A stretch of 36,735 nucleotides of DNA from Meiothermus sp. (GTDB taxonomy: Bacteria; Deinococcota; Deinococci; Deinococcales; Thermaceae), in assembly GCF_025056915.1 (NCBI RefSeq), contig NZ_JANWVH010000022.1, positions 1-36,735 of the forward strand, in the 5' to 3' direction. Made by a program: the position numbers and the translations under genes. The notes below the pieces were generated by a model, which searched no databases, was not told where the DNA came from, and was given only the letters and a program-made list of their open reading frames with translations. This document shows positions 1-36,735 of this stretch, in pieces (positions within the stretch are counted from its first letter, which is position 1; the number at the start of each line of letters is the position of its first letter).

Positions 1-443
1 TATCATGTTTCGCTGGCCACTTTCGCTTCGATCTTGCACCGTAGTCATATGCCCAAATAATCTCGTTCATGAAAGACTCTCGGCCAAAAATGCCGTCAAG
101 CATTACTTTTGCATAATGCACCTCACGGTAGTCCAAATGCAGAAAGAAAGAACCGTCATCAGCTAGAAGGCGATATGCTTCGTGAAATCGGGGCTCCAGA
201 AAAGCCATAAAGTCATCAAATGAATCTTCATAGGTTGGAGATTCAAGTTTTTGTATGCTGTAGGTCCTTCCAGCAAACCCCGAACGAGAACCGTTTTCAC
301 AAGCTGAAGCCTTGAACCTATCTCTCTTCTGTGTCTTGCCAGTGTTAAATGGCGGATCAATGTAGATTAGTCGAAATTGCCCTGGGTCTAAGGTACGCAA
401 GTAAGCTAAGTTTTCTGCAAAAACTATACTGTTGCGCTTCATA
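1..443 (-). CDS. DNA methyltransferase (beta-class N6-A/N4-C), N-terminal part, cut by the window edge
   Basis: The minus strand is open from an ATG at 443 to the left edge, giving 147 residues with no stop; an in-frame TAA lies 9 nt upstream of the ATG, which fixes the start. Residues 26-36 (IYIDPPFNTGK) carry the DPPF catalytic motif IV of amino-methyltransferases close to the N-terminus, the motif order of the beta class (Type III Mod and related orphan enzymes). Residues ~100-147 contain FLHLDYREVHYAKV and NEIIWAYDYGARSK, also typical of this class. The S-adenosylmethionine motif I should lie in the missing C-terminal part. Such enzymes methylate adenine N6 or cytosine N4; the target cannot be predicted. 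The gene is visibly richer in A/T than its neighbours and uses codons such as AAA, TTT and ATA, which suggests horizontal acquisition. No restriction gene is visible, but the sequence beyond the edge is unknown. Confidence 0.88.
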
Positions 444-449
444 TTGCCA

Positions 450-478
450 GATTACATTTCATAAACACAAGTGACAAG
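450..478 (-). promoter_or_regulatory. Predicted promoter of the methyltransferase gene
   Basis: Reading the minus strand, TTGTCA (473-478) is followed after exactly 17 nt by TAATCT (450-455), and the ATG follows 6 nt later. This geometry fits a sigma-A promoter with a leaderless or nearly leaderless transcript, so the gene can be expressed independently of trpBA upstream. Confidence 0.6.
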
Positions 479-498
479 GGTGAACAAAATATCGGTTC

Positions 499-2492
<1,994 letters not shown>

Positions 2493-2514
2493 GGGGGTCT
2501 CCTGAGGGGGGTCT

Positions 2515-2590
2515 ATCGTGTATGGTCGATGGTCTATCGACTATGGACTATTGACTATGAACGATCGCGTTGGACTATGGACTAATGGGT
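2515..2590. repeat. Reiterated 'actatgga' words in the trpB leader
   Basis: The spacer between the leader terminator and trpB consists of imperfect repeats of ~10 bp built on gactatgg / gactattg / ggtctatcg, for example tatcgactatggactattg followed by ggactatggactaa. It is not coding. It lies inside the trpB mRNA leader. Similar but unrelated word repeats occur in other spacers of this window. Confidence 0.65.
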
Positions 2591-2600
2591 CGCCCTAACA

Positions 2601-2628
2601 GACAAAAACTCGAGGCCCTCGCCTCGAG
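2601..2628 (-). terminator. Intrinsic terminator in the trpB leader (attenuator)
   Basis: On the minus strand a perfect 8-bp GC-rich stem, CTCGAGGC / GCCTCGAG with a 4-nt loop (2609-2628), is followed directly by TTTTTGTC. It lies ~38 nt downstream of the leader-peptide stop codon and ~110 nt upstream of trpB. This is a classic Rho-independent terminator placed where an attenuator would be expected. Confidence 0.82.
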
Positions 2629-2631
2629 ATA

Positions 2632-2690
2632 AGCCCCGGCACAGGCTTTGAAACTGTGCCCAGGGCTAGCTGCGCCACCAGCGCTGGTGG
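2632..2690 (-). promoter_or_regulatory. Attenuator stem-loops upstream of the terminator
   Basis: Two structures precede the terminator. First, the 16-bp palindrome CCACCAGCGCTGGTGG (2675-2690) is formed by the leader codons for His-His-Gln-Arg-Trp-Trp, so the tandem Trp codons sit in its 3' arm. Second, AGCCC-GGCACAG / CTGTGCC-GGGCT (2632-2667) starts on the leader stop codon. A ribosome stalled at the Trp codons would melt the first and leave the second free; a ribosome at the stop codon would cover the 5' arm of the second. How the second stem excludes the terminator (3 nt apart) is not evident by eye. Confidence 0.6.
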
Positions 2691-2725
2691 TGCCATTTGT
2701 AGCTGCGGGGGGTACGAATCCGCAT
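2666..2725 (-). CDS. trpL: Tryptophan operon leader peptide
   Basis: A 19-codon ORF, MRIRTPRSYKWHHQRWWRS, ending in TAG at 2666-2668. Three of 19 residues are Trp (codons 11, 16 and 17), with a tandem pair near the end, as in ribosome-mediated trp attenuators. It begins 9 nt after a near-consensus -10 box, lacks any Shine-Dalgarno, and is followed by stem-loops and a U-tailed terminator before trpB. The inferred role is regulatory: uncharged tRNA-Trp stalls the ribosome at codons 16-17 and allows transcription into trpBA. The start is chosen because no other ATG in frame fits between the promoter and the Trp codons. The Arg/His richness is probably a by-product of the palindrome in the RNA. 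Ribosome-mediated trp attenuation is known in other bacteria; assigning it here is inference from sequence. Confidence 0.85.
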   Translation of the reverse strand: MRIRTPRSYKWHHQRWWRS

Positions 2726-2734
2726 GTTGCTCAA

Positions 2735-2763
2735 AGGGTAGCAAGCCCTGCTGCTTCCGTCAA
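2735..2763 (-). promoter_or_regulatory. Promoter of trpL-trpBA
   Basis: Minus strand TTGACG (2758-2763), 17-nt spacer, TACCCT (2735-2740). The leader ATG begins 9 nt after the -10 box, so transcription probably starts at or within a few bases of the ATG. The same hexamers and spacing occur upstream of the ABC-F gene at 8309-8337. Confidence 0.8.
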
Positions 2764-2772
2764 GGTTTGGGG

Positions 2773-2778
2773 TAAAGT
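2773..2778 (+). promoter_or_regulatory. Candidate -10 box of the aminopeptidase gene
   Basis: TAAAGT ends 7 nt before the ATG at 2786, the distance seen in leaderless genes of this phylum. No convincing -35 hexamer lies 17 nt upstream. It overlaps the region just upstream of the divergent trpL promoter, so the two promoters are back to back. Confidence 0.4.
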
Positions 2779-2785
2779 TGAGCGG

Positions 2786-4015
2786 ATGGAATCTTTTGAA
2801 GCTCAACTCGACCAGCTGGCCCGGGTCGCCGTTCACGTAGGGCTGGGCCTGCAAGAAGGCCAGGAACTTCTCATCACCGCTCCCCTCGAGGCTGCACCGC
2901 TGGCCCGAAAAATCACCGAGCACGCCTACCGGGCCGGAAGCCCGCTGGTCACGGTGCTCTACGACGACGATGCGGCCCACCTGCTGCGCTTCCAGCACGC
3001 CCCCGAAAGCGCCTTCGACAAAACCCCCCAGTGGCTCTTCGATGGCATGGCCGCCGCCTTCCAGAGCGGGGCCGCCCGTCTGCACATTGCCGGCAGCGAC
3101 CCCAACTTGCTGCGCGGGCAGCACCCCGAGCGCGTGGCCCGGGCCAACCGCGCCCGCTCGCTGGCCTACCGGCCCGTGCTGGAACTCATCACCAGCCACC
3201 ACATCAACTGGAGCATTGTGGCCTACCCCCATCCGGCCTGGGCCAGAACGGTTTTTCCTGGGCTGGCCGAGCAAGAAGCCGTACAAAAGCTCTGGGAGGC
3301 CATCTGGAAGGCCTCGAGGCTCGATACCCCCGACCCCGTAGCCACCTGGCAGGCCCACAACCAGCGCCTGACCGAGCGGGTGGCCTACCTGAACCAGAAG
3401 CGCTACCGCGCCCTCCACTTCAAAGGCCCCGGCACCGACCTGGTGGTGGGTCTGGCCGACGACCACCTGTGGGCGGGGGGGGCTGTGCAGGCCAAAAACG
3501 GCGTGGTCTGCAACCCCAACATCCCCACCGAGGAGGTGTTTACCGCCCCGCACAAAGACCGCATCGAAGGGCGGGTGCGGAGCACCAAGCCGCTCTCCTA
3601 CCAGGGCAGCCTGCTCGAGGAGATCGAGGTGCGCTTTGAGAAAGGGCGCGTGGTGGAGGCCAAAGCCAAGAGCGGCAGCGAAGTGCTGGAGCGCATTCTC
3701 CAGACCGACGAGGGAGCCCGCAGCCTGGGCGAGGTGGCCCTGGTGCCGCACTCCTCCCCCATTGCCCAGAGCGGAATTCTTTTCTACAACACCCTGTTTG
3801 ATGAAAACGCCGCCAGCCACATTGCCCTGGGCCAGGCCTATAGCGAGTGCATTCAGGGCGGCAGCCGGCTCAGCCCCGAGGCGCTTGCCGCCAGGGGGGC
3901 CAACAGCAGCCTGATTCATATCGACTGGATGATTGGCTCGAGCGAGATAGACGTGGACGGCATCAGCGCCAGCGGGCAGTCTGAGCCGCTCATGCGAGGG
4001 GGAGAATGGGTTTAA
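2786..4015 (+). CDS. Aminopeptidase, peptidase family M29 (thermophilic AmpT/AmpS/PepS type)
   Basis: A 409-residue cytosolic metallo-aminopeptidase that removes N-terminal residues from peptides using two metal ions. The N-terminus (ESFEAQLDQLARVAVHVGLG) and length match Thermus aminopeptidase T. Family metal ligands are visible: Glu in PTEEVFTAPH (~250), Glu in RSLGEVALVP (~315), His and Tyr in SHIALGQAY (~345 and ~352), and His and Asp in HIDWMIG (~378, ~380). The frame stays open upstream to 2648, but that segment overlaps the divergent trp leader and does not resemble the family, so 2786 is preferred. It converges with recX, 5 bp away, and is divergent from trpL. Confidence 0.95.
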   Translation: MESFEAQLDQLARVAVHVGLGLQEGQELLITAPLEAAPLARKITEHAYRAGSPLVTVLYDDDAAHLLRFQHAPESAFDKTPQWLFDGMAAAFQSGAARLHIAGSDPNLLRGQHPERVARANRARSLAYRPVLELITSHHINWSIVAYPHPAWARTVFPGLAEQEAVQKLWEAIWKASRLDTPDPVATWQAHNQRLTERVAYLNQKRYRALHFKGPGTDLVVGLADDHLWAGGAVQAKNGVVCNPNIPTEEVFTAPHKDRIEGRVRSTKPLSYQGSLLEEIEVRFEKGRVVEAKAKSGSEVLERILQTDEGARSLGEVALVPHSSPIAQSGILFYNTLFDENAASHIALGQAYSECIQGGSRLSPEALAARGANSSLIHIDWMIGSSEIDVDGISASGQSEPLMRGGEWV

Positions 4016-4020
4016 GCGAC

Positions 4021-4479
4021 CTAGGGCGGGGCCGTTTGCTGCTGGTATCTCTCCCAGGCGGCCAGGGCCAGGCCCAGGGCATAGCCCCGGTTCACCAGAA
4101 AGCGAATGGCCCTGGGCTTCTCGCCCCGGTGGCGGCTCTGGTAGCGCTCCAGGAGGGCCAGGGCCTCCTCCTCGGGATTGCCCTGGGCCGCCTGCTCGGC
4201 CAGCACCCGGTCAACAATGCTGGCCGAAACGCCCTTCTCCAGAAGCGCCCGGCGTAGTTTAGCGGCACCCCAGCGGCCCGCATAAAGCCGGGCGTAGCCT
4301 TCGGCGTATTGCTCATCGTCGAGATACCCCAGGCGCTTGACCCGCTGCACCACGGCCTCGAGCACTTCCGGGTTGGCCCGGCGGGCCAGTTTTCGGCGCA
4401 GCATCGCCTCCGAGCAGGCCCGGGCCCCCAAGAGCCGCACCGCATACAAAAACAACTGGTCGGGGCTGGCATCCTTCAT
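4021..4479 (-). CDS. recX: RecX regulatory protein
   Basis: A 152-residue, all-helical RecX family protein, which binds RecA filaments and modulates recombinase activity. The repeated three-helix units are recognisable: LFLYAVRLLGARACSEAMLRRKL, followed by VVQRVKRLGYLDDEQYAEGYAR and KLRRALLEKGVSASIVDRVL. Length is normal. recA is not adjacent, unlike in many bacteria. GGGAGG abuts the ATG directly, and CATAAT lies ~8 nt upstream, so translation may be leaderless rather than Shine-Dalgarno driven. Convergent with the aminopeptidase gene. Confidence 0.92.
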   Translation of the reverse strand: MKDASPDQLFLYAVRLLGARACSEAMLRRKLARRANPEVLEAVVQRVKRLGYLDDEQYAEGYARLYAGRWGAAKLRRALLEKGVSASIVDRVLAEQAAQGNPEEEALALLERYQSRHRGEKPRAIRFLVNRGYALGLALAAWERYQQQTAPP

Positions 4480-4636
4480 CCTCCCTGATTATGCCACGAA
4501 CGTAAAGTGGCCGGGCGTATTCCGTAGCTTTTCAAGTTTGTGTGCCGCCCAACTCTTGACGCCCCGGCCCGAACCCTAGACACTAGACACTGCCCTTCAC
4601 GGGTTGAACCCCCGGTTCTGGAAGCCCCCTAGACCT
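4480..4636. other. Intergenic spacer with an 8-bp tandem word
   Basis: This 157-bp gap between the divergent recX and phosphoesterase genes contains ctagacac-ctagacac-like duplication (ctagacactagacact, 4577-4592) and a short gggttgaaccc palindrome (4601-4612). No clear promoter with both hexamers was found on the plus strand. Confidence 0.4.
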
Positions 4637-5368
4637 ATGCGCGTCTTTGCCATTGCCGACATTCATCTGTCCAAAGCCTTCCCCAAGCCCATGAACATCT
4701 TCGGGGCCGAATGGGATGGGCATCCGGAAGCTGTTTTCGAGGAGTGGCGCAAAACCGTGGGCGAAGACGATCTGGTCATTGTGGCCGGGGACATCTCCTG
4801 GGCCATGAAGTTGCCCGAGGCGATGGTGGATCTGGCCGATATCGCCCAGCTGCCCGGTACCAAGGTCCTGCTGCGCGGCAACCACGACTACTGGTGGCCC
4901 TCCATCAGCCGCCTGCGCCAGGTACTCCCTCCGCGCATGCACGCCTTGCAGCACGACTCGCTGATTATGGGCAACCTGGCCATCGCTGGAAGTCGGGGTT
5001 GGGACACCCCCGGCAGCTACAACTTCAGCCCTGAAGACGAAAAAATCTACAAACGCGAGGTGGAGCGGCTGGCTCTCTCCCTCAAGACCATCCAGGGCCA
5101 CGAATATGAATACCTGATTCTGGCCATGCACTACCCGCCCTACAGCCCTACCGGCGGCCCCACCGGCTTTACCGAGCTGATCGACCGCTACCGCCCTACC
5201 TGTGTGGTCTATGGGCACCTGCACGGGGCCGACCCCGAACGGTTGCCCAAGGCGTGGAACGGGGTTCCGCTGCACTTTGTCTCCGCCGATGTGGTGCGGT
5301 TCAGACCGCAGTTGATCCTCGAGACCTCCCACCAGACCCACGTGGTGGACGTTGCCGACAACCGGTAG
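4637..5368 (+). CDS. Calcineurin-like metallophosphoesterase
   Basis: A 243-residue two-metal phosphohydrolase of unknown substrate. The blocks of the superfamily are in order: D8-x-H10 (IADIHLS), GD52ISW, GNHDYW (N82, H83, D84), H165 in AMHYPP, and GHLH (H194, H196). It resembles the group annotated as predicted phosphohydrolase (COG1768). The frame extends upstream to 4604, but starting at MRVFAIADIH places the first metal motif 8 residues from the N-terminus, as usual for the family. It has no signal peptide, so it is cytosolic. It stands alone between a divergent recX and sufE. Confidence 0.9.
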   Translation: MRVFAIADIHLSKAFPKPMNIFGAEWDGHPEAVFEEWRKTVGEDDLVIVAGDISWAMKLPEAMVDLADIAQLPGTKVLLRGNHDYWWPSISRLRQVLPPRMHALQHDSLIMGNLAIAGSRGWDTPGSYNFSPEDEKIYKREVERLALSLKTIQGHEYEYLILAMHYPPYSPTGGPTGFTELIDRYRPTCVVYGHLHGADPERLPKAWNGVPLHFVSADVVRFRPQLILETSHQTHVVDVADNR

Positions 5369-5681
5369 CCACCGGCGTTTGGCCCCCCTCAAGACCCATC
5401 CAGCCCTGCACACGGCTCGGGGGTGATGCCCGAACGAGCACTTGTGCAGTATGGCGGTTATCGGGAGATGTGGCCGCCCAGGAAAACGAGAAGGGACAAA
5501 GAGACGTGCCTCACCTCGGTGAGGCACGCTCGTCTGCGTTCTGTCTGGGCCGAGACGCATGTTTTCGAGTTTCCAGGCCGCCACTGTTCTGTTCAGAACC
5601 AGGCTTTCTCGAAGTCGAATGGCCCATCATATGTGAAGAGCACTCTAGACCCCACCTGCCCGACCCCTTACCCTGATGCCT
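5369..5681. other. 313-bp non-coding spacer before sufE, with a perfect hairpin
   Basis: No gene with typical codon use is visible. At 5506-5527 there is a perfect inverted repeat GTGCCTCACC-TC-GGTGAGGCAC, extended by agac/gtct at 5502 and 5532. No T-run follows on the plus strand, so a simple intrinsic terminator is not certain. It could end the phosphoesterase transcript or be a mobile-repeat remnant. TACCCT at 5669-5674 is a candidate -10 for sufE. Confidence 0.5.
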
Positions 5682-6125
5682 ATGACCACCGACGAACGCC
5701 TGGCCCAGCTACCCCCCAGACTACAGAGCGTTGTAAAGACCCTGGGCAGCGCCCCCAAGGTTATCAAGACCGAAATGCTGCTGGAGTTTGCCAAGAAGAT
5801 GCCCCCTCTGCCCGAGGGTATGCAGGGCAAACTCGAGCAGGTGCATGAGTGCACCACCCCTTTCTTCGTGCACGCCGAACTCAGGGAGGGCCGGGTGCAC
5901 CTCTTCTTCGATGCCCCCAGGGAAGCCCCCACGGTGCGGGCTTTTGCCGGCTTGCTGGCCGAGGGCCTCGAGGGTGAAAGCCCCGAGGCCGTGCTCGGCG
6001 TGCCGGAGGACTTTTACAGCCTGGCCCGGCTGGAGGAAATCATCACCCCCTTGCGGCTGCGCGGCTTGCAGGCGGTGCTGGCCCGCATCAAACGCCAGGT
6101 GCGCGAAGCGCAGGGAGGGCGCTGA
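5682..6125 (+). CDS. sufE: SufE-family cysteine desulfuration protein
   Basis: A 147-residue SufE protein, which accepts persulfide sulfur from the cysteine desulfurase SufS for Fe-S cluster assembly. The family pattern is clear: KTEMLLEFAKKMPPLPEG near the N-terminus, then VHECTTPFFVHAEL carrying the acceptor cysteine (residue 57 from this start), then APTVRAFAGLLAEGLEGESPEAV and a C-terminal RLRGLQAVLARIK. ATG codons occur at 5676 and 5682. The second lies 7 nt after a TACCCT -10 box, which suits leaderless initiation; the first lies only 1 nt after it. No suf genes adjoin. Convergent with the ABC-F gene, 2 bp away. Confidence 0.9.
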   Translation: MTTDERLAQLPPRLQSVVKTLGSAPKVIKTEMLLEFAKKMPPLPEGMQGKLEQVHECTTPFFVHAELREGRVHLFFDAPREAPTVRAFAGLLAEGLEGESPEAVLGVPEDFYSLARLEEIITPLRLRGLQAVLARIKRQVREAQGGR

Positions 6126-6127
6126 GG

Positions 6128-8299
6128 TCAGGGCTTTGGGGAGGTAAGGGCGTTGCCAGCCTGAGCGGCTTTTTCCGAGTTTTTTTGGCGGCGCCGGGCT
6201 CCAGCAGACCACCGCCCACCCCCGTTTTGCCCTTGGGGCCTCTTGAACTGCTTCAAGTAGCTCTTTCGGCCAAAACTCTGCGGCCCGTGCCGTACCACCG
6301 TTGCGCCCAGCAGCTCAAAGGCCACCCGCAGGATGGCCCGCAACAGGCGAGGGCCCACCTTTCCCTCCAGGCTCAGAACGCCGTTTGAAAGCTCGCCCCA
6401 GCCGGCCTCCTCGCGGCTCCAGAAGTGCCAGCAGCTTAGTTCCTGGTCGGCAAAAACCTCTAAGCCCTCCTGCTGCACCCGGTAGCGGTAGGGGTGGGGC
6501 TGGAAAAACTGCTGGGCGTACTGCCGGTACAAAGCCGCTTCCAGCGAGAGCAGGTCGGCCCGCAGCCGGGCGCGGCTGCGTTCGGTCAGGCCTGGCTCGT
6601 CGAGTTGTGCCAGCAGGGCCAGGCGCTCCTGCTCGAGGTCGCGTTCCTCGGGGGGCGGCTCGGCTTCCAGAGGGGTCTCCCCATAGGGGTTCAGCCGCAG
6701 GGCGGGCTTGCCCAGCATGGCGGCCTCGGCCTCGGCATAGCTGGGGTACTCCACCAGCACCCCGTTTTCCAGCCCCCAGAAGCGGGTGGCCACCTTTTGG
6801 ATCAGCGCCCGGTCGTGCGAGACGAAGAGCAAGGTGCCGGGGTAGTCGGTCAGGGCTTTCTCAAGGGCTTCCAGAAGCTCTAGCTCGAGGTGGTTGGTGG
6901 GCTCGTCCATCACCAGCAGACCCGCCCGCAAGGCCCCCAGCAAGGCCAGGCCCGCGCGGGCCCGCTCACCCCCCGAAAAACTGCGGGGGGTGTCGTGCCA
7001 GTGGGGCGGGCGAAAGCCCATCCGGCCCAAAAGGGCCGCCGCCCGTGCCTCCCCGAACCTCGAGGCAAACTGGGCAAAAAGCGGCTGGTCGGGCTCCAGG
7101 CCGTGGTAGAGCTGGTCAAGGTAGCCTGTGCTCACCCCGTAGCCCAGGGTTCGCTCACCCTCATCGGGCCGTTCTCTGGAGAGCAGCAAGCGCAGCAGGG
7201 TGGTCTTGCCCGCCCCGTTGGGCCCGACCAGGGCAATCCGATCCCCCCGGAAGATGCGAAGGGTGGCCTCACGGATAACCCTGCGCTGGCCCACGTCTCC
7301 TCCGCCCTGCTCGGCTGCACCTGTGCCCGGATAGGACTTTTTCAGGCCCTTCGCCTCGAGCACCAGCCTGGGCGTCCCCTCCGCTGCAATTTCCAGACTC
7401 CAGCGGCGTTCGGGGGGGAGCGGATCGGGCATCTGGATCCGCTCAGCTCGAGTTTGTAGCGCAGCTTTCTCGCTGGCCCGGCGATCCGAACCGGGCCGCC
7501 TCCGGTCTGGGATGGCTTTCAGGAGCCGCTCGCGCTCTTTTTCCGCTTCGTGGCGGGCTTTTTCCAGGGTTCGCCGAATGCGCTCGCGCTCCTGTATATA
7601 GGTGGCATAGCCCCCCGCCACCCTGAATAAGTGCCCGGCCTCGAGGTGATAGACCGTGGTGGCGACCCGCCTCAGCAGGGCCCGGTCGTGGGAAATCAGC
7701 CCGACTGCGCCAGGATACGTCAGCAGCATCTCTTCCAGCCGCAGGCGCATGCGCAGGTCCAGGTGGGTGGTAGGCTCGTCCAGCAGCAAGACTTCGGCGC
7801 CCGAAAGAAAGGCCATGGCCAGCCCCAAGCGCACCCCTTCGCCTCCGGAAAGCCGCTCCGCTGGCTGGTTCCAATGGGCGTCCAGGCCAAAGTCGGCCAG
7901 GGTGCGGGCGACCCGGCCCTTCCAGTGGGCAAGCTCGCGAACCCTGGCCCAGGCTTCTCCGGCCTGCTCGGGTTGGGTGCGGGCCAGCTCCAGCTCGGCC
8001 CGGTGCAGGGGAGTAATTCCGTAGGCCAGTGCATAGACCGTGAACCCTGCAGGGCGAAAATCCTGCGGCAAGTAGACCACCCGCACCCCCTCCGGCAAAA
8101 GCACTCGGCCTTCATCCAGGGAAACCTGCCCACTCAGGGCCTGGAACAGGGTGCTCTTGCCGGCTCCGTTGGGCCCGACCAGCACCGCTCGCTCGCGCGG
8201 CTCCAGCCAAAATTGAGCGCCCTTGAACAAGACTCGCTCGCCAAAGGATTTTTCACCTCCGCTCAAACGAAGCCACACCTGGGGTCTCTTCGGCAGCAC
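6128..8299 (-). CDS. ABC-F family ATP-binding protein (ribosome-associated type) with a C-terminal extension
   Basis: A 723-residue protein with two ABC ATPase domains and no membrane segments. Domain 1 has Walker A GPNGAGKST (42-50), signature LSGGE (150-154) and Walker B LLLDEP (171-176). Domain 2 has GPNGAGKTT (359-367), FSGGE (441-445) and LVMDEP (462-467). A charged linker (235-290) joins them. This is the ABC-F layout; members act on ribosomes in translation or antibiotic protection, and the specific role here is unknown. About 190 residues follow domain 2: a charged helical stretch, then a mixed segment with CWHFW, and a basic tail. This is longer than usual and I do not recognise the domain. 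Start is GTG, 9 nt after a consensus-like -10 box; a later GTG (codon 8) is possible. Confidence 0.9.
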   Translation of the reverse strand: MLPKRPQVWLRLSGGEKSFGERVLFKGAQFWLEPRERAVLVGPNGAGKSTLFQALSGQVSLDEGRVLLPEGVRVVYLPQDFRPAGFTVYALAYGITPLHRAELELARTQPEQAGEAWARVRELAHWKGRVARTLADFGLDAHWNQPAERLSGGEGVRLGLAMAFLSGAEVLLLDEPTTHLDLRMRLRLEEMLLTYPGAVGLISHDRALLRRVATTVYHLEAGHLFRVAGGYATYIQERERIRRTLEKARHEAEKERERLLKAIPDRRRPGSDRRASEKAALQTRAERIQMPDPLPPERRWSLEIAAEGTPRLVLEAKGLKKSYPGTGAAEQGGGDVGQRRVIREATLRIFRGDRIALVGPNGAGKTTLLRLLLSRERPDEGERTLGYGVSTGYLDQLYHGLEPDQPLFAQFASRFGEARAAALLGRMGFRPPHWHDTPRSFSGGERARAGLALLGALRAGLLVMDEPTNHLELELLEALEKALTDYPGTLLFVSHDRALIQKVATRFWGLENGVLVEYPSYAEAEAAMLGKPALRLNPYGETPLEAEPPPEERDLEQERLALLAQLDEPGLTERSRARLRADLLSLEAALYRQYAQQFFQPHPYRYRVQQEGLEVFADQELSCWHFWSREEAGWGELSNGVLSLEGKVGPRLLRAILRVAFELLGATVVRHGPQSFGRKSYLKQFKRPQGQNGGGRWSAGARRRQKNSEKAAQAGNALTSPKP

Positions 8300-8308
8300 A
8301 ACCCCCTG

Positions 8309-8337
8309 AGGGTAGCGCTTTGCCGGGAAGTCGTCAA
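8309..8337 (-). promoter_or_regulatory. Promoter of the ABC-F gene
   Basis: Minus strand TTGACG (8332-8337), 17 nt, TACCCT (8309-8314), then 9 nt to the GTG at 8299. Hexamers and distances are identical to those of the trpL promoter, which supports both and implies a leaderless transcript. Confidence 0.75.
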
Positions 8338-8479
8338 AGCCGTGCCCCTAGCTCCGGAATGTGCACACCAACCCATCGGGCCGTTTCCTCCGAAGGGCCA
8401 ATTGCGTGAACAGGGCATAAAAAGCGATGACCTGGCGTGAATTCGGGTGAAACACACCCTACTTGGGTAAAGGGGGTTG

Positions 8480-8485
8480 TAAGGT
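8480..8485 (+). promoter_or_regulatory. Candidate -10 box of the acetyltransferase gene
   Basis: TAAGGT ends 9 nt before the ATG at 8495, the spacing seen for trpL and the ABC-F gene. No good -35 hexamer is visible. AGGAAG between the box and ATG could also serve as a Shine-Dalgarno. Confidence 0.4.
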
Positions 8486-8494
8486 AGGAAGACC

Positions 8495-9061
8495 ATGTTA
8501 GAAGTGCATCTGCGCCCCCTGGTGATGAGCGACCTTGCCCGGGTGCTCGAGTGGAGCCGCGACGAGGCCTTTTGCCTGGCCAACGGCTGGCCGGTGGGGC
8601 TGCCTGCCGAGCAACTACAGGACTGGTTTGTGCGCTTGCTCAACAACCCGCCCGTAGACCTGGTGCGCAGAGGCATTGTGGTCACCACCCCCGCCTACCC
8701 CGCAGGCCACCTGGTGGGGTTTGTGGATTTGCGCGAGCTCAACCCCCTCGAGAAACGGGCCCGGCTGCGTGTGGCCATCGGCGAGGAGGCTCACCGGGGG
8801 CAGGGGGTGGGGTATGCGGCGGGCCTGAAGATGCTCGAGCAGGGCTTTGCCGAGCTGGGTCTGGAGCGCATCACTGCCAGGGTACACAGCTCCAACACCC
8901 GCATGCGCAGCCTCCTGGAAAAAATGGGGTTCGTGCTGGAAGGCATCCTGCGCCAGCACGAGACCCGCCAGGGCATCAAGGAGGATGTCTACCTGTACGG
9001 CATGTTGCGCGAGGAGTTTCGGCCTCCGGAGGGCATCCGGTTGCTGGAGAGCGCACAGTGA
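8495..9061 (+). CDS. GNAT-family N-acetyltransferase (RimJ/RimL-like)
   Basis: A 188-residue acetyltransferase that transfers acetyl from acetyl-CoA to an amine, possibly a protein N-terminus or small molecule. Motif A with the pyrophosphate loop is visible in VAIGEEAHRGQGVGYAAG (~95-112), followed by LGLERITARVHSSNTRMRSLLEKMGFVLEG, the motif B region typical of RimJ/RimL-like members. The substrate cannot be told from sequence. It ends 1 bp before the convergent hpaR stop codon. It has no evident link to the aromatic pathway. Confidence 0.88.
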   Translation: MLEVHLRPLVMSDLARVLEWSRDEAFCLANGWPVGLPAEQLQDWFVRLLNNPPVDLVRRGIVVTTPAYPAGHLVGFVDLRELNPLEKRARLRVAIGEEAHRGQGVGYAAGLKMLEQGFAELGLERITARVHSSNTRMRSLLEKMGFVLEGILRQHETRQGIKEDVYLYGMLREEFRPPEGIRLLESAQ

Positions 9062-9062
9062 A

Positions 9063-9533
9063 TCAGGAATTCCGCTTCAGGCCTGCTTCCAGCGCTTCGA
9101 GTAGGATGTAAAGCTGCTCGAGCTTGCGCCTGCCCAGAATTCGCTCGATCTCGGCATAGACGGCCACAATTTCGGGTTTGATCTGCTCGACCAGGGCCTG
9201 CGCTTCACCGGTCAGGGCCACCAGGATGCTGCGGCCATCGGCCCGGTTGGCTTTGCGAACGATGAGCCCCCGCTGCTCCATGCGTTTGAGGATGCCGCTC
9301 ATGCTGGGGGGCAGAATCTGACACTGCTCGGCCAGGAGGGATACCTCCAGCCCTTCCCGGCCATCCAGCGCCCGCAGGATGCGCCACTGCTGCTCGGTCA
9401 GGCCATGCCGCGAGAGCACCTCCCGGAAGCGCTGCACCACGGCCTCACGGGTACGGAGCAGGGCCATGGGCAGCGAGTGCGTCAGATCGCGCAGGAGCGG
9501 GCTCGAGGGGGCTTTGGGGAGGGTGGAGGCCAT
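9063..9533 (-). CDS. hpaR: MarR-family repressor of homoprotocatechuate degradation
   Basis: A 156-residue winged-helix regulator. The segment ALLRTREAVVQRFREVLSRHGLTEQQWRILRALDGREGLEVSLLAEQCQILPPSMSGILKRME (in residues 24-88) carries the HpaR-type core LTEQQWRILRAL and the recognition helix ILPPSMSGILKRMEQRGLI. HpaR proteins repress hpa genes and are released by 4-hydroxyphenylacetate or homoprotocatechuate in enteric bacteria. The gene is divergent from the hpa operon, as expected, with a shared 124-bp control region holding palindromes. TACAAT (9555-9560) on the minus strand is a plausible -10 box, giving a short 5' leader. Confidence 0.9.
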   Translation of the reverse strand: MASTLPKAPSSPLLRDLTHSLPMALLRTREAVVQRFREVLSRHGLTEQQWRILRALDGREGLEVSLLAEQCQILPPSMSGILKRMEQRGLIVRKANRADGRSILVALTGEAQALVEQIKPEIVAVYAEIERILGRRKLEQLYILLEALEAGLKRNS

Positions 9534-9551
9534 AGCGTTGGGGTTGCGGGG

Positions 9552-9603
9552 ACAATTGTACCTGGGCTTGCAAACTGGGCCAGAGTTTTACTTAATATAT
9601 TAA
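9552..9603. promoter_or_regulatory. hpaR-hpa control region: candidate HpaR operators
   Basis: The perfect 12-bp palindrome TTAATATATTAA (9592-9603) sits just upstream of TATCTT (9605-9610), a candidate -10 of the hpa operon. A second palindrome, ACAATTGT (9552-9559), overlaps the candidate hpaR -10 box TACAAT. Their A/T-rich symmetry and placement fit a MarR-family operator pair that represses both directions. Assignment to HpaR is inference. Confidence 0.6.
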
Positions 9604-9657
9604 CTATCTTAAGCCGGACGATAAGCAAGCTGGGCTACACACCCGCAAAGGAGTGCA

Positions 9658-10599
9658 ATGGTCGAGTTCAAAGGCAGCATCGTACCCCTGGTCACACCGT
9701 TCAAAAACGGCGCAATTGACGAGGCCGCCCTCGAGCGGCTCATCGAACGGCAAATTGAGGCCGGTTCCCACGCCCTGAGCGTAGGCGGCACCACCGGCGA
9801 GCCCGGCACCCTGAGCCTGGAGGAGCGCAAGCACCTCATCGAGCTGGCCCTCCGCTTCATCCGGGGCCGCGTGCCGCTCCTGGCCGGCACCGGCACCCTG
9901 CGCCTCGACGAGACCCTGGAAATCACCCGGGCTGCCCAGAAGATGGGGGCAGCGGGCGCGCTGGTCATTACCCCCTATTACATCAAGCCCAACCAGGAGG
10001 GGCTCTACCGCTTTTTCGGCCAGGTGGCCCAGGCGGTGCCCGAGATGCCCATCGTCCTTTACAACATTCCGGGGCGAGCGGGCATCGAGATCAGGATTGA
10101 GACCGTGGCCCGGCTGCGGCGCGACTTCAAGAACGTGGTGGGCCTCAAGCACTCCTCCAAGGATGTGGAGTACGTCTCGGAGCTGTTGCGCCGGGTGGGG
10201 CGGGACTTCAAGGTGTATTGTGGCCTCGAGGCCCTCACCTTCCCCATGATGTGCGTGGGCGCAGTGGGCACCATTGCTGCTACGGCCAACTGGCTGCCCA
10301 AAGAGACCGCCCAGATGTGCCAGCTCACCCTGGAGGGCCGCTACAAAGAGGCCCTCGAGCTTCACTACTACGGCCTCGAGGCCAACGACGCGGTCTTCTG
10401 GGACACCAACCCCATCCCCCTCAAAACCGTGCTGTCCTGGATGGGCCTGTGCGAAAAGGAGTGGCGCGAGCCTTTGGGCCCCACCACCCCCGAGATTGAG
10501 GCCCGCCTGCGCCGCATGGCCGAGTCCTATGGCCTGGTTCCAGCCCAGACGGGCCACCCCCCGGTGCTGCCCGACCCCGCCGGGAAACAATATGTGTAA
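9658..10599 (+). CDS. DapA-family aldolase, likely 2,4-dihydroxyhept-2-ene-1,7-dioate aldolase (HpaI function)
   Basis: A 313-residue class I aldolase of the dihydrodipicolinate synthase family. Features include GGTTGEPGTLS (43-53), YNIPGR (135-140) and the Schiff-base lysine K164 in VGLKHSSKD. Being first in an hpa operon that lacks the class II HpaI, it most likely cleaves the last pathway intermediate to pyruvate and succinic semialdehyde. This matches the family recognised as HpaI-not-DapA (TIGR02313), whose substrate differs from the DapA reaction intermediate mainly by lacking an amino group. A lysine-biosynthetic DapA role is less likely, given the operon and the ~20-residue longer C-terminus. 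A good Shine-Dalgarno (aaaggagtgca) precedes the ATG. Confidence 0.85.
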   Translation: MVEFKGSIVPLVTPFKNGAIDEAALERLIERQIEAGSHALSVGGTTGEPGTLSLEERKHLIELALRFIRGRVPLLAGTGTLRLDETLEITRAAQKMGAAGALVITPYYIKPNQEGLYRFFGQVAQAVPEMPIVLYNIPGRAGIEIRIETVARLRRDFKNVVGLKHSSKDVEYVSELLRRVGRDFKVYCGLEALTFPMMCVGAVGTIAATANWLPKETAQMCQLTLEGRYKEALELHYYGLEANDAVFWDTNPIPLKTVLSWMGLCEKEWREPLGPTTPEIEARLRRMAESYGLVPAQTGHPPVLPDPAGKQYV

Positions 10600-10680
10600 A
10601 ACACAGAAAGCCAAAAGCCTGGAGCCCAAAGCGGGCTTTTCTGCACTGGCCTTCAGCCTTCCGCCTTCAGCCTTCGACCT
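10600..10680. repeat. Spacer with a small hairpin and reiterated 'ccttcagcctt' words
   Basis: AGCCC-AAAGC-GGGCTTTT (10626-10642) can form a short stem with a T-run, in alternation with a longer AAAAGCC/GGCTTTT pairing. It may reduce transcription between the aldolase gene and hpaG. The segment 10651-10679 is made of repeats of ccttcagcctt / ccgccttcagccttcg that run up to the hpaG ATG and leave no Shine-Dalgarno. Confidence 0.5.
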
Positions 10681-11475
10681 ATGAAACTCGCTCGTTTCTT
10701 CTCCAGAGGCCGCCTGCTGCAAGGGCATCTGCAGGACGGCCTGTTAATTGACCATGCTGGCGAAGCCCACCACCCCGAGGCGGTGGTCTGGCAGCTTCCG
10801 GTGCAGCCCGGCAAGGTGCTGGCTTTGGCGCTCAACTTTGCCGAGCACGCCGAGGAGTTCGGCCTGCGCAAACCCAGCGAGCCGGCCCTCTTCTGGAAGC
10901 CCAACACCAGCCTGCTGCCCCACAAGGGCACGGTCATCTACCCCCAGGGGGCCCGCTTCATGCACTTCGAGTGCGAGCTGGCGGTCATCCTGGGGCGCAA
11001 CGCCCGGCGGGTCAGGGCCAAGGACGCCCTCAACTACGTGGGCGGCTACACCATCGCCAACGACCTGGTGGTGCGCGACTACGTCTCCAACACCTTCCGC
11101 CCGCCCATCCGGGGCAAGGGCTGGGACACCTTCGGCCCGCTGGGGCCTTACTACGTGACCGCCGACGAGGTACCCGACCCCCACAACCTAAAAATGCGGG
11201 CCTATGTGAACGGCGAGCTGCGCCAGGAGGCCACCACCCAGGGCATGATTTTTTCGATTCCCGAGGTGATTGAGTTCATCTCGAGGTTCATGACCCTGGA
11301 GGCCGGGGACGTCATTTTGACCGGCACCCCCAGGGGCATCTCGCAGGTGCATCCCGGCGATGTGATGCGGATGGAGATTGAGGGGCTGGGCGCGCTGGAG
11401 AACCCCATCGAGTGGGAAACCGACGAGGCCCCGCCCGTGCTTTCGGAAGAGGGAGACCGTTCGGTGGTGCTATGA
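10681..11475 (+). CDS. hpaG: Fumarylacetoacetate-hydrolase-family HpaG: 2-hydroxyhepta-2,4-diene-1,7-dioate isomerase / OPET decarboxylase
   Basis: A 264-residue single-domain FAH-family enzyme. In homoprotocatechuate breakdown HpaG decarboxylates 5-oxopent-3-ene-1,2,5-tricarboxylate and isomerises the product. The FAH core is visible: KVLALALNFAEHAEEFG (45-61), metal-binding acidic residues in HFECELAVILGR (~95-106) and NDLVVRD (~126-132), and GDVILTGTPRGIS (~213-225). E. coli HpaG is a fusion of two such domains (HpaG1/HpaG2); here only one copy exists, so it may do both steps or a partner lies elsewhere. Its TGA overlaps the hpaE ATG (ATGA), giving translational coupling. Confidence 0.88.
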   Translation: MKLARFFSRGRLLQGHLQDGLLIDHAGEAHHPEAVVWQLPVQPGKVLALALNFAEHAEEFGLRKPSEPALFWKPNTSLLPHKGTVIYPQGARFMHFECELAVILGRNARRVRAKDALNYVGGYTIANDLVVRDYVSNTFRPPIRGKGWDTFGPLGPYYVTADEVPDPHNLKMRAYVNGELRQEATTQGMIFSIPEVIEFISRFMTLEAGDVILTGTPRGISQVHPGDVMRMEIEGLGALENPIEWETDEAPPVLSEEGDRSVVL

Positions 11476-12989
11476 AAGTATCGGAGAAAACCCAGGCCAT
11501 CAGCCCCGCGTTCATCGCCCAGGTGCGACAGAAGATTGCCGCCCAGACCGTAGAGCACTTCATTGAGGGCCGGTTCCAGCCGGGGGTGCGGGGGGAGTTG
11601 TTCGAGAGCCTCGACCCCTCCAACAACCAGGTGCTGGCCCGGGCCTACCGGGGCCACGCTGAGGACGTGGACAAAGCCGCCCGGGCCGCCAAGAAAGCCT
11701 TTGAGCGGTGGAAGCTGAACGCCAGAGCCCGCAAGAAATACCTGCTCAAAATGGCCGAGGTGCTGGAGAAGCACGGCGACGAGCTGGCCGTGATGGAGTG
11801 CCTGGACGCGGGGCAGCCCTTGCGGATTGTGCGGGCCCAGGTGGCGCGGGCCGCCGAGAACTTTAGCTTTTATGCCGAGTGGGCCGAGCGGGCCATGGAC
11901 GGACAGAGCTTCCCGGTAGACGGGGAGTGGCTCAACTACTCGGTGCGGGTGCCGGTAGGGGTTTGCGGCATCATCACCCCCTGGAACGCCCCCATGATGC
12001 TCTCCACCTGGCGCATTGCCCCCGCGCTGGCCTTCGGCAATACGGTGGTGCTGAAGCCCGCCGAGTGGTCGCCCCTGACCGCCTGGAAGCTGGCCGAAAT
12101 CGCGCAGGAGGCCGACCTGCCGCCAGGGGTGTTCAACGTGGTGCAGGGCTTCGGCGAGGAGGCCGGCGACGCGGTGGTGCGCCACCCCGATATCCCCCTG
12201 ATTGCCTTCACCGGCGAGACCACCACCGGCGCCCTCATCACCCGCAACAGCGCCGAGCACCTCAAGCGGCTCTCCCTCGAGCTAGGCGGCAAATCCCCCG
12301 CCCTCATCTTCGAGGACGCCGACCTCGAGCGGGCCCTAGACGCCACCATCTTCCAGATTTACAGCTTCAACGGCGAGCGCTGCACCGCCAACAGCCGCGC
12401 TTTAGTGCAGGAGAGCATCTTCGAGGCGTTCGTAGAGCGGGTGGCCGAGCGGGCCGCGCGGGTGCGGGTGGGGCATCCTCTCGAGCCCGAGACCGAGGTA
12501 GGCCCCCTGATTCACCCCGAGCACCTGAAGCGGGTGCTGGGCTACGTGGAAATCGGCAAGCAGGAGTCGCAGCACATCTTTGGCGGCGAGCAGGTGGGCA
12601 CCGAGGGCAACTACGTGCGGCCTGGGCTGTTTGTGGCCGAGAACCACCACCGCATCGCCCAGGAGGAGATTTTTGGCCCCATCCTGACGGTTATTCCCTT
12701 CAAGGACGAGGCCGACGCCCTGCAAAAAGCCAACGACTCCAGGTACGGCCTGGCCTCCTACGTCTGGACGCGGGACGTCGCGCGGGCGCACCGCCTGGCG
12801 CTTTACCTGGAGGCCGGCATGACCTGGATCAACTCGCACAACGTGCGCCACCTGCCCACGCCCTTTGGCGGGGTCAAGATGAGCGGCACCCACCGCGAGG
12901 GCGGAGCGCACAGCCTGGAGTTCTACACCGAGCTCAAGCACATTGCCCTACCGCTCACCGAGCACCCGATTCCGAAGTTCGGACGCTAA
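11472..12989 (+). CDS. hpaE: 5-carboxymethyl-2-hydroxymuconate semialdehyde dehydrogenase
   Basis: A 505-residue NAD-dependent aldehyde dehydrogenase that oxidises the ring-cleavage semialdehyde to 5-carboxymethyl-2-hydroxymuconate. Catalytic residues are E270 in LELGGKSP and C304 in GERCTANSR, 34 apart as in the ALDH superfamily; the oxyanion-hole region ITPWNAP and the NAD region VLKPAEWSPL are present. ADRP-like C-terminal features include PFGGVKMSGTHREGG. The start at 11472 overlaps the hpaG stop and gives the expected N-terminus; the frame is open further upstream inside hpaG but is not homologous there. hpaB follows 12 bp later. Confidence 0.93.
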   Translation: MKVSEKTQAISPAFIAQVRQKIAAQTVEHFIEGRFQPGVRGELFESLDPSNNQVLARAYRGHAEDVDKAARAAKKAFERWKLNARARKKYLLKMAEVLEKHGDELAVMECLDAGQPLRIVRAQVARAAENFSFYAEWAERAMDGQSFPVDGEWLNYSVRVPVGVCGIITPWNAPMMLSTWRIAPALAFGNTVVLKPAEWSPLTAWKLAEIAQEADLPPGVFNVVQGFGEEAGDAVVRHPDIPLIAFTGETTTGALITRNSAEHLKRLSLELGGKSPALIFEDADLERALDATIFQIYSFNGERCTANSRALVQESIFEAFVERVAERAARVRVGHPLEPETEVGPLIHPEHLKRVLGYVEIGKQESQHIFGGEQVGTEGNYVRPGLFVAENHHRIAQEEIFGPILTVIPFKDEADALQKANDSRYGLASYVWTRDVARAHRLALYLEAGMTWINSHNVRHLPTPFGGVKMSGTHREGGAHSLEFYTELKHIALPLTEHPIPKFGR

Positions 12990-13001
12990 GGAGGAGACCC
13001 C

Positions 13002-14459
13002 ATGGCACGCACCGGCAATGCCTACCTGGAAGCCCTCAGGAAGAACCCTCCCAACCTCTGGTACAAGGGCCAGAGGGTCGAAGACCCCACCACCCACCCG
13101 GTCTTCAAGGGCATCACCCACGCGCTGGCCCGTCTGTACGACATGCAGCACGACCCACGCCACCGCGAGACCCTCACCTACGAACAAAACGGCCAGCGCT
13201 ACGCCATGAGCCTGCTACCGGCCAAAACCCCCGAAGACCTCTCCCGGCGCAGCGCCGCCTATAAGCTCTGGGCCGACGCCAACCTGGGCATGATGGGCCG
13301 CTCTCCGGACTACCTGAATGCAGTGCTGATGGCCTTTGAGCAGAGCGCCGAGTTTTTTGGCCCCTACGCCGACAACGTGCGCCGCTACGTGCAGCACGTG
13401 CGCGAGCACGACCTCTCCACCACCCACTGCCTGACCAACCCCCAGGTCAACCGGGCCAAGAGCAACCTCGAGCAGCCCGACCCCTACATTCCCCTGGGCG
13501 TGGTGAGCGAGAGCGAGGAGGGCATCGTGGTGCGGGGGGCCCGGATGCTCTCCACCCTGCCCACCGCCGACGAGCTGTTGGTCTTCCCCTCTACCCTGCT
13601 CAAGGAAGGGCCGGGGGCCGACAAATACGCGGTGGCCTTCGCCATTCCCACCAACACCCCGGGCCTTCACTTCATCAGCCGCGAGAGCATGGCCCTAGGC
13701 GAGAGCGCCTACGACTACCCCCTGAGCAGCCGCCTCGAGGAGATGGACTGCCTGACGGTCTTCGACGATGTCTTCGTGCCGTGGGAGCGGGTCTTCATCT
13801 ACAAAGACCTGGCCCGCTGCAACACGGCCTACGCCGAGACCGGGGCCCTGATGCACATGGCCCATCAGGTGGTGGTGCTCAAGAACGCCAAGACCGAGGC
13901 CTTTTTGGGGCTGGTCTCGCTGTTGGGCGAGACCATCGGGGCCGACACCTTCCCCCACGTGCAGGAGAAGATTGCCGAGGTGATTGTCTACCTCGAGGCC
14001 ATGAAAGGCTTCTGGGCCCGCGCCGAGCGGGACGCCAGGCCCAACAAGTACGGCCTCTTGTGTCCCGACCGGGGGGCCATTGACGGGGCCCGCAACCTCT
14101 ACCCCAGGCTTTACCCCCGCATCAACGAGATTGTCCAGCAGATTGGGGCCTCCGGCATGATTACCCTCCCCTCCGAGGCCGACCTCGACTCGCCGGTGGG
14201 GCCTTACATCGAAAAGTTCCTGCAATCCGCCACCCTGCCCGCCCGGGAGCGCGTGCAGCTGTTCCGCCTGGCCTGGGACATGACCACCAGCGGCTTCGGC
14301 GCACGCCAGACCCTGTACGAACGCTTCTTCTTTGGCGATCCGGTGCGCATGTACCAGACCCTCTTCAGCGTCTACGACAAAGAACCGTACAAAGAGCGCA
14401 TCAAGGAGTTTCTGGGCTGGAAAGAACAGGCCCAGCCAGAGGTGGTGGCCGGCGACTAG
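13002..14459 (+). CDS. hpaB: 4-hydroxyphenylacetate 3-monooxygenase, oxygenase component
   Basis: A 485-residue FADH2-dependent hydroxylase that converts 4-hydroxyphenylacetate to 3,4-dihydroxyphenylacetate (homoprotocatechuate). The length and sequence resemble the HpaB of Thermus thermophilus, whose structure is known. Typical stretches are NPPNLWYKGQRVEDPTTHP near the N-terminus, STTHCLTNPQVNRAK (~139-153), LGVVSESEEGIVVRGARMLSTLPT and the FDDVFVPWERVFIY acyl-CoA-dehydrogenase-fold segment. A strong Shine-Dalgarno (aaggaggagacccc) precedes the ATG. It needs reduced flavin from HpaC, encoded next. Confidence 0.96.
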   Translation: MARTGNAYLEALRKNPPNLWYKGQRVEDPTTHPVFKGITHALARLYDMQHDPRHRETLTYEQNGQRYAMSLLPAKTPEDLSRRSAAYKLWADANLGMMGRSPDYLNAVLMAFEQSAEFFGPYADNVRRYVQHVREHDLSTTHCLTNPQVNRAKSNLEQPDPYIPLGVVSESEEGIVVRGARMLSTLPTADELLVFPSTLLKEGPGADKYAVAFAIPTNTPGLHFISRESMALGESAYDYPLSSRLEEMDCLTVFDDVFVPWERVFIYKDLARCNTAYAETGALMHMAHQVVVLKNAKTEAFLGLVSLLGETIGADTFPHVQEKIAEVIVYLEAMKGFWARAERDARPNKYGLLCPDRGAIDGARNLYPRLYPRINEIVQQIGASGMITLPSEADLDSPVGPYIEKFLQSATLPARERVQLFRLAWDMTTSGFGARQTLYERFFFGDPVRMYQTLFSVYDKEPYKERIKEFLGWKEQAQPEVVAGD

Positions 14460-14484
14460 GGCACCCGGCAGCCCACAGACCTCC

Positions 14485-14958
14485 ATGAATACCACTGAAC
14501 CCACCCTTTCAGACCAGCTTCGCCAGGTGATGAGCTGCTGGCCCAGCGGGGTCACGGTCATTGCGGCCCACCACGCCGGCGAGACCCGCGGCATGACGGC
14601 CAGCAGCTTCACCAGCGTGAGCCTCGAGCCCCCCCTGATCCTGGTCTGCATCAACGAGAACACCCAGCTCTGGCCCCTCCTGGAAAAAGCCGGGCGGTTT
14701 AGCGTGAACCTGCTGGCCGAGGGCCACGAACACACCTCGGCCCATTTTGCGGGGCGTCCCATTGAGGGCTATGACCCCCTCTCGCGGGGGGAAAGCCCCA
14801 CCCTCGAGGGCGCTCTGGCCACGCTTCACTGCCAGACCTGGGCGGTTTATCCGGGCGGCACCCACAAGATTGTGGTGGGCAAAGTCGAACAGGTGACGCT
14901 GGGCGAGTCCAACCGCCCGCTCCTTTACTGGAACCGGGGCTACCGGCAGTTGCCGTAG
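14485..14958 (+). CDS. hpaC: 4-hydroxyphenylacetate 3-monooxygenase, flavin reductase component
   Basis: A 157-residue NAD(P)H:flavin reductase that supplies FADH2 to HpaB. The flavin reductase-like split-barrel motifs are visible: MSCWPSGVTVIAA, GMTASSFTSVSLEPPLILVCIN (~36-57) and RFSVNLLAEGHE. The C-terminal LYWNRGYRQL is common in the family. The start at 14485 gives the expected length; no clear Shine-Dalgarno is seen, so it may depend on coupling or leaderless-type initiation. It lies 25 bp after hpaB. Confidence 0.92.
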   Translation: MNTTEPTLSDQLRQVMSCWPSGVTVIAAHHAGETRGMTASSFTSVSLEPPLILVCINENTQLWPLLEKAGRFSVNLLAEGHEHTSAHFAGRPIEGYDPLSRGESPTLEGALATLHCQTWAVYPGGTHKIVVGKVEQVTLGESNRPLLYWNRGYRQLP

Positions 14959-15002
14959 CTTGGAGCGCAAGACCCTTCTCCTTCAGCATGATTCCTTTTA
15001 TC

Positions 15003-15034
15003 TCTCCTGCGACCTGGGACTTGCGACCTTTCGG
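15003..15034. repeat. Reiterated 'tgcgacct' spacer before hpaD
   Basis: Two near copies of gcgacct (tgcgacctgggacttgcgacc) fill the hpaC-hpaD gap just before the Shine-Dalgarno of hpaD (ggggtga). This is a non-coding, low-complexity spacer like those at 2515-2590 and 10651-10679. Confidence 0.5.
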
Positions 15035-15044
15035 GGGTGAAACC

Positions 15045-16016
15045 ATGAACCAGATTCCCAACATCGTTCGTATTGGCCACGGGGTGTTTTATGTAACCGA
15101 CCTCGAGCGCTCGCGCCACTTCTATGTGGACTTGCTGGGCCTGAATGTGCTGCACGAAAACCCCGGCGCCCTCTACCTGCGCGGCACCGAAGACCGCGAG
15201 TGGACACTCAAGCTCGAGCTGGCCCCCGAGGCCGGCATCAAGCACCTGGCCTACCGGGTGGCCGGTGAGCTTGACTTGCAGTTGCTGGTCGAGCTGGCCC
15301 AGGCCCTGGGGCTGCCCTACCGCTGGGAGTCCGAACAAGACCGCCCCAAGCTGCTCCGCCTCCAGGACCCCTTCGGGGTGCCGCTGGCCTTCTACGCCGA
15401 AAGCCAGAAGTACCCCTGGCTTTTGCAGCGCTACGACCTGCACAAAGGGCCTGGCATCCAGCGCATTGACCACATCAACGTGATGAGCCCCCAGGTCGAG
15501 GCCATGACCCGCTGGTACATGGACAGGCTGGCCTTCCGGTTGTCGGAGTACACCGAGGGCGACGATGGCCGAATCTGGGCGTCCTGGATTCACCGCAAGG
15601 GCAACGTCCACGACCTGGCCCTCACCAACGGCACCGGCCCCCGCCTGCACCACTTTGCCTACTGGATGCCCGATGCCATGAGCATCATCAAGGCCTGCGA
15701 CATCCTGGCCGGTGCCCGACAGACCGAGGCCATCGAGCGAGGGCCGGGCCGGCACGGGGTTTCCAACGCCTTTTTCCTGTATCTGCGTGACCCCGACGGG
15801 CACCGCATCGAGCTCTACACCTCCGACTATTCCACTGTGGACCCCGACTTTGAGCCCATCCGCTGGAGCCTCAACGACCCCCGCCGCCAGACCCTGTGGG
15901 GCGCCAAGACCCCCAAGAGCTGGTTCCTGGAGGGTTCGCTCCTGGAAGCCTTTGAGGGCGGCTGGGTGCCGACCCAGGAGTCTGAACTGCAAGGGCTGCC
16001 GGTTCACGTAATCTGA
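15045..16016 (+). CDS. hpaD: 3,4-dihydroxyphenylacetate 2,3-dioxygenase (extradiol, vicinal oxygen chelate type)
   Basis: A 323-residue ring-cleaving dioxygenase that opens homoprotocatechuate to 5-carboxymethyl-2-hydroxymuconate semialdehyde. Two glyoxalase/VOC domains are visible: the first starts at IGHGVFYVTDLERSRHFY, and the second, catalytic one has the metal ligands H143 (RIDHINVM), H202 or H203 (LHHFAYW) and E256 (RIELYTSDY). This two-histidine-one-carboxylate set with the type I fold matches the Fe or Mn homoprotocatechuate dioxygenases of Gram-positive bacteria and Thermus, and differs from the LigB-type HpaD of E. coli. The chosen ATG has ggggtga upstream. Last gene of the hpa operon. 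Confidence 0.94.
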   Translation: MNQIPNIVRIGHGVFYVTDLERSRHFYVDLLGLNVLHENPGALYLRGTEDREWTLKLELAPEAGIKHLAYRVAGELDLQLLVELAQALGLPYRWESEQDRPKLLRLQDPFGVPLAFYAESQKYPWLLQRYDLHKGPGIQRIDHINVMSPQVEAMTRWYMDRLAFRLSEYTEGDDGRIWASWIHRKGNVHDLALTNGTGPRLHHFAYWMPDAMSIIKACDILAGARQTEAIERGPGRHGVSNAFFLYLRDPDGHRIELYTSDYSTVDPDFEPIRWSLNDPRRQTLWGAKTPKSWFLEGSLLEAFEGGWVPTQESELQGLPVHVI

Positions 16017-16241
16017 CCCCGTACAAATTGGGGCCACTTTATGGACAGACACCCCTGCACACTGGTCACAATCCCCATTAGGGCTACAGCACAAGGTTTA
16101 GGTGGGAGCACGGTTCCTGCACCCGCCGCAGGGGCCAGGAGGGCTAAAATGGCCCGCTCCAGATTCGGCAATCCTCCGCTTTACGGCGGCCCCGTGGTGT
16201 GTGTGTACCGATGTCCAGGTGAAAAACCTTAGTTTGGAGGC
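16017..16241. other. Non-coding spacer between the hpa and paa operons
   Basis: 225 bp without a convincing gene. CCCC-gtacaaatt-GGGG right after hpaD (16017-16033) could be a weak stem. The stretch from 16030 (ggccactttatggacagac) is less GC-rich than its surroundings and has no clear function. It may be an old insertion remnant, but no transposase or terminal repeats are visible. Confidence 0.4.
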
Positions 16242-16270
16242 TTGACAACGAAAAAATCTGCCATTAGACT
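16242..16270 (+). promoter_or_regulatory. Promoter of the paaH-liv-paa operon
   Basis: TTGACA (16242-16247), exactly 17 nt, TAGACT (16265-16270). The -35 box is a perfect sigma-70/sigma-A consensus. Transcription should start near 16277, about 50 nt before paaH, so this gene has a real leader, with the PaaR-type operator inside it. Confidence 0.8.
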
Positions 16271-16291
16271 TACGCCCAACACAAAGTTAAA

Positions 16292-16305
16292 CAAACGACT
16301 GTTTG
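16292..16305 (+). promoter_or_regulatory. PaaR-type operator (TetR family)
   Basis: CAAACGACTGTTTG matches the Thermus PaaR consensus as I recall it (CNAACGNNCGTTNG) at all fixed positions but one, and is nearly palindromic. It lies about +15 to +28 from the predicted start site, where a bound repressor would block transcription. PaaR releases DNA on binding phenylacetyl-CoA. No paaR gene is in this window. Confidence 0.72.
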
Positions 16306-16326
16306 TTTGTTTTTAGGGGAGGCTGG

Positions 16327-17904
16327 GTGAAGGAAACCGTCGCGGTGCTGGGTGCAGGAACAATGGGCCGGGGGATTGCCCAGGTAGCGGCCATGGCTGG
16401 GCACACGGTCTGGCTCTACGACCCCTATCCGGCTGCGCTCGAGAAATCCCTTGGCGAGATTCGGGCCGACCTGCAAAAAATGGTCGAGAAAGGGCGTTGG
16501 CAGAACCCGGTCGAAGAGCTGCTGGGTCGAATCCAAACCACCCAGGCCCTGGAGGACTGCGCCAGGGCCGACCTGGTCATCGAGGCGGCCCCGGAGAAGC
16601 TCGAGCTCAAACAAGAACTGCTCGGCAAGCTGAGCGAGCTGAACCCCCAGAACATTCTGGCCACCAATACCTCCACCTTTTCTGTCACCGCCATCGCGGC
16701 CAAGGTCAAACACCCGGAGCGCGTGCTGGGGCTGCACTTTTTCAACCCTGCCCAGCGCATGAGGCTGGTGGAGGTGGTAGGGGGTCTGGAGACGGCTCCG
16801 GCTCTGCTCGAGCGAATGCTGCACTGGATGCAGGCCTGGGGCAAGGAACCGGTGAAGGTGGTGGATGCCCCTGGGTTTCTGGTGAACCGGGTGGCCCGCC
16901 CCTTCTACGGCGAGGCCCTCCGGCTTTACGGGGAGGGCACCCCCAAGGAGCACATTGACTGGATTATGCGGGGCCTGGGCTTCCCCATGGGGCCTTTTGA
17001 ACTGATGGACCTGATCGGGCTGGATGTCAACTACGCCGCCTCGAGCTCGGTTTATCAGAGCTTTTACGGGGAACCCCGCTACCGGCCCCATCCCCTGCAA
17101 TACCAGCGGGTGGCCGCCGGGATGCTGGGGCGCAAGACCGGCCAGGGCTGGTACCGCTACCCGCCGGGGCCACCCCCTCTGCCCGACCCACCGCCCACCC
17201 AAGCCCAGGAGCTTCCCCTTCCCATCATCATTGGCCCCAACCCGCTCGCCAAAGAACTCCGCGCCCGCTTCCGGCACACCGAAAACGTCGCCGAGGCCCG
17301 CTTCGTGCTGGACTGCCGGGTAATGCTGGAGCGCAAGCACGACTTTTTCGAGAACCTGCCGGTGGTCTCGCTGGTCTGGGGGCACTCCGCCAGCTCGGTG
17401 CAGGGTGAATTCCGGGGCCGGGCCGTGGCCGGGTTCAGCCTGGTTCCGCCCATCGGCGAGAAGGCCATCGTCGAGCTGTTTGCGCCTTTGAGCGGGGTGA
17501 ACGAGGCCCTAAAGCTGGCCCAGTCATACTTTACCGCTCACGGGCACACCACCCTGCTGCTGCCCGACCAGCCCGGTGGGGTGGGGTTTCGCATCCTGGC
17601 CCTGCTCATCAACGAGGCCGTTTCGGCTTTGGCCGAAGGCGTGGCCGGCCCGGACGACCTGAACCGGGCCATGCGCCTGGGCACCGGCTACCCGCTGGGG
17701 CCGCTGGAGTGGGCCGAGCGCATCTGGCTCAAACCCGTTTTGCGCGCGCTGGAAGGCCTGCACGCCGAGCTGGGCGAGGATCGCTACCGCCCCCACCCCC
17801 TGCTGCGCCGGATGGTGGCCGCCGGGCTTGAAACTTTTGGGGATCTATCCAGGGCTTTTACCCTGGGAGATTTGCAAACCCGCACTGTAAAGGAGGCAAC
17901 ATGA
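16327..17904 (+). CDS. paaH: 3-hydroxyacyl-CoA dehydrogenase of phenylacetate degradation
   Basis: A 525-residue NAD-dependent dehydrogenase that oxidises 3-hydroxyadipyl-CoA to 3-oxoadipyl-CoA late in the phenylacetate pathway. The N-terminal Rossmann motif VLGAGTMGRGIAQVAAMAGH (~6-25) and HFFNPAQRMRLVEVV (~137-151) with the catalytic histidine are clear. A first C-terminal helical domain follows (~180-280), then a poorly conserved linker, and a second C-terminal domain ending with GTGYPLGPLEWAER and RYRPHPLLRRMV. GTG at 16327 is chosen because ggggagg lies 4 nt upstream. Its TGA overlaps the next ATG (ATGA), coupling it to the transporter genes. Confidence 0.9.
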   Translation: MKETVAVLGAGTMGRGIAQVAAMAGHTVWLYDPYPAALEKSLGEIRADLQKMVEKGRWQNPVEELLGRIQTTQALEDCARADLVIEAAPEKLELKQELLGKLSELNPQNILATNTSTFSVTAIAAKVKHPERVLGLHFFNPAQRMRLVEVVGGLETAPALLERMLHWMQAWGKEPVKVVDAPGFLVNRVARPFYGEALRLYGEGTPKEHIDWIMRGLGFPMGPFELMDLIGLDVNYAASSSVYQSFYGEPRYRPHPLQYQRVAAGMLGRKTGQGWYRYPPGPPPLPDPPPTQAQELPLPIIIGPNPLAKELRARFRHTENVAEARFVLDCRVMLERKHDFFENLPVVSLVWGHSASSVQGEFRGRAVAGFSLVPPIGEKAIVELFAPLSGVNEALKLAQSYFTAHGHTTLLLPDQPGGVGFRILALLINEAVSALAEGVAGPDDLNRAMRLGTGYPLGPLEWAERIWLKPVLRALEGLHAELGEDRYRPHPLLRRMVAAGLETFGDLSRAFTLGDLQTRTVKEAT

Positions 17905-19094
17905 AGCGAGCTTTGATCGGACTTCTGGCCCTAGGACTGGGGCTGGGCCTGGCCCAGCAGGCCCCGCTCAAGATTGGCGTGGTGGTCTCGGCCACCGGCC
18001 CCGCCGCCAGCCTGGGCATCCCCGAGCGCAACACCCTGGTGCTCCTGGAGGAGCAGGTCAACCGCCGCGGCGGGGTGGCCGGTCGCCCGGTACAGTTCAT
18101 CGTCATTGACGATGCCTCGGACACCACCCAGGCCGTCCGGGCCACCCGGCGCCTGATTCAGGAAGACCAGGTGCTGGCCATCATCGGCACCACCACCACG
18201 CCGGCCAGCCTGGGCATGATTGACCCGGTGGCCGAGGCCGGGGTACCCAAAATCTCCATGGCCGCCAACCTGGAAATTGTGTTCCCGGTGGACGAGAAGC
18301 GGCGCTGGGTGTTCAAAACCCCGCAAACCGAGCAGCAGATGAGCATCCCCATCGTGCGGGATATGCAGGCTTCCAACGTGCGCACGGTGGCTTATATCGG
18401 CTTCAACGACGCCTACGGGGAGGGCTGGGCCCGCGCCTTCGAGGCCGCCGCCCGCGAGGCGGGTATCCAGGTGGTGGCCTCGGAGCGCTTCGCCCGTACC
18501 GATACCTCGGTGGCCGGGCAGGTGCTGCGCATTCTGGCCCGCAACCCCGATGCCGTCTTGATTGGGGGTTCGGGTACGGCTCCCGTGCTGCCCCAGCGCA
18601 CCCTGCGCGAGCGCGGCTATCGGGGCCTGATTTACCAGACCCACGGCGTGGCCAACCCCGACTTCCTGCGGGTGGGGGGCGAGGTGGTGGTGGGCACCCG
18701 CCTGCCGGCAGGCCCGGTGCTGGTCTTCGACCAGCTGCCGCCCGACTTCCCCAACCGCCAGGTGGCCACCAGCTATGTGCAGCAGTACGAGTCTCGTTTT
18801 GGCATCGGGAGCTACTCCACCTTTGGCGGTCACGCTTTTGATGCCTGGGCCATCCTGCGCCCGGCCCTCGAGCGGGCCCTGCGCCGCGAGCAGACCACCA
18901 ACCTGGCCGCTTTCCGCCGGGTTCTGCGGGACGAGCTCGAGGCCACCCGCAATGTGGTCGGCACCCACGGCATCTTCAACATGTCGCCCACCGACCACCT
19001 GGGCCTGCGCTTCAACGAGGCCGCCGTCATGGTGGAAATCGTGCGCGACGCCAATGGCAAACTCGACTGGAAACTGCTGCGGACGTTCCGGTAG
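17901..19094 (+). CDS. ABC transporter substrate-binding protein (LivK/Peripla_BP_6 type)
   Basis: A 397-residue exported binding protein. Residues 1-18 form a signal peptide (MKRALIGLLALGLGLGLA). The mature part starts QQAPLKIGVVVSATGPAASLGIPERN, the hallmark of branched-chain-amino-acid-type binding proteins; AYIGFNDAYGEGW (~160-172) and GGHAFDAW follow. Members of this family also bind aromatic acids such as benzoate or hydroxybenzoates. Set between paaH and paaI/J/K under a PaaR-type operator, it most likely binds phenylacetate or a related aromatic acid; this is inferred from context. Good Shine-Dalgarno (aaaggagg). A long hairpin follows it. Confidence 0.88.
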   Translation: MKRALIGLLALGLGLGLAQQAPLKIGVVVSATGPAASLGIPERNTLVLLEEQVNRRGGVAGRPVQFIVIDDASDTTQAVRATRRLIQEDQVLAIIGTTTTPASLGMIDPVAEAGVPKISMAANLEIVFPVDEKRRWVFKTPQTEQQMSIPIVRDMQASNVRTVAYIGFNDAYGEGWARAFEAAAREAGIQVVASERFARTDTSVAGQVLRILARNPDAVLIGGSGTAPVLPQRTLRERGYRGLIYQTHGVANPDFLRVGGEVVVGTRLPAGPVLVFDQLPPDFPNRQVATSYVQQYESRFGIGSYSTFGGHAFDAWAILRPALERALRREQTTNLAAFRRVLRDELEATRNVVGTHGIFNMSPTDHLGLRFNEAAVMVEIVRDANGKLDWKLLRTFR

Positions 19095-19104
19095 GAGGCT
19101 CCTG

Positions 19105-19162
19105 GGCTTTAGCCAATAGCTGATAGCAGTGCACCCAGGCTATCGGCTATTGGCTAAAAGCC
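19105..19162. repeat. Long inverted repeat between the binding-protein and permease genes
   Basis: Arms at 19105-19127 and 19139-19162 are complementary over ~23 bp with one mismatch and one bulge, around an 11-nt loop; the inner parts are tagccaatagctgatagc and gctatcggctattggcta. Transcribed, it would form a very stable hairpin. It could protect the upstream binding-protein mRNA or reduce read-through, giving more binding protein than permease. It also shares the short-word style of the other spacers. Confidence 0.75.
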
Positions 19163-19175
19163 ATCCGCATCTGTT

Positions 19176-20207
19176 ATGGATTGGACCATCGTTTCTTTTC
19201 TGACTGCCGACGCCCTGCAAAACGGCACCATCTATGCTTTGCTGGCCCTTTCGCTGGTGCTGGTGTTTGCGGTCACGCGGGTCATTCTGGTTCCGCTGGG
19301 CGAATTCCTGGTTTTTGCCCCCCTCACCTATGTGTGGTTTTTGCCCGCCGAGGTCAGCGGGCTGAACCTTCAGGGCCAGATGCCGGGCACCGCCTGGCTG
19401 GCCGCGGCCATGCTCGTGTGGTGGGCAATTTTAGACCGATCAAATCGAAGACGCGCAGGTTTGCTGCTGCTGGCTGCGCTGGGGGTTCTGGGCATCGCCT
19501 GGTGGGGCGCCCAGGGGGTGCCGATGTGGCTGGGCTGGATTTTTGCCATCCTGGTCGTGCTGCCCATCGGGCCTGCTTCCTACCGACTCTTTTTTGAGCC
19601 GGCCAAGAATGCGAGCGTGCTGACCTACCTGATCATTGCGGTAGGCCTGCACTTCGCGTTCATGGGCTTGGGGCTGGTGTTTTTTGGCCCTGAGCAGTTC
19701 CGCCTGCCAGCCATCTGGCCCGGACAAACCCCCATCGGGCTGGTGCCGGTCAACAATCAGGCTTTCCTGGTGTACGGTTTTGCGCTCCTGGCCATGCTGG
19801 GGCTGTACCTCTTTTTTACCCGCAGCATCTTCGGCAAGGCCCTTCGGGCCTGTGCCGTCAACCGGTACGGAGCCCGTCTTCTGGGCATCAGCCCCAGCCA
19901 GGCGGGGTATGTGTCTTTTGGCATCGCCACGCTCATTGTCTGCGTAAGCGGGATGCTGCTCTCACCGCTCATCTCCCCGGCCTACTTTCAGGGCTTTTTG
20001 CTGGGGCTCAAGGGCTTTGTGGCCGGGATTCTGGGCGGCCTGATTAGCTACCCCCTGGCGGTGGTGGGCGCCCTGCTGGTCGGGGCGATGGAGTCGTGGG
20101 CCTCGTTCCAGGCCAGCGCCTACAAGGATGCCATCGTCTTCGCCTTGCTGCTGCCCATCCTCTTCTGGCGCAGCCTGCGCAGCCACGAAATTGGGGAGGA
20201 GGAGTGA
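19176..20207 (+). CDS. ABC transporter permease, LivH type
   Basis: A 343-residue inner-membrane permease with about 9-10 hydrophobic segments. ADALQNGTIYALLALSLVLVFAVTRVILVPLGEF at the N-terminus and GKALRACAVNRYGARLLGISPSQAGY (~220-245, the coupling-helix region) identify the LivH branch of BPD_transp_2. It is ~45 residues longer than typical LivH; the extra part lies at ~75-125 and adds hydrophobic helices (LLLLAALGVLGIAWW, LGWIFAILVVLPIG). Together with the fused LivM-G and LivF it should form the membrane channel of the putative aromatic-acid transporter. Confidence 0.88.
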   Translation: MDWTIVSFLTADALQNGTIYALLALSLVLVFAVTRVILVPLGEFLVFAPLTYVWFLPAEVSGLNLQGQMPGTAWLAAAMLVWWAILDRSNRRRAGLLLLAALGVLGIAWWGAQGVPMWLGWIFAILVVLPIGPASYRLFFEPAKNASVLTYLIIAVGLHFAFMGLGLVFFGPEQFRLPAIWPGQTPIGLVPVNNQAFLVYGFALLAMLGLYLFFTRSIFGKALRACAVNRYGARLLGISPSQAGYVSFGIATLIVCVSGMLLSPLISPAYFQGFLLGLKGFVAGILGGLISYPLAVVGALLVGAMESWASFQASAYKDAIVFALLLPILFWRSLRSHEIGEEE

Positions 20208-20265
20208 TGCGCCGCGCGCTTGTCCGCAGAAATACCCTGGTCGCCCCGGTCACTGGAGGTATTGA

Positions 20266-22032
20266 ATGAGACCCTCTCCCTTGACACTGGCCGCCGTGGC
20301 GCTGCTCCTGGGGGTGCCCTTGTTGTTGCCGGCCTCTTCGTTTTATCTGAGCATCGGCAATTACATCGCTTTTGGGGCGCTGGTGGCCCTGGGGCTTTAC
20401 TTGCTGACCGGGCTTTCCGGCATGACCAGTTTCGGCCAGGCCGCCTTCATGGGCCTGGCGGCATACACCACCGCCCTTTTGACCATCGGGCAGGGTTGGA
20501 ACCCCTGGCTCACGCTACCCCTGGGGGTGTTGATTGCGGTGGGCGGGGCCGTGGTTCTGGGGGGGATTACGGTTCGCCTGAAGGGCCACTACCTGCCCCT
20601 CTCCACCATCGCCTGGTGTATGGCGCTGTTTATCCTGATGGGCAGCTGGATCAGCCTGACCGGGGGCCACACCGGCCTGCGCGGGGTTCCGCCGGTTTCA
20701 ATTTTTGGCTGGACGCTCGGCGACTCGAGAAGCTACTTCTACCTGGCCTGGTTCTTTGTGTTGCTGGGGGCCTGGACCGCCTGGAACCTGACCAACAGCC
20801 GCATCGGGCGGGCCATGCGGGCTTCCAAGGGAGACGCCATCGCAGCAGCCAGCTTTGGGGTCAACCCGGCGGTCTTGAAGCTCCAGGTCTTCGTGCTCTC
20901 GGCCATCTACGCCGGGGTGGCAGGCTGGCTGTATGTGCACTACCAGAAGTTCATCAGCCCCACCCCCTTCAGCCTCGACGCCTCCATCAAGTACCTGATT
21001 GCCGCCGTAGCGGGTGGGGTGGGCAGCATACCGGGGGTGATTCTGGGCTCGGGGCTGGTGACGGGCCTCGAGGAAATCCTCAAAGGGCTTTTACCGCGCA
21101 TCTTTGGCCGCACCGGAAACTACGAGATAATCGCCTACGGCCTGATTCTGGTGACCATCCTGATGTTTGCGCCCAAGGGCCTGTGGCCCTTCATCGAGCG
21201 CTACCTGCCCAAGGCTAAAGCGCAAAACCCCACCGGCCCGGGGCTGCCAGCCCGCCTGGCCGCCGGGCCAGCGGGGGAGGTGGTGCTCGAGGTGCACAAC
21301 CTGACCAAGCAGTTTGGCGGCCTGCTGGCGGTGAACAGCATGAGCTTCCAGCTTCGTCGGGGCGAGATTCTGGCCCTGATTGGCCCCAACGGGGCCGGCA
21401 AGTCTACCTGCTTCAACATGATTACCTCGGTCTTCCCGCCCACTCGAGGCGAGGTGCGCTTCAAGGGGCAGGTCGTTTCGGGGCGGATGCCCTACGAGGT
21501 TCATCGGCTGGGTATTGCCCGCACCTTCCAGCACCCCCACCTCTTTCCTGAGATGACCGTGCTGGAAAACGCCGCCCTGGGCACCTATGCCCGCACCCGG
21601 CGGGGCCTGGTGGCCTCCATGTTCGGGCTGGCCCAGGCCGAGGAGCAAGCCGCTCTGGCCGAAGCCTACCGGGCCCTCGAGCGGGTGGGTCTGGCCCAGA
21701 TTGCCCATCAAAAAGCCGATGGCCTGGCCATCGGGCAACTGCGCCTGCTGGAAATTGCCCGCGCTCTGGCCTCGGGGCCGGAGGTGCTGCTGTTGGATGA
21801 ACCGGCTGCTGGGCTGCGGGCCGGGGAAAAACGGCAGTTCGCGGCCCTGATTCGCAAGCTGGTCAACGAAGGGGTCACGGTGCTGCTGGTGGATCACGAT
21901 ATGGATCTGGTGATGGGGCTGGTCGATCGCGTGGTCGTCATGCATTATGGGGAAAAGCTGGCCGAAGGCACCCCCGCCGAGGTGCAGCGCAACCCCAAGG
22001 TGATCGAGGCCTACCTGGGGGAGGCGGCGTGA
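20266..22032 (+). CDS. Fused ABC permease-ATPase (LivM-LivG fusion)
   Basis: A 588-residue fusion. Residues 1-~310 are a LivM-type permease with the SGMTSFGQAAFMGLAAY signature and many membrane helices. After a Pro/Ala/Gly linker (~315-340), the rest is a LivG-type ATPase: Walker A GPNGAGKST (~373-381), RTFQHPHLFPEMTVLENA, signature LAIGQLRLLEIARAL (~486), Walker B LLLDEP (~508) and VDHDMDLV. The signature deviates from the usual LSYGQ of LivG. Such fusions are known in other bacteria and force one LivM per LivG. The ATG has ggagg upstream. Confidence 0.92.
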   Translation: MRPSPLTLAAVALLLGVPLLLPASSFYLSIGNYIAFGALVALGLYLLTGLSGMTSFGQAAFMGLAAYTTALLTIGQGWNPWLTLPLGVLIAVGGAVVLGGITVRLKGHYLPLSTIAWCMALFILMGSWISLTGGHTGLRGVPPVSIFGWTLGDSRSYFYLAWFFVLLGAWTAWNLTNSRIGRAMRASKGDAIAAASFGVNPAVLKLQVFVLSAIYAGVAGWLYVHYQKFISPTPFSLDASIKYLIAAVAGGVGSIPGVILGSGLVTGLEEILKGLLPRIFGRTGNYEIIAYGLILVTILMFAPKGLWPFIERYLPKAKAQNPTGPGLPARLAAGPAGEVVLEVHNLTKQFGGLLAVNSMSFQLRRGEILALIGPNGAGKSTCFNMITSVFPPTRGEVRFKGQVVSGRMPYEVHRLGIARTFQHPHLFPEMTVLENAALGTYARTRRGLVASMFGLAQAEEQAALAEAYRALERVGLAQIAHQKADGLAIGQLRLLEIARALASGPEVLLLDEPAAGLRAGEKRQFAALIRKLVNEGVTVLLVDHDMDLVMGLVDRVVVMHYGEKLAEGTPAEVQRNPKVIEAYLGEAA

Positions 22033-22072
22033 AGGGCGCAGACGGCGGTAAGCCCAGGGCAAAGGAGCAAGG

Positions 22073-22804
22073 ATGAGCGTACTGGAAGTGCAAAACCTTA
22101 CCGTGCGCTACGGGGCGGTGGAGGCTGTTCGCAACCTGAGCCTTTCGGTGGGCGCAGGCGAGGCCATCACCCTGATTGGCCCCAACGGGGCGGGCAAGAG
22201 CAGCACCCTCAAGGGCATTGTGGGCCTGGTGAGCACCAGCGGCACGGTGCGCTACCAGGGGCAAGTCCAAAGCCGTCGCAGCCCCGAGCAACTGGCCTCG
22301 CAGGGCCTGGTGATGGTGCCGGAAAAGCGCGAGTTGTTCGCCTCCATGGAGGTGGAGGACAACCTGCTCCTGGGGGCCTTTACCCGATACCAGCGGCGCG
22401 AGAAGGGCATCCGGGAAGACCTCGAGCGCGTCTATACGCTTTTTCCTCGCCTGCGCGAGCGCCGCAAGCAGCTGGCGGGCACCATGTCCGGGGGCGAGCA
22501 GCAGATGCTGGCCATCGGGCGGGCCCTGATGGCCCGGCCCAAACTGCTGCTGCTCGACGAGCCCAGCCTGGGGCTGGCCCCCCTGATTGTGCAGGAGATT
22601 TTTCACATCCTGGCCGAACTCAAAACCCAGGGCGTGCCCATTCTGGTGGTGGAACAGAACGCCCGCATGGCCCTCAAGCTGGCCGATAGGGGGTATGTGC
22701 TCGAGGCCGGCGAGCTGGTGATGGAAGGCCGGGGCCAGGAACTGCTCCACGATCCACGGGTCATCGAGAGCTACCTGGGCATCCGCACCAAGACCGAAGC
22801 CTGA
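22073..22804 (+). CDS. ABC transporter ATP-binding protein, LivF type
   Basis: A 243-residue ATPase. Walker A is GPNGAGKSS (~36-44), the Q-loop region VPEKRELFASMEVEDNLLLG is typical of LivF, the signature is MSGGEQQMLAIGRAL (~141-155), Walker B is LLLDEPSLGLAP, and the switch histidine is replaced by Gln in VVEQNARMAL, as is usual for LivF. It pairs with the ATPase domain of the fused LivM-G protein. aaaggagcaagg precedes the ATG. paaI follows 2 bp later. Confidence 0.93.
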   Translation: MSVLEVQNLTVRYGAVEAVRNLSLSVGAGEAITLIGPNGAGKSSTLKGIVGLVSTSGTVRYQGQVQSRRSPEQLASQGLVMVPEKRELFASMEVEDNLLLGAFTRYQRREKGIREDLERVYTLFPRLRERRKQLAGTMSGGEQQMLAIGRALMARPKLLLLDEPSLGLAPLIVQEIFHILAELKTQGVPILVVEQNARMALKLADRGYVLEAGELVMEGRGQELLHDPRVIESYLGIRTKTEA

Positions 22805-22806
22805 CC

Positions 22807-23184
22807 ATGAGCGCGACCACCGATCCCTACATGCAGTTGCTGGGTCTACAAACCCTGAGCATTGAACCCGGAAAAGCGGTGGTGGCCGCCCGCGTGAAGC
22901 CCGAGCACCTCAACATCCACGGCTCGTGCCACGGCGGCTTTTTGTACAGCCTGGCCGATGCCGCCTTCGCGCTGGCCTCCAACGCCCACGGCACCCCGGC
23001 GGTGGCGCTCACCACCCAGATGCAGTACTTCAAAGCCGTGAAGAACGGCGATTACCTCGAGGCCCACGCCAGCGAAGAAAACCTGGGCCGCCGCACCGCC
23101 ACCTACCGCATCGAAATTCAGCGGGAGGGCCAGGTGGTGGCCTTGTTTTTGGGAACCGTCTATCGGATGGAGGCTTCGGCCTAA
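22807..23184 (+). CDS. paaI: Hotdog-fold acyl-CoA thioesterase PaaI
   Basis: A 125-residue thioesterase that hydrolyses ring-hydroxylated phenylacetyl-CoA species, thought to rescue CoA when pathway intermediates stall. The motif NIHGSCHGGFLYSLADAAFALASN (in residues 37-59) holds the conserved HGG and the catalytic acid D51, equivalent to Asp48 of Thermus PaaI. Length is that of a single hotdog domain; the family is tetrameric. It sits between the transporter and the thiolase gene. Confidence 0.93.
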   Translation: MSATTDPYMQLLGLQTLSIEPGKAVVAARVKPEHLNIHGSCHGGFLYSLADAAFALASNAHGTPAVALTTQMQYFKAVKNGDYLEAHASEENLGRRTATYRIEIQREGQVVALFLGTVYRMEASA

Positions 23185-23216
23185 AATTGTGAGGAGAGGA
23201 GATATGGATCGTAGCT

Positions 23217-24422
<1,206 letters not shown>

Positions 24423-24468
24423 CCCGGTACGGGCCCAAGCAAGGTGCATTCGAACGGCGGAGGCAGCC

Positions 24469-25218
24469 ATGAACGTCCTCGAGCAGTTCAACCTGAACGG
24501 CAAGACCGCCCTCATTACCGGAGGCTCACGGGGCCTGGGGCTGGAGATTGCCCTGGCCTTGCGCCAGGCCGGGGCCCGGGTGGCCCTGCTGGCCAGGCGC
24601 GAGCATTTCTTTGAGGAGGCCCTGCGGCTCATCCCGGACGCCTTGACCCTGGTGGGCAACGTGCAGGAGGAGGCGAGCCTCGAGGCCGCCTTGGCCCGCA
24701 CCGGCCCGGTGGACATCCTGGTTAACGCCGCCGGGGTCACCTGGGGCCAGGACGCTTTGGAAGTGCCGGTGGAAAAAATCCGCGAGGTGCTGGACATCAA
24801 CGTGACGGGGGCTTTTCTGGCCTCGAGGATTGCCGCCCGCGGCATGAAGGCCCGGGGCTACGGCAAAATCCTCCACGTCGCCTCGGTGGCCGGGCTGGCC
24901 GGTAGTCCCAGCGAGGTGCTGGATGCCGCCGCATATTCGGCCTCCAAAGGGGCGCTCATCGCCCTGACCCGCGACTTCGCGGTCAAGTGGGGGCCCTTTG
25001 GCATCCGGGTCAACGCCCTGGCGCCGGGCTTCTTCCCCACCCGCATGACCGAGAAACTGCTGGCCCGCACCGAGCCGCTGCTGCGCGAGCGCACCCCGTT
25101 GGGGCGCATCGGCAAGCCGGGTGAGCTGGCCGCGGCGGCCCTGTACCTTTGCAGTCCGGCCTCCGACTACGTGACCGGGCAGGTGCTGGCCGTGGATGGG
25201 GGGATGACGGCTTTGTGA
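24469..25218 (+). CDS. Short-chain dehydrogenase/reductase
   Basis: A 249-residue classical SDR. Cofactor motif TGGSRGLG (17-24), NAAG (86-89), and catalytic S139, Y156 and K160 (YSASK) are all present, with the substrate-loop motif [12 protein letters not shown] after it. R21 after the glycine motif, and the Arg residues at 43-44 that follow the second strand, suggest but do not prove NADP preference. The closest-looking groups are gluconate 5-dehydrogenase-like and 3-oxoacyl-reductase-like SDRs. Its place between paaJ and paaK suggests a role with hydroxyacyl-CoA or aromatic intermediates, but no substrate can be named. A ggagg Shine-Dalgarno precedes the ATG. Confidence 0.88.
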
Positions 25219-25379
25219 GGGAGCGCTGCCCGCTCTCTGGAAGCCTGGGCCCCATCCGCGCGGGCGTGATGGAGGTGGGCCTGCGGGCCGACGGCCCCCG
25301 GACACGGCGCGACCCCGTCACAACCCTCAAACGCCGGGTCTTCTGCCCTGGCGACCCGGTCAGGCTATAAGAGGTGCCT

Positions 25380-26729
25380 ATGCCCATGTTTCAACCCGAA
25401 CTCGAGACCCTGCCCCGTCCCAAGCTCACCCTTCTGCAAAGCCAGCGCCTGCGCGAGCAGGTGGCCTACGTGTACGAGCGCGTGCCCTTCTACAAGCAGG
25501 CCTTCGACGAACGAGGGCTGAAGCCCAGCGACATTCGGGGTATCGAAGACCTGCCCAAGCTGCCCTTTACCAAAAAGAAAGACCTGCGCGATACCTACCC
25601 CTTTGGCCTCTTTGCCGTGCCCCGCCACGAGCTTGCCCGCATCCATGCCTCCTCCGGTACCACCGGCAAGCCCACCGTGGTGGGCTACACCAGAGGCGAC
25701 CTGGAGATTTTCGCCGAGGTGGTGGCCCGCTCGCTGGCGGCTGCCGGCGGGCGGCCCGGCATGATGTTGCATAACGCTTACGGCTACGGCCTCTTTACGG
25801 GCGGGCTGGGCCTGCACGGCGGCGCCGAAAAGCTGGGCATGATTGTGGTGCCCATCTCCGGCGGCATGACCGACCGGCAGATCATGCTCATCCAGGACTT
25901 CAAGCCCGAGATGATTTCCTGCACCCCCTCCTATGCCCAGACCCTGGCCGAAGAGTTCAAGAACCGGGGGGTCAGCCCGGAGGAAATTAGCCTCCAGTAC
26001 GCCATCCTGGGGGCCGAGCCCTGGACCGAGGCCATCCGCCAGAACGTGGATGCAGGGCTGGGGGTCAAGGCCACCAACATCTACGGCCTCTCGGAGATTA
26101 TCGGCCCCGGCGTGGCCAACGAAGATGTCGGCGAGCGGGAGGGGCTTTCGTACATCTGGGAAGACCACTTCTACCCCGAGGTGGTGGACCCCGAGACCGG
26201 CGAACCCCTGCCGGAGGGCGAGATAGGCGTGCTGGTGCTGACCACCCTGACCAAGAAGGCCATGCCCATCCTGCGCTACTGGACGGGCGACCTCACCTAC
26301 CTGACCCGCGAGCCGGGGGCCTCCGGACGCACCCACGCCCGCATGGCCCAGATTCGGGGCCGCACCGACGATATGCTGATTGTGCGGGGGGTGAACGTCT
26401 ATCCCACCCAGATTGAGGCCGTGCTCAAGGAGATTCCCGAGGTGGCCCCGCACTACCAGATTGTGCTGACCCGCGAGGGCACCCTCGACGAGGTGGAGCT
26501 GAAGCTCGAGGTCTCCGAACCCTTCTTCCGGGAAATCGGTCAGAAGATTCTCTCCGACGAGGTGATCGAGGCCGACCACCGGCTGCACAACCTGCGCGAG
26601 AAGGTGGCCAAGAAAATCAAGGACAACGTAGGCGTCTCGGTGCGGGTCTCGCTCATCAACCCCGGCACCGCCCCCCGCAGCGAGGGCGGCAAGCTCAAAC
26701 GGGTGGCGGACTTGCGTAAAATGGGTTGA
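25380..26729 (+). CDS. paaK: Phenylacetate-CoA ligase
   Basis: A 449-residue AMP-forming ligase that activates phenylacetate to phenylacetyl-CoA, the first pathway step and the source of the PaaR inducer. The ATP motif SSGTTGKPTVVGYT (~92-105) and the PaaK-type segments MLHNAYGYGLFTGGLGLHGGAE, YGLSEIIGPGV, RTDDMLIVRGVNVYPTQIE and PRSEGGKLKRV are clear; the last contains the C-terminal catalytic lysine. GTG 25374 and ATG 25386 are alternative starts. TATAAG at 25366-25371 may be a -10 box giving an extra internal promoter, and agaggtg can act as Shine-Dalgarno. Confidence 0.94.
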   Translation: MPMFQPELETLPRPKLTLLQSQRLREQVAYVYERVPFYKQAFDERGLKPSDIRGIEDLPKLPFTKKKDLRDTYPFGLFAVPRHELARIHASSGTTGKPTVVGYTRGDLEIFAEVVARSLAAAGGRPGMMLHNAYGYGLFTGGLGLHGGAEKLGMIVVPISGGMTDRQIMLIQDFKPEMISCTPSYAQTLAEEFKNRGVSPEEISLQYAILGAEPWTEAIRQNVDAGLGVKATNIYGLSEIIGPGVANEDVGEREGLSYIWEDHFYPEVVDPETGEPLPEGEIGVLVLTTLTKKAMPILRYWTGDLTYLTREPGASGRTHARMAQIRGRTDDMLIVRGVNVYPTQIEAVLKEIPEVAPHYQIVLTREGTLDEVELKLEVSEPFFREIGQKILSDEVIEADHRLHNLREKVAKKIKDNVGVSVRVSLINPGTAPRSEGGKLKRVADLRKMG

Positions 26730-26756
26730 GGGCTCGCCCCCACCCACATAAAGCCT

Positions 26757-27203
26757 ATGAAACCCATTCCCCCCGGCTACCAGGCCAGCTTCGAGACGGT
26801 CGTCACCGATGAGATGACCGTGGACTTCGAGCACCCCGACGACCCCCAGCTTGGCAAGCTGCACCCGGTCTATGCCACCTACTGGATGGCCAAGCACATG
26901 GAGCTGGCGGGCCGCAAGATTATTCTGCCCTTTCTGGAAGAGGGCGACGAGGGCATCGGCTCCAAGGTGAGCGTGGACCACCAGGCCTCGGCCCTGCCGG
27001 GCATGAAGGTTCGCATTGTGGCCGAACACCTCCGCACCGAGGGCAACCGCGTGCACGCCAGGTGCACCGCCTGGAACGAGCTGGGCGACCAGATTGGCGA
27101 GGGCTACACCGAGCAGGTGATTCTGCCCCGGGCCAGGCTCCTGCGGATTTTCGAGAAGCTCCAGGAACGCTGGCAGGCCCGCCTTGGCCCGCCCCCCGAT
27201 TGA
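26757..27203 (+). CDS. FlK-like hotdog acyl-CoA thioesterase
   Basis: A 148-residue hotdog protein resembling fluoroacetyl-CoA thioesterase FlK. HPVYATYWMAKHMELAG and GSKVSVDHQASALPGMKV place T41, E49 and H75 almost exactly at the positions of the FlK triad Thr42/Glu50/His76. There is no fluoroacetate context; after paaK, a likely role is hydrolysis of a stalled or toxic aryl- or acyl-CoA, parallel to PaaI. This is inference. The C-terminus has a short extra helix (LLRIFEKLQERWQAR). Confidence 0.85.
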   Translation: MKPIPPGYQASFETVVTDEMTVDFEHPDDPQLGKLHPVYATYWMAKHMELAGRKIILPFLEEGDEGIGSKVSVDHQASALPGMKVRIVAEHLRTEGNRVHARCTAWNELGDQIGEGYTEQVILPRARLLRIFEKLQERWQARLGPPPD

Positions 27204-27208
27204 ACCCT

Positions 27209-27817
27209 ATGAAGCGCCTGCCTTTGTTCCCCCTGCCGGAGACCGTGGTTTTTCCAGGGCTGCTCATTCCCCTATATATCTTCGAGGAGCGCTACAAGCA
27301 GATGGTGCGCGACCTGCTGGCCCAGAGCGAGGAGCAGCGCCGGTTTGTGATTACCCTGGCCACCGAGGCCGGCATCCGGGAGGTGGGGGGCTATGTGGAC
27401 CTGCTGGCCGCCTCGGAAAACCCCGATGGAACCTTCAACATTGTGTGCCGGGGGGGCGAGCGCTGCCGGGTGGAAGGGGTGGGGGTATTCGAGAAAAACC
27501 TCTACCACACCACCCTGGACCGGCCCTTTCCCCTGGAGCGCTCCGCCCGCAGCGAGGAGATTGTGGCCGCCTGGGATGCCATGGAGGCCTTTAGGGGTTA
27601 CGTGGCCGGGGTAGCCGACCCGCAGGCGCTGGAAGAGGCCATTGCCAACCTGCCCGACGACCCGCTGTACCAGGCCTCGTTTTTGTGCGTGAACCTTCGG
27701 GTTTCGGCCCTGGACCGGCAGGCCTTGCTGGAGGCCCCTTCGCTGGTCGCCCGGCTCGAGCTGGCCCAGACCCTCATGCGCCAGGGCTCGCTCTCGGGCA
27801 GCGCCGCCGAGGCCTAA
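27209..27817 (+). CDS. Stand-alone Lon N-terminal (LON substrate-binding) domain protein
   Basis: A 202-residue protein consisting of the Lon_substr_bdg domain without ATPase or protease. The start KRLPLFPLPETVVFPGLLIPLYIFEERYKQM (in residues 2-32) is diagnostic, and GRG-type strand GGYVDLLAASENPDGTFNIVCRGGERCRV follows. The C-terminal helical part (~130-195) is typical. Function is unclear; a peptide-binding or protease-adaptor role is possible. It lies 5 bp after the thioesterase gene and closes the operon, probably without a pathway role. Confidence 0.92.
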   Translation: MKRLPLFPLPETVVFPGLLIPLYIFEERYKQMVRDLLAQSEEQRRFVITLATEAGIREVGGYVDLLAASENPDGTFNIVCRGGERCRVEGVGVFEKNLYHTTLDRPFPLERSARSEEIVAAWDAMEAFRGYVAGVADPQALEEAIANLPDDPLYQASFLCVNLRVSALDRQALLEAPSLVARLELAQTLMRQGSLSGSAAEA

Positions 27818-27865
27818 CGTTCCAACCCATACAAACTTTTGGCTTAGAAGCAACACACAAGGTGG

Positions 27866-27903
27866 TCGGGGGTGGGTCTCCATCAAGGGCCCCCTACCCC
27901 CGA
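27866..27903. terminator. Candidate bidirectional hairpin between convergent operons
   Basis: TCGGGGGT-ggg (27866-27876) pairs with ccc-t-ACCCCCGA ending at 27903, with one bulged base. It lies midway in the 187-bp gap between the convergent paa and VWA operons. No T-run follows on either side, so termination is plausible by location but not certain. Confidence 0.45.
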
Positions 27904-28004
27904 ACTCCGGCTCGCTGTCTGGCCGCTCCAACCGTGTTCAACCAGGTCGGGGCGAGCGCATTAGTTTCACCGCGGGAGGCCGGTTGACGGGAAGCCCGAT
28001 AAGG

Positions 28005-28961
28005 CTAGACCACCTGGCGCCGGAGCTGAGCCACCCCCAGGCTCAACAGCAAGAGCGCCCCGGCCAGCAGGGCCAGGTAGGCGGTGGCTTCATCCCTGCG
28101 GATGCGCCACTGCATCTGGCGGGTCAGGGTGCGGTAGGCCTCCTTGAGTTTGCCTGCCGAGTCCACGAAGAAATACTGACCATCCCCCACCCGGGCAATC
28201 TCTTTCAGCGTTTCCTCGTCGAACTGCGCGGCCAGCGCATACTGCTCGGGCAGGCCCGGCACCGGGCCGTCCGAAGTCCGACCAATGCCGATGGCATGAA
28301 CCCGAATCTGCAAGCGGGCCGCCTCCCGGGCCGCTTCGACCGGGTCAACCCCGGCCAGGCTGCGGCCATCGGTGAGCAGAATGATGGTCGCCAGGCTCTT
28401 GGGGTCGAGGGCCTCGGCGCGTTCGGAGAGGGGCGGCAGGGCCGCTATGCTCTCCAGAATGGCGTCGCCGATGGCCGTGCCCAGGTTCAGATCCAGGAAG
28501 TCCACCGCCTCGAGCAGGCGCCCCCGGTCGGTGGTGAGGGGTACCACCAGTTGGGCGTCGCGGGAAAAGGTGACCAGTGCCACCTGCAACCCCTCCGGCA
28601 GCTCGCGGATGAAGGTTCGCAGGGCGGCCCTGGCCGCCTCGAAGCGGCTGGGCAGTATATCGGTGGCCTGCATCGAGCGGCTGATGTCCACCGTCAGCAC
28701 CACCGCCGCGCGGGGATCGGCCTGCAAGACCGGAAGGGTGGGTCGGGCCAGGGCTACAATCGCCGCCACCAGTGCCAGCAAATACAATCCCGCCGGGAGG
28801 TGCAGCCCGGATTGGGCTGGCCTCGAGGCCCGCGCCAGCAGGGCCGCGTCCGGATGCAACACCCCCGACTCCGCAGGGGGGCGCAGGCCACGAAGGTAAA
28901 GCCAGACCAACCCCGGCACCAGGAGCAGCAAAATAAGCGCCCAGGGCCAGATGAACACCAT
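28005..28961 (-). CDS. Membrane VWA-domain protein (BatA-like), third of three
   Basis: A 318-residue protein anchored by N-terminal helices (MVFIWPWALILLLLVPGLVWLYL and LPAGLYLLALVAAIVALA) and a C-terminal helix (LALLAGALLLLSLGVAQLRR). Between them is a von Willebrand A domain with an intact metal-ion-dependent adhesion site: D92-I-S-R-S96, TTD near 168 and TDGRS. MoxR-linked VWA proteins of this type (Bat) are thought to assist assembly or maturation of envelope proteins or complexes; the client here is unknown. Its ATG follows the previous gene's stop codon with no gap. Confidence 0.9.
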   Translation of the reverse strand: MVFIWPWALILLLLVPGLVWLYLRGLRPPAESGVLHPDAALLARASRPAQSGLHLPAGLYLLALVAAIVALARPTLPVLQADPRAAVVLTVDISRSMQATDILPSRFEAARAALRTFIRELPEGLQVALVTFSRDAQLVVPLTTDRGRLLEAVDFLDLNLGTAIGDAILESIAALPPLSERAEALDPKSLATIILLTDGRSLAGVDPVEAAREAARLQIRVHAIGIGRTSDGPVPGLPEQYALAAQFDEETLKEIARVGDGQYFFVDSAGKLKEAYRTLTRQMQWRIRRDEATAYLALLAGALLLLSLGVAQLRRQVV

Positions 28962-29858
28962 TCAAACCACCTGCCGCCTCAGGGCCGACCCGCCAAGGCT
29001 CAAGCCCAGCAAGAGCGCGGCCAGCAGGCTCAGAATCCCGCTGGCCTCGAGGGTCTGGGGCCGCCAGCCCAGCACCCGGCCCAGCTCGGCGTGGGCATGG
29101 CTCAAATCGCGGGCCGAGAAGATAGGGTAGTAACGACCCCCCGTGCGTTCGGCCACTTTTTTGAGCATCTCCTCGTCAAAGTTGTGGCCGTGGGTGCCAA
29201 CCCCGATGGCATGAACCCGGATGCCCCGCCGCAAGGCCTCATCGGCCATCTTGAGGGGGTCGTTGCCGGATACGTCGTGCCCGTGGGAAAACAGCACAAT
29301 CACCCCCGGGCTGACCCCCTCGGGCGGGTTTTCGGGCAGGGCCTCGAGGGCCGCTTGCAAGCCGTAGGTGAACGAAAACCCCCCGCCCAGGTCGAGGTGG
29401 TCAATGGCCTGGCGAAACTCGTGGCGGTCGGTGGTGGGGGGCAGCAACAGCGTTCCATAGCCGGAGAAGGTGACCACCCCGACCTTGACCTGGGGGGGCA
29501 GCTTCTCGACCAGCGCTTTGGCGGCCATCTGGGTCGCGGCCATGCGGTTGGGGGCGATATCGGTCTGGCGCATGGACCAGCCGTTTTCGATGGCCAGGAT
29601 GACTGCGGCCAGGTTCTCGGGCATCAATAGGCGCAGGGTTGGACGGGCCGTGGCGATCAGGGCCGCCGCCAGGGCCAGAAAAAAGGCCAGGGCGGGCAGG
29701 TGTTGCCACAGGGTTCTGGGCGCCTCAGCGCCCAGCCGTCCGGCCCCCGGAAACCAGACATGGCTGCTGGAGGGGCCCTGCCGCAGCCGCCAATACACCA
29801 CCCCCAAAGCCAGCAGTCCCAGCAGGGCTAGCAGGTTCCAGGGCGCCAAAAAACCCAT
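28962..29858 (-). CDS. Membrane VWA-domain protein with a degenerate metal site, second of three
   Basis: A 298-residue paralogue of its neighbours, with N-terminal helices (NLLALLGLLALGVVYW; ALAFFLALAAALIATA) and a C-terminal helix. The VWA fold is kept, but the MIDAS motif reads E91-N-G-W-S95 instead of DxSxS, and the later DG motif reads SHGHD; only the TTD threonine is retained. Metal binding is therefore probably lost, suggesting a structural or inhibitory role beside two intact VWA partners. All three end in a similar LRRQVV or QRRVP tail, which suggests tandem duplication. Confidence 0.88.
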   Translation of the reverse strand: MGFLAPWNLLALLGLLALGVVYWRLRQGPSSSHVWFPGAGRLGAEAPRTLWQHLPALAFFLALAAALIATARPTLRLLMPENLAAVILAIENGWSMRQTDIAPNRMAATQMAAKALVEKLPPQVKVGVVTFSGYGTLLLPPTTDRHEFRQAIDHLDLGGGFSFTYGLQAALEALPENPPEGVSPGVIVLFSHGHDVSGNDPLKMADEALRRGIRVHAIGVGTHGHNFDEEMLKKVAERTGGRYYPIFSARDLSHAHAELGRVLGWRPQTLEASGILSLLAALLLGLSLGGSALRRQVV

Positions 29859-29866
29859 CGGCCCTC

Positions 29867-30931
29867 CTACGGAACCCTTCGCTGCCAGCGTAGGCTCAGC
29901 CCCGCCGCCACCACCATCAAAAGGGCCGCCACCGCCGAAAGCAGCGCGGAGATTTCGGTTCTGGTGCCCTCCCAGCGGATCACCGTGCCCAGCTCTTTGA
30001 CAATCGCCCGCAGCGCCTCCTCGGTGGGTGGAAAGGTGTGCTTGCCGCCCGTGGCCTGGGCCAGTTGCTCGAGGTTTCGGGGCTCAAAGGGAATGTAGTA
30101 GTTGCGCCCTTCAATCTGGGCCACCGTACCGCCGGGCTGCCCCATCGGAAAGGTGTAAAGCCGGACGTTGTGCTCCTTGGCAAAACGGGCCGCGATCTCG
30201 AGGCTGCTGCGGGTGGGCAGTCCAGGGTTGTTGCTCACGTTGGAGGCCCCATCCGACAGAATGACCACGCTCCCCGGCGGCAGGTTTTTGGGGGAGGGGG
30301 TAGCTTGCGGGGTTGGTAAATCGGGCACGCCCTGCAGGGGGTCGGGCTGCCCCAGGCCGGGGGGCTGTAGCTCGGCAGGGGGCCTGAGCTGCCTGCGCCC
30401 GGGCAACATCCGCACCCCGGTCACGATGGCGTTCTCGATGGAGGTGTTCTGGGCCGGCTTGAGCCGCTCGATGGCCTCCAACAGCTTCTGCCGGTCGGTG
30501 GTGGGCATCACCAGGGCCGAAGCCGAGTCGGAAAAGCTGACCAGCCCAATCTGGGTGGTGGGGGGCGATAGCTCAATAAACTTGCGGGCGGTGGCCTTGG
30601 CCGCTTCCAGGCGGCTGGGGTTTAGATCGGTGGCCAGCATGGAGCGCGAGGTGTCCACGGCCAGCACCACCGCGGCCTTGTTGGTGGGCAGGGGCGGGCT
30701 GGCCACCGGACGGGCTGCTGCAAACAGCAAAAGAAACAGCGCCAGCAGTTGCAGGGCCAGGGGCCAGCGTACGTGGGCACTGGGCGGCTGGCGCACCACC
30801 GCAGGCAGCAGGTGGGCCTCGGCAAAGGCCAGGGCGGTACGTTCCCGTCGCCGATGGACCCAGACCAAAAAAGCCCCCAACAGCGGTATCAACAGCAACA
30901 GCCACAGGAAAGCAGGCCAGGTAAAGCTCAT
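29867..30931 (-). CDS. Membrane VWA-domain protein (BatA-like), first of three
   Basis: A 354-residue protein. N-terminal helices (FLWLLLLIPLLGAFLVWV; ALQLLALFLLLFAAARPVAS) precede a VWA domain with intact MIDAS: D93-T-S-R-S97, PTTDRQK, and LSDGAS. It carries a Pro-rich insertion (~178-220, with PPAELQPPGLGQPDP) before the LSDGAS strand, absent from the two downstream paralogues. A C-terminal helix (LLSAVAALLMVVAAGLSLRW) ends the protein. The ATG overlaps the DUF58 stop codon by 4 bp, so the two are coupled. Confidence 0.9.
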   Translation of the reverse strand: MSFTWPAFLWLLLLIPLLGAFLVWVHRRRERTALAFAEAHLLPAVVRQPPSAHVRWPLALQLLALFLLLFAAARPVASPPLPTNKAAVVLAVDTSRSMLATDLNPSRLEAAKATARKFIELSPPTTQIGLVSFSDSASALVMPTTDRQKLLEAIERLKPAQNTSIENAIVTGVRMLPGRRQLRPPAELQPPGLGQPDPLQGVPDLPTPQATPSPKNLPPGSVVILSDGASNVSNNPGLPTRSSLEIAARFAKEHNVRLYTFPMGQPGGTVAQIEGRNYYIPFEPRNLEQLAQATGGKHTFPPTEEALRAIVKELGTVIRWEGTRTEISALLSAVAALLMVVAAGLSLRWQRRVP

Positions 30932-31920
30932 CTTCGCCCCCTTCTCCGCAAGGTGAATTTCAGCAGAGGTTCCACAATTTCCTGTGCAGTGGACAGCGAG
31001 AGCACATCTACCTGGGCAGCCCGCAGGGTGCGCTCGAGCGCCGCCTCGCGGGCCTGCACCAGCGCCGCGTGGGCGCGGCGCACCCTGGGGTCGCCGGTAT
31101 CAATCCAGAACTCCTCCCCGCTCTCCGGGTCGCGCATCCGCAGCTCGCCCGCTCTGGGCAGCTCTTTTTCGGCGGGGTCGAAGATGCGTACCGCCACCAC
31201 ATCGTGCCGGTAGGCCAGCCGGCGCAGCCCCTGCGCCCAGGAGGGCTCCTCCGGGTTGGGGCTCAAAAAGTCGGACACCACAAACAAAAGGGTGCGGCGC
31301 TTGAGGGTTCGGGCGGCGTACTCGAGGGCCTGTTCCAAAGAGCCGGAAAGCGGCGCAGAGGGTTGGGCCCTGTCCGCCTTGCTTGGCCCCAGCAAGCCAT
31401 CCAGCTCGTGCAGGATTCGCAGGGCCTGCCGTCGGCCTGTGCCCGGAGGAATCACCCGCATGCCCGCTTCAGAAAAGCCAATGGCCCCCACCTTATCCCC
31501 GTGGCGCCCCACGATGGCTGCTGCGGTGCCCACAAACTCCAGCGCCTCTTCCTGCTTCAACACCCGCCGGGTGCCAAAGCGCATCGAGGCCGACAAATCC
31601 ACCACCAGCCAGACCGTCACCTCCTTCTCTTCGCGGTACTGGCGGATGTGAATTTTGCCGGTGCGGGCGGTTACGTTCCAGTCAATGCGCCGCACCTCGT
31701 CGCCCGGCTGGTACTCCCGCACCTCGGCCAAATCCAGGCTGGGGCCGTAAAAAAAGCCGGTGTAATCGCCAAACAAAAAACCGTCCAGCCGTTTCAAGAC
31801 CCTGAACTCGAGCTTCCGCAATAGCTCCACCGGCAGCTCGCGCTGGCCGGGCCGAACCTCTTTGGGCTCCGGCGCCAGGGTGATTTCAATTTTGTTTTTG
31901 CGGGCTCGTCGAAACAGCAT
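30928..31920 (-). CDS. DUF58-domain protein of the MoxR/VWA operon
   Basis: A 330-residue cytosolic protein. GDYTGFFYGPSLDLAEVREYQPGDEVRRIDWNVTARTGKIHIRQY (in residues ~52-96) contains the DUF58 signature (REYxxGDxxRxIDWxxxAR), and VWLVVDLSASMRFGT (~103-117) is a VWA-like strand with a partial MIDAS (D-L-S-A-S). DUF58 proteins almost always sit beside MoxR ATPases and are thought to be chaperone adaptors. Starts 9 bp after moxR. Confidence 0.92.
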   Translation of the reverse strand: MLFRRARKNKIEITLAPEPKEVRPGQRELPVELLRKLEFRVLKRLDGFLFGDYTGFFYGPSLDLAEVREYQPGDEVRRIDWNVTARTGKIHIRQYREEKEVTVWLVVDLSASMRFGTRRVLKQEEALEFVGTAAAIVGRHGDKVGAIGFSEAGMRVIPPGTGRRQALRILHELDGLLGPSKADRAQPSAPLSGSLEQALEYAARTLKRRTLLFVVSDFLSPNPEEPSWAQGLRRLAYRHDVVAVRIFDPAEKELPRAGELRMRDPESGEEFWIDTGDPRVRRAHAALVQAREAALERTLRAAQVDVLSLSTAQEIVEPLLKFTLRRRGRR

Positions 31921-31929
31921 AGGCCCCCC

Positions 31930-32985
31930 TCAGGCCGAAGGATTTTCCGAGACCGCCCCGCGGGTATCGCGGTAGGGGTCGCCAATGTGCACCTTGGGCA
32001 GGGGCGTGGCCGCAATAATCTTCTGCACCAGATCCTCGAGCTTCACCTCGTCGGCCAGCGCCTCGTAGGACAGGATGACCCGGTGGCGCAAGACCTCGGG
32101 GGCCAGGTCGCGCACATCCTCGGGCAGGACGTACTCGCGGCCCCGCACGATGGCCAGGGCCTTGGCGCCCAGAATCAGGTTCACGCTGGCGCGGGGGCTT
32201 CCGCCAAAGCTGATGTACTTCTTGAGGCTCGAGAGGCCCACCTCGCCCGGGTCGCGGGTGGCGCGGGTCAGCCGCACCGCGTACTCGGTTACGGCCTGGT
32301 GGACGTGAACCTGGTCGGCCATGGCTTGCAAGGCCCGCAGGTCGTCGCCGGTGAGCACCTCGGCCACCCGCTCGAACTTGCCGGACACCCGGTCAACCAC
32401 GGTCATCTCCTCGTAGAAGGCAGGGTAGTCAATCCAGACCTTGAACATGAAGCGGTCCACCTGGGCCTCGGGCAGGAAGTAGGTGCCCTCCGACTCGATG
32501 GGGTTCTGGGTTGCCAGCACCAGAAAGGGGTCGGGCAGCTTGAAGGTCTCGTGGCCGATGGTGACCTGGCGTTCCTGCATGGCCTCGAGCAGGGCCGATT
32601 GAATCTTGGCGGGAGCCCGGTTGATTTCGTCGGCCAGAATCAGGTTGGCGAAAATGGGGCCCAACTCCACCTCGAAGCTGGCCTCCTTGGGGTTGTAGAT
32701 GCGCGTCCCCACCAGGTCGGCAGGCACCAGATCGGGGGTGAACTGGATGCGCTTGAAGCTGGCCCCGATGGCCTCGGCCATGGTCTTGATGGCCAGGGTT
32801 TTGGCCAGCCCCGGCACCCCCTCAATCAGGATGTGGCCCCGCGCCAGAAGCGCCACCACCATGCGCTCGAGCATCAAATCCTGTCCGACAATGACCTTCT
32901 TGACCTCCAGCAACAGCGTGCGCAACCTGGCGGCGGCATCCATTACGGCCTGGGGCTCGAGGGCGGGTTTGGCGGCTTCACTCAT
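31930..32985 (-). CDS. MoxR-family AAA+ ATPase
   Basis: A 351-residue AAA+ chaperone-like ATPase. Walker A is GVPGLAKT (56-63), Walker B LILADEINRA (115-124), with sensor-1 region LVLATQNPIESEGTYFLPEAQVDRF and a C-terminal lid. MoxR proteins work with DUF58 and VWA partners in metal insertion or protein-complex maturation. An agaggt Shine-Dalgarno precedes the ATG. It is the second gene of the operon, 56 bp after the Pro/Gly-rich protein gene. Confidence 0.95.
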   Translation of the reverse strand: MSEAAKPALEPQAVMDAAARLRTLLLEVKKVIVGQDLMLERMVVALLARGHILIEGVPGLAKTLAIKTMAEAIGASFKRIQFTPDLVPADLVGTRIYNPKEASFEVELGPIFANLILADEINRAPAKIQSALLEAMQERQVTIGHETFKLPDPFLVLATQNPIESEGTYFLPEAQVDRFMFKVWIDYPAFYEEMTVVDRVSGKFERVAEVLTGDDLRALQAMADQVHVHQAVTEYAVRLTRATRDPGEVGLSSLKKYISFGGSPRASVNLILGAKALAIVRGREYVLPEDVRDLAPEVLRHRVILSYEALADEVKLEDLVQKIIAATPLPKVHIGDPYRDTRGAVSENPSA

Positions 32986-33041
32986 AAGAACCTCTGCTGG
33001 TCACTAAAACCTGCTTTGCTGCGCAAGACCAAGACGAAAGC

Positions 33042-33539
33042 TCAAATAGACTGATCCGGATTGGCCTCCGGGGGCGTTGGTGCCGGAGAGGGTGTGGGCG
33101 ACGAAGGCGGGCCCGGTAGGGAAGGTGTGCCCGGCTCGAGCGGGATGAGTTCGGGAGAGCCGCCCGGCAGGCCCGGCCCGGGCTGCAAGCCCCCCGGCCC
33201 CGGCATCTGAGGCCCGGGCAGGTCGAAGCGGTACAGCTGGCCATCCTGATAAATCAGGATGGGGCACTCCTCCTGCCCCTGTCCCGGCTGCGGCTGGCCT
33301 GGCCCCTGCCCCGGCCCCGGCTGAAGCGGGATTAACTCGCGGGGGTCGGGCGCCGGCAGAAGCTGCTGCCGGTCAAACTGAACCGGTTGCAGCCTGACCC
33401 CCTGCCGGGCCTCGAGGGAACCACCTGGCCCTGGTTGGGCCGACAGCCGACCGGCCACAAACCCCATGCCCAGCAAAGCCATCGTGACCAAACCCAACCG
33501 CAGGGGTTTGAGTAGCCGACCCATGCTGACCTGCGCCAT
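33042..33539 (-). CDS. Pro/Gly-rich secreted or membrane-anchored protein, function unknown
   Basis: A 165-residue protein with an N-terminal hydrophobic segment (LGLVTMALLGMGFVAGRLSA, residues 16-35), either a signal peptide or an anchor. The remainder is dominated by Pro, Gly and Gln (for example PGPGQGPGQPQPGQGQ), with a repeated ELIPLQPG / ELIPLEPG element and one structured-looking insert, ECPILIYQDGQLYRFDLPG, containing the only Cys. I do not recognise a family. TAAAGT (33545-33550, minus strand) lies 5 nt before the ATG and may be a leaderless -10 box. As first gene of the MoxR/VWA operon it is a candidate client or partner. Confidence 0.75.
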   Translation of the reverse strand: MAQVSMGRLLKPLRLGLVTMALLGMGFVAGRLSAQPGPGGSLEARQGVRLQPVQFDRQQLLPAPDPRELIPLQPGPGQGPGQPQPGQGQEECPILIYQDGQLYRFDLPGPQMPGPGGLQPGPGLPGGSPELIPLEPGTPSLPGPPSSPTPSPAPTPPEANPDQSI

Positions 33540-33782
33540 GCTTTACTTTATGATGCAATACTGGGTTCAATCTGAGAATGCTCTACGTTTGCGTCGCCGA
33601 ACTTCTCATTCAAGCCTCGAGGCCCGCAGCGGGTGCGCCTGGGATAAACAGGCCGCAAGGCACCTACAGATTGACCTTCCAGACCTGCCCTGCAAATGTG
33701 GGGTTTAGAGCGCATCAGGTATGGCCCGCCCTGGCGAGCAGGGCCAACCCCGGCGGGTATCTTGTCAGCCCAACAGCCACCC
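33540..33782. other. Spacer between the dehydrogenase gene and the MoxR/VWA operon
   Basis: 243 bp without a gene. A GCCCTG-gcgag-CAGGGC stem (33728-33744) lies 40 bp after the dehydrogenase stop and could terminate that gene, but lacks a T-run. The promoter of the operon should lie close to 33545-33575; no clear -35 was found. Confidence 0.45.
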
Positions 33783-34682
33783 CTACTTGATCTCCACCCC
33801 CGACCACTTCTCCAGCAGTTGCGCCACCGCCGTGTGGTCTACCTCGGCGGAGCCCACTTCGCGCCGGGCAATCTCGAAGAACTCCCGTACCTGCCGGAGC
33901 ATGGGGGCCGGCGTTCCGGCGGCCTCGAGTACCTTCACACAAATCCCCATATCCTTGGCCAGCAAGCCCAGGGCGAAGGTGTTGGGAAACTGGCGTGAAA
34001 TGACCCGCTGACCAAATAAATTCTCGCTCACGTTGGAGCGCCCCGAGGAGGCGTTGATCACCTCCAGGGCGAGCTTCGCCTCCACCCCCTGCTTGACCAG
34101 GGCCACCATGCCCTCGCTCAAGGCCCACAGGTTCACCGCCAGCAGGGCGTTGTTGACGGCCTTTACCGCGTGGCCCGACCCCAGCGGCCCCACGTGCACA
34201 ATCTTGGCGGCGTAGGCCTCCATCACCGGCCTGGCCCTGGCAAAATCCTCCGCCGAGCCCCCGGCCATGACGGTGGCCCTGGCCTGAACCGCACCCGCCA
34301 CGCCCCCCGACAGGCAGGCATCGAGATACGAGACCCCTTTCTCCTGAAGCATCCGGGCCGTCTTCTGGGCCAGCTCCGGCTCACCCGAGGTGTGGTCTAC
34401 CCAGAGCGTTCCGGGGCGCAGGTGGGGCAGAAGCTGCCGGGCGAGTTCGTCAACCTCGAGGGAAGTGGGCAGGCAGGTCAGGATAATATCGGCCTGGGCC
34501 ACCTCGGGTAGCTCCACGGCCCTCGAGCCGAACTCTTTCGCGTGGGCTTCGGCCTTGGCAAAGGTACGGTTCCAGACCAGGGTTTCGTACTTTCTGGCCA
34601 GATGCCCCGCCATTGGGTATCCCATGGCCCCAAGCCCGATAAACGCTGTCTTCAAGGCTCCCTTTTGCATGGTTTCAATCAT
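33783..34682 (-). CDS. Beta-hydroxyacid (3-hydroxyisobutyrate-type) dehydrogenase
   Basis: A 299-residue NAD(P)-dependent dehydrogenase. Rossmann motif [16 protein letters not shown] (14-29) is followed by WNRT; the substrate loop is D121[10 protein letters not shown] instead of the usual DAPVSGG; the catalytic lysine is K174 in [15 protein letters not shown], with N178. The protein closely resembles an uncharacterised Thermus homologue of the 3-hydroxyisobutyrate / glyoxylate-succinic-semialdehyde reductase family. The substrate is not fixed; succinic semialdehyde from the hpa pathway is one possibility. The start is uncertain: ATG 34682, ATG 34670 or a TTG nearer the Rossmann motif; further upstream sequence is not homologous. 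Confidence 0.88.
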
Positions 34683-34989
34683 AAACTGACCGCGCTGCTT
34701 TGCTACACGGCGCTGAAAATGATAGCGCTCGCCTGGGATACACATTACATGCCGTGTTAAAACTGCCTGCGTTACACAATCAGATCCATAACGACACGGT
34801 TTTTTATCCACCCTGCACACGTGTCATCAAGATAACGGCCCGGTTCACAGAAATAACCTCCGTAAAGGACAAAAGTACGCCTATGCTGAGGCTAACCTCG
34901 CCTTGGGAGACGGGTGCTTACTCGCAGTACCGAGGTTATCTTTTACCGTTTCTCACAAAGGTCTGGGCACAGCCAGGAGGACAGCACGT
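34683..34989. promoter_or_regulatory. Divergent control region with repeated 'taacctc' elements
   Basis: 307 bp, less GC-rich than the genes. Minus strand TATCAT (~34716-34721) may be the -10 of the dehydrogenase gene. Toward the lipoprotein gene, taacctc occurs at ~34852 and ~34894 and its inverse gaggtta at ~34932, which could be regulator sites. A aggagg Shine-Dalgarno precedes the ATG at 34990. No promoter with two good hexamers was identified on the plus strand. Confidence 0.4.
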
Positions 34990-36735
34990 ATGAAGATACC
35001 TTTTTTCAAAGCGGGCGGGCTTGGAGTGGCTTTGGCTATGCTGATTACCGGATGTCCACAGTCCACACCCCAACCCCCTGCCACGCTCGAGCCTCCGCGC
35101 AACGTGCTGGCCTACGCGGTCTCCCCTACGCATGTGAAGCTCACCTGGAAAGCACCCGACGGCCTTACCAACCCCAGCTTCGAAATCGAGCGCAGGGAGG
35201 GTGGCCAGGGCTACCAGTCGCTGGCCAGTGGCCTGAGCAGCAGCAACCACGACGACACCCAGATCGTGAGTGGAGGCAAAACCTTCACCTACCGTATTCG
35301 CACGCGCACCGCCAACGGCCAGAGCGCCTGGGTCGAGTCCAACCCTGTGCCGGTGCCGGCCCGCTGCCAGAGCAACCCTGCCGACGCGCCCACCATTGGC
35401 TGTTTTGGGCCGGTGGTGCCCAACTGGCCGGTGGTGGCCACCTACGTGGCCTTGCTGCCCAACGGCAAGGTTATTGCCTGGTACGCCTCCGACGACATTG
35501 GACGCTACCGTGAACTCACCAGCGACCACCAGCGGGACCGCCGCAACGACCCTCCGGCCCAGGAAGACGGCACCATGGCGGTGCTCTGGAACCCCGACAG
35601 CAATACCTTTGAAGACATAAGCTTTGGCAACGGCAGCCAGCAGAATGGCCGCACCGTCAGCGGCCAGCCCAAAGGCACCGACCTGTTCTGCGCCGGCTTC
35701 ACCGTCCTTACCGATGGCCGCTTCTTCACCGCCGGAGGCAACCGGGGCCTGGAGTGGGGCAGCCTGCGCACCAACCTGTTCGATCCCAGAACCAATACCT
35801 GGAACCTGGGGCCCGGGCCCATGACGCCCGATATGTGGCGTGACCGCTGGTACCCCACCCTCACCAAGCTACCGAACGGCGAGGTGATGATTACCGGCGG
35901 CACCGCCGAGCCCGACCCCGCGTTTGAGGAGGGCTCTTCCAGCAACCCCAACAACCCCTGCCGCACACCTTCCGGTATCTGTCCAGAAGGGCTGGCCCTG
36001 GGCAAAAGCTTCAGTTCCATCGCCAATGGCCCCGGTCTCTCGACCGGAATCAAGACGCAAAACGCCAGGGGTACCGCCTTCAACAACGCCTTCGAAATCT
36101 ACAGCCCCGACAGCGGCAGCTTGCGAATGCTCGAGGCCACCGCCGCCGATGTACAGTCCTTTGAGCACTACTACCCCTGGTGGCACATCGCCCCCAACGG
36201 CCTGGCCTTCCTCTCGGGGGCGGGTAAGCAAAAAGGCTTGCTGGACTGGCAACAGGGCCAGTGGAAGGGCATCTGGGAGTCCACCAACCACGGCATCCCC
36301 TACGATGCCCACCGGGTTTATGGCACCTCGGTCATGTATGAGCCCGGCAAGATCCTGGTGATTGGCGGGGGATACGCCGCCGATACCTACCCCAACGGCG
36401 AGTTGGTTATCTTTGCCCTCAACAACACGCGCAACGGCAAGACCAGCCTGCACCTCGAGCTTGGGCAAAGCTCAACCACCCCCCCCGTGATGAAACAAGG
36501 GCCCAACATGCAGTACAGCCGCACCCATCTCAATGCCACATTGCTGGCCGATGGCAAGGTTTTTGTGAACGGCGGGCAGCAGGACGGCGGCGAGAACCCT
36601 CCCGCTAAACCCCCCCCCCCCAAGAACCCCCCCCAGGGGCGGGAAAGGTGGCCCAAAAACCGCAACCCCCCAAACGGGGTAAAAAAAAAATTATACCAGT
36701 ATAAAAACCAAAAAATGAAGCCCCGCCCCGAAAAA
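34990..36735 (+). CDS. Lipoprotein with FnIII domain and galactose/glyoxal-oxidase-like beta-propeller (3' end missing)
   Basis: Open for 582 codons to the right edge. The N-terminus is a lipoprotein signal: lipobox LITG-C22, preceded by GLGVALAM. Residues ~36-125 form a fibronectin type III domain (VKLTWKAP ... FTYRIRTRTANGQSAWVES). A kelch-type propeller follows, with blades ending FFTAGGN, VMITGG, AFLSGAG, ILVIGGG and VFVNGGQ. C234 (DLFCAGFTVLTDGR) and Y288 (RDRWYPT) align with the Cys228-Tyr272 crosslink of copper-radical oxidases such as galactose oxidase. The later copper ligands (Tyr495, His496, His581 in galactose oxidase) would lie beyond the edge, so activity cannot be judged. Likely a surface-anchored sugar- or aldehyde-oxidising enzyme. 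From ~36600 the reading is unreliable. Confidence 0.82.
   Translation, partial: MKIPFFKAGGLGVALAMLITGCPQSTPQPPATLEPPRNVLAYAVSPTHVKLTWKAPDGLTNPSFEIERREGGQGYQSLASGLSSSNHDDTQIVSGGKTFTYRIRTRTANGQSAWVESNPVPVPARCQSNPADAPTIGCFGPVVPNWPVVATYVALLPNGKVIAWYASDDIGRYRELTSDHQRDRRNDPPAQEDGTMAVLWNPDSNTFEDISFGNGSQQNGRTVSGQPKGTDLFCAGFTVLTDGRFFTAGGNRGLEWGSLRTNLFDPRTNTWNLGPGPMTPDMWRDRWYPTLTKLPNGEVMITGGTAEPDPAFEEGSSSNPNNPCRTPSGICPEGLALGKSFSSIANGPGLSTGIKTQNARGTAFNNAFEIYSPDSGSLRMLEATAADVQSFEHYYPWWHIAPNGLAFLSGAGKQKGLLDWQQGQWKGIWESTNHGIPYDAHRVYGTSVMYEPGKILVIGGGYAADTYPNGELVIFALNNTRNGKTSLHLELGQSSTTPPVMKQGPNMQYSRTHLNATLLADGKVFVNGGQQDGGENPPAKPPPPKNPPQGRERWPKNRNPPNGVKKKLYQYKNQKMKPRPEK
36600..36735. other. Low-quality contig end
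   Basis: The last ~135 bases contain abnormal homopolymers (runs of 7-12 C and 9 A), lose all codon bias, and the encoded protein becomes Pro/Lys-rich nonsense right after a good propeller strand. This looks like uncorrected sequencing or assembly error, not biology. Confidence 0.8.

Follow-up and report, generated by a model that had tools for sequence, protein, structure and literature searches.

A conserved leader peptide with tryptophan codons, on a predicted leaderless mRNA, ahead of trpBA in Meiothermus and related Deinococcota

Background

The leader peptides of attenuators are usually viewed as disposable, with selection acting on their control codons only. The enteric trpL has a Shine-Dalgarno start and an antiterminator, and its peptide is otherwise free. 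Leaderless leader peptides are known from Streptomyces lividans, namely trpL1 (MFAHSTRNWWWTAHPAAH) before trpE, trpL2 before trpS, leuL1, and leuL2 (PMC8079986). Similarly, leaderless cysteine-rich upstream ORFs of mycobacteria were proposed to attenuate downstream genes by cysteine supply (PMC4633059), and attenuation by such ORFs was later said to be shown (Canestrari 2020, as cited in PMC9031893 and PMC13236596). The tryptophan-related leader peptide TnaC of Escherichia coli is described with a rut site and with conserved residues Trp12 and Asp16 (PMC8429421). As to the phylum considered here, leader genes of Deinococcus-Thermus are included in a bulk statistical treatment (PMC4833913), and PMC11596967 mentions small ORFs of Deinococcus deserti that are leaderless. 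A search of the open-access literature, peptide words included, returned no description of the RTPR[SA][FY]K..HQRW peptide that is the subject of this study. The novelty of this peptide family is therefore considered provisional. Leaderless attenuator peptides as such are already known in Actinobacteria.

Results and discussion

The trpBA leader of Meiothermus sp.

The window, i.e., the whole stretch of 36,735 nt of Meiothermus sp. DNA that was analysed, carries on its minus strand trpB (1278..2492), named by its PALP domain, its trpA neighbour, and its relatives, and, directly behind it, trpA (499..1281). Ahead of trpB and on the same strand, a -35 element TTGACG (2758..2763) is followed after 17 nt by a -10 element TACCCT (2735..2740), which lies 9 nt ahead of the leader ATG. 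The nine bases between this element and the ATG (TTGAGCAAC; 2734-2726) lead into an ORF of 19 codons plus stop (MRIRTPRSYKWHHQRWWRS; 2666..2725, ATG at 2725), which is predicted to be leaderless or nearly so. The peptide encoded, M R I R T P R S Y K W H H Q R W W R S, has Trp at codons 11, 16, and 17 and comprises a conserved core (RTPRSYKWHHQRW; 2678..2716, core codons 1-13). Within the ORF lies hairpin A (CCACCA GCGC TGGTGG; 2675..2690, minus strand), with the tandem Trp codons as part of its 3' arm. Hairpin B (2632..2667, minus strand) begins inside the leader stop codon, and an intrinsic terminator T (2604..2628, minus strand) consists of eight perfect pairs (stem 2628-2609), followed by TTTTT. 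The original prediction, which saw an attenuator at this place, had described promoter, ORF, palindrome, second stem-loop, terminator, and trpB in this order, and all of them are there, exactly as described. Upstream of the leader promoter, a divergent gene for an M29 metalloprotease is located.

A simple sigma-70 scan of the window listed no promoter, because TACCCT agrees with TATAAT at only three of six positions. The leader fold had a z value of -2.93, with one of 200 shuffles being equally stable, and one terminator-like site was found versus 0.4 expected. The Rfam 15 covariance models gave no match in the window at the gathering score, and none at E up to 1 in seven loci. Between the terminator and trpB, a heptamer tandem repeat (TATGGAC and variants; window 2513-2584) is present, which is longer in locus L004; one further similar heptamer array (up to two mismatches) occurs in the genome to which the window belongs.

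Spread of the leader in the phylum

A TrpB search matched 108 of the 111 phylum genomes, distant paralogues included, and the DNA upstream of trpB was read in 99 genomes, at one locus each. No member of the large genus Deinococcus was recognised among these 111 genomes. An intact relative of the leader was found ahead of trpB in 80 of the 99 loci, 76 of them by script and three (L029, L046, and L070) by eye; the remaining one, L075, has its leader about 960 nt upstream of trpB, past an EamA gene. By group, intact leaders were present in 16/17 Meiothermus loci, 4/4 loci of two neighbour genera, 20/27 Thermus-type loci, 11/11 loci of family f4, 29/31 loci of family f5 (Trueperaceae), and 0/9 others; locus L001 was excluded, being the same DNA as L002. 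Judging from their sequences, the 27 Thermus-type loci would belong to the genus Thermus. Three of them (L053, L054, and L056) carried frame-shifted leaders, and the loci L020 and L089 were cut by contig ends. No such leader was found in 14 of the 99 loci (L023, L025, L027, L028, L032, L035, L036, L037, L039, L042, L051, L088, L096, and L098), in which trpB is presumably made without this peptide. L039, L088, and L096, which lack the ORF, have a -10-like box directly before the trpB start itself.

A profile of 28 leader peptides, run against the 111 genomes at E <= 0.001, matched 82 places in 81 genomes, which lay upstream of trpB except for two near contig ends (G041 C78 and G072 C322). Exact matches to [FY]KWHHQRW in genome contigs were found 17 times, 16 of them in Deinococcota. 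The 17th match, in Fusibacter, was rejected as a member from outside the phylum, since it was out of frame and in an unrelated ORF, and a search of 299 genomes of the phylum of Fusibacter at E <= 0.001, run without a positive control, gave no match. As the pattern catches only the KWHHQRW variant, it leaves room for members in other phyla. No NCBIfam family and no PDB relative were found for the leader peptide, and the search of Pfam gave one chance-level match only (1/21 members, E 0.11).

In one Trueperaceae genome, a gene coding for an EamA-family transporter is located between the leader and trpB (L108:6554-7444), so that the transcript still opens with the leader. In L089 as well, trpB is preceded by the end of a similar EamA-type ORF. 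The EamA product is perhaps an aromatic amino acid or indole transporter under the same leader.

Promoter geometry and start of the transcript

A TANNNT box occurred 4-11 nt before the leader start in 76/76 script-found loci, versus 8/347 other ATGs in the same stretches, the leader starts having been chosen with a preference for such a box and that of L063 having been set to an internal GTG. A -35 element with at least four of six matches was present for 65/76 leaders, versus 167/1520 random positions. In 45 loci, 6 nt separated the -10 box from the start; the gap was 5 or 7 nt in a further 10 loci and 8-10 nt in the other 21. A gap of 6 nt makes the A of the AUG the predicted first base of the RNA; the 9-nt gap in the window therefore predicts about three untranslated bases. 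Words resembling a Shine-Dalgarno sequence were found in 14/76 leaders. The comparison across loci thus supports the prediction of a leader mRNA that would begin at the AUG or within a few bases of it, and the transcript start at or near the leader AUG that was originally proposed is also what the geometry of the -10 and -35 elements predicts.

Conservation of the peptide

The common core of the leaders can be written as R-T-P-R-[SA]-[FY]-K-x-x-H-Q-R-W. Its conservation was scored on the 76 script-found loci, with identical cores counted once; since the finding of an ORF required RTP, codons 4-7 were also scored alone. For the 50 distinct non-Thermus cores, the pN/pS ratio was 0.30 over codons 1-13 (0.36 without RTP), 0.19 over codons 1-7, 0.38 over codons 8-13, and 0.28 over codons 4-7 alone. 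The pS in the cores was about 0.6, i.e., synonymous positions had diverged far and amino acids were held. Read in the two shifted sense frames, the same core DNA gave pN/pS ratios of 2.38 and 1.17. The three antisense frames gave 1.61 (stops in 0/50 cores), 2.03 (25/50), and 0.43 (33/50); the last value, its many stops notwithstanding, counts against an action of the peptide as a nascent chain (see below). In family f4, the ratio was 0.14 over codons 1-7 versus 0.93 over codons 8-13, which hold the Trp codons. In Meiothermus, codons 1-7, which lie outside hairpin A, had a ratio of 0.04. These figures show that the peptide is conserved at the amino acid level beyond its Trp codons.

Three residues from Met to RTP were counted in 16/16 Meiothermus and 18/19 Thermus leaders, and seven in 23/27 Trueperaceae leaders; this number was three, five, or seven in family f4 and four or six in the two neighbour genera. 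The distance between the core Trp and the stop ranged from 0 to 16 codons across the leaders, the stop standing two codons past the last core Trp in 9/16 Meiothermus leaders. With a constant distance from Met to RTP and a variable one from Trp to stop, the site of action would seem to be the Trp codon instead of the stop.

At least one Trp was present in all 57 non-Thermus leaders of the script set, and exactly one in 10/27 Trueperaceae and 9/10 f4 leaders. Hence, the Trp leader before trpBA noted originally in a single stretch of DNA is kept in relatives. The core Trp was absent in four f4 leaders of the script set. In the f4 loci L034, L045, L046, L047, and L066, the leader ends in KWAFHHG, with the core Trp lost and only an earlier Trp left; these leaders represent a natural variant for asking which Trp codon matters.

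The Thermus-type loci

Seven of the 19 Thermus-type leaders had no Trp codon at all, so that the conservation of Trp codons expected among relatives held outside Thermus and failed in part within it. The Thermus-type leader peptide was still constrained (pN/pS 0.26), and that it is kept although these seven leaders lack Trp is a further point against a nascent-chain action. A TAGGAT box stood about 50 nt before trpB in 26/27 Thermus-type loci, versus 1/72 others, and we read it as a second promoter that may by-pass the leader in Thermus. The Thermus-type leader itself seems to be decaying, to judge from its lost Trp codons and its frame shifts. In several of these loci (e.g., L041, L053, and L056), a GGCGC..GCGCC hairpin and a T run follow the TAGGAT box and adjoin the trpB ribosome site.

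RNA structure between the leader and trpB

Coexistence of hairpins A, B, and T was predicted in 13 Meiothermus sequences, among which four pairs of hairpin B had changes on both sides. The six inner pairs of hairpin A and seven of the eight pairs of T were invariant and therefore uninformative on pairing. As an element common to all groups, hairpin A was rejected: by a measure that misses hairpins with larger loops, such as that of L026, the stem anchored at core codon 13 had at most five pairs in 14/27 Trueperaceae leaders, 0-1 pairs in 9/10 f4 leaders, and one pair in 19/19 Thermus leaders. A G+C-rich terminator between the leader and trpB was present in 14/16 loci of Meiothermus, 1/4 of the neighbour genera, and 4/19 of Thermus; the same criterion found none for the 10 f4 and the 27 Trueperaceae leaders.

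The influence of ribosome position on the trpB terminator was modelled for 16 loci with a manually assigned terminator. This set excluded L017 and L019, which have no clear terminator, as well as L005 and L014, which are near-copies of L004 and L013, respectively. In a static folding free of kinetics and pseudoknots, the bases covered by a ribosome, placed either on a Trp codon or on the stop codon, were kept unpaired. At 60°C, placing a ribosome on a Trp codon lowered the probability of the terminator by at least 0.5 in 0/16 loci, the largest fall being 0.38 (L022). In L018, the terminator was weak when free, and a ribosome at most Trp codons increased its probability instead of reducing it. 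For the 5' arm of the terminator, an upstream partner scored against shuffles gave p values of 0.20 or more in 15/16 loci and a borderline p value of 0.05 in L022. Under static folding, the Meiothermus terminator is thus predicted to form at every ribosome position. Since trpB follows the end of the U-run after only 10 nt in L012 and 15 nt in L010, a second promoter between terminator and trpB is not general in Meiothermus. Read-through of the leader stop codon, by which the ribosome would be carried across the terminator, was considered and rejected: frame 0 was open in 14/14 Meiothermus loci, but the other frames were open in 10 and 12 of them.

In the spacer between the leader and trpB, C exceeded G in 27/27 Trueperaceae loci, versus 16/27 in a control stretch upstream of the promoter. 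The corresponding numbers were 7/10 for family f4 (control 6/10), 11/16 for Meiothermus (control 14/16), and 0/19 for Thermus. The C-rich spacer of Trueperaceae would be compatible with termination by Rho but is no proof of it; an excess of C over G alone is no sign of Rho, and many spacers are shorter than 70 nt.

The trpE leader as an internal control

The trpE gene was present in 17/18 genomes of the genus Meiothermus. It was not found in the assembly of the window itself, a 94% complete draft, which probably reflects an assembly gap. A separate Trp leader, ending in [GW]WWP(G), was located before trpE in 12/12 loci read (L118-L129; e.g., MVRTAQVKGWWWPG). Control of trpBA only had been held to be unusual. 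The leader does stand before trpBA, but this placement is less odd because trpE has a Trp leader of its own in all loci read. The box before the trpE leader was looser, namely [TC]ANNNT, 8-11 nt before the chosen start in 11/12 loci, and its leaderlessness is therefore less sure.

Over the nine codons ahead of the Trp codons in 11 paired Meiothermus genomes, the trpE leader had a pN/pS ratio of 0.79 and an identity of 0.41, versus 0.09 and 0.94 for the trpB leader, the trpE stretch of L118 including two codons before the ATG. At 60°C, the probability of the trpE terminator fell by 0.5 or more at the first Trp codons relative to the stop in 10/12 loci, a count that was 8/12 with the starts picked first and became 10/12 after shorter shared ATGs had been taken for L120, L125, and L129. 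The two exceptions have only two Trp codons each. At 37°C, such a fall was obtained in 5/12 loci. As the trpE terminator switches and that of trpBA does not, the folding method sees a classical attenuator at trpE only. The two leaders of Meiothermus share Trp codons, a terminator, and a -10-like box shortly before the ATG, but in the trpE leader the peptide drifts and the terminator is predicted to respond to the position of the ribosome, unlike in the trpBA leader.

An enteric-type attenuation of trpBA, which the original prediction had put forward, is accordingly not supported by this modelling. The 3' arm of hairpin A includes the tandem Trp codons, and hairpins A, B, and T are predicted to form together. 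No clear antiterminator partner emerged, the terminator probability fell by at least 0.5 in none of the trpBA loci versus most of the trpE loci, and the peptide is under selection beyond its Trp codons.

Proposed mechanism and alternatives

The leader may encode a leaderless, cis-acting regulatory peptide, the nascent chain of which would adjust how long the ribosome pauses at the core Trp codon and thereby control termination before trpBA; this reading is preferred here, and it could equally well prove right or wrong. The mRNA from which the leader is translated would begin with the leader AUG or immediately beside it. When the ribosome has to read the core Trp codon (codon 16 in the window), RTPR[SA][FY]K, about 6-12 residues further back in the chain, would occupy the upper part of the exit tunnel, and from there the nascent chain would set the time that the ribosome waits at this codon. 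Scarce charged tRNA-Trp would prolong the wait, and the parked ribosome would let transcription run on into trpBA. When Trp is plentiful, the ribosome would finish and leave, and transcription would not reach trpB. In Meiothermus it would end at the intrinsic terminator, and in Trueperaceae, for which no such terminator was found, perhaps by the action of Rho on the C-rich spacer. An action of the nascent chain at the core Trp codon is suggested by the fixed distance from Met to Trp, the free position of the stop, and the selection on the residues 6-12 positions behind. The pause, the response to Trp and the sign of that response, the Rho step, and the output are what we infer here. Several points weigh against this reading. 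The Meiothermus terminator must be passed for trpBA to be transcribed from the leader promoter, yet it is predicted to remain formed at every position of the ribosome. Selection on the peptide also fits an action in trans. The f4 leaders devoid of the core Trp, the differing distances from Met to RTP in f4 and the neighbour genera, the spacing of two codons between the last core Trp and the stop in 9/16 Meiothermus leaders, and the 14 loci in which no such leader was found count against it as well. A wider proposal, to be held tentatively and with some doubt, is that RTPR[SA][FY]K..HQRW represents a family of nascent-chain regulators over much of the phylum, with ribosomes that would start directly at the 5' end of a leaderless mRNA and wait at a Trp codon, a lineage-specific output (intrinsic terminator, Rho, or other), and an ordinary trpE attenuator alongside.

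Alternatively, the locus may be a classical ribosome-mediated attenuator, in which stalling at the Trp codons would favour an antiterminator and the peptide would be kept for side reasons, e.g., an overlapping RNA structure. The right order of Trp codons, terminator, and trpBA, the compensating changes in hairpin B, and what seems to be the same device at trpE of the same genus agree with it. It is nevertheless unlikely, given that static folding found no antiterminator, that the f4 and Trueperaceae leaders are devoid of the terminator on which it would act, and that the strongly constrained codons 1-7 of Meiothermus lie outside hairpin A. The terminator-free, C-rich spacers of Trueperaceae would be compatible with an arrest peptide of the TnaC type, whose finished chain would bind free tryptophan in the tunnel, block termination at the stop codon, and so regulate the access of Rho. 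Conserved residues before a Trp fit such a peptide too, as does a stop directly after the core Trp in 8/27 Trueperaceae and 5/10 f4 leaders. However, with the stop at variable distance past the core Trp, the arrest point would not be fixed, and TnaC raises expression in the presence of Trp, a sign that befits a catabolic operon rather than trpBA; this explanation is very improbable. Selection at the amino acid level, also in Thermus-type leaders devoid of Trp codons, is what a small protein acting in trans would display, for instance on TrpBA, tRNA, or the ribosome, and encoded by the gene that opens the trpBA transcript; a leader peptide of Sinorhizobium, peTrpL, does work in trans (PMC7298713). 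Such a role is nonetheless quite improbable for a single-copy leader that is nearly always beside trpB, has Trp throughout the non-Thermus set, and belongs to no Pfam or NCBIfam family and has no PDB relative.

If the reading as a nascent chain acting at the core Trp codon is true, two principles of Trp sensing would exist side by side in the same genomes. Should the peptide act on the ribosome that makes it, it would be a naturally occurring pause or arrest peptide that operates on leaderless mRNAs. Thermophile ribosomes are favoured for structural work, and with its thermophile host the peptide would be directly accessible to toeprinting and cryo-EM.

Comparison with known systems

The leader peptides of S. 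lividans share with the trpBA leader a short ORF that contains codons for the amino acid under control, a leaderless start (predicted in the case of trpBA), and, in some cases, the lack of a U-rich terminator, but they belong to another phylum, have another peptide, and precede trpE and trpS instead of trpBA; the text of PMC8079986, as far as consulted, reports no conservation of the peptide. The mycobacterial ORFs are also short, leaderless (as predicted for the trpBA leader), and tied to the supply of the amino acid encoded (PMC4633059), but they concern cysteine and other genes and possess a cluster of control codons instead of an RTPR core. TnaC (PMC8429421) resembles the trpBA leader as a short peptide with conserved tunnel residues and a tie to tryptophan, but it arrests at the stop codon and serves a catabolic operon, whereas the trpBA leader is fixed in its distance from Met to Trp. 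Conserved residues at a fixed distance from the stop, as expected for the TnaC type, were not found among the trpBA leaders. Finally, the enteric trpL and the trpBA leader have in common Trp codons that are followed by a terminator and then by trp genes. The latter leader differs by its leaderless geometry, by the lack of an antiterminator in the foldings made, and by a conserved peptide. A single genus thus harbours two trp leaders, of which that of trpE looks disposable and that of trpBA does not.
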